Origin: Gammaproteobacteria bacterium
GTDB taxonomy: Bacteria; Pseudomonadota; Gammaproteobacteria; Eutrophobiales; Eutrophobiaceae
DNA: 64,000 bases
Direction of reading: 5' to 3'
Assembly: GCA_028279365.1 (NCBI GenBank)
Contig: JANQNX010000013.1
Location: forward strand, 186,001-250,000
The notes under the pieces are model-generated. The model saw only the letters and a program-made list of their open reading frames with translations, was not told the DNA's origin and did no database searches. This document shows positions 1 through 64,000 of the stretch, in pieces. Both the position numbers and the translations under genes were made by a program. Within the stretch, counting starts at the first letter, position 1. The number at the start of each line of letters is the position of its first letter.

Positions 1-1
1 T

Positions 2-1816
2 ACTGGCAGCACCTTGTTAATGCTGTCGTTGTTTTTAATCGGTATCACACTTTATACCGGCTTATCCTGGATCAGTGTAATGGACCGTACCGGCCAGCTA
101 ACCCTGACCAGTATTGCCAATGCCCGACAGTTAATCAGTTCATTCAGAGAGAACGCACAAGGACGCAAAGCCAGAAAAGATCGCGAGCATGTATTAAAAC
201 GCGATCAGGAAATAGAGGAACAGCGAACCCCTCCGGTGATTAAACCTAAATTACCTGATGCCGAACCGAGTATTCGTGCAGTTAAGGAAAAACAGGAAAG
301 CCTGTTTGAATTACCGGCCGACAGCATCCTGCCACCATTAAACTTGCTGGATGAACCACCACCGGCTAAAGGTGGGTATTCCAAAGAGGCATTGGAAGCA
401 ATGTCACGACAGGTTGAACTCAAACTCAAAGATTTTGGTGTCACGGTTGAAGTCGTCGCCGTGCATCCGGGGCCGGTGATTACCCGGTTTGAACTAGATC
501 CCGCCCCAGGCGTAAAAGGTAGTCAAATTAGTAATCTCTCCAAAGACCTGGCGCGCTCTTTATCGGTGGTCAGCGTCAGGGTTGTCGATGTGATTCCCGG
601 CAAACCTTATATCGGTCTGGAGATACCTAATGAAAACCGGGAATTGGTGACATTGGGAGAGATTTTGAATTCGAGTCAGTACGAGACTTTGAAATCACCA
701 ATGGTGATTGCACTAGGTAAAGATATCAGCGGTAAACCCATCGTGGCGGACTTGGGCAAGATGCCGCATTTACTCGTCGCCGGTACCACCGGTTCAGGTA
801 AATCGGTTGCGTTAAATGCCATGATCCTAAGCTTGTTATACAAAGCCCCGGCATCGGATGTTCGACTGATCATGATTGATCCCAAGATGCTGGAATTATC
901 GGTTTATGAAGGCATTCCAAACTTATTGGCGCCGGTCGTGACCGATATGAAAGAAGCGGCGAATGCATTGCGCTGGTGTGTGGCGGAGATGGAGAGGCGC
1001 TATAAATTAATGGCAGCGCTAGGTGTCAGGAATATTGCCGGCTATAACAAGAAAGTGCAGGACGCGATTCAAAAAGGTGAGCCTATTCCCGATCCGTTTT
1101 ATAAACCGATTAGCGAAGATGATGTGGTACCGACGCTGGACAAACTGCCATTCATCATCGTGATTATTGATGAATTGGCGGACATGATGATGACCGTCGG
1201 TAAAAAGGTGGAAGAATTAATTGCCCGTCTTGCCCAAAAGGCGAGAGCAGCAGGCGTGCATCTGATTCTTGCGACTCAGCGCCCGTCGGTTGATGTCATT
1301 ACCGGCTTGATTAAAGCCAACGTACCCAGTCGAATAGCGTTCCAGGTATCATCAAAGGTCGATTCACGTACGATTCTTGATCAGATGGGTGCTGAGCATC
1401 TGTTAGGTCATGGTGATATGCTATTTCTTCCACCGGGTACCAGTATCCCTGAGCGTGTACATGGTGCGTTTGTTTCAGATGGTGAGGTGCATAACGTGGT
1501 CGATAATCTTAAGGCACACTGTAGCGAACCGGATTATATCGATGATATTTTACGTGGACCTGCTGACGGCGGAGCAGAAGCCGTACCGGGCATTGATGCA
1601 CCGAGTGAGGAAATGGACCCGCTGTATGATGAGGCAGTGCGCATCGTAACGGAAACCAGAAAAGCATCGATTTCCTATATTCAGCGCCGTTTGAAAGTCG
1701 GCTATAACCGTGCAGCACGAATTGTTGAAGAAATGGAAAAAAGTGGTCTGGTTGGCCCATTGGAATCAAATGGCAGCCGTGAGATACATGCGGCTCCACC
1801 ACCGCCGATAGATTAA
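2..1816 (+). CDS. ftsK: DNA translocase FtsK, C-terminal part (5' end cut by window edge)
   Basis: FtsK is a septum-anchored hexameric motor that pumps DNA during division and activates XerCD at dif. The frame is open from base 2, and the first potential start (TTG at 14) lies inside a membrane segment, so the true start is outside the window. Counting from that TTG, residues 1-25 are the last transmembrane helix, then comes a short charged linker. The alpha/beta motor follows, with Walker A GTTGSGKS at 257-264 and a hydrophobic strand ending in DEL ([13 protein letters not shown]) as Walker B. The winged-helix gamma domain that reads KOPS lies near the end (around [19 protein letters not shown]). 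The linker between membrane part and motor is short compared with E. coli. lolA follows after 4 nt, as in E. coli. Confidence 0.97.
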
Positions 1817-1820
1817 TGTC

Positions 1821-2468
1821 ATGAACAAATTGTTAACAATCATATTGTCCGGATTGCTGCTGCTAACTCATGCATACGCAGCAGAGCGTGCTGATCCGCT
1901 CAAGGCTTTTCTTGAGGAATTGGATACCCTGGAATCAAACTTTACCCAGACATTGTTAGATGAAGACGGCAGTGAACTGGAAAAAACCACGGGTACACTG
2001 TATTTAAAACAACCGGGCCAGTTTCATTGGGCATATCAAACACCTTACATGCAGAAGATTATCTCTGATGGCGAAGTACTGTGGATATTTGATCAGGATC
2101 TGGAACAGATTACGATCCGGGCCATGGGCGATAGTCTGGAAAAAACACCGGCAGCAATTATTCTGGGAGACTCCAAGCTTGAAAAACACTTTGTGCAGGT
2201 TGATCTGGGTAAGATTGAAGGCTTTGACTGGATTGAGTTAACGCCACGTGATTTAGAAGCGCAGTATGAATCAATACGTATTGGTTTTAACAAGAATAGC
2301 CTGGGTATGATGATCATTGCCGATAATCTGGGACAAACGACTCGTATTGATTTTAGTGATGTCAGTAAGAACAGTAAGCTGGATGCTGAGTTATTTACCT
2401 TAAGTATTCCTGATGATGTTGATGTGATAGACGAACGTCTAAACGAGGTAACAGCTCCACTAGAGTAG
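1821..2468 (+). CDS. lolA: Outer-membrane lipoprotein carrier protein LolA
   Basis: LolA is the periplasmic chaperone that takes lipoproteins from LolCDE and hands them to LolB at the outer membrane. The 215 aa product has a classic signal peptide (MNKLLTIILSGLLLLTHAYA, probable cleavage after AYA at residue 20). Its mature part has typical LolA features: an early LESNFTQ segment, a YLKQPGQFHW strand, and the DNLGQTTRIDFSDV segment near the end. Length matches the family (about 200 aa). It sits between ftsK (4 nt upstream) and rarA (6 nt downstream), the conserved gammaproteobacterial order, so the three are probably cotranscribed. Confidence 0.96.
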   Translation: MNKLLTIILSGLLLLTHAYAAERADPLKAFLEELDTLESNFTQTLLDEDGSELEKTTGTLYLKQPGQFHWAYQTPYMQKIISDGEVLWIFDQDLEQITIRAMGDSLEKTPAAIILGDSKLEKHFVQVDLGKIEGFDWIELTPRDLEAQYESIRIGFNKNSLGMMIIADNLGQTTRIDFSDVSKNSKLDAELFTLSIPDDVDVIDERLNEVTAPLE

Positions 2469-2474
2469 TGAGTA

Positions 2475-3788
2475 ATGGCCGATACTAATGATTACCATCC
2501 ATTAGCCGATCGAATGCGACCTGATTCGATCAACGCCTACTTTGGACAAACACACATTCTTTCAGAAGATAAACCACTAAGAAAAGCCATAGAGCAGGGG
2601 CGGTTACACTCAATGGTGTTTTGGGGACCACCCGGCACCGGTAAAACCACTCTGGCTAAATTAATTACCCATTCCTGTGATGCACAATTTCTGACTGTTT
2701 CAGCGGTATTGAGTGGAGTAAAAGATATACGTGCTGCCATTGAACAGGCAAAACAATATCGTGAAGTTTATCAAAAAGACACGGTGTTATTTGTTGATGA
2801 GGTTCACCGCTTTAATAAATCTCAACAGGATGCGTTTTTACCTTTTGTTGAAGATGGAACGGTGACATTTATCGGTGCAACAACGGAAAACCCCTCGTTT
2901 GAGTTAAACAATGCCTTGCTCTCGCGCGTTCGTGTCTATGTATTAAAATCACTCACTGAAGATGAGTTGCTGACAATTCTTAAGCAGGCCGTCAATGATA
3001 AGGAAAACGGTCTCGGTCATCTTGCGATTACAACTACTGATGAAGTATTAGCCAGGTTAGCAAGTGTTGCCGATGGTGATGCCAGACGGGCATTGAATTT
3101 TCTTGAGATCGCATCCGATCTGGCGACTGATGGAGAAATCACGGCTGATTTAATTGACGAGGTATTAAAGGATGGCTCATTACGGCGTTTCGATAAAGGC
3201 GGCGAAGCATTTTATGATCAGATATCGGCGTTGCATAAATCTGTGCGTGGTTCCAATCCCGATGCGGCACTTTATTGGTTTACCCGAATGATAGATGGTG
3301 GCTGCGACCCGTTTTATATTGCCAGGCGTATGGTGCGTATGGCATCAGAGGATATTGGTAATGCGGATCCGCGTGGTATTCGATTAGCATTGGACGCATG
3401 GGAGACGCAGGAACGCCTGGGATCACCAGAAGGTGAATTAGCTATTGCCCAGGCGATTGTCTATCTTGCCTGTGCGGCAAAAAGCAATGCAGTGTATACC
3501 GCTTATAAAACCGCCATGCAGGATGCAAAACAATCGGGTTCCAAAGAAGTGCCGTTGCATCTGCGCAATGCGCCTACTGGTTTAATGAAATCGCTGGATT
3601 ACGGCAAAGATTATCGCTATGCGCATAATGAGGCTCATGGTTATGCCGCAGGGGAACACTATTTCCCTGACGATATGCAGGCAAAAGAGTATTATCAGCC
3701 GGTTAATCGAGGTCTAGAGATCAAGATTGCAGAAAAGCTTGCCGCGTTAAGAGAACTGGATAAAAAAGCCAAACAATCAAAAAACTAA
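2475..3788 (+). CDS. rarA: Replication-associated recombination protein A (RarA/MgsA AAA+ ATPase)
   Basis: RarA is a clamp-loader-like AAA+ ATPase (Mgs1/WRNIP1 family) that acts at stalled replication forks. The 437 aa protein carries Walker [10 protein letters not shown] at 51-59, Walker B and the following signature [15 protein letters not shown] from 104, a sensor segment [15 protein letters not shown], and arginine-finger region LLSRVRVY. The C-terminal tetramerisation part includes [15 protein letters not shown] and the family-typical [15 protein letters not shown]. Full length is as expected. It starts 6 nt after lolA and ends 1 nt before the crcB start, so translation is probably coupled. 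Confidence 0.97.
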
Positions 3789-3789
3789 C

Positions 3790-4170
3790 ATGTTACAACT
3801 CTTATCCATTGCTGCCGGGGGCGCACTGGGCGCGTTGCTCCGATTTTGGTGTTCGAACGTGACCCATTCATTAGCCGGCAAGGGTTTTCCTTATGGCACC
3901 CTGACAGTCAATGTCATGGGCTCTTTGCTAATTGGCGTTATTTATGTGTTGATGATCGAGCGTGCTGTCATATCGCAAGAGTGGCGAAGTTTTATGGTGG
4001 TTGGTTTATTAGGGGCGTTTACGACGTTTTCAACCTTTTCTTTTGAAACCATAAGTTTGTTTGAGTCTGGTGATATGCTTAAAGCTGGATTGAATATCAT
4101 TGTCTCTGTTTTATTATGTTTGTTTGTTTGCTGGTGCGGCATGATGTTGGCGCGCCAAACCAGTCTTTAA
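3790..4170 (+). CDS. crcB: Fluoride ion channel CrcB (Fluc)
   Basis: CrcB/Fluc forms dual-topology dimers in the inner membrane that let fluoride leave the cell. The 126 aa protein has four hydrophobic segments and the family signatures: GGALGALLRF near the N-terminus, GTLTVNVMGS at 36-45, and GLLGAFTTFSTFSFE at 72-86, which includes the pore-lining Phe and Thr residues. It begins 1 nt after the rarA stop and ends 25 nt before serS. No fluoride riboswitch is visible upstream, since it is embedded in an operon. crcB between rarA and serS is a common arrangement in gammaproteobacteria. Confidence 0.95.
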   Translation: MLQLLSIAAGGALGALLRFWCSNVTHSLAGKGFPYGTLTVNVMGSLLIGVIYVLMIERAVISQEWRSFMVVGLLGAFTTFSTFSFETISLFESGDMLKAGLNIIVSVLLCLFVCWCGMMLARQTSL

Positions 4171-4192
4171 TCGTTATTCTGGAATTTACTAA

Positions 4193-5470
<1,278 letters not shown>

Positions 5471-5492
5471 CATCAATCAGATGAATTAAACG

Positions 5493-6623
5493 ATGCAGTC
5501 CATTCCGGCTTGCTTAATGCGCGGCGGTACCAGTAAAGGCGTGTTCTTTTTAAAACAGGATTTGCCAACCGAACATAAAGCGCGCGATCAAGTATTATTA
5601 AAAATCATCGGCAGCCCTGATCCTTATGGCAAACAAATTGATGGTCTGGGCGGTGCTACCTCCAGTACCAGCAAGATTGTTATTACTGATAAATCCAGCC
5701 GCGAAGATTGTGATGTTGATTATTTATTTGGTCACGTCGCAATTAAAGAACCCGTGATCGATTATTCCGGTAATTGCGGTAACCTGACGTCTGCTGTTGG
5801 TGTGTTTGCGATAGAGCAAGGCTTGGTTGAAAACGTAACTTCACCAATTACCGCTGTGCGTGTATGGCAGGAAAACCTGGGGCAACGTATTGTTGTTAAT
5901 GTGCCAGTTGATGAACAAGGCAATGTCGTTACAGCAGGGCACCAATCAATAGCCGGCGTTAGCGGAACCGGTGCGCCAATTCAAATCGACTTTATTAAAC
6001 CGGGCAGGGAAGACGGTACAGTATTACCTACCGGTAATGTCATCGACACAATTGAGATTGATGGCGAAAGCATAATCGCAACATTGCTGTATGCAGGAAA
6101 TGCAACTGTGTTTATTCATGAGGATAGTTTAGATTTGAGTGATGAAGAATCCGTTGAGGCCATAAATAACAATAGTGAATTGCTCGCGTGGGTAGAGAAA
6201 ATACGTTGCGCAGCCTCAGTAAAAATGGGCTTGACTGAATCATTAGACGAAGCGGCAAACAGACCAGGTACGCCGAAGTTAGCTTATGTAGCAAAGCCAC
6301 GTGACTACACAAATTCAGAAAGTACCCTGATTAAACAAAATGAAATCGATATCTATGCGCGTATCTTTTCGATGGGTAAATTACATCACGCATTTACCGG
6401 TACCGGCGCCATAGCGCTGGCCGTTGCGGCAAATATAGAAGGCACGCTAGTACATTCATGCATATCAACATCGGATAACAAGGCGATTCGTATTGGCCAC
6501 ACAGCAGGGCTATTCGAGACTAGTGCTGAGGTGCAAAAAAATAATCAGCAATGGATAGTCAAACAGGCCAGCATGATTAGAACGGCAAGGTGCCTGATGA
6601 AAGGTAATGTCTATATAAGTTGA
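5493..6623 (+). CDS. PrpF/AcnD-accessory family isomerase (DUF453)
   Basis: The 376 aa protein belongs to the PrpF family (2-methylaconitate cis-trans isomerase, 4-oxalomesaconate tautomerase and relatives with a diaminopimelate-epimerase fold). Diagnostic segments are the N-terminal IPACLMRGGTSKGVFFL, LGGATSSTSKIVI, and YSGNCGNLTSAVGVFAIE around residue 90-110. A further segment near the C-terminus, HHAFTGTGAIALAVAA, is also typical. Members act on unsaturated tricarboxylic acids. No prpB, prpC, acnD or gal/protocatechuate genes are nearby, so the substrate cannot be assigned. It lies 22 nt after serS and may be read through from it. Confidence 0.85.
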   Translation: MQSIPACLMRGGTSKGVFFLKQDLPTEHKARDQVLLKIIGSPDPYGKQIDGLGGATSSTSKIVITDKSSREDCDVDYLFGHVAIKEPVIDYSGNCGNLTSAVGVFAIEQGLVENVTSPITAVRVWQENLGQRIVVNVPVDEQGNVVTAGHQSIAGVSGTGAPIQIDFIKPGREDGTVLPTGNVIDTIEIDGESIIATLLYAGNATVFIHEDSLDLSDEESVEAINNNSELLAWVEKIRCAASVKMGLTESLDEAANRPGTPKLAYVAKPRDYTNSESTLIKQNEIDIYARIFSMGKLHHAFTGTGAIALAVAANIEGTLVHSCISTSDNKAIRIGHTAGLFETSAEVQKNNQQWIVKQASMIRTARCLMKGNVYIS

Positions 6624-6633
6624 GTCAACAGTA

Positions 6634-6795
6634 TTATTTGGTCACGATCCACAGTGCATGAATCATTGCCGGGAAGTAGAGTAAAAAACATAACACGATA
6701 TTAATAATCAGATCTTTACCCGCACCTTTCTTTAAAAACACGGCAACGGGTGCAAGCAACACAGCAAGAATGATTAAAACAATTTTGTTATCCAT
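6634..6795 (-). CDS. Pmp3/YqaE family small membrane protein (UPF0057)
   Basis: A small gene of 54 codons including the stop (53 aa). The ATG at 6795 is preceded by the ribosome-binding sequence GGAGAG (about 4 nt spacing), and the TAA ends at 6634. The product has two hydrophobic helices (residues 4-20 and 28-50) joined by a Lys/Gly turn (KKGAGKD). It shows the Pmp3/YqaE pattern: a first helix ending LLAPVAVFLKKG, and a second helix INIVLCFLLYFPAMIHALWIV with the family's FPAxIHALWI signature. Family members are linked to salt, cold and membrane-potential stress in yeast, plants and bacteria. It follows pntB on the same strand, so it may be the last gene of the pnt operon. Confidence 0.88.
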   Translation of the reverse strand: MDNKIVLIILAVLLAPVAVFLKKGAGKDLIINIVLCFLLYFPAMIHALWIVTK

Positions 6796-6817
6796 GATCT
6801 CTCCAGATGATAAAGTT

Positions 6818-6847
6818 CGCGCCCCGGGAAATGATTTTAGGGGCGCG
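6818..6847 (-). other. Intercistronic hairpin between pntB and the Pmp3-like gene
   Basis: A perfect 8-bp GC stem (CGCGCCCC at 6818-6825 with GGGGCGCG at 6840-6847) has a 14-nt loop. It lies just after the pntB stop and upstream of the small membrane protein gene. On the minus strand it is not followed by a T run, so it is a poor intrinsic terminator. It could instead protect the 3' end of pntAB mRNA or set the ratio between pntB and the downstream gene. Confidence 0.5.
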
Positions 6848-6856
6848 ATGTTTGAA

Positions 6857-8272
6857 TTAGGACTGTAAGGCTTTTAACACCGCATCCAGGCTTTCTTTGG
6901 CATCACCAAAATACATGCGTGTGTTTTCTTTAAAGAAAAGCGGATTTTGTACGCCAGCATAACCGGTTGCCATACCGCGTTTTAACACGATGGTTGTATT
7001 GCCTTTCCAGCATTCCAGTACCGGCATGCCGGCGATTGGACTATTTGGATCGTCTAGTGCTGACGGGTTAACTATATCATTTGCACCAATGATCACAGAC
7101 ACATCAACATCGGGGAAGTCTTCATTAATTTCTTCCATTTCAAACACGATGTCATAAGGGACTTTTGCTTCAGCTAACAGAACGTTCATATGCCCCGGCA
7201 TACGACCGGCAACAGGGTGTATGCCGAAGCGCACATTGACTTTTTTATCACGTAATACCTTTGTGATTTCGTTAACGGTATGTTGCGCCTGCGCAACCGC
7301 CATGCCATAGCCGGGGATGATCATGACTTCCTTTGCGTCAGACAACAGGGCAGCCACTTCCTCGGTTTCAATGGCAACGACTTCACCTTGCTCTTCATCG
7401 CTACTGGAACCGCCACCTGTTGTGGTACCAAAACCACCGGCAATCACCGAAATGAAATTACGGTTCATCGCGCGACACATAATGTAACTCAAGATAGCAC
7501 CACTACTGCCGACTAATGCGCCAACAACGATAAGAAGATCGTTCGATAACATGAAGCCTGTCGCTGAAGCGGCCCAGCCTGAATAACTGTTTAGCATAGA
7601 TACCACGACCGGCATATCGGCACCACCGATTGCCATGACCATATGCACACCAAAGGCCAGAGCAATGATCGTCATCAGCATTAACGGAATAAAAGCGACT
7701 GCGCTACCGGCTTCGGCGGCACTAATAAACCATGAACCCAGCCAAATCGTAATAAGTAATAAACCGAGGTTTAACCAGTGACGTGCTGGTAGTAACAAAG
7801 GGTTACCACCAATCTTGCCACTTAATTTGCCAAAGGCGATGATTGAACCGGAGAAGGTGATCGCGCCAATTAATATTCCAACATAGATTTCTATTTCGTG
7901 GATGACTTTTTCGACGTGTGTCGGGAAAGTGATCGTGGTATCCATGAAATTAACATAGCCAACTAACACGGCAGCAAGACCTACCAGGCTGTGCAAGATA
8001 GCAACCAGCTCCGGCATTTGCGTCATCTCGACTTTCCTGGCCAACGTGACACCAATAGCACCACCGATGCCCATCATCAGCACAATCAAGATGTAACTTA
8101 ACGCGCCGTCAACTCTAGGTCCAAAAATAGTAGCCAGGATGGCAATGGTCATGCCGATAATACCGAAGATATTACCTCGGCGAGCGGTTTCCTGATTACT
8201 CAGGCCGCCAAGAGTCAGTATGAACAGGATGGTAGCGGCGATATAGGAAACTGTAACTAAACCCTCAGACAT
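6857..8272 (-). CDS. pntB: NAD(P) transhydrogenase subunit beta
   Basis: PntB supplies most of the membrane proton channel (domain II) and the NADP(H)-binding domain III of the proton-translocating transhydrogenase. This enzyme makes NADPH from NADH using the proton gradient. The 471 aa product has eight or nine hydrophobic segments up to about residue 265. Domain III begins near [26 protein letters not shown] and includes [20 protein letters not shown] and the NADP-site loop [12 protein letters not shown]. The C-terminus has the [17 protein letters not shown] lid. It starts 10 nt downstream of pntA, in one operon. Confidence 0.98.
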
Positions 8273-8282
8273 AATATCCCCC

Positions 8283-9821
8283 TTATTTCCTGAACATTTG
8301 TAACATACGCTGGGTTACGGCAAAGCCGCCAGCGATGTTAATGCTGGTAATGAGTACGCCTATCGAAGCCAGCAGCACCAGGAAAAAACCGGATGATGAG
8401 ATTTGTATCAGGGCACCAATGATAATAATACTGCTTACTGCGTTGGTCACACTCATTAGCGGTGTGTGCAGGGAAGCAGTTACATTCCAGATCACCATAT
8501 AGCCAACGAAACAGGCTAATACGAATACAGTGAAGTGATTCATAAACGAGGGTGGGGCAACGGTACCTAATCCAAATAATGCAACCGCGCCAACTGCCAT
8601 GGCAATCAGTTGAGTGATGCCGCTGGATTTTTTCGGTTCAGGCTTTTCAACAGCGATTTCCTGTTTCGGAGCCGCGGCTGGTGCAGCTGAGAGTTTTGGC
8701 GCCGGAGGTGGCCAGGTAATTTCGCCTTCTTTTACAACAGTTGCACCGCGTATTGCTTCGTCTTCAAAGTCGATGATCATCTCGCCATCTTTTTCAGGTG
8801 TCATATCGGTAATTAAATGACGCAGGTTGGTTGCATAGAGTTGGCTGGACTGCGTCGGTAAACGGCTTGGGAGATCGGTATAACCAATGACAATCACACC
8901 ATTGTCAGTCACATTCACTTCATGTGGCACCGTCATTTCACAGTTACCACCTTGCTCTGCCGCTAAATCAACAATGACACTACCGTTTTTCATTGATTTG
9001 ACCATCTCTTCACTGATTAGCTTGGGCGCAGGCTTACCTGGGATCAATGCAGTGGTGATAATAATGTCGACTTCCTGTGCCTGTTCTGCAAACAGCGCCA
9101 TTTCTGCTGCGATAAATTCGTCACTCATGGTCTTGGCATAACCGCCTTCGCCACTACCATCTTCTTCAAAGTCGAGCATGAGGAAATCAGCGCCCATACT
9201 TTCGACCTGTTCTTTTACTTCAGGACGGGTATCAAATGAGCGAACAATGGCACCAAGACTATTGGCAGCGCCAATTGCTGCCAATCCGGCAACGCCAGCA
9301 CCAATAATCAGGACTTTAGCCGGAGGCACTTTGCCTGCCGCTGTGATTTGACCGGTAAAGAAACGGCCGAAATGATGCGATGCTTCAATGACTGCACGAT
9401 AACCGGCGATATTGGCCATGGAGCTGAGCGCATCCATTTTTTGCGCTCGTGAAATACGCGGCACGCTGTCCATCGCCAGGATGTTCACCTTTTTCGAAGA
9501 GAGTTTATTCATTAACTCTTCGTTTTGAGCAGGCCAAATAAAACTGATCAGGGTCTGACCTTCTCGTAATAATTCCACTTCGCTATCATCCGGTGCCCTG
9601 ACTTTAAATATAATGTCAGAGGCATCCCAAAGTGCTTTCGTATCTGAAATGACTTCGGCACCAGCTTCGCTGTAAACATCATCATTGAAATTGGCAGCTA
9701 TGCCCGCGCCGGATTCAACCGCAACGTCATAACCGAGTTTCTGTAGCCATTTGATGACTTCAGGTGTGGTGGCGACGCGTTTTTCGCCACTATACGTTTC
9801 CTTAGGCACCCCGATCTTCAT
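8283..9821 (-). CDS. pntA: NAD(P) transhydrogenase subunit alpha
   Basis: PntA carries the NAD(H)-binding domain I plus the first helices of the membrane domain. The 512 aa product has the E. coli-type fused form (about 510 aa), rather than the split PntAA/PntAB form. Domain I begins [20 protein letters not shown], with the dinucleotide-binding loop [21 protein letters not shown] and the mobile loop near [16 protein letters not shown] proline/alanine-rich linker (about 370-400) leads to four transmembrane helices. The ribosome-binding site is good (AGAGGGGG about 6 nt before the ATG). It heads the pntA-pntB operon. The 288 bp upstream of it hold no further gene I can support. Confidence 0.98.
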
Positions 9822-10061
9822 CGAATACCCCCTCTATTACTGTGGAATTAATTGAATTTTGTTCTATTTTTAGCGTTCAAGATGCTATCACGATTAGCTT
9901 TGTAATTCATAGCTAACGGTTTGAAATGTACTTAATCAATAGAGTTAACAACAAGATTGGCGTAAATCGCAACAGATATGCTACGTTGAGATTCTGGTTT
10001 TATATGACACTATTTTTTGGCCATCATGATGTAAAACTCAACACATATCGCAATTAAAAAT

Positions 10062-10088
10062 AAAAAACCCGGCTGTTGCCGGGTTTTT
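10062..10088 (-). terminator. Intrinsic terminator of yccA (bidirectional shape)
   Basis: The stem CCCGGC (10068-10073), loop TGTT and GCCGGG (10078-10083) are flanked by A6 on one side and T5 on the other. Read on the minus strand, the hairpin is followed by TTTTTTATTTTT, a classic intrinsic terminator 22 nt after the yccA stop. In the plus direction it also ends in T5, but no plus-strand gene precedes it. Confidence 0.85.
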
Positions 10089-10109
10089 GAAGATTGTCTG
10101 GACGCTCCG

Positions 10110-10784
10110 TTAATCGTCGCCAGAGAAAGCGGCAAGTAAATGCAGCAAATGTTGAAACAGGATGACGATATTTAAATATAGAGAAATCGTCGCCATGACG
10201 TAGTTTCTCTCTCCGCCGTGAATGATGCGACTGGTGTCATATAGAATGAAACCACTCATGATCAATACCATGATTGAACTGATAGCCAGCTGAATGGCCG
10301 GGATTTGCAGAAACAGGTTGAGCAGCATGGCGCCAAGGCCCACCATAAACCCGACAATCAGAAAACCGCCGAGAAATGAGAAATCCTTGCGGGTGGTCAG
10401 CACATAACCTGACAGTCCCAGAAATATGACACCGGTTCCGCCTAGTGCTGTTCCAATCAGCTGCGAACCGTTGGAATAAGCAGCCATGTAGTGATTCAGC
10501 ATAGGGCCTAATCCATATCCCAGTAGTCCGACAAAAACAAAGGTCAGGGGCAGGGCGGCGACAGAATTTCTGTATTTTGGTATTACAAACCAAACCAGGC
10601 CTATCGCAACAATATTACATACCAGCGCCGACATAAATGATGCGTTGGTCGCCACTGCGACAGCAGACATCAACGCGCTAAAAAACAGTGTGGCTGATAA
10701 CAATAAATATGTGTTTTTCAGTACTTTATTTGTTGCCAGCGCCGATTCATTCGTTTGGGCAACAGCGTAAGGAGTTTGACTCAT
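10110..10784 (-). CDS. BAX inhibitor-1/YccA family membrane protein
   Basis: A 224 aa polytopic inner-membrane protein of the BI-1/YccA (TMBIM) family. There are seven hydrophobic segments after a soluble N-terminus with the family-typical start (MSQTPYAVAQTNESALATNKVLKNTYLLL). YccA in E. coli modulates FtsH proteolysis, and BsYetJ conducts calcium, so an exact role is not fixed. Typical C-terminal features are the MSGFILYDTSRIIHGGE loop and the last helix SLYLNIVILFQHLLHLL. The ribosome-binding site is strong (AGAGGTGA before the ATG). It is flanked by its own terminator and stands alone. Confidence 0.93.
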   Translation of the reverse strand: MSQTPYAVAQTNESALATNKVLKNTYLLLSATLFFSALMSAVAVATNASFMSALVCNIVAIGLVWFVIPKYRNSVAALPLTFVFVGLLGYGLGPMLNHYMAAYSNGSQLIGTALGGTGVIFLGLSGYVLTTRKDFSFLGGFLIVGFMVGLGAMLLNLFLQIPAIQLAISSIMVLIMSGFILYDTSRIIHGGERNYVMATISLYLNIVILFQHLLHLLAAFSGDD

Positions 10785-10928
10785 CTAAATCACCTCTTTT
10801 TGAAATAATAACTACTATGTAATGCTTTGAGCGTAAGAATTCAAGTTTTGTTTCATGAATTTTTCATTAATTTCAACAAATAATCAGGCTTTTCCCTCTG
10901 GTCTTGATGATGTATTCTCTCGCTCCTT

Positions 10929-11063
10929 AGTTGTTTCGGAGAGGTGGCAGACAAATTCGTCGGGAACGAATTTGGACACTTGAGCGAAGCGAGAGTGGTG
11001 CGCAGCACCGAGGCACAGGATGTGCCGAGTCAATGGTTGAATGCAAAGCGACAGCGTCGCTTT
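10929..11063 (+). repeat. Broken tRNA-Ser copy carrying an array of perfect hairpins
   Basis: Bases 10929-10951 repeat 11091-11113 exactly (23 nt, covering the tRNA-Ser leader and acceptor/D arm). A second tRNA fragment, TGGTTGAATGCA at 11034-11045, matches the D loop of the intact gene. Between and after these lie successive palindromes: 9-bp stem 10952-10960/10966-10974 (5-nt loop); imperfect 10977-10997 with tandem G-A mismatches; 5-bp stem 10997-11001/11005-11009 (3-nt loop); 6-bp stem 11012-11017/11021-11026 (3-nt loop); and 8-bp stem 11045-11052/11056-11063 (3-nt loop). It cannot fold as a functional tRNA. It looks like a tRNA-derived pseudogene invaded by a palindromic element. Confidence 0.75.
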
Positions 11064-11099
11064 AAGTTGATGTTCCATTAGATAAAATGCAGTTGTTTC

Positions 11100-11190
11100 G
11101 GAGAGGTGGCAGAGTGGTTGAATGCACCGGTCTTGAAAACCGGCAAGGGTGAATAGCCCTTCGTGGGTTCAAATCCCACCCTCTCCGCCA
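11100..11190 (+). tRNA. tRNA-Ser (anticodon UGA)
   Basis: A 91-nt gene with encoded CCA. Acceptor arm GGAGAGG pairs with CCTCTCC, the long variable arm is typical of serine tRNAs (CAAGGGTGAATAGCCCTTC), and the T arm is GTGGGTTCAAATCCCAC. The anticodon loop CTTGAAA puts TGA at 11134-11136. A plausible -10 (TAAAAT, 11083-11088) lies just upstream, and a bidirectional terminator follows at 11231-11265. Its 3' end has served as an integration site: the last 14 bases recur at 12829-12842. Confidence 0.97.
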
Positions 11191-11230
11191 TTATTTTAAT
11201 ATATCTAATTGATATATAAATAAATGATAT

Positions 11231-11265
11231 AAAAAGCTTTCTAAGTGTGCGCTTTAGAGCTTTTT
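11231..11265. terminator. Bidirectional terminator between tRNA-Ser and the island gene
   Basis: The arms AAAAAGCT (11231-11238) and AGCTTTTT (11258-11265) enclose an inner imperfect stem (CTAAG with CTTTAG). This gives a U-rich end in both directions. It would terminate tRNA-Ser on the plus strand and the convergent HNH-like gene on the minus strand, whose stop codon is at 11270. Confidence 0.6.
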
Positions 11266-11269
11266 ATAA

Positions 11270-12079
11270 TTATATCTGTTGAATTTTTTTCAGGTCGAAA
11301 GAAACAATTGCTTCTTGGCCATATATAACGATAGATGTTTTTGTTGGTGCTTCTGGCCAGAAGGGATGAGGGATATTGCTAAAATCAATATTTACTTCAA
11401 CTTCTTGTTCTATTTCCAACTCTCGATACGTTGATAAACAACCTATCTTAAAGTTGTATTCATCTGGCTCATCTATAGTAACCATGAATGCAACCGGAAA
11501 AAATTTAAGAAACCACAAAGCTACTGGTTCGCGTATTGTTAGATCAGTGTAAGCACAATCTCTGGCCATAACGTGATGTTTATATGGGTAAGGCCAAAAA
11601 TATATATTCAATGATTCTGGTAAAGCTAAGCTAGAATCTTGCATGTAATCTTTTAAAGGCTCAGTGATTTTGCCTTTTAAATATCTATCTACACCTTGGG
11701 CAGCAATATGACCTAATAAAGATCTCATAATTTTTTGTGGCTTTGTTTTTATGGATAAAGGAGAAGGAATATAAAGCTCAGTTTTTAAATACATTCCTAT
11801 TTTATTTACAAAATTAATAAATTCCTGGTCGTATTTCCCTCCAAGCAATTCACTGTTACAACGACGACATAAAGTTCTATATTTAATTCCATTTTGTGAA
11901 TACCTTCCTTTTATAGAAGGCTTGCTTTTATTTAAATGTTCAAGAATATGATGTAGTTCTACTTGGGATACTTTGATACAGCCTTTTGGAGGAGTATGAT
12001 CTTCAGTTAAAGGGCCAGTTTCACCACAAATATTACAAATGCCATTTTTAGGCCCTCTAGTAGCAATAAGAATGGACAC
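11270..12079 (-). CDS. Protein of unknown function with N-terminal HNH-like zinc finger
   Basis: A 269 aa product. The GTG start at 12079 is supported by AAGGAG 9 nt upstream. Residues 13-85 form a treble-clef, HNH-like module. It has Cys15-x2-Cys18, then EDHTPPK (Asp27-His28, followed by Pro), and Cys71-x2-Cys74-Asn75 in a TLCRRCNSELLGG segment. This is the spacing of Cys4 HNH nucleases, with His28 and Asn75 in the places of the catalytic residues; the last His is not obvious. Residues about 90-269 match no family I recognise and end in beta-rich sequence. It is the second gene of the two-gene minus-strand cassette, 33 nt after the membrane protein gene. A nuclease or DNA-binding function is inferred, not shown. 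Confidence 0.7.
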   Translation of the reverse strand: MSILIATRGPKNGICNICGETGPLTEDHTPPKGCIKVSQVELHHILEHLNKSKPSIKGRYSQNGIKYRTLCRRCNSELLGGKYDQEFINFVNKIGMYLKTELYIPSPLSIKTKPQKIMRSLLGHIAAQGVDRYLKGKITEPLKDYMQDSSLALPESLNIYFWPYPYKHHVMARDCAYTDLTIREPVALWFLKFFPVAFMVTIDEPDEYNFKIGCLSTYRELEIEQEVEVNIDFSNIPHPFWPEAPTKTSIVIYGQEAIVSFDLKKIQQI

Positions 12080-12112
12080 CCTAAATAACTCCTTGTAGGT
12101 AGATTAGCTAAA

Positions 12113-12730
12113 TTAATTCATTGTTTCTTTAGTCGGTTTCAGTCTTTCAATAAAATCATCCATCATTTTTTTTACTTCTTCATTAGGATTTTCTGAGTTT
12201 TTTAAATGGCTTGTAGCTCGAAACCAGTCTATTTTACTAAATCCTATACACCAAGCTGTGTCTTTAATTATTTCGTCCAGGTGAGGCAATAACATATTTT
12301 CAAGCTGTTCATGCGCATCGTAGATGAGTTCTGCCGTATCTGATTCTGTTGTGGATGAATAAAGACGCATAAATTTATCTATAAACCCAATTATATCTTT
12401 TGCACGAAGGCGATAAGCTAAAAAAGGATCATATGACGAAAGTTCATCAAGCGCAGCATTAAATCTATCACTTAATTTGGTGTCTACTTTAAGCGAATCA
12501 GGAAGACATGTGCGTAATTGGATAAGAGCGGTTTTTGGTAACTCTATACGTTGTTCTATTTCATTAAGTATAAATTGTACGCCCATGACCCTATGTCGTA
12601 TTTCTAATAAGTCAGAAAGCGCACGCCTAATTACTTGTTTCCGAGCATCTCCGCGGCGGAAATACTGACTACTTTCGCTTAGTAACCAACCAATAAATAA
12701 TGTAAATATTGGTAAAATAAGATTGTCCAT
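12113..12730 (-). CDS. Single-pass membrane protein of unknown function
   Basis: A 205 aa product from the ATG at 12730 (a TTG two codons upstream at 12736 is also possible). Residues 3-20 (NLILPIFTLFIGWLLSES) form one N-terminal transmembrane helix. The rest is a mostly helical, charged cytoplasmic part (RRGDARKQVIRRALSDLLEIRH and onward) without motifs I recognise. Base composition is AT-rich like its neighbour. It is the first gene of the cassette and lies 33 nt upstream of the HNH-like gene, so the two were probably acquired and are expressed together. A membrane anchor plus nuclease-like partner would suit a defence or toxin system, but nothing in this protein proves that. Confidence 0.7.
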   Translation of the reverse strand: MDNLILPIFTLFIGWLLSESSQYFRRGDARKQVIRRALSDLLEIRHRVMGVQFILNEIEQRIELPKTALIQLRTCLPDSLKVDTKLSDRFNAALDELSSYDPFLAYRLRAKDIIGFIDKFMRLYSSTTESDTAELIYDAHEQLENMLLPHLDEIIKDTAWCIGFSKIDWFRATSHLKNSENPNEEVKKMMDDFIERLKPTKETMN

Positions 12731-12804
12731 TTCCAAAGATTTTCTTTTATTACTAAGATAAAATTATAACTAAATTCATTAATGGGCATGTAAGCCAACA
12801 AATT

Positions 12805-12842
12805 GTGGGTTCATATAATTATCCGGGGCACCCTCTCCGCCA
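12805..12842 (+). repeat. Decayed tRNA-Ser 3' end (right attachment-site remnant)
   Basis: The pieces GTGGGTTCA (12805-12813) and CACCCTCTCCGCCA (12829-12842) are both identical to the T arm and acceptor end of tRNA-Ser (11163-11171 and 11177-11190). They are separated here by 15 nt instead of 5. No anticodon or D arm precedes them, so this is only a 3' fragment, as expected for the distal att site of an island inserted at a tRNA. Confidence 0.8.
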
Positions 12843-12855
12843 ATTCTCTGATAGG

Positions 12856-15468
12856 TTATTTTTTTGTGTCTTTTGGAATTAGGAAAAAGAATTTACTGCC
12901 TTTGCCTGGTTCGGACTCGACCCAGATATTCCCATGGTAGCGTTCTACAATTCTTGCGCAGAGAGCGAGACCAATACCGGTACCTTCATATTCGTCCCTG
13001 TTATGTAGTCGTTTAAAGATCAGGAATACTTTCTCCTGATTTTCAGGGGCAATACCAATACCATTATCCGCTACCGAAAATAGCCAGCCCCTATCTTGTT
13101 CTTCACAGTCGATAATTATTTCCGGGGAAGCGTCTTTGGATTGATACTTTAACCCATTGCCGATTAAGTTCTGCATAAGGCACGAGAAATGCTCAGGCTT
13201 GATTTTTACTTCAGGTATATCAGTTTTAACAATAATATTTGCGTCTTTATACTTTTCAGACAACTTAAACTGTTTCAGCGTATCGTTCAGTTCTTTTGCC
13301 GTATCAATCGGTTCGGGGTGTTCTTCAACGTTGTTCAATCTTGAGTAATGCAACAAATCCAAGACCAATGCTTTCATTCTGTCAGCGGATAAAATGGCAA
13401 AGTCGATGTAATCCTTGGCTTCATCATCCAGTTTGTCGCTGTGTTCTTCCTGTAATAATTTCATGAAGCTGGAAATCATGCGGATTGGTTCTTGTAAGTC
13501 ATGCGAGGCAATATAAGCCATGCGTTCTAATTCTTTATTCGATCTTTCCAGTTCCTGTTGGGTTTGATGCAGTTCTGAAATATCGGTTGAGATATTGCAA
13601 AAGGCATAGATCTCATCATCAATATCGTATAGCGGAAACTCAACGGAAATAAGGTGATAGTCTTTGCTGTAAATTGTGAAGTCACGTTTCATCGTGACCG
13701 ATTGCTGAGTCTCTAATACCTGTCGCTGATGCTCTGCGATTAGTGTTGCCATTTCTTCGTTAAACACATCTTTATAATGTTCACCAATGACCTGGTCATT
13801 ATCGAAACAAAACTCATGCATGGCAGCTTCATTTATCTTGGCAATTTTGCCGTTTCTATCAAGGATATAAATATAGGCCCTTGAATTATTCAGGATAAAC
13901 TGCAAATCATAATCAGCCTGATTGATTGAATCCCGGTATTTTTTATTTAGCATTAATCGGGTAATGGATCTCGCTATACCAACGTCTGCTTCAGACCATT
14001 TTCTCGCGTAACCGCTTATGTTTTCTTGCCAGCGTTGAAATGAGGCGCGCGGGGTTAAATGGTAACCCACATCAGTTTTACGTACGCTCTTTTCAGGGCG
14101 CCCGGCCCATTCGACATCCTCCACTTTTTCCTGTCGAAACCAGATAAGATAATCCATCATTGCTGAACTGATCGGAATTGCCATCACGCCACCGGCTGCT
14201 GTTTGTTCATCCATCTCAAAACCGACATCTCGACCGATTGATTCCGTAACAAAGCAATCACCTTCGTGATTGTCTTCTATCCAGTTTATCAGCTTTGTTG
14301 CAAATGAAACCTCAGGCGTTAAACCAAATACGACAACCTTGCCATTCAAACTGATGATGACACCGTCTGCGTCAACCGCTTCTAACAGTAAATGCTGTTT
14401 ATGTTTTAATGTATCAATCAAATTTTGATCAGAGCTAAACGCGACATTCAATTCACGCAAGCCTGCGCGTTTTTGTTCGTTGGACATTTCTTCTCTTGAA
14501 CGTATCACATTGGATAAATACGCAGAGAACGTATGTGCCATTAGCTCTGCTGTCATGCGTAGAGGATAGGGTACGTAAAAAGGTTTATTATGATGACAGG
14601 CGATCAGTCCCCATAAGCGATTATTTTGTATCACCGATATCGACATGGAGGCCTTGACGCCCATGTTACGCAAATATTCCATGTGCACGGGTGAAACGCT
14701 GCGTAAGCACGAGTAACTTAAATCTATCGGCATGCCATCACTATGCTTATCATCCGGCAAGATAGGAACAGGGTTAAAATTTACATCCGGGATTAGTCGT
14801 AGATAGTTTCTTGCATATAATGCCCGCGCCTGTTTTGGAATGTCTGAGGCAGGGAAATGCAAGTTAATATAGGAAGACATGTACATCTCGCGCTTCTCTG
14901 CGACAACCTTGCCATTCCAGTTTTCATCAAACTTATATAGTTTCACTCTGGCAAAGCCAGTCAATTTCTGAATCTGATCAACGACGAAGTCAAACAAGAT
15001 TCCCTGTTCATGCACTCGTTGCAATTCAACAGAGAAATGCATGACTTGCTGGTAAAGATCGTTATTTATTTGAACGCTTCTGTCGTGTTCATGTCTTTCC
15101 AGCTCAAGGATGATGACGTCATCGGAATAATGCAGAACCGCATCAAAATTGTATTCAATGTTATTCAGATAGAATGATACTGTGGTGTAGCGGATTGGAT
15201 TCAATATGCCGCTGGAGATGATTTCTCTTAATTTGGAAAGTTTATCTTCAGTAATATAATCTACGAGGTTGTGTCCAATCGTATCAGTCAGGCTATTACC
15301 AACTAACTCAATAAAGTTTTCGCTGACTTTAACAATGTCAAAGTTATCATTTAACACCAGCAAGTAACCGTGCGGCTGAATCGAGCCGGGAATATGAATC
15401 GGTTCATTATCACAGCCATCAATGGCTTTTTTTAACTGTTTTTCATCAAGCGCCTTTTGTCCCTTCAT
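12856..15468 (-). CDS. bphP: Bacteriophytochrome sensor histidine kinase
   Basis: An 870 aa red/far-red photoreceptor kinase. Order: PAS (about 20-120) with the bilin-binding Cys19 in DGCDNEPIHIPG; GAF (about 140-310) with PASDIP and the SCLRSVSPVHMEYL chromophore pocket; PHY (about 325-505) with tongue motifs WAGRP and PRASFQRW; an extra PAS (about 525-640); DHp with phosphoacceptor His656 in ASHDLQEPIR; and the ATPase domain with DNGIGIAPENQ and GTGIGLALC. Cys in the N-terminal position indicates biliverdin as chromophore. bphO lies 36 nt upstream on the same strand. No response regulator is encoded next to it, so its partner is elsewhere. It starts just outside the tRNA-Ser island. Confidence 0.96.
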   Translation of the reverse strand: MKGQKALDEKQLKKAIDGCDNEPIHIPGSIQPHGYLLVLNDNFDIVKVSENFIELVGNSLTDTIGHNLVDYITEDKLSKLREIISSGILNPIRYTTVSFYLNNIEYNFDAVLHYSDDVIILELERHEHDRSVQINNDLYQQVMHFSVELQRVHEQGILFDFVVDQIQKLTGFARVKLYKFDENWNGKVVAEKREMYMSSYINLHFPASDIPKQARALYARNYLRLIPDVNFNPVPILPDDKHSDGMPIDLSYSCLRSVSPVHMEYLRNMGVKASMSISVIQNNRLWGLIACHHNKPFYVPYPLRMTAELMAHTFSAYLSNVIRSREEMSNEQKRAGLRELNVAFSSDQNLIDTLKHKQHLLLEAVDADGVIISLNGKVVVFGLTPEVSFATKLINWIEDNHEGDCFVTESIGRDVGFEMDEQTAAGGVMAIPISSAMMDYLIWFRQEKVEDVEWAGRPEKSVRKTDVGYHLTPRASFQRWQENISGYARKWSEADVGIARSITRLMLNKKYRDSINQADYDLQFILNNSRAYIYILDRNGKIAKINEAAMHEFCFDNDQVIGEHYKDVFNEEMATLIAEHQRQVLETQQSVTMKRDFTIYSKDYHLISVEFPLYDIDDEIYAFCNISTDISELHQTQQELERSNKELERMAYIASHDLQEPIRMISSFMKLLQEEHSDKLDDEAKDYIDFAILSADRMKALVLDLLHYSRLNNVEEHPEPIDTAKELNDTLKQFKLSEKYKDANIIVKTDIPEVKIKPEHFSCLMQNLIGNGLKYQSKDASPEIIIDCEEQDRGWLFSVADNGIGIAPENQEKVFLIFKRLHNRDEYEGTGIGLALCARIVERYHGNIWVESEPGKGSKFFFLIPKDTKK

Positions 15469-15504
15469 TGCGAATCCCTTTGATTTGTTTTATTCAGCAT
15501 TACT

Positions 15505-16110
15505 TTACTTGGTAGTATGTTTATAGATTTGCCAAAGCCAGTTTTCAAGACTGGTAAAGCTTGCAAGCGCTGCTTTTGTGCATTGTTCACTATCAGAAGC
15601 GTGCTGCTCTAACATGATCAAAAAATGTTTCCAGTCGAAACTAGTCTGTTCAGCCTTGCCATTCAAAAATGATGCACCGTGCGAGGCGGTAAAGCCGAGT
15701 GTTTGATACACATTTTTTGCCATCACCTGTCCACCTAGCGAAGCGCCTTCAACGACGTACATCAGCCCAAGAAAATCATCCTCGCTGTTATCGAGACAGA
15801 GTTCAGGTCGTATAGGGATACGACTAGTGATGTTCAGGCTGTTTAAATCGTTCTTCAATAACAGGCTTCTCGACACCGGAGAATATAAGCTGGGCAATGA
15901 CGCGATTTGATTTTCGACGACTTCATGAAAGCATTCAAACGCCTGTAAAAATAATTGATAGTGTTTTAGTTGTAATGATGGCTTGGTTAAGTGTGTGGTG
16001 ATGGGGTGTTGATGTAGGCGTTGATGGATAGTTGCTGTTGCCTCACGCAACGCTCGAATCACGCTTTCGTCTTGTTGCTTATTCGTTATTGTTTCTGCGT
16101 TAAGAGGCAT
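15505..16110 (-). CDS. bphO: Biliverdin-producing heme oxygenase
   Basis: Opens heme to biliverdin, the chromophore of the phytochrome encoded immediately downstream. From the ATG at 16110 the product is 201 aa, the usual size. The GTG at 16179 would add 23 poorly conserved residues and is less likely. The proximal heme ligand is His29 in the conserved context LREATATIHQRLH. The distal helix carries the glycine-rich GLMYVVEGASLGGQ, which bends over the heme. Gene order bphO-bphP with a 36 nt gap indicates one operon that makes holophytochrome. Confidence 0.93.
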   Translation of the reverse strand: MPLNAETITNKQQDESVIRALREATATIHQRLHQHPITTHLTKPSLQLKHYQLFLQAFECFHEVVENQIASLPSLYSPVSRSLLLKNDLNSLNITSRIPIRPELCLDNSEDDFLGLMYVVEGASLGGQVMAKNVYQTLGFTASHGASFLNGKAEQTSFDWKHFLIMLEQHASDSEQCTKAALASFTSLENWLWQIYKHTTK

Positions 16111-16249
16111 GGTTCTGTTCCCATCAGCGCGCTTATTATTATTTGTGTATTCACGCCATTTCCTTATGAATCGAATCACATTTATTTTTTGATAATTATT
16201 GCTCTATTACGCTGATTTACCAATACCTAAACGCAAAAATCTCAGAAAT

Positions 16250-16261
16250 TGTCTTAAGACA
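16250..16261. promoter_or_regulatory. Perfect 12-bp palindrome in the bphO / Amt-sensor divergent region
   Basis: TGTCTTAAGACA is fully self-complementary and sits in the 196-bp region between the divergent bphO and Amt-GGDEF-EAL genes, 45 nt before the latter's start. Its position and symmetry fit a dimeric repressor or activator operator. No regulator is identified, and a 12-mer palindrome can arise by chance. Confidence 0.3.
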
Positions 16262-16306
16262 TACTGTTTCTTGCCGATATAAAAACGAGCTTTGAGTTTG
16301 AGTGAA

Positions 16307-19300
16307 ATGATGGATAAAGAAAGTCTGGATATTATTTGGGTACTGATTTCAGCTGTGTTTGTCGTAGCCATGCAGGGTGGTTTTCTGTGTGTCGAGAGTG
16401 GCGTGACCAGGACAAAAAATTCAATCAATGTTGCGTTGAAGAACTCCATCGATTTCGCGGTATGCATCTGCTTCTTTTGGTTATTCGGTTTTGGCCTGAT
16501 GTTCGGTTATTCTGATACAGGTTGGATAGGAATGACTCATTTTGCCCCGTCAATGACGGTAGACGATGCCTGGCTGGCGGCTTTTTTTATTTTTCAGGCC
16601 ATGTTCTGTGCGACTGCCGCTACCATTGTTTCCGGCGCTATTTCTGAAAGAGTTAAATTTCATGCGTATGTCCTGATCACGGTCATCATTACCGTTTTAA
16701 TCTATCCAGTATTTGGACATTGGGCCTGGGGTGGTCTGTTCACAGGTGAAGCAACATTTCTTGAACAACAAGGCTTTGTAGATTTCGCTGGCTCAACCGT
16801 GGTGCATAGCAGTGGTGGCTGGATTGCGCTAGCGGCGATATTAGTTATAGGCCCCAGAATTGGACGCTTTAGTAATGGCGAGGTCAATAAACTCACTGCG
16901 TCAAATCTCCCGCTCGCGATGTTGGGCTTGTTATTGTTTGTTGTCGGTTGGGTAGGGTTTAACGGTGGTAGCACACTGGAAATTAACAATACTATTCCGG
17001 TCATTGTTGCCAATACCATACTCGCTGCTGCAATTGGTATGGCAGTAACTTTCCTGTTGCAGGATAGATTCTCCCAAAAAGCAGAAAAGGCCATTTTACC
17101 AATTAATGGCAGTCTGGCAGGAATGGTTGCCGTGACTGCAAACTGTCATGCGGTGGATACGATCAGTGCTGCTATTATTGCGTCAGTCGGCGCATTTCTG
17201 ATGTTGTTATCCAACAGTGTTCTACAAAAACTTAAGATAGATGATGCAATCGGTGCCATCCCGGTACATCTTGTTGCAGGCATTTGGGGTACGCTGGCTG
17301 TTGCCTTGTTTGGTGACCTATCGCTGCTTGGCACAGGCTTAACTCGTACTGAGCAGTTGTTAGTACAATTTAAAGGCGCTGTGCTTTGTGGTTTATGGAG
17401 TTTTGGCATCACCTATTTTCTACTTAAAAATATTGATCGGTTTTATCCACTCCGCGTCAGCGAAGAAGACGAATTTACCGGTTTAAATATTTCCGAGCAT
17501 GGTGAAGGCACTCCCTTGTATGAATTAACTGAGGTCATGCATAAACAAATACAAACCAAAGACCTTTCAATGCGTGCGCCAGTTGAGCCTTTTACAGAAG
17601 TGGGACAAATTGCCTACAGCTACAATAAAGTCATGGAAGCGCTTGAAATTATGACGCGTAAAACGCGTCAGATTGTCAGAGATATTCGTGAAGGTATTAT
17701 TACGTTTAACGATGCCGGCGTCATTACAAGTTTCAACCCGGGTGCAGAAAACCTGTTACAAATCGAGTCTGTCAGGGTACTGGGTAAGCCGGTTCGTTCC
17801 CTGTTTGTTGAGTCGGGTTTTTATCCAAAGATACCTGCCAATGAACATTACAAGCAAGACATGTCCTTTTCAATGCAAGGCAGAATTGAATTCCATAAAC
17901 AGAATGAAGCGGGTGAAAACACTATCCTTGAATATCGACCATATCGCGGTAGTGATCATCATAGTGAATCTTATACCGCCGTCATTCGTGATGTGACTTC
18001 GCAAAGAAATGCGGAGGAACAACTTTATATGGAGAAAGAACTGGCGCTGACTACGCTTGCATCAATAGGCGAGGGCGTCATCACTACTGACAAAGAAAAC
18101 AAAATCAAATATTTTAATCAAATTGCATCAGACATCCTTTGTCTATCGCTGGAAGCATGTATGGGTAAAGACATTAATCAGTGTCTGGAGTTATTTGAAG
18201 AGGATGAGAGCCCGCACAAGCTCGACTTGCTCGAATATCGAGATCAGCAACAGCAGATCAAGAGAGATAATCAACTGACGTTGCTTCGTCCTGATGGAGA
18301 GAGGCTGTCCGTCAATATCACCAGCTCGCTGATTCATAACAGGGAAAAAGAAGTGGTTGGTACTATCCTGGTGATACAGGATATTTCGAAATCCAGGGAG
18401 CTTGAGCGCTTATTAACCCATCGCGCCACCCATGATGAGTTAACCGGTTTGTTAAACCGCAGGGAATTTGAAAACAGACTGATCGAATTTAATCGACGTT
18501 CCAAAGCGAATGACGAGCAACACGTGCTTTGTTACCTGGATCTGGATCAATTCAAAATAGTGAATGACACTTGCGGGCATAATGCCGGAGATGAACTATT
18601 AAAACAGATTAGTTCAACCTTCAAGGATAAGCTTCGCGCCGGAGATACTTTGGCACGACTAGGCGGCGATGAATTCGGTGTCTTGTTGAATAACTGTTCG
18701 GCAGATAAAGGTTATGTCATCGCCAATAAACTAAGAGAGAGTATTGAGGAATTTCGTTTTCTTTGGTGTGAGAGAAACTTTTCCGTAGGGGTCAGCATTG
18801 GTCTGGTTGAGATAAATGGTCTATTTGATAATGCCAGCGAGATCATGAGTATGGCCGATGCCGCGTGTTATGCAGCCAAAGACGCGGGAAGAAACCGGGT
18901 GCATGTTCATAAAAACGATGATGACGGCTTAAAGAACCGCTGGGGACAAATGGAGTGGGCCACCAAAATTCAAGCTGCGATTGATGAAGGCCGTTTTTGT
19001 TTGGCAAGACAGGCTATCGTTCCGGTTGACCCCGAAGCAGATGAACTTTCGCGTTATGAAATGTTTGTCAGGATGCTCGATGATGAAGGCGGGATTATCC
19101 CGCCGGGTGCATTTATCCCTGCGGCTGAAAGATATAGCCTGATAACAGCAATAGATGAATGGGTGATAGCAAATACATTGCAATGGATGACAGAGGTCGA
19201 TGAAGAATTGGGGCATGTCGCGATTAATTTATCGGGTGTATCGATTAACAATAATGAATTTTTAAACAAGCTTAAACATCGACTGGAACAGAATATTGTT

Positions 19301-19714
19301 GCTCCGGAAAAGCTGTGTTTTGAAATTACAGAGACTGCCGCTATTGCTGATATTGCCCAGGCGAAAAATTTCTTTAATGAGTTAAAAGAATTGGGGTGTA
19401 AGTTTAGCCTGGATGACTTTGGCAGTGGTTTATCATCGTTTGGTTATTTGAAAACCCTGCCCGTTGATTATCTGAAAATAGACGGTATGTTCGTCAGGGA
19501 TATCTTGTCTGATCCGATTGATCATGCGATGGTCGAATCGATCCACAATGTAGGTAAACTGATGGGCTTGAAGACGGTGGCAGAATTTGTCGAAGATGAA
19601 GCTATTTTAGAAAAGATACGATCCATTGGTATCGATTATGCGCAAGGCTATCATTTTGGCAAACCTGAAATCATTCGAACGGATGCGATAAATCTACTCA
19701 AAAAAGCCTCTTAA
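16307..19714 (+). CDS. Ammonium transporter-like sensor fused to PAS-PAS-GGDEF-EAL
   Basis: A 1135 aa protein from the ATG at 16307 (a TTG five codons earlier is possible). Residues 1-380 are a complete Amt/Rh channel with about eleven membrane helices. The twin pore histidines are kept (His167 in STVVHSSGG, His321 in IPVHLVAGIWG), as are Asp159 and the GHWAWGG segment. A linker (VSEEDEFTGLNISEHGE) and HAMP-like helix (about 410-445) lead to two PAS domains (about 455-565 and 580-700). GGDEF is intact at 786-790 with the upstream RxxD inhibitory site (RAGD). The EAL domain keeps Glu918, but the signature reads EMF; other catalytic residues (INLS, EITET, DDFGSG, LKIDG, AEFVE, AQGYHFGKP) are present. 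Predicted to couple ammonium sensing to c-di-GMP turnover. Confidence 0.93.
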   Translation: MMDKESLDIIWVLISAVFVVAMQGGFLCVESGVTRTKNSINVALKNSIDFAVCICFFWLFGFGLMFGYSDTGWIGMTHFAPSMTVDDAWLAAFFIFQAMFCATAATIVSGAISERVKFHAYVLITVIITVLIYPVFGHWAWGGLFTGEATFLEQQGFVDFAGSTVVHSSGGWIALAAILVIGPRIGRFSNGEVNKLTASNLPLAMLGLLLFVVGWVGFNGGSTLEINNTIPVIVANTILAAAIGMAVTFLLQDRFSQKAEKAILPINGSLAGMVAVTANCHAVDTISAAIIASVGAFLMLLSNSVLQKLKIDDAIGAIPVHLVAGIWGTLAVALFGDLSLLGTGLTRTEQLLVQFKGAVLCGLWSFGITYFLLKNIDRFYPLRVSEEDEFTGLNISEHGEGTPLYELTEVMHKQIQTKDLSMRAPVEPFTEVGQIAYSYNKVMEALEIMTRKTRQIVRDIREGIITFNDAGVITSFNPGAENLLQIESVRVLGKPVRSLFVESGFYPKIPANEHYKQDMSFSMQGRIEFHKQNEAGENTILEYRPYRGSDHHSESYTAVIRDVTSQRNAEEQLYMEKELALTTLASIGEGVITTDKENKIKYFNQIASDILCLSLEACMGKDINQCLELFEEDESPHKLDLLEYRDQQQQIKRDNQLTLLRPDGERLSVNITSSLIHNREKEVVGTILVIQDISKSRELERLLTHRATHDELTGLLNRREFENRLIEFNRRSKANDEQHVLCYLDLDQFKIVNDTCGHNAGDELLKQISSTFKDKLRAGDTLARLGGDEFGVLLNNCSADKGYVIANKLRESIEEFRFLWCERNFSVGVSIGLVEINGLFDNASEIMSMADAACYAAKDAGRNRVHVHKNDDDGLKNRWGQMEWATKIQAAIDEGRFCLARQAIVPVDPEADELSRYEMFVRMLDDEGGIIPPGAFIPAAERYSLITAIDEWVIANTLQWMTEVDEELGHVAINLSGVSINNNEFLNKLKHRLEQNIVAPEKLCFEITETAAIADIAQAKNFFNELKELGCKFSLDDFGSGLSSFGYLKTLPVDYLKIDGMFVRDILSDPIDHAMVESIHNVGKLMGLKTVAEFVEDEAILEKIRSIGIDYAQGYHFGKPEIIRTDAINLLKKAS

Positions 19715-19758
19715 TCTTTGTTGCCGACAAATTTATCCGGGTGACGTAAAATTGCTGC

Positions 19759-20403
19759 ATGAAAAATGCTGCAGTAGTTTTCAACCCGGATTGTCGTGAT
19801 TGTTCCAGGCTCAGTCAGTTTCTCGATACCGTTGCTGAGCAATATCCTGATTATCATTCGCGTCCTGTTCCTGCGTTTGGAGCTAAACGTCCGCGCTTAT
19901 TAATTGTTGGTCTGGCACCTGGTATGCACGGCGCAAATGCCACCGGTCGACCATTTACCGGCGATCATGCTGGTATCCTGTTGTATAAAGTCCTGAATGA
20001 ATATGGTTTCAGTAATAAGTCAGACTCAGTCTCTCTTAGTGACGGTTTAACACTTAAACAATGCCGTATTACCAATGCCGTTAAATGTTTGCCGCCGCAG
20101 AATAAACCTACCGCTGCTGAGATTAATACCTGCAATCATTATTTACAGGCTGAGCTACAACAACTACATCAATCTGCCATCATTCTTTGTCTTGGGCAGG
20201 TGTCACATAAAGCGGTGATAAAGGCGTTAGGATTAAAACAGGCCGATTATAAATTTGTGCATGGCAAGCAATATTCAGTGGCTGATGGCAAAACCCTGAT
20301 CGACTCTTATCACTGCAGCCGATATAACACCCAAACTCGTCGTCTAACTGAAGCGATGTTTCGTGATATTTTTGCAACTATCAGAAAACAACTATCGAAC
20401 TAA
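19759..20403 (+). CDS. Uracil-DNA glycosylase family 5 (UDGb)
   Basis: Removes uracil (and often hypoxanthine or xanthine) from DNA to begin base-excision repair. The 214 aa product shows family 5 motif A as GLAPGMHGANATGRPFTGD (51-69), without the usual polar catalytic residue of family 1, and motif B as HCSRYNTQT (185-193; usually HPSRQNT). Four cysteines in the places of the iron-sulfur ligands (Cys12, Cys15, Cys110, Cys125) predict a 4Fe-4S cluster. It ends 4 nt before uvrC and is surely cotranscribed with it, joining base- and nucleotide-excision repair in one unit. Confidence 0.93.
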   Translation: MKNAAVVFNPDCRDCSRLSQFLDTVAEQYPDYHSRPVPAFGAKRPRLLIVGLAPGMHGANATGRPFTGDHAGILLYKVLNEYGFSNKSDSVSLSDGLTLKQCRITNAVKCLPPQNKPTAAEINTCNHYLQAELQQLHQSAIILCLGQVSHKAVIKALGLKQADYKFVHGKQYSVADGKTLIDSYHCSRYNTQTRRLTEAMFRDIFATIRKQLSN

Positions 20404-20407
20404 TAGC

Positions 20408-22231
20408 ATGGCGTTTGATCATCAGAGTTTCCTGAAGAACCTGACCGAAAGACCTGGTGTGTATTGTATGCAGGATCAGGCAGGCAAGGTGATTTACGCC
20501 GGGAAAGCGAAAAACCTGAAGAAACGGGTAAGCAGTTATTTTAATCGCAGTCAGGATGGGTCGCCAAAGACTCGAGTCATGGTGAAGCAAATTGAGAATA
20601 TTGAAGTTACCGTTACCCATACAGAGAATGAGGCGCTGATACTCGAAAGCAACCTGATTAAAAAACACAAGCCACGTTATAACATCCTGTTTCGGGATGA
20701 TAAGAGTTACCCTTATATCTTTTTATCGAATCAACATGATTACCCGCATTTTCGCTATCATCGCGGTGCGCAAAAAGGAAAAGGCCGATACTTTGGGCCT
20801 TACCCCAGCGCTGGTTCGGTTAAAAGAACGCTGAATCTGATACAGAAACTATTTTTAATTCGTTCTTGTGAAGACAGTGTGTTTGCTAATCGTTCCCGGC
20901 CGTGTCTGCAATATCAAATAAAACGTTGTTCTGCGCCTTGTGTAGGACTGATTTCACAGGAAGATTACCAGCAGGATATTAAACATGCCGCTTTATTTCT
21001 TGAAGGTAAGAATGAAGAGGTGATTACCGCATTGACTGAACCGATGCAACGTGCATCTGATGCACTGGATTTTGAACAAGCCGCAAGGCTTCGCGATCAG
21101 ATTCGTTCGTTGAGGCAGGTGCAGGAGAAACAACATATCAGTGCTGAGGTCGGTGATCTGGATATCATCAGCTGCGTTATGATCAATCATCAAGCCTGTA
21201 TTAATTTGATGATAATCCGAACCGGCCTGCACCTGGGTAGTCGTAATTTTTTCCCTCACTACGCTGAAGAATTAACCGAGAGTGATTTGTTGCGTGCATT
21301 CATCGGCCAACATTATCTGGGTAATCCACGACAGCAGATTGCACATGAAATATTATTGTCAGATTCGATAGAAGACAGTGCAGCGATGGAATCCATATTA
21401 AGCGAACAGCAGGGTCGCAAGGTGAAGCTGAAACATCAGGTAAGGGGAGAGCGGGCGAAATGGATTGCGATGGCCAAAGACAATGCGCAAATCGCACTAA
21501 GTCAAAAATTAGCCAGTAAAAAGAGTCAGCTGCAGCGTTTTGATGCCCTGCAACAGTTGCTTGAATTTGACGAAGCTATTGAACGAATGGAATGTTTTGA
21601 CATCAGTCATACGCAAGGTGAGGCGACGGTTGGTTCCTGTGTGGTATTTGGACAAGAGGGACCGCTCAATTCAGAATATCGTCAGTTTAATATTAATGAT
21701 GTCAAAGCCGGTGATGATTATGCAGCGATGCAACAGGTTATCCATCGTCGGTATACTCGCCTGGTAAAAGAATCTGCCACCTTGCCCGATTTGATTTTAA
21801 TTGATGGTGGTAAAGGTCAGGTAGGCGTAGCAAAGGAGGCATTGGCTGAATTGCAACTGACTCATATCCCGATCCTGGGTGTCGCAAAAGGCCCGATCAG
21901 AAAAGCCGGACTGGAGAATTTGATTCTTGCACTGGAAAACAGAACAATAAGCTGTGATAGCGCATCGCCAGCACTACATTTGATTCAACATATTCGCGAT
22001 GAAGCGCATCGGTTTGCGATCACTGCGCATCGTCAACGGAGAACTAACAGTCGAAAGCGCTCAAAACTGGAAGACATTGAGGGCATAGGTAACAAACGTC
22101 GACAGAACCTGATTCGACATTTTGGTGGGGTACAGGGTGTCGCCAAAGCCGGGGTTGAGGATATTGCAATGGTGCCGGGTATTAGTAAAAGCCTTGCGGA
22201 AAAAATTTATGACACATTTCATACCAGCTAA
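20408..22231 (+). CDS. uvrC: Excinuclease ABC subunit C
   Basis: UvrC makes both incisions around lesions marked by UvrAB. From the ATG at 20408 the product is 607 aa, standard length, and matches the family start (FLKNLTERPGVYCMQD). A GTG at 20363 is in frame but would overlap the upstream gene and add nonconserved residues. Order: GIY-YIG domain (GVY..VIYAGKAKNLKKRV, residues 15-35), Cys-rich segment (CLQYQIKRCSAPC), UVR motif (about 200-235), RNase H-like endonuclease (FDISHTQGEATVGSCVVF, LILIDGGKGQ, DEAHRFAI), and C-terminal tandem helix-hairpin-helix (DIEGIGNKRR, MVPGISKSLA). Its stop overlaps the pgsA start (TAATG). Confidence 0.98.
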   Translation: MAFDHQSFLKNLTERPGVYCMQDQAGKVIYAGKAKNLKKRVSSYFNRSQDGSPKTRVMVKQIENIEVTVTHTENEALILESNLIKKHKPRYNILFRDDKSYPYIFLSNQHDYPHFRYHRGAQKGKGRYFGPYPSAGSVKRTLNLIQKLFLIRSCEDSVFANRSRPCLQYQIKRCSAPCVGLISQEDYQQDIKHAALFLEGKNEEVITALTEPMQRASDALDFEQAARLRDQIRSLRQVQEKQHISAEVGDLDIISCVMINHQACINLMIIRTGLHLGSRNFFPHYAEELTESDLLRAFIGQHYLGNPRQQIAHEILLSDSIEDSAAMESILSEQQGRKVKLKHQVRGERAKWIAMAKDNAQIALSQKLASKKSQLQRFDALQQLLEFDEAIERMECFDISHTQGEATVGSCVVFGQEGPLNSEYRQFNINDVKAGDDYAAMQQVIHRRYTRLVKESATLPDLILIDGGKGQVGVAKEALAELQLTHIPILGVAKGPIRKAGLENLILALENRTISCDSASPALHLIQHIRDEAHRFAITAHRQRRTNSRKRSKLEDIEGIGNKRRQNLIRHFGGVQGVAKAGVEDIAMVPGISKSLAEKIYDTFHTS

Positions 22232-22779
22232 TGACAATCCCTAATCAGCTTACCTTGTTGCGTATTGTATTGATCCCGGTATTCGTACTGGTGTTTTACC
22301 TGCCCTTTAGCTGGAGTAATGAAGTGGCGTGCATCATTTTTGTAGTAGCCGCTATTACCGATATGCTCGATGGCTATCTTGCCAGGAAACTGAATCAGAC
22401 TTCCTCGCTGGGCGCATTTCTGGATCCGGTGGCGGATAAATTAATGGTCGCGGTCGCACTTGTGCTAGTGGTTCAGCAACGTCCTGACGTGCTAATGGCA
22501 TTACCAGCCGCAGTTATTATTGGTCGGGAAATTACCGTCTCCGCTTTGCGCGAATGGATGGCGGAAATCGGTTCCAGGAAAAAAGTCGCGGTATCGGTGC
22601 TTGGGAAGGTAAAAACCATCTCGCAAATGGTGGCATTGGGATTTCTGATATTTAAAGAGCCGCTGTGGAACCTTCCTATCTTCAACATCGGACTGGCGTT
22701 ACTCTATCTTGCCGCAATATTGACATTAATCTCTATGTTTCAATATCTTATGATTGCATGGCCGGAATTGAATGAATAA
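22231..22779 (+). CDS. pgsA: CDP-diacylglycerol--glycerol-3-phosphate 3-phosphatidyltransferase
   Basis: Makes phosphatidylglycerolphosphate, the committed step to phosphatidylglycerol and cardiolipin, in the inner membrane. The 182 aa protein has the full CDP-alcohol phosphotransferase signature D-x2-D-G-x2-A-R-x8-G-x3-D-x3-D. Here this is Asp44, Asp47-Gly48, Ala51-Arg52, Gly61, Asp65 and Asp69 (in LGAFLDPVADK). It has six hydrophobic segments. The start codon shares one base with the uvrC stop, so translation is coupled. The uvrC-pgsA-tRNA-Gly order is as in E. coli. Confidence 0.97.
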   Translation: MTIPNQLTLLRIVLIPVFVLVFYLPFSWSNEVACIIFVVAAITDMLDGYLARKLNQTSSLGAFLDPVADKLMVAVALVLVVQQRPDVLMALPAAVIIGREITVSALREWMAEIGSRKKVAVSVLGKVKTISQMVALGFLIFKEPLWNLPIFNIGLALLYLAAILTLISMFQYLMIAWPELNE

Positions 22780-22787
22780 TTATGTGG

Positions 22788-22815
22788 TTGACACCGCATA
22801 GCTCGCGACTACAAT
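22788..22815 (+). promoter_or_regulatory. Promoter for tRNA-Gly
   Basis: A perfect -35 TTGACA (22788-22793), 16-nt spacer and -10 TACAAT (22810-22815) would start transcription near 22822, about 9 nt before the tRNA. It is a strong sigma-70-type match immediately after pgsA. Confidence 0.7.
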
Positions 22816-22830
22816 ATGCGACCTTCTCAT

Positions 22831-22906
22831 GCGGGAATAGCTCAGTTGGTAGAGCGATACCTTGCCAAGGTATAGGTCGCCGGTTCGAACCCGGTTTCCC
22901 GCTCCA
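22831..22906 (+). tRNA. tRNA-Gly (anticodon GCC)
   Basis: A 76-nt gene with encoded CCA. Acceptor GCGGGAA pairs with TTCCCGC, the D loop is AGCTCAGTTGGTAGAGC, the anticodon loop CTTGCCAAG has GCC at 22864-22866, and the T arm is CCGGTTCGAACCCGG. It follows pgsA as glyW does in E. coli. Confidence 0.98.
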
Positions 22907-22939
22907 ATTTTCCTCATTTTTTCCTACGCGATATAGCGT

Positions 22940-23422
22940 ATGCACGTAAAGCACCTGAAACGAGGCTTAAAGATGCTGCATATTGTTGGCGCCATAGGCT
23001 TAAGCGGCGGTCTGGCAGCTTATATGATCGTCATATACAGCCAATCTGATGTGCACTCAGTCGAGAGTTATCTATCATTCAGAACCAGCCTGGCAAATAT
23101 CTCTGCCTGGCTGATTGTGCCGTCCATGGCAGTCACACTGTTTAGCGGTATTTTTTCGATGGCAGTGCATAGCCCGTTTCATAATGCCGTTTGGGCGTGG
23201 ATTAAGGCGGCAACAGGGATTCTGATTTTTGAGGAGACATTAAGAAGTATCGACGCGCCAGCAAAGGCGGCGATAAAAATGTTGGAACAAATCGATGTGA
23301 CGCAGATTCAGCTTAGTGAATTAACTACCCTGGTTCAAAATGAATGGTTATCCTGGTGGACGATATTAGGTTTAAGCCTGCTTAATATTGTTTTGGGAAT
23401 CTGGCGTCCTAAATATTATTAA
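22940..23422 (+). CDS. Hypothetical integral membrane protein
   Basis: A 160 aa protein with four hydrophobic segments: about 14-31, 48-70, 80-98 and a last one ending at the C-terminal GIWRPKYY. The opening HLKRGLKMLHIVGAIGLSGGL has the LK-x-LHIxGA pattern of small DUF2269-like membrane proteins, but I cannot place it in a family with certainty. No function is known. An alternative start at 22973 has a better ribosome-binding site (GAGG, 7 nt spacing) but would cut the conserved LK. It is inserted between tRNA-Gly and tRNA-Cys, which are adjacent in E. coli. Confidence 0.8.
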   Translation: MHVKHLKRGLKMLHIVGAIGLSGGLAAYMIVIYSQSDVHSVESYLSFRTSLANISAWLIVPSMAVTLFSGIFSMAVHSPFHNAVWAWIKAATGILIFEETLRSIDAPAKAAIKMLEQIDVTQIQLSELTTLVQNEWLSWWTILGLSLLNIVLGIWRPKYY

Positions 23423-23517
23423 AACGGTTCATTTAGTTTGCGAACATCAGTTTTTTCATGCAAAAAATAATAAATTAATCTTTTATATTTCAGTTAGTTA
23501 AGCGAATTAAATTAGTG

Positions 23518-23546
23518 TTACAAAACATGGGCAAATAAGGTAATAT
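23518..23546 (+). promoter_or_regulatory. Promoter upstream of the tRNA-Cys/tRNA-Leu pair
   Basis: TTACAA (23518-23523), a 17-nt spacer and TAATAT (23541-23546) are followed by a GC-rich discriminator (AGCGCGCC), the kind seen at stringently controlled stable-RNA promoters. Transcription would start near 23553, about 190 nt before tRNA-Cys. The 324 bp from 23423 to 23746 contain no coding gene I can support. They hold this promoter and a leader with a hairpin around CGTTG (loop TATCCT) CAACG near 23580-23600. Confidence 0.55.
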
Positions 23547-23746
23547 AGCGCGCCTTAAAGAGCTCGAGCTTTGTTGTCACGTTGTATCCTCAACGACATT
23601 TAACCATCAGGTTTTTGTTTTAAAGGCGACAAGCCATTGGCTGATTGGCGCAACATGAATGCGAAATAGCGTTTATCGGTAACATAAACTCGAGAGTGGT
23701 TTTTCGAGAAGCTAATAGCAGTATGTGTTTTGGAATAGTGATCTCT

Positions 23747-23820
23747 GGCTGAGTGGCAGAGTGGTTATGCAGCGGCCTGCAAAGCCGTGGACCTCGGTTC
23801 GATTCCGGGCTCAGCCTCCA
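23747..23820 (+). tRNA. tRNA-Cys (anticodon GCA)
   Basis: A 74-nt gene with encoded CCA. Acceptor GGCTGAG pairs with CTCAGCC, the anticodon loop CTGCAAA has GCA at 23779-23781, and the T arm is CTCGGTTCGATTCCGGG. tRNA-Leu begins 22 nt downstream; both are probably processed from one transcript. Confidence 0.97.
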
Positions 23821-23842
23821 ACAATAAGAAAAAATGTGTCTG

Positions 23843-23929
23843 GCCCGGGTGGCGGAATTGGTAGACGCAAGGGACTTAAAATCCCTCGAGGGAAACCTCG
23901 TGCCGGTTCGATTCCGGCCCCGGGCACCA
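23843..23929 (+). tRNA. tRNA-Leu (anticodon UAA)
   Basis: An 87-nt gene with encoded CCA. Acceptor GCCCGGG pairs with CCCGGGC, the long variable arm is CTCGAGGGAAACCTCGT, and the anticodon loop CTTAAAA has TAA at 23877-23879. It follows tRNA-Cys as leuZ follows cysT in E. coli. Its 3' end is only 2 nt from the stop of a convergent gene, and no terminator is visible in the gap. Confidence 0.97.
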
Positions 23930-23931
23930 TC

Positions 23932-24543
23932 TTAAAACGTTTCAGTATTCAAAGTTTCTCTGACAGTGTTAACAAATTGATGGAACCTTTCATTGGGTAA
24001 CCAGCGTGTTTCATTGTAGTCAGGTTTATTAAATAAGCTTTTGCGAAAGCCCTGCGTCATTTCTATTTGTACACCTTTTCCAGATTTCCCACGGTTACAG
24101 ATATTGGTCGGTTTTTTACCTTGTCGGGTAGGGCTGGGATCGTGTTCGGCCGGGAATCCTGCCTGGACTAATTGATCAATTAACGCCTGCTTTAATGGTT
24201 CATGTAATCCACCAAAATAAACATATGGTGTTTTTCCATAAGCGCCATGAATGGTAATGACGATATCCACGTTATTTATCAGGCTGACTGATTGAGGCTC
24301 ATCAAAGGCATTGCTGGATATATGCAGATCGTGACTCAAGGGTTGCAGTCCTTCAAACAGATAACAGGCATGATTGTCGGCGGCAATGGCGTCGGCAACC
24401 TGGCTGGTGCCATGTTCAATACGTCCAGCATGCGGCGCGACAATAGCAAACCGGGTCTGCTTTGATCTGGCAACTATCCGATAATCAGTATTTTCTTGTA
24501 GACTGTCTGCCAGTTCGGCAAAGTTACTGTAAATTCCGCTCAT
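23932..24543 (-). CDS. Poly-gamma-glutamate hydrolase family protein
   Basis: A 203 aa product of the PghP family (zinc carboxypeptidase-like fold; cleaves gamma-glutamyl bonds in poly-gamma-glutamate capsules). Characteristic segments: AIVAPHAGRIEHGTS with putative zinc ligands His38 and Glu43, CYLFEGLQP, LHISSNAFDEP, a second metal/active-site region VITIHGAYGKTPYVYFGG, and NICNRGKSGKGVQIEMTQG. There is no signal peptide, so the enzyme acts in the cytoplasm or is released by lysis. The best-known members come from Bacillus phages. It sits tail to tail with tRNA-Leu, a common phage-associated position, but no other phage genes are present. Confidence 0.85.
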   Translation of the reverse strand: MSGIYSNFAELADSLQENTDYRIVARSKQTRFAIVAPHAGRIEHGTSQVADAIAADNHACYLFEGLQPLSHDLHISSNAFDEPQSVSLINNVDIVITIHGAYGKTPYVYFGGLHEPLKQALIDQLVQAGFPAEHDPSPTRQGKKPTNICNRGKSGKGVQIEMTQGFRKSLFNKPDYNETRWLPNERFHQFVNTVRETLNTETF

Positions 24544-24587
24544 CGTTATGGGTATTGTTTATCCTTTTATGGAAATAACGCAGGATT

Positions 24588-26483
24588 ATGATCATTAGCC
24601 GGGCACAGTTTTTCGCCAGACCCAAATATGCATTCCCTTTAATCAGTCCTGACGGTCAGTTTATCGCGTATCTTCATTATCAAGAAAACCAGGCATCAAT
24701 ATGCATAATCAATACAGGTGATTCAGTAAAGGATGCCAAAACTGTTTATACCTCTCCGGTACCCTCGCTTCATTTCCAATGGGCTACAAGTTCAGAGTAC
24801 CTGTTGATTTCAGAACCGTCGATGAACGAGGCAAAAACGCGTTTATTTTCCCTGGACATTATCAGTCAAGTCCAAAAGGAGCTCATGTTCGATTATCCCG
24901 GTCGTTTGCATTTATTAAATCAGTCTTATGAATCAGTGAATACGATTCTCGTTGGCAGCAATCACCGTGAGCCGCGTTGGCATGATATCTATCAGGTCAA
25001 TATCACAAGCGATGAAACCCGCTTAATTTATGAAAACAATCAGTTTAGTGGTTTTCTCGCGGCAGGTTTAGAACTGAGTCTGGGTGTGCAAGATACAGCA
25101 GACGGCGGCTGTGCCTATGTGCAATTTATCAATAACAAACCTGAAAAAACAGTATTGAGTGTCGATAAAGACAATGCGCAGACGACGATACCGGTAAGTT
25201 TTGACACAAAAAATAAACGCATTTATTTAAAAGATACGCGTGACCACGATACCAGCGTGCTATCAATGCTACAGCTGGACACAAATTCCAGCGAGGTATT
25301 GGTAAGCGATGAGCAGGCCGATATCGATGATGTATTGATTGATCCTGTGACAAATCAAGCGGACGCCGTGGCGACCAATTACAGTCGCAAGCAATGGCAA
25401 ACCATTAGCACTGCTTACAAGGATGACTTCAATGTATTGAACATGACTAACCCGGGTGATTTATCTATCAGCAACAGGACAGCTGACAACCGTCAGTGGA
25501 TTGTAGGCTTTGCCAACGACACGGAACCCAATTGTTATTATCTTTATCAACGCGAAAGTAGGCATGCGACAAAACTATTCTCCAATATTCCCGAGTTTGA
25601 CGATCTGCCGCTTAACAAAATGCAATATTTGATTACGCCAGCATCGACCGATGCACGTCCTGTCTTGAGTTATTTCACCTTGCCCCATGAACCGAAGGAG
25701 AGTATTCCGCTGGTAGTACTGATTCATGGTGGACCCTGGAGTCGCGATAAATGGGGGTATCAGCCCTGGCATCAGTGGCTGGCTAATCGGGGTTATGCTG
25801 TGCTTAGCGTTAACTTCAGAGGTTCGACCGGGTTTGGTAAAGACTTTATCAATGCCGGTAATCAACAATGGGGTGCTGATATGCTGGCTGATATCTATGA
25901 TGTCACGCTGGATTTGTGCAAACATCATGCTATTGATCAACAACGTATTGGTTTAATGGGCACCAGTTATGGAGGCTATGCTGCGATCATGCTGGCAACA
26001 TATCACCCTGAACAGTTTCAATGTGCGATTGATTTATTTGGTCCGACTGATTTGCTCAACATGATTGAATCCATTCCACCACAATGGCAGTCACAACGTG
26101 AATTGTTCTATCAACGCGTTGGAAACCCTGAAACAGAAGAGGGCAGAGCGCGACTCGAGGTGCAATCTCCCGTTAACCAAACCAACAAAATTCAAACGCC
26201 GTTATTGATCGTCGATGGACAACATGATCCGAGAGTCGGGAAAAATATGGTTGATGTCTTTGTCAATAAGCTTCGCCAACGAGACAAAAATTCACCGTTG
26301 ATTCACATCACTTTTCCTAATGAAGGTCATAATCTGACGCGACAGGAAAACCGGATTGCATTTTGCTCGGTGGCTGAATTGTTCTTACATCAATATCTGG
26401 GCGGCAAGGTGGAGCCAGTGAGTGATCAACAAATTGCGGCGATGCATATCCCTGTAGGTAGAGAAGATTTAAGGCCAGGTTAA
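24588..26483 (+). CDS. S9 family prolyl oligopeptidase-like peptidase
   Basis: A 631 aa serine peptidase. Residues 1 to about 355 resemble the seven-bladed beta-propeller of the S9 family (ISPDGQFIAYLHYQ near the start). The alpha/beta-hydrolase domain follows. It has an oxyanion region VVLIHGGPWSRD, nucleophile Ser460 in GTSYGG, an acid in VDGQHDPRVG, and a His in FPNEGHNL. There is no signal peptide, so it is predicted to be cytoplasmic, cleaving short peptides. The closest subfamily is the acylaminoacyl-peptidase/DPP type. It is divergent from the poly-gamma-glutamate hydrolase gene (44 nt apart); whether the two work together is unknown. Confidence 0.92.
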   Translation: MIISRAQFFARPKYAFPLISPDGQFIAYLHYQENQASICIINTGDSVKDAKTVYTSPVPSLHFQWATSSEYLLISEPSMNEAKTRLFSLDIISQVQKELMFDYPGRLHLLNQSYESVNTILVGSNHREPRWHDIYQVNITSDETRLIYENNQFSGFLAAGLELSLGVQDTADGGCAYVQFINNKPEKTVLSVDKDNAQTTIPVSFDTKNKRIYLKDTRDHDTSVLSMLQLDTNSSEVLVSDEQADIDDVLIDPVTNQADAVATNYSRKQWQTISTAYKDDFNVLNMTNPGDLSISNRTADNRQWIVGFANDTEPNCYYLYQRESRHATKLFSNIPEFDDLPLNKMQYLITPASTDARPVLSYFTLPHEPKESIPLVVLIHGGPWSRDKWGYQPWHQWLANRGYAVLSVNFRGSTGFGKDFINAGNQQWGADMLADIYDVTLDLCKHHAIDQQRIGLMGTSYGGYAAIMLATYHPEQFQCAIDLFGPTDLLNMIESIPPQWQSQRELFYQRVGNPETEEGRARLEVQSPVNQTNKIQTPLLIVDGQHDPRVGKNMVDVFVNKLRQRDKNSPLIHITFPNEGHNLTRQENRIAFCSVAELFLHQYLGGKVEPVSDQQIAAMHIPVGREDLRPG

Positions 26484-26700
26484 ACTGAATAAGCAGTAGC
26501 AAACTTCCAAAATTTGGCACTTATGTACGACATACATGTAAAAAAATTGACACTCATTCTTGTAATCTCATTTGTTTATTGAGGCCGAATTCAAAAATTA
26601 ATTAATAATCAGTAACTTAACCCGATTGGCTTGTAATTTGCTTTTTTGAATACATGCGAATGAAGATAAATAAAATAAAAACAAAAAATAAAACTCAGTC

Positions 26701-28446
26701 ATGTATCTAGTGAAAGAAGATCGATTTGAAAACGAATCCCAGCTGTTTGAACATTCACCGGTTCCAACGGTTTGCATCAATTCCTCCGGCGGTATCTTAC
26801 ATGCGAATTATTCAGCCCAGGCGTTATTCTCGCTGGATATGACGCAGCTGGTAAATAAGCCACTCACGACATCGATTATGCCTGTGGATCGGCGCCGGTT
26901 TAATAATTACCTGGCAGAGCTGGAGGACGGCAACAGCGCGCATTGCGAACTCACCTTTAAGATGCGTTTTGGCGGCAAGTTAAACACCCTGTTTCTAGGC
27001 AAACCGATTATTGAAAACGGTCATTTTCAATTTTCTATCGTGTCGATTATTGATATATCAGCCCAGAAGCTGGTTGAAAATTCGTTACATGAAACCAAAG
27101 AAGAGCTTCAGCATCTCGCGCATCATGATTCTTTAACCAACCTGCCTAATCGTTACTTACTGGAAGATCGTCTGGAAACGGCCATGGCACGTATTAAACG
27201 TAATGGCTGGATGGGCGCACTGGTATTTATCGATGTTGATCGCTTTAAAATAATTAATGACGATTACGGTCATCACGTCGGTGATGAGGTACTCATTGAA
27301 GTCGCAAAGCGTTTAAGATTGACCGTACGCGAACAGGATACCGTGTGTCGATACAGTGGCGATGAATTTATTATTATCCTGGAAGACATCACCTGTAAGG
27401 CCGATGCGACCAACGTCATTAAAAAGATAATTGACGGTTTTAGTCAGCCCATCCATGACCTGATCGAACACCCGTTAATAGTCAGTGCGTCTGCTGGCGC
27501 ATGTCTGTTTGATAAATCAGATTATGATTGTGACGAACTGATCAAAAAAGCCGACTATGCCATGTATGAATCGAAAAAACGCGGTCGCAACTGCTATACG
27601 TTTTTCTCTGCCGAGCATTCAATTGCCCAAAACCTGAATATCATTATGGAAAATGAATTAAGCATGGCGATAGAGAAAAATGAGTTTCAATTACATTTTC
27701 AACCACAAATCGATGCGACGACAAATCGTATAGAAGGCGTCGAGGTACTGACTCGCTGGATGCACCCGAGCAGGGGTATCGTCGGACCAGACGATTTTAT
27801 CCAGCGTATGGAGAATGCGCATTTATCTTCTCATCTGACAGAATGGGTGCTGTCACAAGCTTGCAAGGTCGGCAAATCCTTAATAGACAGGGGGCTTGAG
27901 TTTGGTCGGATCGCCGTCAACATTACGCCAAAAGAGTTTACTTCAACCAGTTTAATCGCCGTGGTTGAAAAGTCGCTGGTTGACTCAGGCCTGCCAGCCA
28001 ATAAACTTGAGCTTGAATTAACCGAGAGCAGCATTATGCAGAACCCTGCGTTGGCAGAAAAACTGCTGCATCAATTTAATCAAATGGGCATACGTTTAAC
28101 GCTTGATGATTTTGGTACCGGTTATTCCGCATTGAGTTGTTTAAATGACTATCCGTTTCACTGTATAAAAATTGACAAATCATTTGTCGATAATTTATCG
28201 GATAATAAAAAATCATCGACGCTGGTTGATGCCATGATGTCGATCGCTAATTCGCTGGGTCTGGATATCATTGCTGAAGGGGTTGAGACCAAGGAGCAAT
28301 TAACTCAACTTAACAAAATTGGATGCAATCTCATGCAGGGTTTTTACTTTAGTACCCCGATAAGCGAGGACGAGCTGAGTGAGTATTTGTTAAAAAAACA
28401 GATCGGCAAGAGCAGTCAACGAAGCAGCGTCATCCCTTTACATTAG
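26701..28446 (+). CDS. PAS-GGDEF-EAL protein (c-di-GMP turnover)
   Basis: A 581 aa cytoplasmic protein. The PAS domain (about 10-125) opens LFEHSPVPTVCINSSGGILHAN. The diguanylate cyclase domain (about 135-300) has its active-site loop as SGDEF at 219-223 in place of GGDEF, with an intact RxxD inhibitory site (REQD). The EAL domain (about 315-565) has EVL at 348-350 and a full set of catalytic residues (AVNITP, ELTES, DDFGTGYS, IKIDKSF, AEGVET, MQGFYFSTPI). The phosphodiesterase half therefore looks active. The cyclase half may be active, since SGDEF is a tolerated variant, or regulatory. The 217 bp upstream hold no other gene. Confidence 0.93.
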   Translation: MYLVKEDRFENESQLFEHSPVPTVCINSSGGILHANYSAQALFSLDMTQLVNKPLTTSIMPVDRRRFNNYLAELEDGNSAHCELTFKMRFGGKLNTLFLGKPIIENGHFQFSIVSIIDISAQKLVENSLHETKEELQHLAHHDSLTNLPNRYLLEDRLETAMARIKRNGWMGALVFIDVDRFKIINDDYGHHVGDEVLIEVAKRLRLTVREQDTVCRYSGDEFIIILEDITCKADATNVIKKIIDGFSQPIHDLIEHPLIVSASAGACLFDKSDYDCDELIKKADYAMYESKKRGRNCYTFFSAEHSIAQNLNIIMENELSMAIEKNEFQLHFQPQIDATTNRIEGVEVLTRWMHPSRGIVGPDDFIQRMENAHLSSHLTEWVLSQACKVGKSLIDRGLEFGRIAVNITPKEFTSTSLIAVVEKSLVDSGLPANKLELELTESSIMQNPALAEKLLHQFNQMGIRLTLDDFGTGYSALSCLNDYPFHCIKIDKSFVDNLSDNKKSSTLVDAMMSIANSLGLDIIAEGVETKEQLTQLNKIGCNLMQGFYFSTPISEDELSEYLLKKQIGKSSQRSSVIPLH

Positions 28447-28458
28447 CGCCTTCAAAAA

Positions 28459-31400
28459 TTAGCTTTGTACAATAGGCAAGTTAAGTTGAAAGCAGGCCCC
28501 GTTGTTAGCTTGTTTTGAAACAATCGAGCCGTTATGGCGTTCTATGATTCTTTTCGCGACAGATAAACCGATGCCGACGCCTTTTTCACTGTTATTGACC
28601 TGCTCTGAAAAGAATATTTGAAAAATTTTGTCGTGAAGATGTTCCTGAATCTGATGTCCATTATTACTCAGCGTTAAAATACATTCTGATTCATTTTTCT
28701 CGCAAGCGATGATAATTTCCGGACTGATGCCATGACGATGATATTTGATCGAATTATCAATCAGTTCTTTAAAGACTCTGGAAATTTGAAAATGATCGCA
28801 TTGAATAGGGGGAAGCTGGTCACACAATATCACTGTGTCAGAGTCTTTTATTTCAGTCTTTAAGATGTTCTTGGCATCTTCCAGGCAATCCATTAACGAA
28901 GCTTCCTTGAAGCGCTCACCCTGGGTCATGACGCGAGAAAACTGCAGCGTACCGTCGAGCATTTGCTTTAAACGGGATGATGCGCTGCGAATTTCAGTGA
29001 TATGGCTTTGAATTACCTCGTCTTTTTGCTTGCCCAAGTCCTCAATAAGCAGTTCGCTGAAATTTTGCATGACCCTGACCGGTTCACTTAAATCGTGTGA
29101 TATCGCATAGGCATAGGATTGCAGATCCTGATTGCGTTTTGTGATTTCTTTTGAGGCCTCAATTAATAAGGTAATTTGAACAAAGGTAATAACAACGCCG
29201 GTGGTGACATTTTTATCGTTGCGATAAGGGTTAAGACTCATTAGAAACCAGTGGTTATCGTTGTTTTTCACCTCAAAGCTTTTCGCCATGTCGGTTTCCA
29301 ATACCTTTTCGAGTTCAGTCTCGAAATTATCGAAATCAATATTTCTGTTTAGATGGGTAATCGGTCTGCCAATATCCTGTGTTAACAAACTAAACTGTCT
29401 TGCCGCCGCCGGTGTAAATTTTCTGATCTTAAGGTTGGCATCAAGAAAAATCGTCCCAATATCGGTACTCGCCAGCAGGTTATCCATGTCATCGGTTAAC
29501 TGCGTTAACTCGGTAATTTTTTCCTCGTATTCTCTGTTAACCGTATACAGTTCTTCATTAACGGAGTGCAATTCTTCATTGGTGCTTTGTAGCTCCTCGT
29601 TTGATGCCATTAACTCTTCATTAGTAGCTTGCAGCTCCTCGTTGCTGGTTTCCAGTTCCTCGACCGTGGCTTGTAAATTCTCTTTGGTGTAACCCAGCTC
29701 CTGTTCCAGTTGACGGATGTGTTCACTGGAGATCGATTCTTGTGCCTCTGTTTCGGTATGAATAACGACATCGTCAGAAGGCGCTGTTCTGACCGGCGCG
29801 GATGCCTCGGTGTCTTCGATATTAATCAATAAATAGTCAGAGGGTTTATATTCTGATAAGGGTCGAATGGTTATTCTGACAATACGTACTTCGTCCTGAC
29901 TAATATTAACTTTTAAGCCGCCATAGCTGATGGGTTTGGGTTCATGATTGGTCCGTTGCATGGCCGTCGAGACTGCAGTGCGCAAATCCGGATGAATCAA
30001 ATCAAGAATATTCAAACTGGATGCACCGGTAGGTGGACGAAGATACTCTGTTGCTGTGCCAAAGGTATGCGCCAGGGAGCCATTGTTCTCGATTAATAGA
30101 CTGGGGGGAACATATTCCTGCAACAGTACGTCGTACGCACGAATCAAGTTAATATCACGACCACCGACCGCCCCACGTCTTAGCATGGGTTGTTTTAACG
30201 GGATGCCGCCTGATGTTTCGGGGGACTTTGAACTACTAAACCCTTTAAAATTAAAGGGTAATTTAATATCGCGTTTTTTGATATAAATCTTGAAACGCCG
30301 ATTGAGTTCTTCAAATTCCGTTTTAATTTCACCCAATGACTCACTCGGCCCTAACATCAACACACCGTTTAAACGCATGGCAAAGTGAAACAGGCCCAAT
30401 ACGCGTTTTTGTGCTTCGGGCAGCAAGTAAATCAGTAAATTTCGGCAGCTGACAAAATCCAGTTTGGTGAACGGCGGATCTTTTAAAATATTGTGATAAG
30501 CAAAGACCACCATTGAACGGATATCTTTCGCCACTTCGTAATAGTCATCATCCACTTGACTGAAATAACGTGAACGTCGCTCTTCGCTCATCGAAGCCAG
30601 GGCCGACTGGGGATAGACGCCTTTACCGGCAACAGATAGCGAACCTTTATGTAAATCCGTTGCAAAAATACGCACGTTTTGCGGTTTACCATTTGCTGTC
30701 AACCATTCATGGACCAAGATTGCCAGACTGTAAGCTTCTTCGCCCGTTGCGCAGCCCGGTACCCAAAAACGTAATTCGTTATCGTTACTGACGCGTTCAC
30801 AGATACTCGGGATAATGCTTTTTTCACAATACTGCCAGATTTCCTCGTCGCGAAAGAATTGCGTGACGCCGATCAATAAATCCCGATAGAGTAATTCCAG
30901 CTCGTTGCTTTTCTCATTTGCCAACAGTTCGATATATTCCTCAACCGTATTGGAACGATGCAAAGTCATTCTTCGCTCTATACGTCGGCCTATGGTGCTG
31001 GGTTTATAAAATTGGAAGTCGACACCATAGGCATCTTTCAATTTGCCAAAGATAGCGGAATAGATATCGTGCTCGGTGTCAGGGTTGCTCATGAAACGCG
31101 ATTCGAAGAACGTGTCTGAATGTTTGGTGTATTCAAACAGCATGTCTGGCATTTCATTAGGATTGACGATGACGTCGACCAGTCCGGTATTAATGGTGCT
31201 GTTTGGCATACCGTCAAAACTGGCAGACTCAGGCGATTGACACATGACCATGCCACCATGTTCGTGTATTGCGGTGATGCCTTTGGTGCCATCATTGCCG
31301 GTACCCGAGAAAATAATGCCGATGGCTTTTTCTTTGACCTGGTCGGCCAGACTATGGAAAAACAAATCGATAGGCAGGTTCAAACTGCCTGAAGGCCCCC

Positions 31401-31689
31401 GGTCGCGTAATAGCAACCGGTTGTCCTTGATGACCATCTCTTTCTTGGGGGGGATAAGATAAATAGAATCCGGCTCAACGTACATACCGTTTTCGGCTTT
31501 ATAGATGGGCATGGTCGTATGACGCCCGAGTAGTTCGTCCATCAGGCTTTTAAAATCGGGCGCTAAATGCTGAATCACCACGAAAGACATACCTGAATCA
31601 ACCGGCATATTACTGAAAAAAGCTTCCAACGCTTCAAGACCACCAGCAGAGGCCCCAAGCCCCACGACAAAATGCTGTTTTTCTTCCAT
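28459..31689 (-). CDS. CheB-CheR-PAS-histidine kinase fusion
   Basis: A 1076 aa hybrid. The CheB methylesterase (1-190) has its triad: Ser14 in GASAGG, His41 in IQHLAPDF, Asp133 in GTGNDGT. The CheR methyltransferase (about 205-480) has RRIERRM and the SAM site VPGCATGEEAYSLA. A PAS-like region follows, then a strong coiled coil (about 656-730) of NEELQ/NEEL heptads, another PAS (about 738-845), DHp with His865 in SHDLSEPVR, and an ATPase domain (about 960-1076). G2 box GVGIGLSVAK is present, but the G1 box reads SNNGHQI instead of DxGxG. The heptad-rich CheB/CheR fusion is a known bacterial architecture, although its signalling output is poorly defined. No chemoreceptor or che operon lies nearby. 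It is convergent with the GGDEF-EAL gene (12 nt apart). Confidence 0.95.
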   Translation of the reverse strand: MEEKQHFVVGLGASAGGLEALEAFFSNMPVDSGMSFVVIQHLAPDFKSLMDELLGRHTTMPIYKAENGMYVEPDSIYLIPPKKEMVIKDNRLLLRDRGPSGSLNLPIDLFFHSLADQVKEKAIGIIFSGTGNDGTKGITAIHEHGGMVMCQSPESASFDGMPNSTINTGLVDVIVNPNEMPDMLFEYTKHSDTFFESRFMSNPDTEHDIYSAIFGKLKDAYGVDFQFYKPSTIGRRIERRMTLHRSNTVEEYIELLANEKSNELELLYRDLLIGVTQFFRDEEIWQYCEKSIIPSICERVSNDNELRFWVPGCATGEEAYSLAILVHEWLTANGKPQNVRIFATDLHKGSLSVAGKGVYPQSALASMSEERRSRYFSQVDDDYYEVAKDIRSMVVFAYHNILKDPPFTKLDFVSCRNLLIYLLPEAQKRVLGLFHFAMRLNGVLMLGPSESLGEIKTEFEELNRRFKIYIKKRDIKLPFNFKGFSSSKSPETSGGIPLKQPMLRRGAVGGRDINLIRAYDVLLQEYVPPSLLIENNGSLAHTFGTATEYLRPPTGASSLNILDLIHPDLRTAVSTAMQRTNHEPKPISYGGLKVNISQDEVRIVRITIRPLSEYKPSDYLLINIEDTEASAPVRTAPSDDVVIHTETEAQESISSEHIRQLEQELGYTKENLQATVEELETSNEELQATNEELMASNEELQSTNEELHSVNEELYTVNREYEEKITELTQLTDDMDNLLASTDIGTIFLDANLKIRKFTPAAARQFSLLTQDIGRPITHLNRNIDFDNFETELEKVLETDMAKSFEVKNNDNHWFLMSLNPYRNDKNVTTGVVITFVQITLLIEASKEITKRNQDLQSYAYAISHDLSEPVRVMQNFSELLIEDLGKQKDEVIQSHITEIRSASSRLKQMLDGTLQFSRVMTQGERFKEASLMDCLEDAKNILKTEIKDSDTVILCDQLPPIQCDHFQISRVFKELIDNSIKYHRHGISPEIIIACEKNESECILTLSNNGHQIQEHLHDKIFQIFFSEQVNNSEKGVGIGLSVAKRIIERHNGSIVSKQANNGACFQLNLPIVQS

Positions 31690-31837
31690 ATTATTCTAGT
31701 TTTTTCTCAGGCCAATGTGAGATTATAGCTATGTTTCTTATGATAACTATCAAATAACGCCACTTATCAAAATCGTATAGAACATTTTCACCCGAAATTT
31801 CCCATTTTCTTTTTATTTTCAATAAAATAGCAATCAA

Positions 31838-32683
31838 ATGCTGACTACTGATGATCATAGCCGGGACAAGGCCGGTCTAACTTATGTCTATCCTGTTTTG
31901 TCCAGGCGCGCTGGCGGACTTTCCATCGGGATCAATTTAAATACCAATAATGCCTGTAATTGGCGTTGTATTTATTGTCAGGTGCCTGATTTAACACGTG
32001 GCAGTGCGCCAATGGTGAATCTGGAACAATTAGGCACCGAGCTCAGACAATTCCTCGGACATGTCGTGCATGGCGATTTTTATGACCGTGAACAGGTCGC
32101 AGATGAACATCGCGTGATCAAGGATATTGCCATATCCGGTAACGGAGAGCCGACCACCAGTTCGGAGTTTTATGATGTGACCAAACTGATCACGCTAATA
32201 CTATCAGAGTACGGTTTATTAAATGAGATAAAGCTGGTATTGATTACCAACGGCAGCAGAGTGGGGCATACACAAGTACAAAAGGGGCTGGCAACGCTCG
32301 CTAGTGCCAATGGTGAAGTCTGGTTTAAGGTAGACAGTGCCACTCCGCTCGGTATCGCATTGATTAACAATACTCGGGGTTCCAATATCAGCACTTTAAA
32401 AAGACTCAAGCAATCGGCTGAATGTTGTCCTACCTGGATACAGAGCTGCTTTCTGAAATACAAAAAACAGGTGCCCGCCAGCAAAGAAATCGAGGCGTAT
32501 TTACATTTATTAAAAGCTGTCAAATCACGTGCCATACCGATTGAGGGCGTGATGCTTTATGGCATTGCTCGTCCTTCACAGCAAGCGGAGGCAACACTGC
32601 TTGCTCCGCTGCCGGAAGACTGGTTCGAGATGCTATCTAAAGCCATTCAAAAAATTGGAATTAACGTTAAGTATAGTATATAA
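31838..32683 (+). CDS. Radical SAM protein of unknown substrate
   Basis: A 281 aa protein with the iron-sulfur/SAM motif C-x3-C-x2-C at Cys40, Cys44 and Cys47 (NACNWRCIYCQVPD). SAM-domain elements follow: AISGNGEPTTS (the GEP-type loop) and LVLITNGSR. The general layout matches COG0731-like Fe-S oxidoreductases, to which tRNA-wybutosine enzymes also belong. Without partner genes its substrate cannot be assigned. It stands alone between the divergent CheB-CheR fusion and the convergent AsmA gene, with a 10 nt gap to the latter and no terminator seen. Confidence 0.85.
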   Translation: MLTTDDHSRDKAGLTYVYPVLSRRAGGLSIGINLNTNNACNWRCIYCQVPDLTRGSAPMVNLEQLGTELRQFLGHVVHGDFYDREQVADEHRVIKDIAISGNGEPTTSSEFYDVTKLITLILSEYGLLNEIKLVLITNGSRVGHTQVQKGLATLASANGEVWFKVDSATPLGIALINNTRGSNISTLKRLKQSAECCPTWIQSCFLKYKKQVPASKEIEAYLHLLKAVKSRAIPIEGVMLYGIARPSQQAEATLLAPLPEDWFEMLSKAIQKIGINVKYSI

Positions 32684-32693
32684 ACTATTGATA

Positions 32694-34940
32694 TTAATTA
32701 AAAAGTCCTTTCAATTTTTCACCGACTGCGCCGGCAGCATCTTTCACTGACTTGGTGGTTTTTTCTACCGGATTTTTGCTTTCTGTCGGCGCTTCTTGTT
32801 TAGTCGCAGTCTTGCTTGGCGCTTTACCGAGCGCGACATCACAGGAATTTTTATTACTGCCCGATTTGTCCAGTAAACCTTGCGCCAGCAATGACAGTCC
32901 GCCAGTGGCTACTGCCGCCCCGGCAGATAAGCCTGCCGTTAATGCGGCTTTGGTATCGGTTTTCGGTTTGGGATTGGCGAGCGTGCCGCCCAGACGCACC
33001 AATTCTGCCAGCTGTCCTACGCTGATACCGACACCTTTTCTGGCCTTGGGTGTAATACCAATATCCAGCTCCTCGGTTTTCAGGTTTACCGTGCCGCTAC
33101 CCAGTACATTTAGTTCATTTGTCATGATGGCAATACCCTGATCTGCGGTTGCCATACCGTCATTAATGGCAAAGTTGACGACGGCACACTCGAGTATAGA
33201 ACCATCCCGTTTCTCACCAGTTCTTAACAAGGAAAGGGTTTTAGCTAAGACATCGGCGCTGGCGACTTTTAACGCGCCACTGCTGATCTTGCCGGACCCG
33301 GTTTCGACCAGTAATTTTCCGTTTAAACCGGCCATGATCGCGGCCACGCTCTCACCACTACCTTTGCCATTAATAGTAATGGATGTTGCGGCACCGCTAA
33401 TCTTGTCTTTCAAATCTGGTAATTGGCTAAGCTGGAGATTACTTAGATCAAGCTTAGTATCGAGCTTGGCGGACTTACCTTGCGGAGAGAGTGATAGGTT
33501 ACCGTTTAATTTACCGCCTAGTATGTCCGCATTGAGTTTTGAAATAGCCAGATTGCCATTATTCAGTTTCAAACCGACGTCAACATTAGTCAGATCGTGT
33601 GAATTGGTTTTTATCTTCATTGCTGCCAGTTCAAGTGCGACATTTGCTGCCTTTAACCCTTCGAGCGGTAAGGGATCTGAAGAAAACACCTTATCGCCTT
33701 TAGCCGGTGCTTTTTCCTCTTCGGAAATAAATGGTGTTAAATCGATTAAATTTGATTTGAACGACGCATTCAGGGCAGGGCGCTCACCAGAGAGATTGAC
33801 CGCAGCGTTACCAGCGATATCCGTTTCTGCAAACTGTAATTTAAACGGGTTAAGTGCGTAACCACCGTCACTGTCTTTTATTGTGCCATTGACTGCCAAT
33901 GGCCCCATCTCAGGTAATTCACTACCGGCCAGTTTGTTTAGCTTCGAAAGTTTGTCGACGTTGAAGTCGAAATTAATTTCAATGCCCTTGGCATTGGTCG
34001 GATCGCTGATTTTGCCGTTCGCATTTAAGGTAATGTCATCAACGCTAACTGTTAAGGCTTTAATCAGATAGGCCTGCTTGTCATCGGCTAGGCTGCCAGT
34101 GATGGCAATAGGACCGACATCCGGTATTTCCTGTTCAGTGAATGCGGATAAATCCTTAAGCGAATCCATTTGCAGTGAGACTGTCACATCCACGCCTTTC
34201 GCATCAGTCGGTTTATCGATCAGCCCGACAGCGGTGAGTTCGATATTGCCAACTTCAGAACTGATATCAAACGAAAATGGGCTGTTATTGGTCAATGCAT
34301 TGATAGAACCGGTTGATGCTTCCATTGATAAATCAATTTCGTTGTAAACTGCATCCAGCGCAATTTCCAACGGTTTATCCAGGCTGTCGGTTTCAACGGT
34401 AAATGCGTTGATAATAATCTTTTCAGATTTACCACTCACCGCATCGGTGTAAACCAGACTGGCATTATTAATACTCACCTGGTTAATATTTAGCGCAGGT
34501 AGCGCGCCTGATTCTGTGGATGGCTGGGTGTCTTTTTCGGCTTGTTGCTCAGTAGCAGCTAACGCCCAGTTTGCATCACCCGCTTTATTTTTTTCGAGCA
34601 AGATGCTCGCGTCGTTTAATACTAATCGTTTAATTTCAATATTTTTGCTCAGTAAAGGGAGCAGGGCGACGCGTGCTTCGAATAAACCGACTTTGAGCAT
34701 TTCCGGCTGCTTGGCCCAATGGGCATTACCAAAACTGACGTTTTCAACTGTCACGGTTGGAATTAAGGAAGGCGCCAACTTTAACTCGCCATCAATGGCA
34801 AAGGCACGACCGGTATTATCTTCCACAAGTTTAACGATCTGGTCTTTGTATTGATTAATATCAGTGGTCAGGATGACGGCAAACAGTCCGCCGATGACAA
34901 CAATGGTGATGACTATGAGTAGCTTAATGATTTTTTTCAT
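32694..34940 (-). CDS. AsmA family protein
   Basis: A 748 aa protein anchored in the inner membrane by one N-terminal helix (MKKIIKLLIVITIVVIGGLFAVIL) with a long periplasmic beta-rich body. The first 130 residues carry the AsmA N-terminal signature (VEDNTGRAFAIDGELKLAPSL, VENVSFGNAHW, LPLLSKNIEIKRLVLNDASI). The C-terminal part (about 540-690) has the AsmA repeat GLNGKLLVETGSGKIS and the segment TEELDIGITPKARKGVGIS. AsmA-like proteins are thought to form lipid-transfer bridges to the outer membrane. The ribosome-binding site AAGGAA lies 8 nt before the ATG. Low-complexity Ala/Lys residues mark the C-terminal tail. Confidence 0.93.
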   Translation of the reverse strand: MKKIIKLLIVITIVVIGGLFAVILTTDINQYKDQIVKLVEDNTGRAFAIDGELKLAPSLIPTVTVENVSFGNAHWAKQPEMLKVGLFEARVALLPLLSKNIEIKRLVLNDASILLEKNKAGDANWALAATEQQAEKDTQPSTESGALPALNINQVSINNASLVYTDAVSGKSEKIIINAFTVETDSLDKPLEIALDAVYNEIDLSMEASTGSINALTNNSPFSFDISSEVGNIELTAVGLIDKPTDAKGVDVTVSLQMDSLKDLSAFTEQEIPDVGPIAITGSLADDKQAYLIKALTVSVDDITLNANGKISDPTNAKGIEINFDFNVDKLSKLNKLAGSELPEMGPLAVNGTIKDSDGGYALNPFKLQFAETDIAGNAAVNLSGERPALNASFKSNLIDLTPFISEEEKAPAKGDKVFSSDPLPLEGLKAANVALELAAMKIKTNSHDLTNVDVGLKLNNGNLAISKLNADILGGKLNGNLSLSPQGKSAKLDTKLDLSNLQLSQLPDLKDKISGAATSITINGKGSGESVAAIMAGLNGKLLVETGSGKISSGALKVASADVLAKTLSLLRTGEKRDGSILECAVVNFAINDGMATADQGIAIMTNELNVLGSGTVNLKTEELDIGITPKARKGVGISVGQLAELVRLGGTLANPKPKTDTKAALTAGLSAGAAVATGGLSLLAQGLLDKSGSNKNSCDVALGKAPSKTATKQEAPTESKNPVEKTTKSVKDAAGAVGEKLKGLFN

Positions 34941-35019
34941 GGTTAATATTCCTTAATACAAGACCGTGGTTTAAGTTTTATCAAACATCTGGCTAAATAA
35001 TGAGAATAGAGTCAAATGT

Positions 35020-37962
35020 TTACTCAGAATTTTTATTGCTGAGCATTGCCTCAAAGTCGGATGCCGAGATTGGTTTACTAAAATAATATCCCTGAACATC
35101 ATCACAATAATGCTCACATAATATATCGTATTGTTCTTTTGTCTCGACACCCTCGGCAAGCACCTCGAATCCCAGGTTGTGTGCCAGGGCAATGACTGCA
35201 ATGACAATTGCTGCATCCTCAGAGTCCGTTAGCATATCACGTACAAAAGACTGATCGATTTTTAGTGTGTCGATAGGAAAACGCTTTAGGTAGCTGAGAC
35301 TTGAATAGCCCGTGCCAAAGTCATCGATCGAGAGTTTAATACCAGCTGCTCTTAATTGTCCTACTATCTCTGTGACTTTTTTGACATCGTGTGCAAGTAA
35401 GCTTTCTGTCAATTCCAACTCTAGGTTGTTAGGCGATAATCCCGTTTCTTCAAGTGTCTTGAATGTCAATTTTACCAAATTTTGTCTTAAAAATTGGGAC
35501 GCTGAAACGTTAACTGATACACGAAATGGAAATATTTCTTTATCAAACCAATTTTTGGCTTGCAGACATGCTTCGGCTAAAACCCACTGACCTAAAGCTT
35601 CGATCAGGCCTGAATCTTCCGCAATAGGGATAAATGTCAGCGGAGATATTGCTCCATGTTCTGGATCTTGCCAACGTACAAGTGCCTCACAACCTTTAAT
35701 CTCTCCTGTATTTGTAGAATACTTTGGCTGATAAACCAAGTGTAGTTGATTGGTTTCTATTGCTGTTCTTAATCGGTTTTCAAGCTCGATATTTAGCAGT
35801 GTTTCTTCGCTCATCTTATGTGTGAAGTATTGCACTGTATTTCGACCAGCATCTTTCGCTTTGTACATTGCCATATCGGCATTTTCGATAAGCAAGTCGG
35901 CTGTATCACCATCAGTGGGAAATACGCTGATGCCTGCGCTACCAGATATGTAAACCTTACGATTTTCAACATTTAAAGAAGTATCTAGTGCGCGACAAAT
36001 ATTTTCAGCGACTCTATATGCTTCCTCAGGCTGTTGTAATTCAGTGAGCAAAATTAGAAATTCGTCACCGCCTTGCCTGGACACCGTATCACTCTCGCGT
36101 ACTAATCCACAGAGGCGTTCTGCTATCTGTACCAGTGCTGCATCACCAAAATTATGACCATAGCCGTCATTAATTACCTTGAATCGATCAAGATCCAAAT
36201 AAAGCACTGCTATATATCGTTGAGAACGGCGAGCGTGGGTGATAGCTTGTTCGATACGATCACGTATCAGATAACGATTGGGTAATCCTGTCAACCCATC
36301 ATGCGATGCAAGGTATCGGAACTGCTCCTCAACTTGTTTGCGTTCAGAAATGTCATTGATAAAAATAGTAAAAATTTGCCGGTTTTGACGTTTAAATTTA
36401 GCTATACGTACTTCCGCATCAAATGGTCCATGTTCACCATTGAGAGTGTAAAAAGCATTACCAATTTTATTCAGAAGCTCTGGCCAGTTTAAGTTGTCTT
36501 TCGCTGCAATAACTATCGTTTGGATATCTCTATTGATAATCTCTTCACGAGGTAAGCCAAATAGACGCACACAAGCATTGTTACATTCAAGGACATTCAA
36601 ATACTCATCAAGACTCAAAATGGCTGTGGTGGAAGAATCAAAAATAGCTCCCTTTAACGCGAGAGAAGCGCTTTCTCTTTCTTTTGTATCCAAAACATCT
36701 TTTACAACTATAGCCATACGATCAACCGCTCTTCCTAATAAATGGGTTTCACGAAAGCTGTCTACGATAGAACTTTTCTTGGCTTTGTCTGGCAGAAGCT
36801 CATCATATTGCAGCAGATCAAGAACGCGTTGTTCGAGCTCAGCTAGTGGCATTCCAAACCGGCGTGCAATTCGTTTTAGTATAAAAACAAGGCTGATGCC
36901 TATTAATACTGCTATAAGAACGATAATGTAGAGATAATTACGTAATGGCTTTTCAATAAAATCAGCATCCAGTGATGCGACAATCAGCCAAGTGATTCCC
37001 CCCGGCAGAGAGAGGCGATTGGAAACTACCCATTGCTGTTGGCCATTTTCAATACTCCACTTTTCATATAGCTTACCTTCGAAGTTAATGATTGAATTTA
37101 TCGACTCGGGCAATGATATTGGCTCACGATTCACCCCTGAACCAGCTATCTTTTTTGGAATCTCACCAAGTTCAATAATCTGAAATTTGGATTTGTATTC
37201 AGCTTCTAATGAATATAAAAACCTGTTTAAAGCGGGTAAATCCAAATCAGCATCCAAAACGCCTAGCAATTGTCCATCAGAACTGCGTAAAGGTTTCATA
37301 TAACTGATACCCCAAAGAGGAGGTGAATTGCCTGTATCGAAGTGAACAATCCATTGATAGGCTGACATCCAAATACCTTTGGCTGGAGCAGTGAGAGCTG
37401 CCTGGTAAAAAGGTCGCTTTCGAGCATCATAACCATCACTAAGCGCTTCTTCGTTAAGAACGAAACCATCATCCGTTAACAGGAAATTTCTGGTCATTGG
37501 ATCGTCTACACGTTTACCAGGTAATGACCATAATAATATGTCGCCATTGGCTCTTCGTTCGAGATTGATATATTCACCCGTGTTAGGTAAAACAATACCG
37601 AGGTAACTTAGCTCTGGACGCTGCTCAAAAGCTGACAATGACTGCTCTATAACAGTTCTTAAATTGTGACTTGTTAGTGATGTTGCTCGTGCAGCCCGCT
37701 CTGCTGACTCTGCGGTCATTTCTGCTGCTCGCAATAGAATACGCAGCCGCTCTGTAGCACGGTCAAGAGCTTGATGGACGTCATTGCGGTGTTTATTTTT
37801 TGTGGATTGAATACCTTGCCAAGTAAGTAGAAGAATTAAGGCCAAGACTAAAACAGATACCAAACCAATGACATTGAATAACAGCTCTTGTATGAACGAA
37901 GGGGCATTTTCACCTTCATTTCCTTTTGATTTTTCACTCGATGAATCAAGCTGATTATCCAT
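35020..37962 (-). CDS. dCache-PAS-GGDEF-EAL membrane sensor
   Basis: A 980 aa protein. TM1 (about 27-48), a periplasmic double-Cache-like sensor (about 50-335; contains RKRPFYQAALTAPAKGIWMSAYQ and GVLDADLDL), TM2 (about 340-360), a HAMP-like stretch, PAS (about 430-550), GGDEF intact at 631-635 with RxxD (RESD), and EAL at 759-761 (CEALVRW). All main EAL catalytic residues are present (VNVSASQF, ELTES, DDFGTGYSSL, LKIDQSFV, AEGVET, VQGYYFSKPI). The dCache domain usually binds amino acids or other small molecules, so this looks like an extracellular ligand sensor feeding c-di-GMP synthesis and breakdown. It lies 79 nt upstream of the AsmA start. Confidence 0.94.
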   Translation of the reverse strand: MDNQLDSSSEKSKGNEGENAPSFIQELLFNVIGLVSVLVLALILLLTWQGIQSTKNKHRNDVHQALDRATERLRILLRAAEMTAESAERAARATSLTSHNLRTVIEQSLSAFEQRPELSYLGIVLPNTGEYINLERRANGDILLWSLPGKRVDDPMTRNFLLTDDGFVLNEEALSDGYDARKRPFYQAALTAPAKGIWMSAYQWIVHFDTGNSPPLWGISYMKPLRSSDGQLLGVLDADLDLPALNRFLYSLEAEYKSKFQIIELGEIPKKIAGSGVNREPISLPESINSIINFEGKLYEKWSIENGQQQWVVSNRLSLPGGITWLIVASLDADFIEKPLRNYLYIIVLIAVLIGISLVFILKRIARRFGMPLAELEQRVLDLLQYDELLPDKAKKSSIVDSFRETHLLGRAVDRMAIVVKDVLDTKERESASLALKGAIFDSSTTAILSLDEYLNVLECNNACVRLFGLPREEIINRDIQTIVIAAKDNLNWPELLNKIGNAFYTLNGEHGPFDAEVRIAKFKRQNRQIFTIFINDISERKQVEEQFRYLASHDGLTGLPNRYLIRDRIEQAITHARRSQRYIAVLYLDLDRFKVINDGYGHNFGDAALVQIAERLCGLVRESDTVSRQGGDEFLILLTELQQPEEAYRVAENICRALDTSLNVENRKVYISGSAGISVFPTDGDTADLLIENADMAMYKAKDAGRNTVQYFTHKMSEETLLNIELENRLRTAIETNQLHLVYQPKYSTNTGEIKGCEALVRWQDPEHGAISPLTFIPIAEDSGLIEALGQWVLAEACLQAKNWFDKEIFPFRVSVNVSASQFLRQNLVKLTFKTLEETGLSPNNLELELTESLLAHDVKKVTEIVGQLRAAGIKLSIDDFGTGYSSLSYLKRFPIDTLKIDQSFVRDMLTDSEDAAIVIAVIALAHNLGFEVLAEGVETKEQYDILCEHYCDDVQGYYFSKPISASDFEAMLSNKNSE

Positions 37963-38379
37963 GGTGTTCCAATCGGGCTATATTCAGGCTCTAGAATAAT
38001 GACCGTTCATTTTGATGTCCAGAATGCAGCTTTAAAACCGATTGGATTCGGAAAAAACATTAATTAAGTTCTTTAAGTGTCTTGGACTTGCTGAATATAA
38101 CTCCAGGGAAGGGAACCTGAATAATAAAAACATATATCAGGAATATATTGTTTTTTTCATTACTTACTTTATTCAGTTCAACAAAACCTGAACGATCAAT
38201 ACAAGATTTTAAGGATATTTAATAAATGAGTAGCGTCGGTTTGGACTTAAAGACGTACTAGGGCAATTCAGATTCAATATTTTGACAGTAACTTGGAAAT
38301 TTAATGACAATCAGTAGTTCTAGAAACGCGCTCAGTAATTTAACATAATATGCATTATGCGCAGTTATATGTATTGCCT
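37963..38379. other. Non-coding stretch with a long imperfect inverted repeat
   Basis: No credible gene in these 417 bp. The notable feature is an AT-rich imperfect inverted repeat from 38117 to 38176. The outer arms are CTGAATAA (38117-38124) and TTATTCAG (38169-38176). Inside them, TAAAAACATATAT faces ATATATTGTTTTTTT around a short CAGGA loop, with unpaired bases on the right side. It could be a cruciform, a remnant element or a small-RNA structure. The rest is upstream sequence of the dCache gene and downstream sequence of the small secreted protein gene. Confidence 0.4.
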
Positions 38380-38844
38380 TTATGTATCAGGGTTTGGATA
38401 CTTCTCTGTTTCCATTACTTTTTCAACGGCGTCTGAACGCGCTTTGAACAACTTCGTGGCACTGTTTTGTGGTTGTTCGCGGGTATTTTCTAACAGTTGC
38501 TCTAGTGCTTTGTCAGGGTCGAGTAAATCATTAATGGATGGTGGCAACAGGTTTTTGATACTGTCTTGTGCTCTTGCAACCAAAGACTCGTCGTTTTCAG
38601 CTTCTTCCTCAGCGGCCTGAGCATAATTCGCAATTTGTTGATCAAGATTTTGGTAGTCCTGGTGCAGTAACATGTCATGGTAGTCCTTCACTGGCTGACA
38701 ATCTTTGTCCAGAGTTTCAGGGTTCAGGTTCGAAATATGTCTGTTACCATTACTGTCAATACATTGAGTAAACTCAATCGCATGAACATTAGACAACGCC
38801 ATAGCAAGAGCAAAAATATAGTAAGGATACAAATTCAAACGCAT
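38380..38844 (-). CDS. Small secreted protein of unknown function
   Basis: A 154 aa product from the ATG at 38844 (a TTG six codons earlier is unlikely). The signal peptide is MRLNLYPYYIFALAMALSNVHA, with likely cleavage before IEFTQC. The mature N-terminus has two cysteines about 20 residues apart in a segment (CIDSNGNRHISN) faintly like DUF4124, a periplasmic domain with a D-x-N/D-G turn. The rest is helical, acidic and charged (EEEAENDES, then a Lys/Arg/Glu tail). Function unknown; it is divergent from the aminotransferase gene, only 38 nt away, so promoters overlap. Confidence 0.75.
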   Translation of the reverse strand: MRLNLYPYYIFALAMALSNVHAIEFTQCIDSNGNRHISNLNPETLDKDCQPVKDYHDMLLHQDYQNLDQQIANYAQAAEEEAENDESLVARAQDSIKNLLPPSINDLLDPDKALEQLLENTREQPQNSATKLFKARSDAVEKVMETEKYPNPDT

Positions 38845-38882
38845 AGCACTAATATACCCCAAGCCTTCTACGAAAATACAGC

Positions 38883-40022
38883 ATGGAAATACAAAATCTA
38901 ATCGATAACGAATTCAAGCTTGATGAGGAAGTCATTTATCTCAACCATGCTGCGGTCTCACCCTGGCCGCAAAGGACGGCGAATGCCGTTAAGGAATTCG
39001 CAACAGAAAATCAACGCTTTGGTGCCAAAGCGTATTTAAGCTGGCTGGAGAAAGAAGCGGAACTACGCAATCAATTAAAGCGCCTGATCAATGCCCCGTC
39101 AGTCGATGATATCGGTCTGTTAAAAAATACTTCAGAGGCATTGTCAGTCGTCGCTGAAGGTATTAGTTGGCAAACTGACGATAATATTGTCAGTACTAAT
39201 GAAGAATTCCCTTCAAACCGTATTCCCTGGTTGGCGCAGGAAAGTAAAGGCGTTGAATTCCGGGAAATCGATATTTCAGACATGGAAAATGCTGAACAAC
39301 GCCTGATTGAGGCCTGTGATGTTGATACACGTCTCATTACAGTGAGTTCAGTCCAATATGGCTCGGGTAGACGCCTGAATCTGAAAATGATTGGTGAGTA
39401 TTGTCAGCAAAACGATATTTTGTTTTGTGTCGATGCGATTCAGAGTTTAGGCATTTTACCGATGGATGTGCAAGAAATCGGCGCGCATTTCATCATGGCC
39501 GATGCGCATAAATGGTTATTAGGGCCCGAGGGGATTGCCCTCTTCTATTGTGCCTCGGAGATCCGTCATCAGCTTCAACTACATCAATATGGCTGGCATA
39601 TGATAGAAGATGCCGGTAACTATAATGTAAAAGATTGGCAGCCGGCCAAGTCAGCTAAACGCTTTGAATGCGGCAGTCCCAATATGCTTGGCATCTTTGC
39701 CTTGTCTGCCAGCTTGTCCTTAATCGAAGAAATAGGCATTGATAATATCGCTAAATTAATCAATAGAAATACGGCCTATATTATTGATTATACTGAAAAT
39801 AAACCCGACTTTAAGTTAATCACACCGAACAAAGACAGCACCCGTGGAGGGATTGTCACGTTTATCATAGACGGTCATGACAATGCCGAAATATATCGTA
39901 AGCTAATGAAAAATAACGTGATTTGTGCAAATCGAAAGAATGGAATACGGCTCTCACCGCACTTCTATACCAGTCAGAAAACTATCAATAAAGGACTTGA
40001 AGTAATTAATTCAATTATTTGA
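38883..40022 (+). CDS. Class V aminotransferase (cysteine desulfurase-like, PLP enzyme)
   Basis: A 379 aa fold-type I PLP enzyme. It has a substrate-loop start EVIYLNHAAVSPWP, a phosphate-binding segment LLKNTSEALSVVA, Asp184 in CVDAIQSLG to hold the pyridine nitrogen, and the Schiff-base Lys210 in MADAHKWLLGPEG. The overall pattern is that of the NifS/isopenicillin N epimerase/CsdA superfamily. The usual active-site Cys loop of group II desulfurases is not evident, so desulfurase activity is doubtful. No iron-sulfur assembly genes are close. It ends 1 nt before the convergent tatD stop. Confidence 0.87.
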   Translation: MEIQNLIDNEFKLDEEVIYLNHAAVSPWPQRTANAVKEFATENQRFGAKAYLSWLEKEAELRNQLKRLINAPSVDDIGLLKNTSEALSVVAEGISWQTDDNIVSTNEEFPSNRIPWLAQESKGVEFREIDISDMENAEQRLIEACDVDTRLITVSSVQYGSGRRLNLKMIGEYCQQNDILFCVDAIQSLGILPMDVQEIGAHFIMADAHKWLLGPEGIALFYCASEIRHQLQLHQYGWHMIEDAGNYNVKDWQPAKSAKRFECGSPNMLGIFALSASLSLIEEIGIDNIAKLINRNTAYIIDYTENKPDFKLITPNKDSTRGGIVTFIIDGHDNAEIYRKLMKNNVICANRKNGIRLSPHFYTSQKTINKGLEVINSII

Positions 40023-40023
40023 T

Positions 40024-40782
40024 TTAATTAAATTTATTATAGTAATTGCTTGTGGTTTTTTGGGCGACTTCGGTAAACTCGACTTGTTTTAATTCAGCGA
40101 TAAATTCGGCCACATGACGTACGTAAGCGGGCTGATTGGTCTTACCCCTAAAAGGTACCGGAGCGAGATAAGGCGAATCAGTCTCAACTAGCATCGCATC
40201 AAGTGGCACCTGTTTTGCGACTGCCTGCAGGTCTTTGGCATTCTTAAAGGTGACAATGCCTGAAAATGAAATATAGAAATTCAGGTCCATTGCCGCTTGC
40301 GCCGTTTCCCAATCTTCGACGAAGCAGTGCATGACACCACCGACTTTTTCCGCCCTCTCTTCTTGTAGGACTTTAATCGTGTCCTGTTTTGCATCACGGG
40401 TATGGATAATCAGCGGTTTATTGAGGTTTTTGGCGATAGCAATATGCCGGCGAAAACGCTCGCGCTGCCACTCGAGATCCCCTTCGCTGCGAAAATAATC
40501 CAGACCGGTCTCACCTATCGCGACAACTTGTTCGTGGTTGGCTAACTCCTCTAATTCATTGTCATCAAAGTCCTGGATTAACTCAGTGTTTGGATGGATA
40601 CCCACTGATGCAGAGACTTCACTATGTTCAGAAGCTAACTGGATAATTTCCGGTGAGCCTTCTATATCGATGGCCACGCAGAGCATGTGTTCAATGCCGT
40701 TATCTTTGGCATCGTTGAGGATGGTGTCGACGCTGATTGAGTCGCTCAGCAACGGAATATGGCAGTGGGAATCAACCAGCAT
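40024..40782 (-). CDS. TatD family metal-dependent hydrolase (YcfH type)
   Basis: A 252 aa TIM-barrel hydrolase with metal ligands in DSHCHIP (His6, His8), GETGLDYF (Glu), PLIIHTRDA (His) and GGVMHCF (His), plus the late Asp in LVETDSPYLAP. The family contains 3'-5' DNA exonucleases and D-aminoacyl-tRNA deacylase-like enzymes. Its position at the end of tmk-holB-pilZ is the place of ycfH in gammaproteobacteria. It is the last gene of the long minus-strand fatty-acid/replication supercluster. Confidence 0.94.
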   Translation of the reverse strand: MLVDSHCHIPLLSDSISVDTILNDAKDNGIEHMLCVAIDIEGSPEIIQLASEHSEVSASVGIHPNTELIQDFDDNELEELANHEQVVAIGETGLDYFRSEGDLEWQRERFRRHIAIAKNLNKPLIIHTRDAKQDTIKVLQEERAEKVGGVMHCFVEDWETAQAAMDLNFYISFSGIVTFKNAKDLQAVAKQVPLDAMLVETDSPYLAPVPFRGKTNQPAYVRHVAEFIAELKQVEFTEVAQKTTSNYYNKFN

Positions 40783-40816
40783 GACAATACAGAAAATATG
40801 TTACAGAAATGACAAC

Positions 40817-41170
40817 TCACATGGTGTGAGTAGGACGATCCGATTTTAACGCTCCAGCGAGCTGGGTTTCGATCTTGCTTTTGGTCGCGCCCTTATCCAA
40901 TTCGCTAAACTGGACGCCGATTCCGGCTGTTTTATTACCCTGCGCACCTTTGGGCGTTATCCAGACGACTTTTCCAGCAACCGGCAATTTATCTTTACTG
41001 TCCGTTAAGGTCAGCAACATAAATACTTCGTCGCCTAGTTTGTATGCTTTCGCGGTAGGAATAAACAGTCCGCCATTTTTGATAAATGGCATATAAGAAG
41101 CATATAGCGCACTTTTATCGCGAATTGTCAGCGACAGGATACCCTGTCTCGGATCACGGCCTGCAGCCAT
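40817..41170 (-). CDS. pilZ: PilZ domain protein (type IV pilus PilZ type)
   Basis: A 117 aa single-domain protein placed immediately after holB, as in Pseudomonas, where PilZ is needed for type IV pilus assembly. The PilZ beta-barrel pattern is present (NGGLFIPT, YKLGDEVFMLLTL, GKVVWITPKG, GIGVQF). The RxxxR and D/N-x-S-x-x-G residues that bind c-di-GMP are missing, as in Pseudomonas PilZ itself. It therefore probably works through protein contacts (PilB/FimX-type) rather than direct c-di-GMP binding. The start is 11 nt downstream of the holB stop. Confidence 0.92.
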   Translation of the reverse strand: MAAGRDPRQGILSLTIRDKSALYASYMPFIKNGGLFIPTAKAYKLGDEVFMLLTLTDSKDKLPVAGKVVWITPKGAQGNKTAGIGVQFSELDKGATKSKIETQLAGALKSDRPTHTM

Positions 41171-41181
41171 TACTATTCCCC

Positions 41182-42180
41182 TTAAGCAATCTGTAATTCA
41201 GGATTATTCCAGTTAACCACTATCTCTTCAAGAATACTTAATAAATTGTAGTTCATTGGTGCGTTAGCTTGCTGATATTTAAGCATTAAATAATCGTAAT
41301 TTCGCATTAGTAACTTGAGTTCTGAAACCTGGGCAAGACTGAGAAGTTCAGCTTTCAAATCAATATTAATAATAGGTAGATTCTCGTTACGTTGGGCTAA
41401 TTTTAGCGTGACCATATCCTGGACAAAACGCATCAGCCAACGCAGTATCTCCTGACAGCCTATTCCCTGCCACTCACTAGCCAACTGTACCGCATCGATA
41501 GCTTTGTCTTGCATCATGGTTAAGTCCTTCAATATGCGTTTACGTTGCGAGTGAACATCCTGCTCCAGCATATTTTCAATCAGTAGCGGACCACCTTGAC
41601 TCAGGTGTAGCATCAATTCTGCATCAATATCACCATGTTGTTGTTTTATCCAGGCAAGACTTGTGTCAACCGAGGCCGGACTAAATGAGATATGCTGACA
41701 GCGACTGCGAATCGTTATCGGCAGGCGTTCCGCATAATGACTGAGCAATATCATCATGGCTTGCTCGGGTGGCTCTTCCAATGTTTTTAGCAAGGCGTTG
41801 GCAGTGGCGCGATTCATTGCATCGGCTGGTGTGATAACGACAATCTTAACTTTATTGGTAAAGCTTTTTAGCGAGACATAATCGATGACTTCCCTGATTT
41901 GATCGATTTTTATTTGTTTTCCGGTTTCCTCCGGCGTGACTTCACTGAAATCGGGGTGGTTTCCAGCAGCAAACAATTGACAGCTTTGACAAAGGCCACA
42001 GGCACTGCCATCGGGCTGAGTATCGAGACAAAGTAGTTTCATGGCAGCACTGCGGGCGAAATGTTCCAGACCGATGCCTTCTACCCCGTCTAGCAGTAAG
42101 GCATGAGGCAAACGCTGGCTTGATACCAGATTAGTGAGTCGTTGCCATTCAGCACTTTGCCAAGGATAGGGACTCAGCAT
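41182..42180 (-). CDS. holB: DNA polymerase III subunit delta'
   Basis: HolB is the clamp-loader stator that helps open the beta clamp. The 332 aa protein starts YPWQSAEWQRL. It has a degenerate P-loop (LDGVEGIGLEHFA, lacking the GKT of ATP-binding subunits, as expected for delta'), a zinc module (CLDTQPDGSACGLCQSC), the sensor region NALLKTLEEPPE, and an arginine-finger-like TIRSRCQ. The start codon overlaps the end of tmk by 7 nt, so the two are translationally coupled. Confidence 0.95.
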   Translation of the reverse strand: MLSPYPWQSAEWQRLTNLVSSQRLPHALLLDGVEGIGLEHFARSAAMKLLCLDTQPDGSACGLCQSCQLFAAGNHPDFSEVTPEETGKQIKIDQIREVIDYVSLKSFTNKVKIVVITPADAMNRATANALLKTLEEPPEQAMMILLSHYAERLPITIRSRCQHISFSPASVDTSLAWIKQQHGDIDAELMLHLSQGGPLLIENMLEQDVHSQRKRILKDLTMMQDKAIDAVQLASEWQGIGCQEILRWLMRFVQDMVTLKLAQRNENLPIINIDLKAELLSLAQVSELKLLMRNYDYLMLKYQQANAPMNYNLLSILEEIVVNWNNPELQIA

Positions 42181-42803
42181 AGACCTTTATTGGATAAGAT
42201 TGAATTCAGCTGTTGTTTTACATCGTCCAACGGACGAGCAGAATGAATAATCTGATATCTATCAGAATAACGCTCAGCACGATTCAGGTAACACTGTCTT
42301 ACGCGTTCAAAGAAATCGACTTTTTCCTGTTCAAATCGATCGGCCTGACTGCGATTCCCGGCGCGTCTCAGACCAATCTCAACATCCAGATCAAATAATA
42401 AGGTCAAATCAGGTTGCAGACCTTGCTGGGTCCAGTCTTCAAGTACCTGAATGCGCTTCTCATCAATACCTCTACCGCCACCCTGGTAAGCAAAACTGGC
42501 ATCAGTAAAACGATCGCAAATAACCAGTTTGCCAGCATTCAACGCTGGCTGAATAATTTCATCAATGTGCTGCGCCCGCGCGGCAAACATTAATAATAGC
42601 TCTGTGTTGTCTGAAAGCGATGCGTTTTCAGTGTTTAACAATATCGAACGGATTTGTTCCCCGATGCTGGTGCCTCCAGGTTCTCGGGTCGTCACAACCT
42701 GCTTTCCTGCCAGCCTGGCCTGGTTGGCAATATAGTCGATCAGGGTACTCTTCCCTGCCCCTTCTATGCCTTCAAGCGTGAGAAAATAACCGTTGCTTGT
42801 CAT
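42174..42803 (-). CDS. tmk: Thymidylate kinase
   Basis: Phosphorylates dTMP to dTDP. The 209 aa protein has P-loop EGIEGAGKST (11-20), the DR-x motif TREPGGT, the dTMP-binding segment CDRFTDASFAYQGGGRG, and a lid region with NRSQADRFEQE. Length is as usual (about 210). It overlaps mltG by 4 nt upstream and holB by 7 nt downstream, within the conserved pabC-mltG-tmk-holB order. Confidence 0.97.
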   Translation of the reverse strand: MTSNGYFLTLEGIEGAGKSTLIDYIANQARLAGKQVVTTREPGGTSIGEQIRSILLNTENASLSDNTELLLMFAARAQHIDEIIQPALNAGKLVICDRFTDASFAYQGGGRGIDEKRIQVLEDWTQQGLQPDLTLLFDLDVEIGLRRAGNRSQADRFEQEKVDFFERVRQCYLNRAERYSDRYQIIHSARPLDDVKQQLNSILSNKGLC

Positions 42804-43822
42804 CGTTTTTTTTTCAGTTGGTAGGTTGCGACTGCCTGATTATGTTCGGCTAGCGTATCAGAAAACTGATGCGATCCATCACCCTTGGCAACAAAATACA
42901 ATGATTTGCCATCTGCTGGATGTAATGCGGCGTGAATCGCTGCCCTACCTACCAGCGAGATCGGTGTTGGTGGCAAGCCATGATTTCGATAGGTGTTGTA
43001 GGGTGAGTCAACACTTAAATCTTTTTTCCTGATGTTGCCATCAAACTGTTTGCCCAACGCATAGATCACCGTGGGATCGGTTTGTAAACGCATGCCTTTG
43101 ATCAAGCGCCTGACAAAGACACCGGCTATTTCCTCGCGTTCACTGGCAAGGCCTGTTTCCTTTTCAATGATTGATGCCATGGTCAGTGCTTGATAAGGTC
43201 GTTGATAAGGTAAACTTTCAGCTCTACCCAACCATTCTTCCTGTAATACCTTATCCATCCGGTCATAAGCCCTGATCAGAAACTCGCGATCGGTGGTGCC
43301 TTTAGGGAAATGATAAGTATCGGGGAAAAATAACCCTTCCGGGTGAGGTTTGGGTAACCCCAGTTGCAGCATGATTTCATCACGGTTTGCATAGTTCAGC
43401 GTTTTTTCCAGATGCGGGCTTTGCTCAATCAAGTCCAGCGCCTGAGAAAACTGCCAACCCTCAACCAGCGTCAGTGAATATTGCACGACCTTGCCTGAGA
43501 CAAAGGTGTCCAGAATTTCAATCGGCGTTAACCCGGATACAATTTCAAACTCACCAGTTTTAATCTGCGTCGCCTTGTTTGATTGTCTGGCCAGCCATTT
43601 GAAATAGTAAGGCTTATCGATAATATCCTTTACTACTAGCGTTTCAGTTAACTGTTGAAAATTCATGCCCGACAGAATTTCGATAATGATCGGTTTGGCA
43701 AGCGTATTTTTTTTATCGATAAATGATTGATAGTCCTGCCAGATGAAGTTGATTATCACAACTGTAGCTATAAGCAATAAACCGATAACCCCCAGTATCC
43801 ACTTTGTTAAGCTAAATCTCAT
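42800..43822 (-). CDS. mltG: Endolytic murein transglycosylase MltG
   Basis: MltG (YceG) cleaves nascent glycan strands at the inner membrane and so sets glycan length. The 340 aa protein has one N-terminal membrane helix (WILGVIGLLLIATVVIINFIW), a LysM-like subdomain, and the YceG catalytic domain with the essential Glu in MASIIEKETGLASE. C-terminal signatures are RLQTDPTVIYALG and SPYNTYRNHGLPPTPI. The start overlaps the pabC stop by 4 nt. Confidence 0.96.
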   Translation of the reverse strand: MRFSLTKWILGVIGLLLIATVVIINFIWQDYQSFIDKKNTLAKPIIIEILSGMNFQQLTETLVVKDIIDKPYYFKWLARQSNKATQIKTGEFEIVSGLTPIEILDTFVSGKVVQYSLTLVEGWQFSQALDLIEQSPHLEKTLNYANRDEIMLQLGLPKPHPEGLFFPDTYHFPKGTTDREFLIRAYDRMDKVLQEEWLGRAESLPYQRPYQALTMASIIEKETGLASEREEIAGVFVRRLIKGMRLQTDPTVIYALGKQFDGNIRKKDLSVDSPYNTYRNHGLPPTPISLVGRAAIHAALHPADGKSLYFVAKGDGSHQFSDTLAEHNQAVATYQLKKKR

Positions 43823-44652
43823 AGCGGACAGATATAATGATCATTTATCAGTGATGAATGAAGGGTTTGAGTCATAGATCCAGGATTGAAGGTTTTATCC
43901 TCCAGTCGAGAGATTGGCCAGATACCGATAATGCTATTGCATAAAAAGACTTCATCAGCAGTCTGGATATCTTGCAATGATAGGTCAGTTTCTTTTGTTT
44001 TAATGTCGTTAGCGGCAGCATATTCCAGGATTAGTTGTCTGATCGTACCTTTAATACCGCATTGCGTTAATGATGGTGTATATAGTGTTTCATGCTTGAC
44101 CATAAACATATTGCTCATTGTCCCTTCTATGACATTATCAGAGATATCCATTACCAATCCCTCATGAATACCAGCATCTTGCCACTCTGCTCGCGCCATA
44201 ACTTGTTCGAGTCGATTTAAATGTTTAATACCTGCTAATAATGGTTGGTGCCCATAGCGAAACCGACACACCCTAACATTAACACCGGATTCAAATAATG
44301 TTGCTGGATAATCAGGCCATAAATGCAAGCTCACTATGCGCGTCGGGCTCATGTCTTCGGCAATGGCGTAACCTCTTCCACCCTGCCCTCGAGTTATGAT
44401 GATTTTAATGACGGCCTTATCGTTGTTACATGCCAATGAGTTGGCTTCTTTTTCAAGCAAGCCAATGTCAGGCGGTGGAATATTGAGTGTTTTACAACCT
44501 GCCAGTAAACGCTGTTGATGTTGGGGCCAACATAGTAATGTGCCTTGATGAACGGCGACGGTTTCAAATAGACCATCGCCGTAATTCAGACCTCTGTCCT
44601 GTATTGGAATGGATGTAGCAGGCTTTCCGTTGATAAGGACTGTATTGTCCAT
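43819..44652 (-). CDS. pabC: Aminodeoxychorismate lyase (4-amino-4-deoxychorismate lyase)
   Basis: A PLP fold-type IV enzyme making p-aminobenzoate for folate. The ATG at 44652 is chosen because it gives the family start MDNTVLINGKP and 277 aa. A longer frame begins at 44718, but it runs back into fabF and adds nonconserved residues. Visible motifs: DRGLNYGDGLFET near the N-terminus, catalytic Lys in LLAGIKHLNRLEQV, and the PLP-phosphate segment ISDNVIEGTMSNMF. It starts 16 nt after fabF and overlaps mltG by 4 nt, as in E. coli. Confidence 0.95.
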   Translation of the reverse strand: MDNTVLINGKPATSIPIQDRGLNYGDGLFETVAVHQGTLLCWPQHQQRLLAGCKTLNIPPPDIGLLEKEANSLACNNDKAVIKIIITRGQGGRGYAIAEDMSPTRIVSLHLWPDYPATLFESGVNVRVCRFRYGHQPLLAGIKHLNRLEQVMARAEWQDAGIHEGLVMDISDNVIEGTMSNMFMVKHETLYTPSLTQCGIKGTIRQLILEYAAANDIKTKETDLSLQDIQTADEVFLCNSIIGIWPISRLEDKTFNPGSMTQTLHSSLINDHYICPL

Positions 44653-44668
44653 ACAGCTTATGGAGTCG

Positions 44669-45910
44669 TTACTCCGGCTTCCTGAAGATGAGCGTGCCGT
44701 TAGTACCACCAAAACCAAAGGAATTAGACAATGCCACGTTAATCTTCATCTCTCGGGCTTGATGCGGTACATAATCCAGGTCACATTCAGGATCCGGATT
44801 ATCAAGATTAATGGTTGGTGGCGCGACCTGATCGCGTATCGCTAACACAGAGAATATTGCCTCGACACCGCCGGCAGCGCCCAGCAAATGACCAATCATT
44901 GATTTGGTCGAACTAACGGCAAGTGAACCAGCGTGTTCATTAAATACGGATTTTACTGCGACCGTTTCTGCAATATCGCCAGCTGGTGTCGAGGTACCGT
45001 GTGCATTAATGTAATCGACCTCAGCTTTATCAATGTTTCCATTACGGAGCGCGTTTTCCATACAGGCTGCAGCGCCCTCGCCACCCTCTGACGGTGCGGT
45101 CATATGATAGGCATCACCGCTCATGCCATAACCAGACAGTTCGGCATAGATATTGGCACCGCGTTTTTTTGCATGTTCGTATTCTTCCAGTACCATCACA
45201 CCAGCACCGTCGCTCAGTACAAAACCATCACGATCCAAATCCCAGGGACGGCTTGCACGTTCCGGTTCGTCATTACGGGTAGACAAGGCTCTGGCGGATG
45301 CAAAACCGGCCATACCAGTTTCTGACGATGCCATTTCCGCGCCGCCAGCAATCATGACGTCGGCATCACCATATTCAATTAGTCTGGCCGCATCACCGAT
45401 ATTATGCGTACCGGTAGTACAGGCGGTGACAATGGCAAAGTTCGGTCCTTTGAATCCGTAAATGATAGATAAATGGCCGGATATCATGTTGATGATGTTA
45501 CTAGGCACATAAAAAGGTGAAATCTTTCTCGGGCCACCGCGTGCAAATAATTTTGTACCTTTCTCAATGCCTGGTAGACCACCTATGCCTGAGCCAATGG
45601 CGACACCTATTCTCGCTGCATTTTCATCAGTGACTTCAATGCCGGAATCTTGCACTGCCTGTATGCCGGCAGTCAGACCATAGTGGATAAACGGGTCCAT
45701 TTTTTTCTGTTCTTTCTTTGGAATATAGTCTTCAAGCGGCAGGTCTTTAATTGAACCGCCAATCTTGACGCTAAATTCGGTGGTATCGAAATGCTCGATC
45801 AAGCCAATACCACTTGTACCAGCTAAAATGTTTGACCAGGTTTCAACAACGGTATTGCCCACTGGCGTCACCATACCTAAACCTGTTACTACTACACGAC
45901 GTTTGGTCAC
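44669..45910 (-). CDS. fabF: Beta-ketoacyl-ACP synthase II
   Basis: Condenses malonyl-ACP with long acyl-ACPs. The 413 aa product carries the Cys-His-His triad: Cys164 in [11 protein letters not shown], His in [13 protein letters not shown], and His in [12 protein letters not shown]. The glycine-rich C-terminal loop [13 protein letters not shown] is also present. Full family length. It follows acpP with an intrinsic terminator between them, so fabF expression depends on readthrough or its own promoter. Confidence 0.98.
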
Positions 45911-45953
45911 TATTGCTTACCTTTAAAATCAGTCCGGGATTGAATCAATGTAA

Positions 45954-45988
45954 TAAAAAAAGCCGCGCCAAAAAGTTTTAGCGCGGCT
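45954..45988 (-). terminator. Intrinsic terminator (attenuator) between acpP and fabF
   Basis: The stem AGCCGCGC (45961-45968) with GCGCGGCT (45981-45988), read on the minus strand, is followed by TTTTTTTATT. The inner loop can add A-T pairs. It lies 22 nt after the acpP stop and would release most transcripts there, matching the need for far more acyl carrier protein than FabF. Confidence 0.85.
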
Positions 45989-46009
45989 TATGTGTCCGTT
46001 CAGTATTAC

Positions 46010-46246
46010 TTATTCAAGATGTGCGTTGATGTAGTCAACAGCTTGGTTAACTGTTGTAATATTTTCAGCTTCCTCGTCGGGAATTTCGGTCTTGAATTCT
46101 TCTTCCAATGCCATCACCAACTCGACAGTATCGAGGGAGTCAGCACCCAGGTCATCAACGAAAGATGCTTCGTTAGTTACCTCTTCTTCTTTAACACCTA
46201 ACTGCTCTACAACAATTTTCTTTACGCGTTCTTCAACACTACTCAT
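46010..46246 (-). CDS. acpP: Acyl carrier protein
   Basis: A 78 aa acidic helical carrier. Ser37 in [13 protein letters not shown] receives the 4'-phosphopantetheine. The rest matches the family closely ([20 protein letters not shown] start, [24 protein letters not shown]). The ribosome-binding site (GGGAGG) is strong but set 12 nt from the ATG. Flanked by a likely own promoter upstream and a terminator downstream, so it can be made in excess. Confidence 0.99.
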
Positions 46247-46333
46247 GGTTTATAAATCCTCCCTAGACGGCACATAGGCCAATTTTGCGTGTGCTAAGTT
46301 TAGTGAAATCAAATCTTCTTGCAACTTAGAATA

Positions 46334-46363
46334 TTTATAATTAACTAATATAAATATAATCAA
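46334..46363 (-). promoter_or_regulatory. Candidate promoter for acpP
   Basis: On the minus strand TTGATT (46358-46363) and TATAAA (46334-46339) are separated by 18 nt in a very AT-rich 152-bp gap between fabG and acpP. The site lies about 90 nt before the acpP start. The AT richness makes chance matches likely. Confidence 0.4.
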
Positions 46364-46398
46364 TAACTTAAGATCAATATATAATGTAAAATATAGGT

Positions 46399-47136
46399 CT
46401 AACTCATGTACATTCCGCCATTTACGCTGATGGTTTGACCTGTAATATAGGCTGCTTCATCAGAGGCCAAAAAACTGACCGTTGTTGCTATTTCTGAAGC
46501 TTGGCCAAGGCGTCCTAATACAATTTGTTTTAACAGGTTCGCTTTAATCTCATCAGATAATTCATCCGTCATGTCGGTCTCGATGAAGCCGGGTGCGACA
46601 GCATTGACGGTAATACCGCGCGTACCCACTTCTCGTGCTAATGATTTGGTAAAACCAATCACGCCAGCCTTGGTCGCTGCATAATTGGTTTGTCCGGGAT
46701 TACCGGATAGCCCGACTACGGAGGTAATATTGATAATTCTGCCATACCGCGCCTTCATCATATTACGCAAGCACAGTCGCGTGAGCTTAAATACACCAGA
46801 CAGGTTGGTTGTGATCACATCGTCCCACTCTTCATCTTTCATGCGCATCAACAGGTTATCCCGGGTGATGCCAGCATTATTGATTAAAATATCGACGTTA
46901 GGCGAGTCAGCTAGTTTGTCCGAAAATTCACTCATCGATTCCTGGGAAGATAAATTCAGTGGCAAACCGATACCGTTATCGGCATAAGATTCAGACAATT
47001 TTTCTGCCCCTGAATCCGAGGTGGCAGTGCCAATCACGTAGGCACCTTTCGCAACAAATAACTCAGCGATGGCTTTGCCAATGCCCCGGCTGGCGCCGGT
47101 TACCAATACTGTTTTATTTTCGAATTGATTTGTCAT
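46399..47136 (-). CDS. fabG: 3-oxoacyl-ACP reductase FabG
   Basis: NADPH-dependent reductase of the elongation cycle. The 245 aa short-chain dehydrogenase has cofactor loop VTGASRGIGKAIAE, the NNAG motif in DILINNAGITRDN, and the catalytic Ser (NITSVVGLSG) and Tyr/Lys (NYAATKAGVIGFTKS). The C-terminal end is AYITGQTISVNGGMYMS. The start is 5 nt downstream of the fabD stop. Confidence 0.98.
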   Translation of the reverse strand: MTNQFENKTVLVTGASRGIGKAIAELFVAKGAYVIGTATSDSGAEKLSESYADNGIGLPLNLSSQESMSEFSDKLADSPNVDILINNAGITRDNLLMRMKDEEWDDVITTNLSGVFKLTRLCLRNMMKARYGRIINITSVVGLSGNPGQTNYAATKAGVIGFTKSLAREVGTRGITVNAVAPGFIETDMTDELSDEIKANLLKQIVLGRLGQASEIATTVSFLASDEAAYITGQTISVNGGMYMS

Positions 47137-47141
47137 CAGCG

Positions 47142-48089
47142 CTAGTCTCTCTCCAGGGCTTTAGTTAATGATGCTTGATCATGTATGCAATGTAACTCGA
47201 GTGAGCGGTCTATACGCTTGTTTAACCCCGTCAATACTTTACCCGGGCCGCACTCAACGATAGTCGTGATCGCATTGTTTTGTATGCTTCTTATGACCTC
47301 TACCCAAAGCACAGGTTTATAGAGTTGTTCCAGTAAATACGGTTTAATTTCTGTTGCAGATGTTCTGGCGACTGCGTCTACGTTCTGAACGATGGGAATT
47401 TCAGCATCATTAAAGCTAACTTGATTTAATGATTCGGCAAACTTTTCTGCTGCCGGTTTCATCAGCATACAATGTGAAGGCACGCTGACGGGTAATAATA
47501 TTGCACGTTTTGCCCCTGCCGCTTTTGCTGCTTCAATAGCCTTGTCTATCGCTTCTCGATTACCGGCGATCACGACTTGTCCTGGGGAATTATAATTGGC
47601 TGCCGAGACAAGTTGTTCTCCCGAAATGTCATCACATAGGCTCACAATTTGTTCATCATCCAGACCAAGAATTGCCGCCATGGCACCTTCCCCGGCCTTA
47701 ACTGCCTGTTGCATACATCTGCCACGTTCAGCAACCAACGCGACTGCATCGCTAAATGTCATCACGCCAGCGTTAACCAATGCCGTGTATTCACCCAGAC
47801 TGTGTCCTGCCAATAACGCAGGTTTATTTAATGCTTTTTCAGACCAAATATTCCAGGTAGCAACACCTGCCACCAGTAATGCTGGCTGGGTGATTTCAGT
47901 ACTGTTAAGCTTTTCTTCAGGGCCATTACAGACAATATCCCATAAGTCATAATTCAATACCGAGGATGCTTCGTCACAACAGGCTTTTACCTGCGGATAG
48001 GATTCAGCCAGTTCATTCATCATGCCTATTGATTGTGAACCTTGCCCGGGGAAAACAGTGGCGTAAGCATTATTAGTCATATTAATCAT
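47142..48089 (-). CDS. fabD: Malonyl-CoA:ACP transacylase FabD
   Basis: Loads malonyl groups onto ACP. The 315 aa protein has the start VFPGQGSQSIGM, nucleophile Ser97 in GHSLGEYTAL, the Arg in VALVAERGRCMQQA that holds malonate, and the active-site His in PVSVPSHCMLM. The ATG directly abuts the fabH stop (TAG-ATG), so coupling is expected. An internal ATG three codons later is an alternative. Confidence 0.97.
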   Translation of the reverse strand: MINMTNNAYATVFPGQGSQSIGMMNELAESYPQVKACCDEASSVLNYDLWDIVCNGPEEKLNSTEITQPALLVAGVATWNIWSEKALNKPALLAGHSLGEYTALVNAGVMTFSDAVALVAERGRCMQQAVKAGEGAMAAILGLDDEQIVSLCDDISGEQLVSAANYNSPGQVVIAGNREAIDKAIEAAKAAGAKRAILLPVSVPSHCMLMKPAAEKFAESLNQVSFNDAEIPIVQNVDAVARTSATEIKPYLLEQLYKPVLWVEVIRSIQNNAITTIVECGPGKVLTGLNKRIDRSLELHCIHDQASLTKALERD

Positions 48090-49055
48090 CTAGAATTTAA
48101 GCAGTACAGAGCCCCAGGTAAATCCACCACCAAATGCTTCTAACAATAAGGTTTCGCCTCGCTTAATCCGGCCATCTCTGACAGCAACATCAAGCGCCAA
48201 CGGCACCGATGCTGCAGAGGTATTTCCATGTTGTGCAACAGTCATAACCACGCGTTCCATTGGCATATCGAGTTTCTTTGCCGTAGCAGAAATAATCCTG
48301 ATGTTAGCCTGGTGTGGTACCAGCCAGTCGATATCAGATTTTTCCATTGAATTGGCGGCCAGTGTTTCGTCGACTATTCTGCCCAGGGTGTTTACCGCAA
48401 TCTTGAATACTTCATTACCCTGCATTTGTAGCATTGCTTCGCCCGATTGTAATAATGCCGGGTTGGAAGAGATGCCTGCCGGTACATTTAACAAAGCCTG
48501 ATAATCTCCATCGGCATGGATGTGTGATGATAAGATGCCAGGCGTCTCACTGGCTTTAATAATTACGGCACCTGCTCCATCACCAAATAAAACGCATGTC
48601 GCGCGATCATTCCAATCCAGTAATCGGGTCATCGTTTCTGCACCAACTACCAACACACATTTTGCCGCTCCGGTTCGAATATATTGATCGACGATACTCA
48701 TCGCATAGATAAAGCCGGTGCACACGGCTTGTACATCAAATGCCGGGCAATTATGTATATCCAGGCGCTGCTGCAATAGACAGGCGGTGCTCGGGAAAAT
48801 CAAATCGGGCGTGGTTGTCGCCACCACAATCATATCGATATCGGAGTGATTGATACTTGCAGCTTCGATAGCGGCTAGCGCTGCCTTTTCAGCCAGGTCG
48901 CAAGTCGTCTCATCATCGGCTGCAATATGTCTTTTCTCTATGCCAGTACGAGATCGAATCCATTCATCGCTAGTGTCGACCTTTTTTTCGAGGTCTGCAT
49001 TTGAAAGGATGCCTTCGGGAAGATAAGAGCCAGTACCTGATATGATCGAATACAT
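48090..49055 (-). CDS. fabH: Beta-ketoacyl-ACP synthase III
   Basis: Starts fatty-acid synthesis by condensing an acyl-CoA with malonyl-ACP. The 321 aa product has the Cys-His-Asn triad: Cys112 in [11 protein letters not shown], His in [10 protein letters not shown], and Asn in [14 protein letters not shown]. The glycine-rich end is [16 protein letters not shown]. It lies 7 nt after plsX and abuts fabD, the classic plsX-fabH-fabD-fabG order. Confidence 0.98.
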
Positions 49056-49062
49056 TATTTAA

Positions 49063-50076
49063 TCAATTCTCAAGTTGAAGCAGGTCAAGATTAGCGCTAA
49101 TTCTGTCCGGCACATTTTTTTCGACTTCTATCATGGCTTCTTTTATGGCCGTAGCAAACGATACGCGGTCAGCACTGCCATGCGATTTAATGACGATGCC
49201 ACGTAAGCCCAGCAAAGACGCACCGTTATATTGTTTGGGATCCAGTTTATGTTTCAATGACTTTAATATTGGCAGCGCAATCGCGCCAGCTAATTTACCG
49301 TAAAGACTGGTAGTAAATAAATCTCGCAGGGTATGTTGAATAAACTCCGCTAAACCTTCACTGGTTTTCAATGCAATGTTGCCGACAAAGCCATCACAGA
49401 CGATAACATCGACGTCACCAGAATAAAGGTCGTTACCTTCAACAAAGCCGATGTAATTGAGATTACTTTCAGCTAGTAATACAGATGCTTGTTTAACTCG
49501 ATCATTGCCTTTTATCTCTTCTTCACCAACGTTGAGTAACGCCACAGTAGGATTATCCTTATTCTCAACCGCGCTGGTGAGCTGCGATCCCATGATGGCA
49601 AACTGAAGCAACTGTTCTGAACTGGAGTCAACATTCGCACCGAGATCAAGCACATGAGTATGTCCATTCTTTCCCGGTAAGGTTGTGCAGATTGCAGGTC
49701 GATCCATGTTTGGCAACATTTTTAATACGAATCTGGCAGTTGCCATTAATGCACCGGTATTGCCTGCACTGACACAGGCATGTGCATGCCCTTCCCGAAC
49801 CTGCTCAATGGCAATTCGCATGGAGGAATTCTTTTTGTTTCTCAGCGCCTGTGAAGGAGGTTCATGCATCTCAACGACTTCATCAGCGTGTACCACCTGA
49901 ATACGTTCGTTATCCGAGGCATTATGCTTAGCCAGTTCTTCCTGAATCGCCTCTTCTTTACCAACAAGAAGTAATTCAAGCTCACTGTAAGCGCTGAGTG
50001 AAGCAATGGCAGCAGGAACGATCTCGGATGGCCCATAGTCACCGCCCATTGCATCAAGTGCTATGTTAACAGTCAT
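49063..50076 (-). CDS. plsX: Phosphate acyltransferase PlsX
   Basis: Converts acyl-ACP to acyl-phosphate, feeding PlsY in phospholipid synthesis. The 337 aa protein begins with the characteristic IALDAMGGDYGPSEIVPAA. It also shows SSMRIAIEQVREGHAHACVSAGNTGALMA (a long conserved stretch) and GFVEGNDLYSGDVDVIVCDGFVGN near residue 210. The C-terminal KSHGSADRVSFATAIKEA is typical. It lies 58 nt after rpmF, together forming the rpmF-plsX-fabH unit. Confidence 0.97.
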   Translation of the reverse strand: MTVNIALDAMGGDYGPSEIVPAAIASLSAYSELELLLVGKEEAIQEELAKHNASDNERIQVVHADEVVEMHEPPSQALRNKKNSSMRIAIEQVREGHAHACVSAGNTGALMATARFVLKMLPNMDRPAICTTLPGKNGHTHVLDLGANVDSSSEQLLQFAIMGSQLTSAVENKDNPTVALLNVGEEEIKGNDRVKQASVLLAESNLNYIGFVEGNDLYSGDVDVIVCDGFVGNIALKTSEGLAEFIQHTLRDLFTTSLYGKLAGAIALPILKSLKHKLDPKQYNGASLLGLRGIVIKSHGSADRVSFATAIKEAMIEVEKNVPDRISANLDLLQLEN

Positions 50077-50134
50077 AGAGTTTGCCAGAGGATAGTGTTA
50101 CTGGCAGAGGATCACAGAGTGTAATGAAATCGAA

Positions 50135-50320
50135 TTATTCTGAATCTTCTTTATCGTGAAGTACTTTGCGGCCTCGGTAATAGCCATCGGCACTAATGTT
50201 ATGACGCAAATGAATCTCACCAGATTCCGGCTCAACCGATAATGCTGCAGATGATAAAGCATCATGTGAACGTCGCATATCGCGTTTTGATCTAGACTTT
50301 TTAGTTTTTTGAACAGCCAT
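50135..50320 (-). CDS. rpmF: 50S ribosomal protein L32
   Basis: The 61 aa product begins [20 protein letters not shown], the L32 signature, and continues with the short beta segment [20 protein letters not shown]. No cysteine pairs are present, so it is the zinc-independent form common in gammaproteobacteria. It lies between yceD and plsX, the conserved place. Confidence 0.97.
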
Positions 50321-50348
50321 GATTATTTATCTCCTAGCATTTCACCAA

Positions 50349-50852
50349 TTAGTTTTTCTTTAATGACTCTAATACTGCAAACGGGTTAGGCCGTCCGTCT
50401 GCGTTAATACGTTCTATCTTTTCTGTCCCAATGCATTCATTTTCCGCATGTAGCGGTGCGAGCGGCATTGCTAACAACAATTCATCTTCAATCAGATCCA
50501 GTAGTGTGATTTCCTGTTCATCCAGCACTAGTGGTTCATACTTTATCGGCAACTCACTGACTTCAGACTGCTGATTCACTAGTGCAATCAGCGAATGTCT
50601 TTTAATACCCACTTCTGTCGGTTCAAGACATCTCTGGCATCGCATTAATAGCCGTGTTTCAATTTCGACATCTATAATGCAGTGCATCGCCTCATCAATG
50701 CTAAACGAGAGACTGAAGTGCAATTCGCCTTTATTTGTTAACAGACTTTCCTTGACACGTGGCATTATGTCCAGATTAACTGTGCCGCTGAGATGCTCGC
50801 CGGCATTAGCCAAACGCAATGGATCCAGTAATTGCGACGAGTCTGGTGACAT
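50349..50852 (-). CDS. yceD: YceD family protein (DUF177, 23S rRNA accumulation protein)
   Basis: A 167 aa member of the DUF177 family, which in E. coli and plants is needed for normal 23S rRNA levels and is nearly always next to rpmF. Visible features: start LLDPLRLANAGEHLSG, the CxxC pair in RCQRCLEPTEV, the acidic segment ITLLDLIEDELLLAMPLAPLH, and the C-terminal PNPFAVLESLKK. The start codon lies only about 4 nt after the expected transcription start of a very good promoter, and no ribosome-binding site is seen, suggesting nearly leaderless translation. Confidence 0.93.
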   Translation of the reverse strand: MSPDSSQLLDPLRLANAGEHLSGTVNLDIMPRVKESLLTNKGELHFSLSFSIDEAMHCIIDVEIETRLLMRCQRCLEPTEVGIKRHSLIALVNQQSEVSELPIKYEPLVLDEQEITLLDLIEDELLLAMPLAPLHAENECIGTEKIERINADGRPNPFAVLESLKKN

Positions 50853-50862
50853 CAGGCGGCGA

Positions 50863-50913
50863 ATTTTATCGGCACTCCCTCATAGTGTCAAAATATTATG
50901 CCTATGGGAGTGC
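50863..50913 (-). promoter_or_regulatory. Strong promoter of the yceD-rpmF-plsX-fab unit overlapping an inverted repeat
   Basis: On the minus strand TTGACA (50886-50891), a 17-nt spacer and TAAAAT (50863-50868) form a near-consensus sigma-70 promoter. An inverted repeat, GCACTCCC..ATAG (50872-50885) and CTATGGGAGTGC (50902-50913) with a 1-2 nt bulge, overlaps the spacer and the -35 box. It could serve as an operator for a regulator of fatty-acid genes. The region is also the upstream side of the divergent maf gene. Confidence 0.65.
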
Positions 50914-50948
50914 TAAATTATTGAGTTATCAATAAAAATACTTGTTTT

Positions 50949-51554
50949 TTGGCTAAATTACCCATTTTGGAGAGAAAAATTAACATTATCCTGGCATCGA
51001 CTTCGGTTTTTAGAAAAAGCCTGCTTGAGAGACTCAATATAGCGTTTGAAATACTTCAACCTAATACAGAAGAGTCACGCGTTTCTGGGGAATCGATAAA
51101 GGCCATGGCCACCAGGCTTGCTGAAGAAAAAGCGAAAAGTGTTGCTGCTTCGGTTGAGGACAGCATTATTATTGGCTCTGATCAGACGGTGGATTGTGAC
51201 GGAAGACTGCTGGGCAAGCCGGGCGACTTTGAACGAGCGAAACAACAACTCACTGACATGAGTGGTAAAACGGTAATGTTTCATACCGGTCTTTGCGTAT
51301 TTAATTCCTCATCACAAAAAAAGCACATAGCCTGTGTCGACAGCGCTGTGACGTTCAGACAGCTTCAAGAGGAAGAGATTGTCCGCTACCTGCGAACAGA
51401 AACGCCCTACCAATGTGCCGGGAGTTTCAAGTCAGAAGAGTCAGGCATTGCGCTGTTAGAGCAAATTCAGACCGATGATCCGACCGGACTGATAGGTTTA
51501 CCTTTGATAGCGTGCAGCAAATTCTTGCGTCAAGAAGGGATAGCATTACCCTGA
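50949..51554 (+). CDS. Maf-like nucleotide pyrophosphatase (YceF type, m7GTP pyrophosphatase)
   Basis: A house-cleaning NTP pyrophosphatase of the Maf family, YceF subgroup. Motifs: ILASTSVFRKSLLERL near the N-terminus, EEKAKSVA, IIGSDQTVDCDG with the catalytic Asp, CAGSFKSEESGIALLE, and LIGLPLIACSKFLRQEG at the end. The first start-like codon is TTG at 50949, giving 201 aa. The family consensus begins only a few residues before ILAST. A ribosome-binding sequence (GGAG at 50969-50972) lies downstream of both TTG candidates (50949 and 50967), so the real start may be the ATT at 50979. It is divergent from yceD, as in E. coli. Confidence 0.92.
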   Translation: MAKLPILERKINIILASTSVFRKSLLERLNIAFEILQPNTEESRVSGESIKAMATRLAEEKAKSVAASVEDSIIIGSDQTVDCDGRLLGKPGDFERAKQQLTDMSGKTVMFHTGLCVFNSSSQKKHIACVDSAVTFRQLQEEEIVRYLRTETPYQCAGSFKSEESGIALLEQIQTDDPTGLIGLPLIACSKFLRQEGIALP

Positions 51555-51566
51555 TACACCCGCTAA

Positions 51567-52508
51567 TTAACGTAAGGCAGGTGTACCGCTGATAGCATTT
51601 AACAGACTTGCACCCAGTTGCTCGGCAAATTGATCCAGATAAGATTCGCGTTTGGTGAAATCAACAATATCTTCCGCGCCAATAATATCTCGCGCAACTT
51701 GACTGGTACTGGCCAAGGCATCAACCAGGCCCAACTCGATGGATTCTTCGCCGGTCCAAATCAAACCGGAAAAAAGTTTTTCATCATTGGAAAGCCTGTC
51801 ACCGCGACCTTCCTTAACCACATCAATAAACTGCTGATGTACTTCACCCAATACTTCTTCAATGTGCTGTTTTTCGTCCATCTTCAATGGCTGAAACGGA
51901 TCGAGAAAACCCTTGTTTTCTCCAGCATGTAACAGTCGTCTCTCGACACCCAGTTTTTCAAGCGTACCGACAAAACCAAAACCAGACATGACCACGCCAA
52001 TCGAACCCACAATACTGGCTTTATTGGCATAAATTGAATCTGCAGCAGAAGCGATGTAGTAACCACCGGATGCACAGATATCACTAATTACGGCGTAAAG
52101 CGGTATCTCCGGATATAAGCCACGTAGTCGTCTGATTTCATCATAGATGTAACCGGCCTGTACCGGGCTGCCACCGGGGCTGTTAATACGTATTACGATG
52201 CCTTTGGTGTTTTCGTCTTCAAACGCATTTCTTAATGCGCCCACTACGAAATCTGCCCTGGCTTCGGTCTCTGAAGAGATAACGCCATTGATATCAATGA
52301 CAGCAGTATGTTCACCTTGAGAAAAGCTCGACATACTGGACTGGCCGCTGAAATAGATCAGCAGGAATGACAGGAGATAAAGGGCAAACAACATCTTAAA
52401 AAAGATACCCCAACGCCTGCTTCGACGTTGCTCCTGCAGGATTTCTTTGGCCAATTGATTGACCAGAGATTGCTCAAAGTTACTATCCTTTTGTGAATTT
52501 TCCGACAT
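51567..52508 (-). CDS. sppA: Signal peptide peptidase SppA (S49 family, short form)
   Basis: A membrane-bound protease that degrades cleaved signal peptides. From the ATG at 52508 (MSENSQKD) the product is 313 aa; an in-frame start at 52562 would add 18 residues without similarity. A membrane helix lies at about residues 36-55 (FFKMLFALYLLSFLLIYF). The S49 core has RINSPGGSPVQAGYIYDEI, catalytic Ser in DICASGGYYIASAA, and the general-base Lys in ANKASIVGSIGV. It is the short single-domain form seen next to rluC in pseudomonads. It lies downstream of maf on the other strand. Confidence 0.93.
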   Translation of the reverse strand: MSENSQKDSNFEQSLVNQLAKEILQEQRRSRRWGIFFKMLFALYLLSFLLIYFSGQSSMSSFSQGEHTAVIDINGVISSETEARADFVVGALRNAFEDENTKGIVIRINSPGGSPVQAGYIYDEIRRLRGLYPEIPLYAVISDICASGGYYIASAADSIYANKASIVGSIGVVMSGFGFVGTLEKLGVERRLLHAGENKGFLDPFQPLKMDEKQHIEEVLGEVHQQFIDVVKEGRGDRLSNDEKLFSGLIWTGEESIELGLVDALASTSQVARDIIGAEDIVDFTKRESYLDQFAEQLGASLLNAISGTPALR

Positions 52509-52600
52509 AACTAAACCACGATGTAAAACAATAATTGGAAAGTATGACACATTGCCTGTCACTGCATAAGACTAAATTTATCGTTTGCAGTTCGTTTATT

Positions 52601-53533
52601 TCAACTTAATTTCGACAACACTAACTCCAGTTGTTGATCCAGCGGTGCGTTGACGTGTTGTATATTGCCTGTTGCAGGAGAAACAAAATTGAGCTGGCTA
52701 GCGTGTAAAAACAAGCGCCGCAAGCCCAGTTTGCGAAAGGCCTGGTTAGAAGCTTTATCACCGTATTTATTATCGCCTAATATCGGGTGTCCAAGATATG
52801 CACTATGAACACGGATTTGATGCGTTCTTCCTGTCAGTAATTCAACCTCCATTAAGCTTGAGTGTTCAAACTTTTTTTGTAGATGGAATACCGTGACTGC
52901 CTTTTTACCCGAGTTGTTAATACTGACGCGTTGGTTGTCAGTATTCGTTTGTTCTTTACTCAGTGGTTTATCAACTCGGGTGGTTTTTTTATCAATTCTC
53001 CCTGCCAGCAGAGTAAGGTAGGTTTTTTTTATCTCATCATGCTGTATTGCATGATGCAAATGTCTCAGGCTTTTCCTGTCTTTTGCCAACATGAGGCAGC
53101 CCGACGTATCCTTGTCAAGTCGATGGACCAGCTCCAGTTTTTTATATTCATCACTCGCTTGTCTGAATATTTCAATGACTCCGGTTGGTTGATTAGAACC
53201 GCTATGTACCGATAATCCAGCAGGCTTGTTAATAATTAGCATCGACGAATCTTCATAAACAATCGCTTCCAAAATACGTCGTTTCTTGTCATCGGTGATA
53301 ATTGGTTGCGACCGCTCCTCGAGGTAAATCGGCGGAATCCGCACGCTATCGCCTTCCAACAGCTTATAGGTTTGTTTGACTCGTCCCTTGTTCACCCGTA
53401 CCTCGCCTTTTCGTATCATTTGATAAACGCGTGATTTTGGAACGCGGCCAAGCTGGCGCATCAGAAAATTATCGATTCGCTGTCCTTCTACGTCTGACGT
53501 TATAAGCAACTGTTTTGCTTGATTTTTTTTCAT
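52601..53533 (-). CDS. rluC: 23S rRNA pseudouridine synthase RluC
   Basis: Modifies U955, U2504 and U2580 of 23S rRNA in E. coli. The 310 aa protein has an N-terminal S4 RNA-binding domain (about 18-75, RIDNFLMRQL, KSRVYQMIRKGEVRVN) and the catalytic motif HRLDKDTSG with Asp140. LLTGRTHQIRVH and GDNKYGDK follow. It is divergent from rne across a 370-bp region, as in E. coli. Confidence 0.96.
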   Translation of the reverse strand: MKKNQAKQLLITSDVEGQRIDNFLMRQLGRVPKSRVYQMIRKGEVRVNKGRVKQTYKLLEGDSVRIPPIYLEERSQPIITDDKKRRILEAIVYEDSSMLIINKPAGLSVHSGSNQPTGVIEIFRQASDEYKKLELVHRLDKDTSGCLMLAKDRKSLRHLHHAIQHDEIKKTYLTLLAGRIDKKTTRVDKPLSKEQTNTDNQRVSINNSGKKAVTVFHLQKKFEHSSLMEVELLTGRTHQIRVHSAYLGHPILGDNKYGDKASNQAFRKLGLRRLFLHASQLNFVSPATGNIQHVNAPLDQQLELVLSKLS

Positions 53534-53563
53534 TCTAATTTTTTAATTTTTTTATTCATTTTA

Positions 53564-53903
53564 TTGCTGCAACCGCATAACATTGTTATATTAGCGACCC
53601 TGAATTCTGAATAGAATGGTCGTTTTAAAACCAGCCTCATTTTGACTGGCAATAATTAAGATCACTAGAAAAATACTATTCGACTTTTCTTATTGGTAAT
53701 TGCCAATAGTTCAGGATTACAGAATTCTAGAGACGTGATAAAAACTGGCGGTGTGCTGACTAGACGAAGTGGTAGCAGACACCGGGTTATGATTTAGCTC
53801 TAACCTGACCAATGAGCAAAAAATTAAGTCTACGCTCCTGACAGATTGCTCGAAACAAGTCGAGGCAACATCGGTTGAGCGGGACAGTTAAGGAATAATT
53901 ACA
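53564..53903 (+). promoter_or_regulatory. rne promoter and long structured 5' leader
   Basis: TTGCTG (53564-53569), 17 nt, TATATT (53587-53592) predicts a start near 53599 and a leader of about 305 nt before the rne ATG. The leader contains a hairpin TATTGG (loop TAATTG) CCAATA near 53690. A larger stem follows, GGTGT..GCT facing AGC..ACACC near 53745-53785. In E. coli the rne leader is 361 nt and its hairpins let RNase E cleave its own mRNA. The same logic probably applies here, although the sequences are not obviously alike. No gene is seen in this 370-bp gap. Confidence 0.6.
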
Positions 53904-56300
53904 ATGAAACGTATGCTGATCAACGCAACTCAGCCAGAAGAGGTGCGTGTCGCGCTTGTTGATGGTCAAAAACTCTATGATCTGGATATAGAGTCCGCAG
54001 CAAGAGAACAAAAAAAATCGAATATCTATAAAGGACGCGTCGTCCGTATCGAACCCAGCCTTGAGGCCGCTTTTGTTGATTACGGCTCTGAAAGGCATGG
54101 TTTTCTCCCATTCAAGGAAATATCCCGTACTCTTTTCAAACCTGAGGACAAAGATAAGCCTCGGAGTGGCAGACTCAGTATCAAAGATGCTATTGATGAA
54201 GGGCAGGAACTGATCATTCAGGTAGAAAAGGAAGAACGTGGTAACAAAGGCGCCGCATTAACGACGTTCGTCAGCCTGGCGGGTCGTTATCTTGTCTTAA
54301 TGCCTAACAATCCTCGTGCCGGTGGTGTTTCTCGTCAAATTGAAGGCAGCGATAGAAATGAAGCCCGTGATGCCATGAGTAGCCTGGAAATCCCAGAGGG
54401 AATGGGCTTGATTTTAAGAACAGCAGGCGTCGGCAAATCGCCCGAAGAATTACAATGGGATTTAAACTATTTGACGCAGCTTTGGGATGCGATCTCTAAG
54501 GCTGCCTCAGAACGCCCCTCACCTTTTCTGGTTTATCAGGAAAGTGAAGTCATTATTCGAGCCATCAGGGACTATCTCAGAAAAGATATCAACGAAATCT
54601 GGATTGATAATCCCGAGGTACACAAGCGTAGCTTTGATTTTATGACCCAGGTTATGCCGCATAACCTCGAGAAATTGAAGCTTTATAGCGATAGCGATCC
54701 ATTATTTACCCGTTATCAAATTGAAAACCAGATTGAGTCAGCGTTTTCACGAGAAGTCAGACTTCCCTCTGGCGGCGCTTTAATCATTGATCATACTGAA
54801 GCGCTAATTTCGATAGACATAAACTCAGCGCGCTCAACAGCAGGCAGTGATATTGAGGAAACTGCCCTAACGACAAATCTCGAGGCAGCGGAAGAAATCG
54901 CTCGACAGCTGCGCCTGCGTGATATCGGTGGACTGATCGTGATTGATTTTATCGATATGCTCAACTCCCGCAATCAACGCGAAGTGGAAAATGCAATGCG
55001 TGAACATTTGCGTATGGATCGTGCGCGCGTACAGGTTGGCAGAATATCACGCTTTGGTTTATTGGAGATGTCTCGTCAGCGATTACGACCCTCTTTAGGT
55101 GAGTCCAGCCATATTCCTTGCCCTCGTTGCGATGGTCAGGGAACGATTCGTGACGTTGAATCCCTGGCGCTATCTGTGCTTCGTATTATCGAAGAGGAAG
55201 CCATGAAGGACTCCACTGCCAAGGTCGTCATTCGTTTACCTGTTGAGGCAGCGACGTTCTTGCTAAATGAAAAGCGTGTCAACATTAGTGAAGTTCAACA
55301 TCGACATGATGTTGAGATCGTTATCTTGCCGGAGCCTGCCATGGTAACGCCACAGTATTCAGTGCAGCGTGTTCGCCTGTCCGATGCCAACCAGCAAGAA
55401 CATCAGAAATTGAGTTACCAAATTAAACCTGAAGAAAACTTGGATACTGACTCAGTCGTGACTTCGCAGAAACGCCCTGCAATTCAAAAACCGGCAGTAG
55501 AACAATTTGTCCCCGACTCACCGGTGCCAAAACTCAATGAAAATGCCAAACAAAAAGGCCTGATTTCGCGATTGTTTGGCAGCTTGTTTGGTGTACCCGA
55601 TAAGGAAACCGATACAGAAGAAAACGAGCAAAAGCAGCGCCCAAACAGGAAGTCATCTCGACAGGACGGCAAAAATAATCGAAACCGTAACCGGAACCGT
55701 AATCGCAATAGAAATAATCGTTCGGATGACAGGGATAATAACCGTCAATCTAATCGGAATCGTTCGTCGGGTCAGCAACGCCGTCGACAGTCCCGCAACG
55801 AAAATGACAAACCTTCCCAGGATAAGGAAGCCACGTCAGAAAATAATAACAAACGCAGTGGTTCTCGCCGTGGCCGCCGAGGTGGGCGTAGAAGAAACCA
55901 GGACAACAACCGAACAGCTTCTGAACAAACCGCATCTTCGAATGAAACCAATTCAGAGCAGCTTGCGGATAAAAGCAATGATGCAGCCCAAGCAGCACCC
56001 AAACAAGCACACTCTGCGCCTGACTCAACTCAGAATGTCGATAACAGATCGAACAATCGATCACCTGAAATTGGCAACAAAGCAGAACCGCAAGAGAGCA
56101 AAGATCTTAAACAGGTGAATACCGTAGAGACTGATGATGAGATAACACAGATCAATCCGAATACCCGTCGATCGAACTCGCAAGTTGAAAATCAAAACTC
56201 TGCTGTGAGTGTATCTGAGCCTGAGTCTTCACCTCAACCAAAACCGCAAACTGAAGTGAATCCGACTCAGCCAGAGCTGGAAAAACAGGAAACGCCCTGA
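53904..56300 (+). CDS. rne: Ribonuclease E
   Basis: The main endonuclease of mRNA decay and rRNA/tRNA processing. The 798 aa protein has the S1 domain (about 38-120), the 5' sensor and RNase H-like regions, catalytic Asp305 (SIDINSAR) and Asp348 (IVIDFIDM), and the zinc link CPRCDGQG (Cys406, Cys409). After about residue 510 it becomes a disordered scaffold. A membrane-targeting-like helix ([12 protein letters not shown] near 555) is followed by Arg/Asn repeats (NRNRNRNRN) and [14 protein letters not shown], which bind RNA, then a Gln/Asn/Ser-rich tail. It is shorter than the E. coli protein (1061 aa). The stop is 1 nt from the convergent prfC stop. Confidence 0.97.
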
Positions 56301-56301
56301 A

Positions 56302-57876
56302 CTAGTGTTCTCTTGTGGCGTGAAAAGTAATATCCGGCCAACGCTCTATCGTTAAATTCATATTTACCATTGATGGTGCGAGATAGGTCAAATGCTCTCC
56401 ACCATCAATGGCAATATTCTCGGATTGTTTTTTTCTAAACTCGGCCAACTGCTTCTCGTCATCGCATGCGATCCATCTTGCTGCCATCACTGGTATAGCA
56501 TCATAAGCACATTCAACGCCGTATTCTTCCTTCAGCCGCCAGGCAACCACATCGAATTGCAATATACCGACGGCGCCAAGAATTAATTCATTGCTGTTGA
56601 TGGGTCGAAATACCTGTGTCGCGCCCTCCTCCCCTAATTGAATCAAGCCTTTTTGCAAGGCTTTCATCTTTAACGGGTCTTTTAGTTGCACGCGTCGAAA
56701 TAATTCCGGCGCAAAATGTGGGATACCCGTGTAATTTAGTGACTCACCTTGGGTAAAGGTATCGCCTACCTGAATCGTCCCATGATTATGTAAGCCAATG
56801 ACATCTCCAGACCAGGCATCTTCTGCCTGTTCTCTGGTTCCAGCCATAAATGTTAGTGCGTTAGAGATTTGCACATCGCGACCCAGTCGAACATGTCGCA
56901 TTTTCATGCCGCGCTCATATTTGCCGGAACAGATTCGGAAAAAGGCAATCCGATCACGATGGGATGGATCCATGTTTGCCTGAATTTTAAACACGAAACC
57001 ACTCAGTTTTTCCTCATCAGGCTCAACACTTCTTTCTTTAGTGATACGAGATAATGGTGATGGCGCATATTGGACCAGGCAGTTTAAAAATTCTTCAACA
57101 CCAAAGTTTTGCAAGGCCGTACCAAAAAACACAGGACTTAATTGGCTTTTTAAAAAGGATGGTTTATCGAAATCTTCATACACACCTTTAATTAATTCGA
57201 TTTCTTCTACAAGAGTGCCGTATTGTTCTGTCAGTGCCGCTTTCGCTTCATCTGTTTCCAATCCATGAATAACCTTGCTATGTAATTGTTCATTGTTTTT
57301 TTCATAGAGACGGATTGAATCATCAATCAAGTTATAAATACCTTTAAGGCGAGTACCCATGCCTATGGGCCAGGTGAAAGGCACACAAGTGATACCGAGT
57401 TCGGTTTCTATTTCATCAAGCAAGTCGATGGGTTCTTTACCCTCCCTGTCCAGTTTATTGATAAAAGTAATGATTGGCGTATCTCGTAATCGACAAACCT
57501 CCATTAACTTTTTGGTTCTTTCCTCTACGCCTTTTGCCACGTCGATAACCATCATCGCTGAATCAACCGCTGTCAGCGTGCGATAAGTGTCCTCAGAAAA
57601 GTCAGCGTGCCCAGGCGTATCGAGTAAATTGACAATATGGTCGTTATATTCAAACTGCATAACAGAACTGGTAACCGATATGCCTCGTTCTTTTTCCATT
57701 TGCATCCAGTCTGAGGTAGCGTGTCTGGTTGATTTTCTTGCTTTTACCGTGCCTGCCATTTGTATGGCACCACCATAAAGCAATAATTGTTCAGTGACCG
57801 TGGTCTTACCCGCATCAGGATGGGAGATGATGGCGAAAGTCCGCCTTTTAGCAGTTTGTTTAAGCTGTTCAGACAT
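56302..57876 (-). CDS. prfC: Peptide chain release factor 3
   Basis: A GTPase that removes RF1/RF2 from ribosomes after termination. The 524 aa protein has G1 [16 protein letters not shown], switch region [11 protein letters not shown]3 [16 protein letters not shown]4 [10 protein letters not shown], and the RF3-specific start [14 protein letters not shown] with the [14 protein letters not shown] segment. Length equals the family (about 526-529). It begins 5 nt after pdxJ and may be the last gene of the lepA-pdxJ operon. Confidence 0.97.
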
Positions 57877-57881
57877 GCGTA

Positions 57882-58604
57882 TTAATCATTCGAGGAGGTA
57901 ATTTGTTCTCGCATTTCCCTGACGGCTTCTGCCAGGCCAATCATGACTGCACGGGCAACAATACTATGTCCGATATTGAGCTCGACTATGCCGGGGATTG
58001 CAGCGATATCAGTAACATTATCCAGAGTCAGGCCATGTCCGGCATGAACACGCAGGCCTTGTTGTTTTGCAAACGCGACACTTTCTATGATTTTGTTTTT
58101 CTCATATTCGATTTCATCGTTAGTCTCGGCGTCAGCATAATGCCCGGTATGTATCTCAATACAAGGCGCGCCAGTCATTCTTGCCGCCTCGATCTGTTCT
58201 TTATCGGCGTCTATGAATAACGAGACCTGAATGCCTGCCGAAGCTAGTCGCTTACACGCCTGTTTGATATTTTCAATATCTGCAGCGACATTCAACCCAC
58301 CTTCGGTTGTTAACTCCTGTCTTTTTTCAGGTACAAAACAGCAATAATCCGGCTTCAGTTGCTCTGCAAATGTGATCATCTCATCTGTGACTGCGATTTC
58401 AAGATTAAGCGGAATACTTAATTGATTGGCGATATTTTCAACATCAAATTGCTGGATATGTCTTTTATCTTCTCTTAGATGCACTGTGATTGAATCCGCC
58501 CCCGCTTCAGCAGAGACTCTGGCTGCTTCCAACGGGTCGGGATAAGTCGTGCCGCGTACCTGTCTCAGCGTCGCAACATGATCAATATTCACACCTAGTA
58601 ACAT
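57882..58604 (-). CDS. pdxJ: Pyridoxine 5'-phosphate synthase
   Basis: Closes the ring of vitamin B6 in the DXP-dependent pathway. The 240 aa TIM barrel begins [23 protein letters not shown], with [43 protein letters not shown] and [12 protein letters not shown]. All the expected catalytic His/Glu/Lys/Arg positions appear present. It follows recO, as in E. coli (where acpS comes next; here prfC does). Confidence 0.98.
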
Positions 58605-58634
58605 GGCAATTATGATTAACGATTGGTAAAAAGA

Positions 58635-59369
58635 TTAAAGATTGGCGCCGACTTTTATATAAGCGCCATAGAGTTCTCTGCTTGCCAATTTCTTATCTCC
58701 GAGATGATTCGACAGTATGTTTCTCAGAAGTTGTTTGGCTTCATTAATATTTTTAGGATCTTGCAATTGTTCTGACTCAAGTTCAAGCAGAGTTTTACCC
58801 ATGATTGTCTGTGAAGCATGGCTCTTATTTTTCTGTGTGCTTATTGTTGGGCCATTGTCGTACTCATAACAATACTGTTGATCAGGGTTTATTGGTTCGC
58901 CTGACGAGGTATCCACGTCCAATACCAACCCATAGCCAAGCGACTGCAGCAAAGACTTTTCAAAATAGCGTAACACCAACTGTTCTTGCTGGTTCTCGTT
59001 TAAGGCAAGCAAGGTGTCTTGGTATGAATCATATAACTCAGGATGTGCTTCATGCTTATGCAGTAAATGGATGACAAGTTCATTCATATAAAAGCCAGAT
59101 AACAGTTGCTGTGGTCTCAAGCTAATTAACATTTTATCCATTTCTATATCCGTCAGCGTAAACAACTCGGTTTTAGCCGTCCATGACAATAGGTACGGTT
59201 GATAAAGATTAAATCCAAGATGTTGTTGCTTTTTATTTTTACGCGCACCTTTTGCTATCAGATTAACCCTGCCGTGTTCACGAGAAAACACATCTAAAAT
59301 CAAACTGGATTCAGAATATTGACGATGATGAAGGATATATGATTGGGTTAATGCAACTTTTTTCAGCAT
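58635..59369 (-). CDS. recO: DNA repair protein RecO
   Basis: RecO anneals single strands and helps RecR load RecA. The ATG at 59369 (MLKKVALTQSYILHHRQYSE) gives 244 aa and follows the era stop by 2 nt. An in-frame ATG at 59420 lies inside era and adds unrelated residues. Features: N-terminal OB fold (SLILDVFSREHGRVNLIAKGARK), YQPYLLSWTAKTELFTL, and a helical C-terminal part with YFEKSLLQSLGYGL. The zinc-cysteine set of some RecO proteins is absent, as in E. coli. Confidence 0.94.
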   Translation of the reverse strand: MLKKVALTQSYILHHRQYSESSLILDVFSREHGRVNLIAKGARKNKKQQHLGFNLYQPYLLSWTAKTELFTLTDIEMDKMLISLRPQQLLSGFYMNELVIHLLHKHEAHPELYDSYQDTLLALNENQQEQLVLRYFEKSLLQSLGYGLVLDVDTSSGEPINPDQQYCYEYDNGPTISTQKNKSHASQTIMGKTLLELESEQLQDPKNINEAKQLLRNILSNHLGDKKLASRELYGAYIKVGANL

Positions 59370-59371
59370 AG

Positions 59372-60265
59372 TCAGATATCGTAGCCAAATAGCTTCAGGG
59401 CCTGATGTGAATCCGTCCACTTCTGTTTTACTTTTACCCAGGTCTTTAAATTAACTTTCTTGTTAAACAGCTTTTCCATATCCAAACGTGCAGATTTCCC
59501 TGCTGCTTTTAATACTTCCCCATTTTTACCGATAACAATCGATTTCTGCCCATTTTTCTCTACCCATATACACGCATGGATATGATAAATCTCCTTTTCC
59601 AGTTTGAATTCATCAATAGTAATGGTTAATCGGTAGGGCAACTCGTCGCCGAGTCGGTTCATTAATTTTTCGCGAAGAAACTCTGCTGCGAAAAAACGTT
59701 CATTCTTATCAGTAACGATATCATCAGGGTATAAAGCAGGGCCCTCAGGCAAGGATTGATAAATGGTATTTTTTAGCGCCTGCATGCCATCACCAGTCTT
59801 GACTGATACAGGCAAGAGACCATTAGCACTAAGTTTGTTTTTTATGGAATCAATAAACGGAAGCAAGGCCTGTTTATTTGCTATGTTATCTATTTTATTA
59901 ATAACAAAATAAATATGATCAGATTTTGCTTGGGTCACTATCCGAAGTACGTTTTCATCATATTCATTCCATTGCATTGCTTCGAGAACAAACAAGATAA
60001 TATCTGTATCAATAACTGATTGGCTCACTTGTTTATTCATCAAGCGGTTTAACGCAAGTTTAGGGTTAAGTTGTAATCCAGGGGTGTCAACGTAGACAGC
60101 TTGCACGCCAGCCTCATTGCTAATCCCAAGTATTTGATGTCGTGTTGTTTGTGGTTTGCGAGATACAATGCTGATTTTTTCATCAACAAGCTGATTCAAT
60201 AAGCTGGATTTGCCCACATTGGGCCTGCCAACAATACTGACGTAGCCACATCGGATAATATCCAT
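59372..60265 (-). CDS. era: GTPase Era
   Basis: An essential GTPase that binds the 3' end of 16S rRNA during 30S maturation. The 297 aa protein has G1 GRPNVGKS (13-20), G2 TRHQILGI, G3 DTPGLQ, G4 NKIDN, and a C-terminal KH domain (EIYHIHACIWVEKNGQKSIV, IGKNGEVLKAAGKSARLDME). Its ATG shares one base with the rnc stop (TGATG), so rnc and era are translationally coupled. Confidence 0.98.
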   Translation of the reverse strand: MDIIRCGYVSIVGRPNVGKSSLLNQLVDEKISIVSRKPQTTRHQILGISNEAGVQAVYVDTPGLQLNPKLALNRLMNKQVSQSVIDTDIILFVLEAMQWNEYDENVLRIVTQAKSDHIYFVINKIDNIANKQALLPFIDSIKNKLSANGLLPVSVKTGDGMQALKNTIYQSLPEGPALYPDDIVTDKNERFFAAEFLREKLMNRLGDELPYRLTITIDEFKLEKEIYHIHACIWVEKNGQKSIVIGKNGEVLKAAGKSARLDMEKLFNKKVNLKTWVKVKQKWTDSHQALKLFGYDI

Positions 60266-60873
60266 CAGCTGTTTAGCAATTGAAGTGCATCAAGAGCAAG
60301 TTGCGCTGCCGCCTGCTCTGCATTTTTTTTGCTTTGCCCTGTTGCAATGAATTCCTTGTCGATGTCTTTTATTAAACAGGCGACTTTAAATTCAGGACAG
60401 TGTGATTTACCCGTTTCACTAAGTAATTCATAAACGGGCTTGTCTCTTTGTTTTGATTGCAAGAATTCCTGTAACATGGTTTTGGCATCTTTTTTTACAT
60501 CAGCCAGCGTCAGCGAATTCAGGTGCTCTTGATAAAGGTTTTGAATGTAGCCACGACATGTTGCAATGTCAGAATCAAGATAGACGGCACCAATGATGGC
60601 TTCGAGCGTATTAGCCAGGATCGATTTTCTGCGCCAGCCACCACTTTTGAGTTCACCGGGACCTAGAATTAATAATTCCTGAATTTGCTGCTCGTTAGCG
60701 ATCTGAGCAAGTTTCTCACCTTTTACTAAAGAAGCTCTTAATCGGCTTAACTGCCCCTCGTCGGCATCTGGAAATTGGGAAAATAAAATATCTGCTATCA
60801 CGTAGCCGAGAATCGCATCACCAAGGTATTCAAGACGTTCGTTGTTATGATCACCTATACTTCGATGCGTCAA
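60265..60873 (-). CDS. rnc: Ribonuclease III (true N-terminus lies upstream of the first ordinary start codon)
   Basis: Cleaves double-stranded RNA in rRNA and mRNA processing. Catalytic domain: THRSIGDHNNERLEYLGDAIL, FPDADEGQLSRLRASLVKG, LGPGELKSGGWRRKSILANTLEA, then a dsRNA-binding domain (about 125-200, KKNAEQAAAQLAL). The listed start is TTG at 60873, the first ordinary start codon. However, the in-frame codons upstream (60876-60909) encode YSFNNETLLRQA, which matches the conserved RNase III N-terminus (E. coli YTFNHQELLQQA before LTHRS). Translation must begin further up, at ATA (60927 or 60921) or CTG (60918), behind GGGAGG at 60937-60942. The residue matching E. coli Asp114 is Asn (residue 88 from TTG). 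Confidence 0.93.
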   Translation of the reverse strand: MTHRSIGDHNNERLEYLGDAILGYVIADILFSQFPDADEGQLSRLRASLVKGEKLAQIANEQQIQELLILGPGELKSGGWRRKSILANTLEAIIGAVYLDSDIATCRGYIQNLYQEHLNSLTLADVKKDAKTMLQEFLQSKQRDKPVYELLSETGKSHCPEFKVACLIKDIDKEFIATGQSKKNAEQAAAQLALDALQLLNS

Positions 60874-60929
60874 TGCCTGACGCAGAAGTGTCTCATTGTT
60901 AAAACTGTAATGAGGCAGTATAGTTATTA

Positions 60930-61328
60930 CTACTTTCCTCCCGGAATTTCCATGGTCTCATCGGTCTTTACCGTCAGAAAAATATTCTTGAACAGTTTGT
61001 TTGAATTCTCATACTGGACATGCAGGTACTTCTTTTTGCCATCCTTGGATTTTTTTAAATTTACATGGTCTTTGACATTGTCACCATTAAAATAATAGAC
61101 GCTATTTAAACCGGCACTCTTGAGAAATAGTTTACGTATATCTTTAATGGTTTTTCGTTTTTCTGCGGGCTGATTCAAGACAGACTCCATTGAACTTTTC
61201 ACACCAAGATATTCGTTATATAAAGGAAATAGTCTGAGACCAAATGTTAAAAAGCAAGCAAATATACCTATCATTATAATGATACTGATTATAGTTATGC
61301 CTGTTTGTTTTTTTCTAAAGTTTCTCAT
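60930..61328 (-). CDS. DUF4845 family membrane protein
   Basis: A 132 aa protein with one N-terminal membrane helix (about 8-32, KKQTGITIISIIIMIGIFAC), preceded by the basic RxxG start that superficially resembles a prepilin leader. A short periplasmic or cytoplasmic beta-rich domain follows. DUF4845 proteins sit between lepB and rnc in many gammaproteobacteria. Their function is unknown. The GGAGGA codons for Gly-Gly at its end double as the ribosome-binding site for rnc. Confidence 0.9.
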   Translation of the reverse strand: MRNFRKKQTGITIISIIIMIGIFACFLTFGLRLFPLYNEYLGVKSSMESVLNQPAEKRKTIKDIRKLFLKSAGLNSVYYFNGDNVKDHVNLKKSKDGKKKYLHVQYENSNKLFKNIFLTVKTDETMEIPGGK

Positions 61329-61355
61329 ATTTTCCTCTCTTTCAAGATGTCTCCA

Positions 61356-62171
61356 TCATTGCAGCATAGTGCCAATTCTACCGAAATCAATAATCCCGCT
61401 ATTCTTTCCATCCCAATTCATCCAAATCATAAAAGCCTTCCCCATCAGGTTGGAATCGGGTACGAACCCCCAAAACCGACTATCCTTACTATTATCTCTG
61501 TTATCGCCCAAGACGAAATAATGCCCATCCGGTACAATCGCCGTGACGTTTTGGGACATGCGTTCATCGTCGACCAATATGTCATGAGTTACCTCTTCGG
61601 GCAATAATTCGCTTCTTAATGATATACCATCCATGGAGATTCCTGCACCGCGGGCGTGATAACGACCATTATCGACTTGTTCTACTCTTTCTCCGTTGAC
61701 ATAAAGTATTTTATCCTTGTATTCGATCTTATCCCCGGGCACACCGACTATGCGCTTGATAAAGGGAATTGACGGATCTTCAGGATAACGAAAAACCACA
61801 ATATCGCCGCGTGCAGGCGTCTCATTTTCAATAAATTTAGTGTGTAAAACGGGTAATCTCAGGCCATATTCAAATTTGTTCACCAGGATGAAATCGCCAA
61901 TTAATAAGGTCGGCATCATCGAAGCGGACGGTATTTTAAAAGGTTCGACAATAAATGAGCGCAGAATTAACACGATCAAAAATACTGGAAAAAATGATTT
62001 TGCATATTCAACAACGAGTGGAAGTTTTAATTCTTGCTCGGTGTTGGTCGTGTCTGCTTCTGAAATATCCTCGACACTTGCGGTTTTTTTGAAGAACAAA
62101 CTATGGCATAGCCAAATCATGCCGCTAGAAAAAGTTAAAAATACCAGCAGTGCTGAAAAATCAAAATTCAT
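61356..62171 (-). CDS. lepB: Signal peptidase I
   Basis: Cleaves signal peptides of secreted proteins at the outer face of the inner membrane. The 271 aa protein has two membrane helices (about 5-27 and 60-75), the nucleophile Ser84 in [10 protein letters not shown], general-base Lys139 in [13 protein letters not shown], and the boxes GDIVVFRYP and [20 protein letters not shown]. The start overlaps lepA by 4 nt. Confidence 0.97.
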
Positions 62172-63967
62172 TTATCTTTCCCTACGTGCAAGATAGCCAT
62201 GAAGGCCTCTTGAGGAATCTCAACAGAGCCAAACTGTTTCATGCGCTTTTTCCCGGCTTTTTGCTTTTCCAGTAATTTTCTTTTTCTTGAAATATCCCCA
62301 CCATAACATTTGGCCGTGACGTTTTTGCGCATAGCCTTGACCGTCTGTCTGGCAAGTATTTTTGAACCAATGGCAGCCTGAATAGCGACTTCGTACATTT
62401 GTCTTGGAATAAATTCCTTAATCTTCTCCGTTAATTCACGCCCTCTGATCTGGGCCAGGTCGTGATGGGCAATACAGGATAAGGCATCGACTCGTTCGTT
62501 ATTGATTAATATATCCAGTTTGACCAATTTGGCTGCTTCAAAATGACTAAAGCTATAATCAAAAGAGGCGTAGCCACGACTTACAGACTTTAGCCGATCA
62601 AAAAAATCAAGCACCACCTCGCTCATCGGCATCGCGAAAGATAGGGAAATTTGTTTTCCAAGATATTGAAGTTTCTTCTGCACGCCACGCTTTTCAATGC
62701 ATAGGGTGATGACGTTACCCAGATAATCCTGCGGAACAAGGATATCGGCAACGATTATTGGCTCACGAATCTCCTGAATTTTATTCGGCGCAGGTAATTT
62801 TGCCGGGTTATCGATACTAATAATCTCATCATTGGTCGTTAGCACTTCGTATATCACCGTGGGCGCAGTGGTGATAAGTGATAGGTTGTATTCGCGTTCG
62901 AGCCGCTCCTGAATGATTTCCATATGCAACATACCGAGAAATCCACAGCGAAAACCAAAGCCCAGTGCTTGTGAGGTTTCGGGTTCATAATGCAAGGCTG
63001 CATCATTTAACCTGAGTTTTCCTAATGCCTCACGAAATGATTCATAATCACCGGAATCAACCGGAAACAGCCCGGAAAAAACTTTTGGGTTTATTTTTTG
63101 AAATCCTGGTAAGGGTTCTTTTGCCGGACTATCGGTTAGCGTCAACGTATCACCGACAGGCGCGCCATCAATATCTTTAATTCCCGCAACAACGTAACCA
63201 ACTTCACCGGTTTTTAATTGCTCTTGCGGTGTGCGTTTAGGCGTAAAGATACCAACCTGGTCGACCAAAAAATCACGCCCGGTCGACATGATCTTGATCT
63301 TCTTTCCGACCTCAAGCTGTCCATCGATAATTCTTACCAGTGATACCACGCCAAGATAATTATCAAACCACGAATCAATGATCAGAGCTTTGAGTTGTTT
63401 ATCCGGCGAACCATTTGGGGGCGGTATTTTTTTTACCAGTTCTTCCAATAGGTCTTCGACACCCAGGCCAGATTTGGCACTGACACGCAAGGCATGCTCG
63501 GCATCCAGTCCGATAATTTCCTCGATTTCATTGATGACTCTGTCCGGCTCGGCTGAAGGCAAATCAATTTTATTCAGCACTGGTAATACTTCGAGGTCAT
63601 TTGAAATAGCGGTAAAACAATTTGCCACACTCTGCGCTTCAACGCCTTGCGCCGCATCGACAATGAGCAAGGCACCTTCACAAGCGGATAAAGATCTCGA
63701 TACCTCATAGCTGAAGTCAACATGGCCTGGCGTGTCAATAATATTTAACTGGTAGATATTGCCGTCTTTGGCATTGAAATTAAGCGTCACACTTTGAGAT
63801 TTGATGGTGATGCCACGCTCACGCTCGATATCCATCGAATCAAGCACTTGTTCAGCCATCTCACGCTCTGTTAAAGCACCGCACTGCTGAATAAAACGAT
63901 CTGCTAACGTCGACTTGCCATGATCAATATGCGCAATGATGGAAAAATTTCTGATTAAATCCTGCAT
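62168..63967 (-). CDS. lepA: Elongation factor 4 (LepA)
   Basis: A ribosomal GTPase (EF4) that acts in translation initiation or back-translocation under stress. The 599 aa protein has G1 [14 protein letters not shown], switch region [12 protein letters not shown]3 [16 protein letters not shown]4 [10 protein letters not shown], and the LepA-specific C-terminal domain ([32 protein letters not shown]). Full length. It is the first gene of the lepA-lepB-DUF4845-rnc-era-recO-pdxJ-prfC run; only 33 bp upstream are in the window, so its promoter is not seen. Confidence 0.98.
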
Positions 63968-64000
63968 TATGAGTAGGAATCGTAAATATCTTGGCTAAAC

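What the first reader, a model, noticed from the sequence alone, without database searches (positions are those of the whole stretch)
10929..11063. Hairpin array inside a broken tRNA-Ser copy
Seen: a 23-nt copy of the tRNA leader/5' arm, then about 80 nt of back-to-back palindromes, then a 12-nt D-loop fragment, then another 8-bp palindrome, all just before the intact tRNA. Four of the stems are perfect with loops of 3-5 nt. This density is far beyond chance. It resembles a palindromic selfish or REP-like element, or a recombination-site array, inserted in a duplicated tRNA.
Basis: seen in the sequence. Interest (0 to 1): 0.55.

Follow-up and report, generated by a model that had tools for sequence, protein, structure and literature searches.

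The report
Mobile hairpin module beside tRNA genes
The odd run of hairpins next to this serine tRNA gene is one copy of a small, repeated, structure-conserved DNA/RNA module that occurs beside tRNA genes and inside ERIC repeats in many gammaproteobacteria, appears related to the long-known E. coli RtT repeats, and shows loop motifs like the binding sites of the regulator protein CsrA.

Summary
Window 10952-11033 is an ~82-bp four-hairpin module sitting between tRNA positions 14 and 16 of a truncated 5' copy of tRNA-Ser(TGA). By sequence it is single-copy in this genome, but a covariance model built from relatives finds 12 copies. Ten of the 12 lie within 250 bp of a tRNA gene, where 0.7% of the genome lies. 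The model also hits 34 of 53 genomes of the order and 146 of 370 sampled genomes of the class. In helices H1 and H4, 15 of 16 pairs show two-sided compensatory changes. GGA dominates the last loop without being required: 81 of 95. In E. coli ERIC elements the module is a clean 71-bp presence/absence difference at GTGA^ATCC. The E. coli tyrT "RtT" repeats share its architecture and junctions. Best reading: a non-autonomous, RtT-related hairpin element found after "GA", often in D- and T-loops of partial tRNA copies. Its RNA resembles CsrA/RsmA-binding hairpins; transcription and CsrA binding are inferred, not shown. The mobilising enzyme is unknown.

The parts
10929..10951 (+). Exact copy of the tRNA-Ser leader (9 nt) and tRNA positions 1-14; ends ...GGCAGA, the insertion point
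   Evidence: Direct repeat with 11091-11113; tRNA 1-14 at -161..-148
10952..11033 (+). Hairpin module, CAAATTCG...GAGTCAA
   Evidence: R1 match 59.1 bits, E 1.6e-9 in the own genome
10952..10974 (+). Hairpin H1, 9-bp stem, loop CGGGA; GGA at 10963-10965
   Evidence: two-sided changes in relatives
10977..10997 (+). Hairpin H2, CACTT-GA-GC-GAA-GC-GA-GAGTG with a tandem G.A step
   Evidence: Read from the sequence; DNA and RNA folding programs do not pair it in this way
10997..11009 (+). Hairpin H3, GGTGC-GCA-GCACC
   Evidence: Folds
11012..11026 (+). Hairpin H4, GGCACA-GGA-TGTGCC; holds the heptamer CAGGATG, GGA at 11018-11020
   Evidence: loop GGA in 81 of 95 relatives without being required
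11034..11045 (+). Continuation of the broken tRNA copy, tRNA positions 16-27
   Evidence: Direct repeat with 11115-11126
11045..11063 (+). Hairpin that caps the truncated tRNA copy
   Evidence: Perfect 8-bp stem, loop 3
11091..11190 (+). Second leader copy and intact tRNA-Ser(TGA), tRNA at 11100-11190
   Evidence: ARAGORN, Rfam RF00005 63.7 bits

Best explanation
The block is one copy of a non-autonomous insertion module of roughly 70-85 bp made of four hairpins, related to the RtT repeats of E. coli tRNA operons. Shown: (1) it is a multi-copy, structure-conserved family that changes stem sequences while keeping loops; (2) in E. coli it occurs as a discrete presence/absence insert at ERIC GTGA^ATCC, without target duplication; (3) in this genome and its class it lies far more often than chance beside tRNA genes, in the T-loop (TTCGA^ATCC) of 3' tRNA copies or the D-loop (GGTTGA^, GGCAGA^) of 5' tRNA copies. 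Inferred: (4) copies persist only in partial tRNA duplicates because an insert in the working tRNA would destroy it; (5) when transcribed, alone or in a tRNA precursor as reported for RtT, the RNA displays two GGA-loop hairpins about 40-52 nt apart that resemble a dual CsrA/RsmA site, and tRNA processing would release it. How it moves is not known.
For: 12 own-genome copies at E<=0.01, 10 of 12 within 250 bp of a tRNA gene against 0.72% of the genome; 34 of 53 order genomes, 146 of 370 class genomes. Covariation: 98.2% of cells paired against 74.1% shuffled and 31-42% slid, 15 of 16 pairs with two-sided changes. GGA in the H4 loop in 81 of 95, controls 20 of 387 and 8 of 149. Filled and empty ERIC sites. 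tRNA adjacency in 13 of 30 order loci and 16 of 40 class loci. RtT: all 3 RtT hits of the order fall on R1 hits. CsrA motif as described in PMC7652899 (passages): CA(N)GGA in 75 of 81, H1-H4 spacing 63 nt or less in 79 of 81. Sub-threshold RsmY match at L214 570-652, E 0.0022.
Against: No transcript or binding data. E. coli RtT lacks GGA loops. No bias of module strand relative to flanking genes: ++ 13, -- 9, +- 12, -+ 9 (crude ORF calls). Module presence does not follow csrA presence: six small genomes have csrA and no module, four without a csrA hit (G026, G027, G042, G044) have modules. H1 has C, not A, two bases before GGA, and 9-bp stems; the review reports that most SELEX hairpins had four or fewer pairs. 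Terminator-like hairpins stand between several tRNAs and their 3' module (read). Whether the E. coli difference is gain or loss was not tested. The window copy has no RtT match at E<=1.
Confidence: 0.55

Rival explanations
1. DNA-level element only: the hairpins are single-strand recognition structures for a transposase (IS200/IS605- or RAYT-like, inserting 3' of a short target without duplication). The GGA loops are protein contacts in DNA and there is no RNA role.
For: Insertion after GA without target duplication, dispersal in both strands and many contexts, no gene-orientation bias.
Against: No Y1_Tnp match in the own genome, nor in G012, G013, G015 or G016, which carry 4 to 35 modules. 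Loop sequence matches a described RNA-binding motif. RtT, the closest relative, is reported as a transcript (PMC4986893, passages).
Confidence: 0.28
2. RtT-type tRNA-operon RNA: a structured spacer or small RNA released from tRNA precursors that acts in amino-acid starvation or tRNA processing, not through CsrA. The GGA loops are incidental.
For: Shared architecture and junctions with E. coli RtT; near-constant gap of 72-123 bp, mostly 72-103, in 16 class loci; RtT linked to tRNA transcripts and stringent response in PMC4986893 (passages).
Against: Many copies are not beside a tRNA gene: 24 of 40 class loci and 17 of 30 order loci were not within 250 bp; ERIC-borne copies.
Confidence: 0.2
3. 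A recombination-site array: remnants of attachment sites left by integrative elements at tRNA genes, with hairpins as integrase sites.
For: tRNA 3' copies resemble att remnants; a 23-nt direct repeat flanks 139 bp in the window.
Against: The same module occurs inside ERIC and away from tRNA genes; near-constant tRNA-to-module gap; no search for an integrase was made.
Confidence: 0.05
4. Chance or decay: a tRNA pseudogene with random hairpins.
For: The broken tRNA copy itself.
Against: Fold z-scores, family size and covariation.
Confidence: 0.01

Closest known systems
RtT RNA (Rfam RF00391; E. coli tyrT rttR repeats)
   Same: In tRNA 3' copies: GGTTCGA[hairpins, CCCGAAGGG...GAGTA]ATCC...CCA, tandem units; RtT hits coincide with R1 hits; a tandem-GA motif is reported for RtT (PMC7657543, passage) and is seen by eye in window H2
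   Different: E. coli RtT has no GGA loops and scores only 12-14 bits with R1; the window copy sits on the 5' side in a D-loop and has no RtT match; the module also occurs outside tRNA contexts
ERIC elements with an internal insert (enterobacteria)
   Same: The insert in E. coli, Pectobacterium, Klebsiella, Citrobacter and Xenorhabdus ERICs is this module
   Different: ERIC itself is the carrier, not the module; the window has no ERIC sequence (read)
YPAL / RU-2 of Yersinia (PMC2759123, PMC2229807, passages)
   Same: Intergenic miniature element with GGA-loop hairpins; Rheinheimera loci carry the module next to a tail like that of YPAL (by eye); targets near dyad symmetries
   Different: About 168 bp, target duplications of 3-26 bp as reported in the review; not aligned formally here
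REP elements (GTAG and CGTC families, PMC3733652, passages)
   Same: Short, high-copy, palindromic, intergenic
   Different: Those are single 20-40-bp tagged hairpins; this is a four-hairpin unit of about 80 bp without such a tag
CsrA/RsmA-binding sRNAs (CsrB, RsmY)
   Same: GGA in hairpin loops, CAGGATG heptamer; sub-threshold RsmY match at a 5' copy of the own genome (28.0 bits against a cut-off of 57)
   Different: Two sites per module, dispersed mobile copies, no demonstrated binding or transcription

Membership tests
RtT RNA (RF00391) | Match to the Rfam model at or above the gathering score | tested here: not met
   No RtT match in 10400-11700 at E<=1; none in 10 own-genome tRNA stretches; 0 of 53 order genomes above cut-off
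RtT RNA (RF00391) | Lies after a tRNA gene and carries a copy of its 3' end | tested here: not met
   Window copy is on the 5' side; met by seven other own-genome tRNA loci with 3' copies
RtT RNA (RF00391) | Transcribed and released by tRNA processing | not testable with these tools
   No expression data
CsrA/RsmA-binding RNA | GGA in hairpin loops, repeated | tested here: met
   GGA at 10963-10965 and 11018-11020, both in loops; 81 of 95 in relatives
CsrA/RsmA-binding RNA | Binds CsrA and is transcribed | not testable with these tools
   No binding or expression data
REP element | Single hairpin with unpaired GTAG or CGTC tag at one end | tested here: not met
   No such tag in the consensus columns
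REP element | RAYT (Y1) transposase in the genome | tested here: not met
   0 PF01797 matches in G000; the family definition does not demand it for CGTC REPs
ERIC | ERIC core and terminal inverted repeats | tested here: not met
   Not in the sequence (by reading)
IS200/IS605-type MITE | Insertion 3' of a fixed short target without duplication | tested here: inconclusive
   One clean filled/empty pair at GTGA^ATCC; G at -2 in 81 of 102 distinct upstreams, A at -1 fixed by the search pattern
Integron attC or phage att site | attC boxes or a cognate integrase | not tested
   No search was made

The most novel reading that the evidence does not exclude
A class-wide mobile module of dual CsrA/RsmA-type hairpins has colonised tRNA operons and MITEs such as ERIC. 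tRNA transcription would thereby release CsrA-titrating RNA and couple growth rate to the Csr network; the E. coli RtT repeats would be GGA-less descendants of it.
Probability: 0.28. Interest if true: 0.85.

Novelty: new variant of a known kind. Interest (0 to 1): 0.62.

Why it matters
It ties together three things usually described apart: the E. coli tyrT RtT repeats, the insert inside ERIC elements, and hairpin arrays in tRNA fragments. It gives a covariance model that finds the module in 146 of 370 sampled genomes of the class and outside the class in the phylum (32 of the 60 positives among 299 sampled). It makes two questions directly testable: what moves such elements, and whether a dispersed repeat feeds CsrA sites into tRNA-linked transcripts.

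Tried and rejected
Single-copy reading from BLAST-type searches: overturned by the covariance model, because stems diverge while structure and loops persist. csrA proximity as evidence for CsrA: model hits lie in 11 of 40 csrA stretches at E<=0.1, but csrA is followed by tRNA-Ser(gct) in most of them, which explains it. csrA presence as a predictor and Y1 transposase as the driver: no clear relation. Gene-orientation bias: none; the ORF caller was crude. Promoter and terminator scan of the window: nothing above chance. Viral-contig scan for the exact hairpins: 0. Phage and plasmid blastn: in the listed rows the matches start at query 154 or later, i.e. they lie in the tRNA. Paper searches listed no paper that, from title, abstract start or the passages read, describes this module; the key ERIC/YPAL papers are not held, so an earlier description of the ERIC insert is likely (recalled).

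The A2 rows were chosen for perfect stems; H1 was required to have a GGA loop, H4 was not. Shuffles were mononucleotide in 200-nt blocks, mononucleotide within each window. In one search at most 13 candidates per genome were scored, so counts are lower bounds. From one search's 60 dereplicated rows 38 went into A2 unchanged, one (L089) was shortened and the window was added; the others were dropped as partial, long or variant rows. Own-genome copies are not independent: three lie at one tRNA-Gln.

Full report
Window 10929-10951 repeats exactly the 9-nt leader and first 14 nt of tRNA-Ser(TGA) (11100-11190), and 11034-11045 repeats tRNA positions 16-27. Between them sits an 82-bp stretch of four hairpins (10952-11033), and a fifth hairpin (11045-11063) caps the truncated fragment. 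Folding is stronger than for shuffles (z -3.05 for 10929-11063; -4.28 for the module as DNA). No other 150-nt stretch of the window has as many bases in perfect hairpins.

A DNA search made it look single-copy in its genome, but a search of the 53 genomes of its order found pieces in 18, several of them multi-copy. They are mostly gammaproteobacteria by title: Pectobacterium, Klebsiella, Citrobacter, Xenorhabdus, Rheinheimera, Methylobacter, Rhodanobacter, Halomonas and others, plus one MAG labelled Burkholderiales.

These loci share one architecture: GA, then H1 (CAAATTCGYCNGGARCGAATTTG and variants), H2 (often CAGCC-nnn-GGCTG), H3 (CCC-nnn-GGG), H4 (stem-CA-N-GGA-TG-stem) and an end such as GAGTA(A). 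The H4 stem and loop were not part of the search. In 120 rows a perfect stem of 5 bp or more was found in 95, against 387 of 2400 shuffled windows and 149 of 591 genomic control windows. Its loop held GGA in 81 of 95, against 20 of 387 and 8 of 149, and TCC in one.

A covariance model (R1, 40 rows) gave 12 copies in the own genome at E<=0.01, copies in 34 of 53 genomes of the order, up to 45 per genome, in 146 of 370 class genomes at E<=1e-4, and in 60 of 299 phylum genomes, 32 of them outside the class. On 66 hits of a further set (64 distinct rows, one also in training) 98.2% of cells are paired, against 74.1% after shuffling and 31-42% when partners are slid; 15 of 16 pairs show two-sided changes. 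The GGA columns are nearly invariant while many stem columns vary; part of this comes from using the model to find the hits.

tRNA association. Ten of the 12 own-genome copies lie within 250 bp of a tRNA gene, where 0.72% of the genome lies; they belong to eight tRNA genes. Of 39 tRNA genes read, 11 have a second, partial copy of themselves within 700 bp, and nine of these 11 have a model hit at E<=1 beside it, two of them weak. 3' copies begin near tRNA position 58 at +218 to +252 from the tRNA start, with the module between GGTTCGA and ATCC...CCA; 5' copies end in the D-loop or just after it. Elsewhere 13 of 30 order loci and 16 of 40 class loci are within 250 bp of a tRNA gene.

Insertion. 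At E. coli panC-rpnC there are three states: no ERIC, ERIC alone, and ERIC with 71 bp inserted at GTGA^ATCC without duplication. The module query matches 603 of 5426 E. coli genomes. The T-loop of tRNA genes offers the same GA^ATCC. The direction of change (gain or loss) was not tested.

Closest known. E. coli K-12 tyrT carries three tandem units with GGTTCGA[...CCCGAAGGG...GAGTA]ATCCTTCCCCCACCACCA (one reads GGTTCGG), part of which is annotated rttR. R1 sees them only weakly (12-14 bits, E 0.04-0.11). Rfam RtT matches a Pectobacterium locus above its cut-off and three class loci below it. All three RtT hits in the order fall on R1 hits with the same 15-nt offset. RtT RNAs are reported as released from tRNA transcripts, with Northern signals in Actinobacillus (PMC4986893, passages), and rtT shows copy-number variation in Salmonella (PMC2658671, passage). 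The window copy itself has no RtT match at E<=1, so it is a relative in architecture, not a filed member.

Function. The loops match what is reported for CsrA sites: CAGGA(U/A/C)G in CsrB, RUACARGGAUGU from SELEX, and dimer bridging over 10-63 nt (PMC7652899, passages). In the family CA(N)GGA is found in 75 of 81 GGA loops of H4, and the H1-H4 spacing is 63 nt or less in 79 of 81; in the window it is 52 nt (positions). A sub-threshold RsmY match falls on a 5' copy of the own genome. Against this: GGA is absent in the E. coli RtT hairpin loops, there is no orientation bias, no relation to csrA presence, and terminator-like hairpins stand before several 3' copies. CsrA binding therefore remains an inference.

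Mobility. No Y1 transposase was found in the own genome or in some copy-rich relatives such as G016. The mobilising enzyme is unknown.

Noticed in passing
L224 (own genome C8:59800-62900), downstream of tRNA-Ser(gct): A first 3' unit is followed by a second terminator-like hairpin and the start of another GGTTCGACAAATCGG unit: a tandem array as at E. coli tyrT.
   Followed up: partly
L219 (own genome C14:32800-34300), upstream of tRNA-Met(cat): Two tandem 5' partial copies of the tRNA (tRNA 1-23 and a more diverged one) with a hairpin-capped end but only a weak model hit: fragment duplication may not need the module.
   Followed up: partly
csrA-tRNA-Ser(gct)-tRNA-Arg(acg) loci, L236-L275: In 11 of 40 csrA stretches a module lies near csrA, through the conserved neighbouring tRNA-Ser(gct).
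   Followed up: partly
E. coli panC-rpnC (L151-L154) and the ybfA region (L155): ERIC and its internal module vary between E. coli strains, including absence of the whole ERIC.
   Followed up: partly
phylum sample, family f187: Many genomes of one family outside the class also carry model hits, mostly at weaker scores; their context was not read.
   Followed up: no
window 11270-12079, - strand: ORF whose N-terminus has CxxC and a DHTPPKGC stretch like an HNH-type protein (by eye).
   Followed up: no
window 12856-16179, - strand: A long histidine-kinase-like ORF next to a short ORF; looks like a bacteriophytochrome and heme oxygenase pair (by eye, not searched).
   Followed up: no
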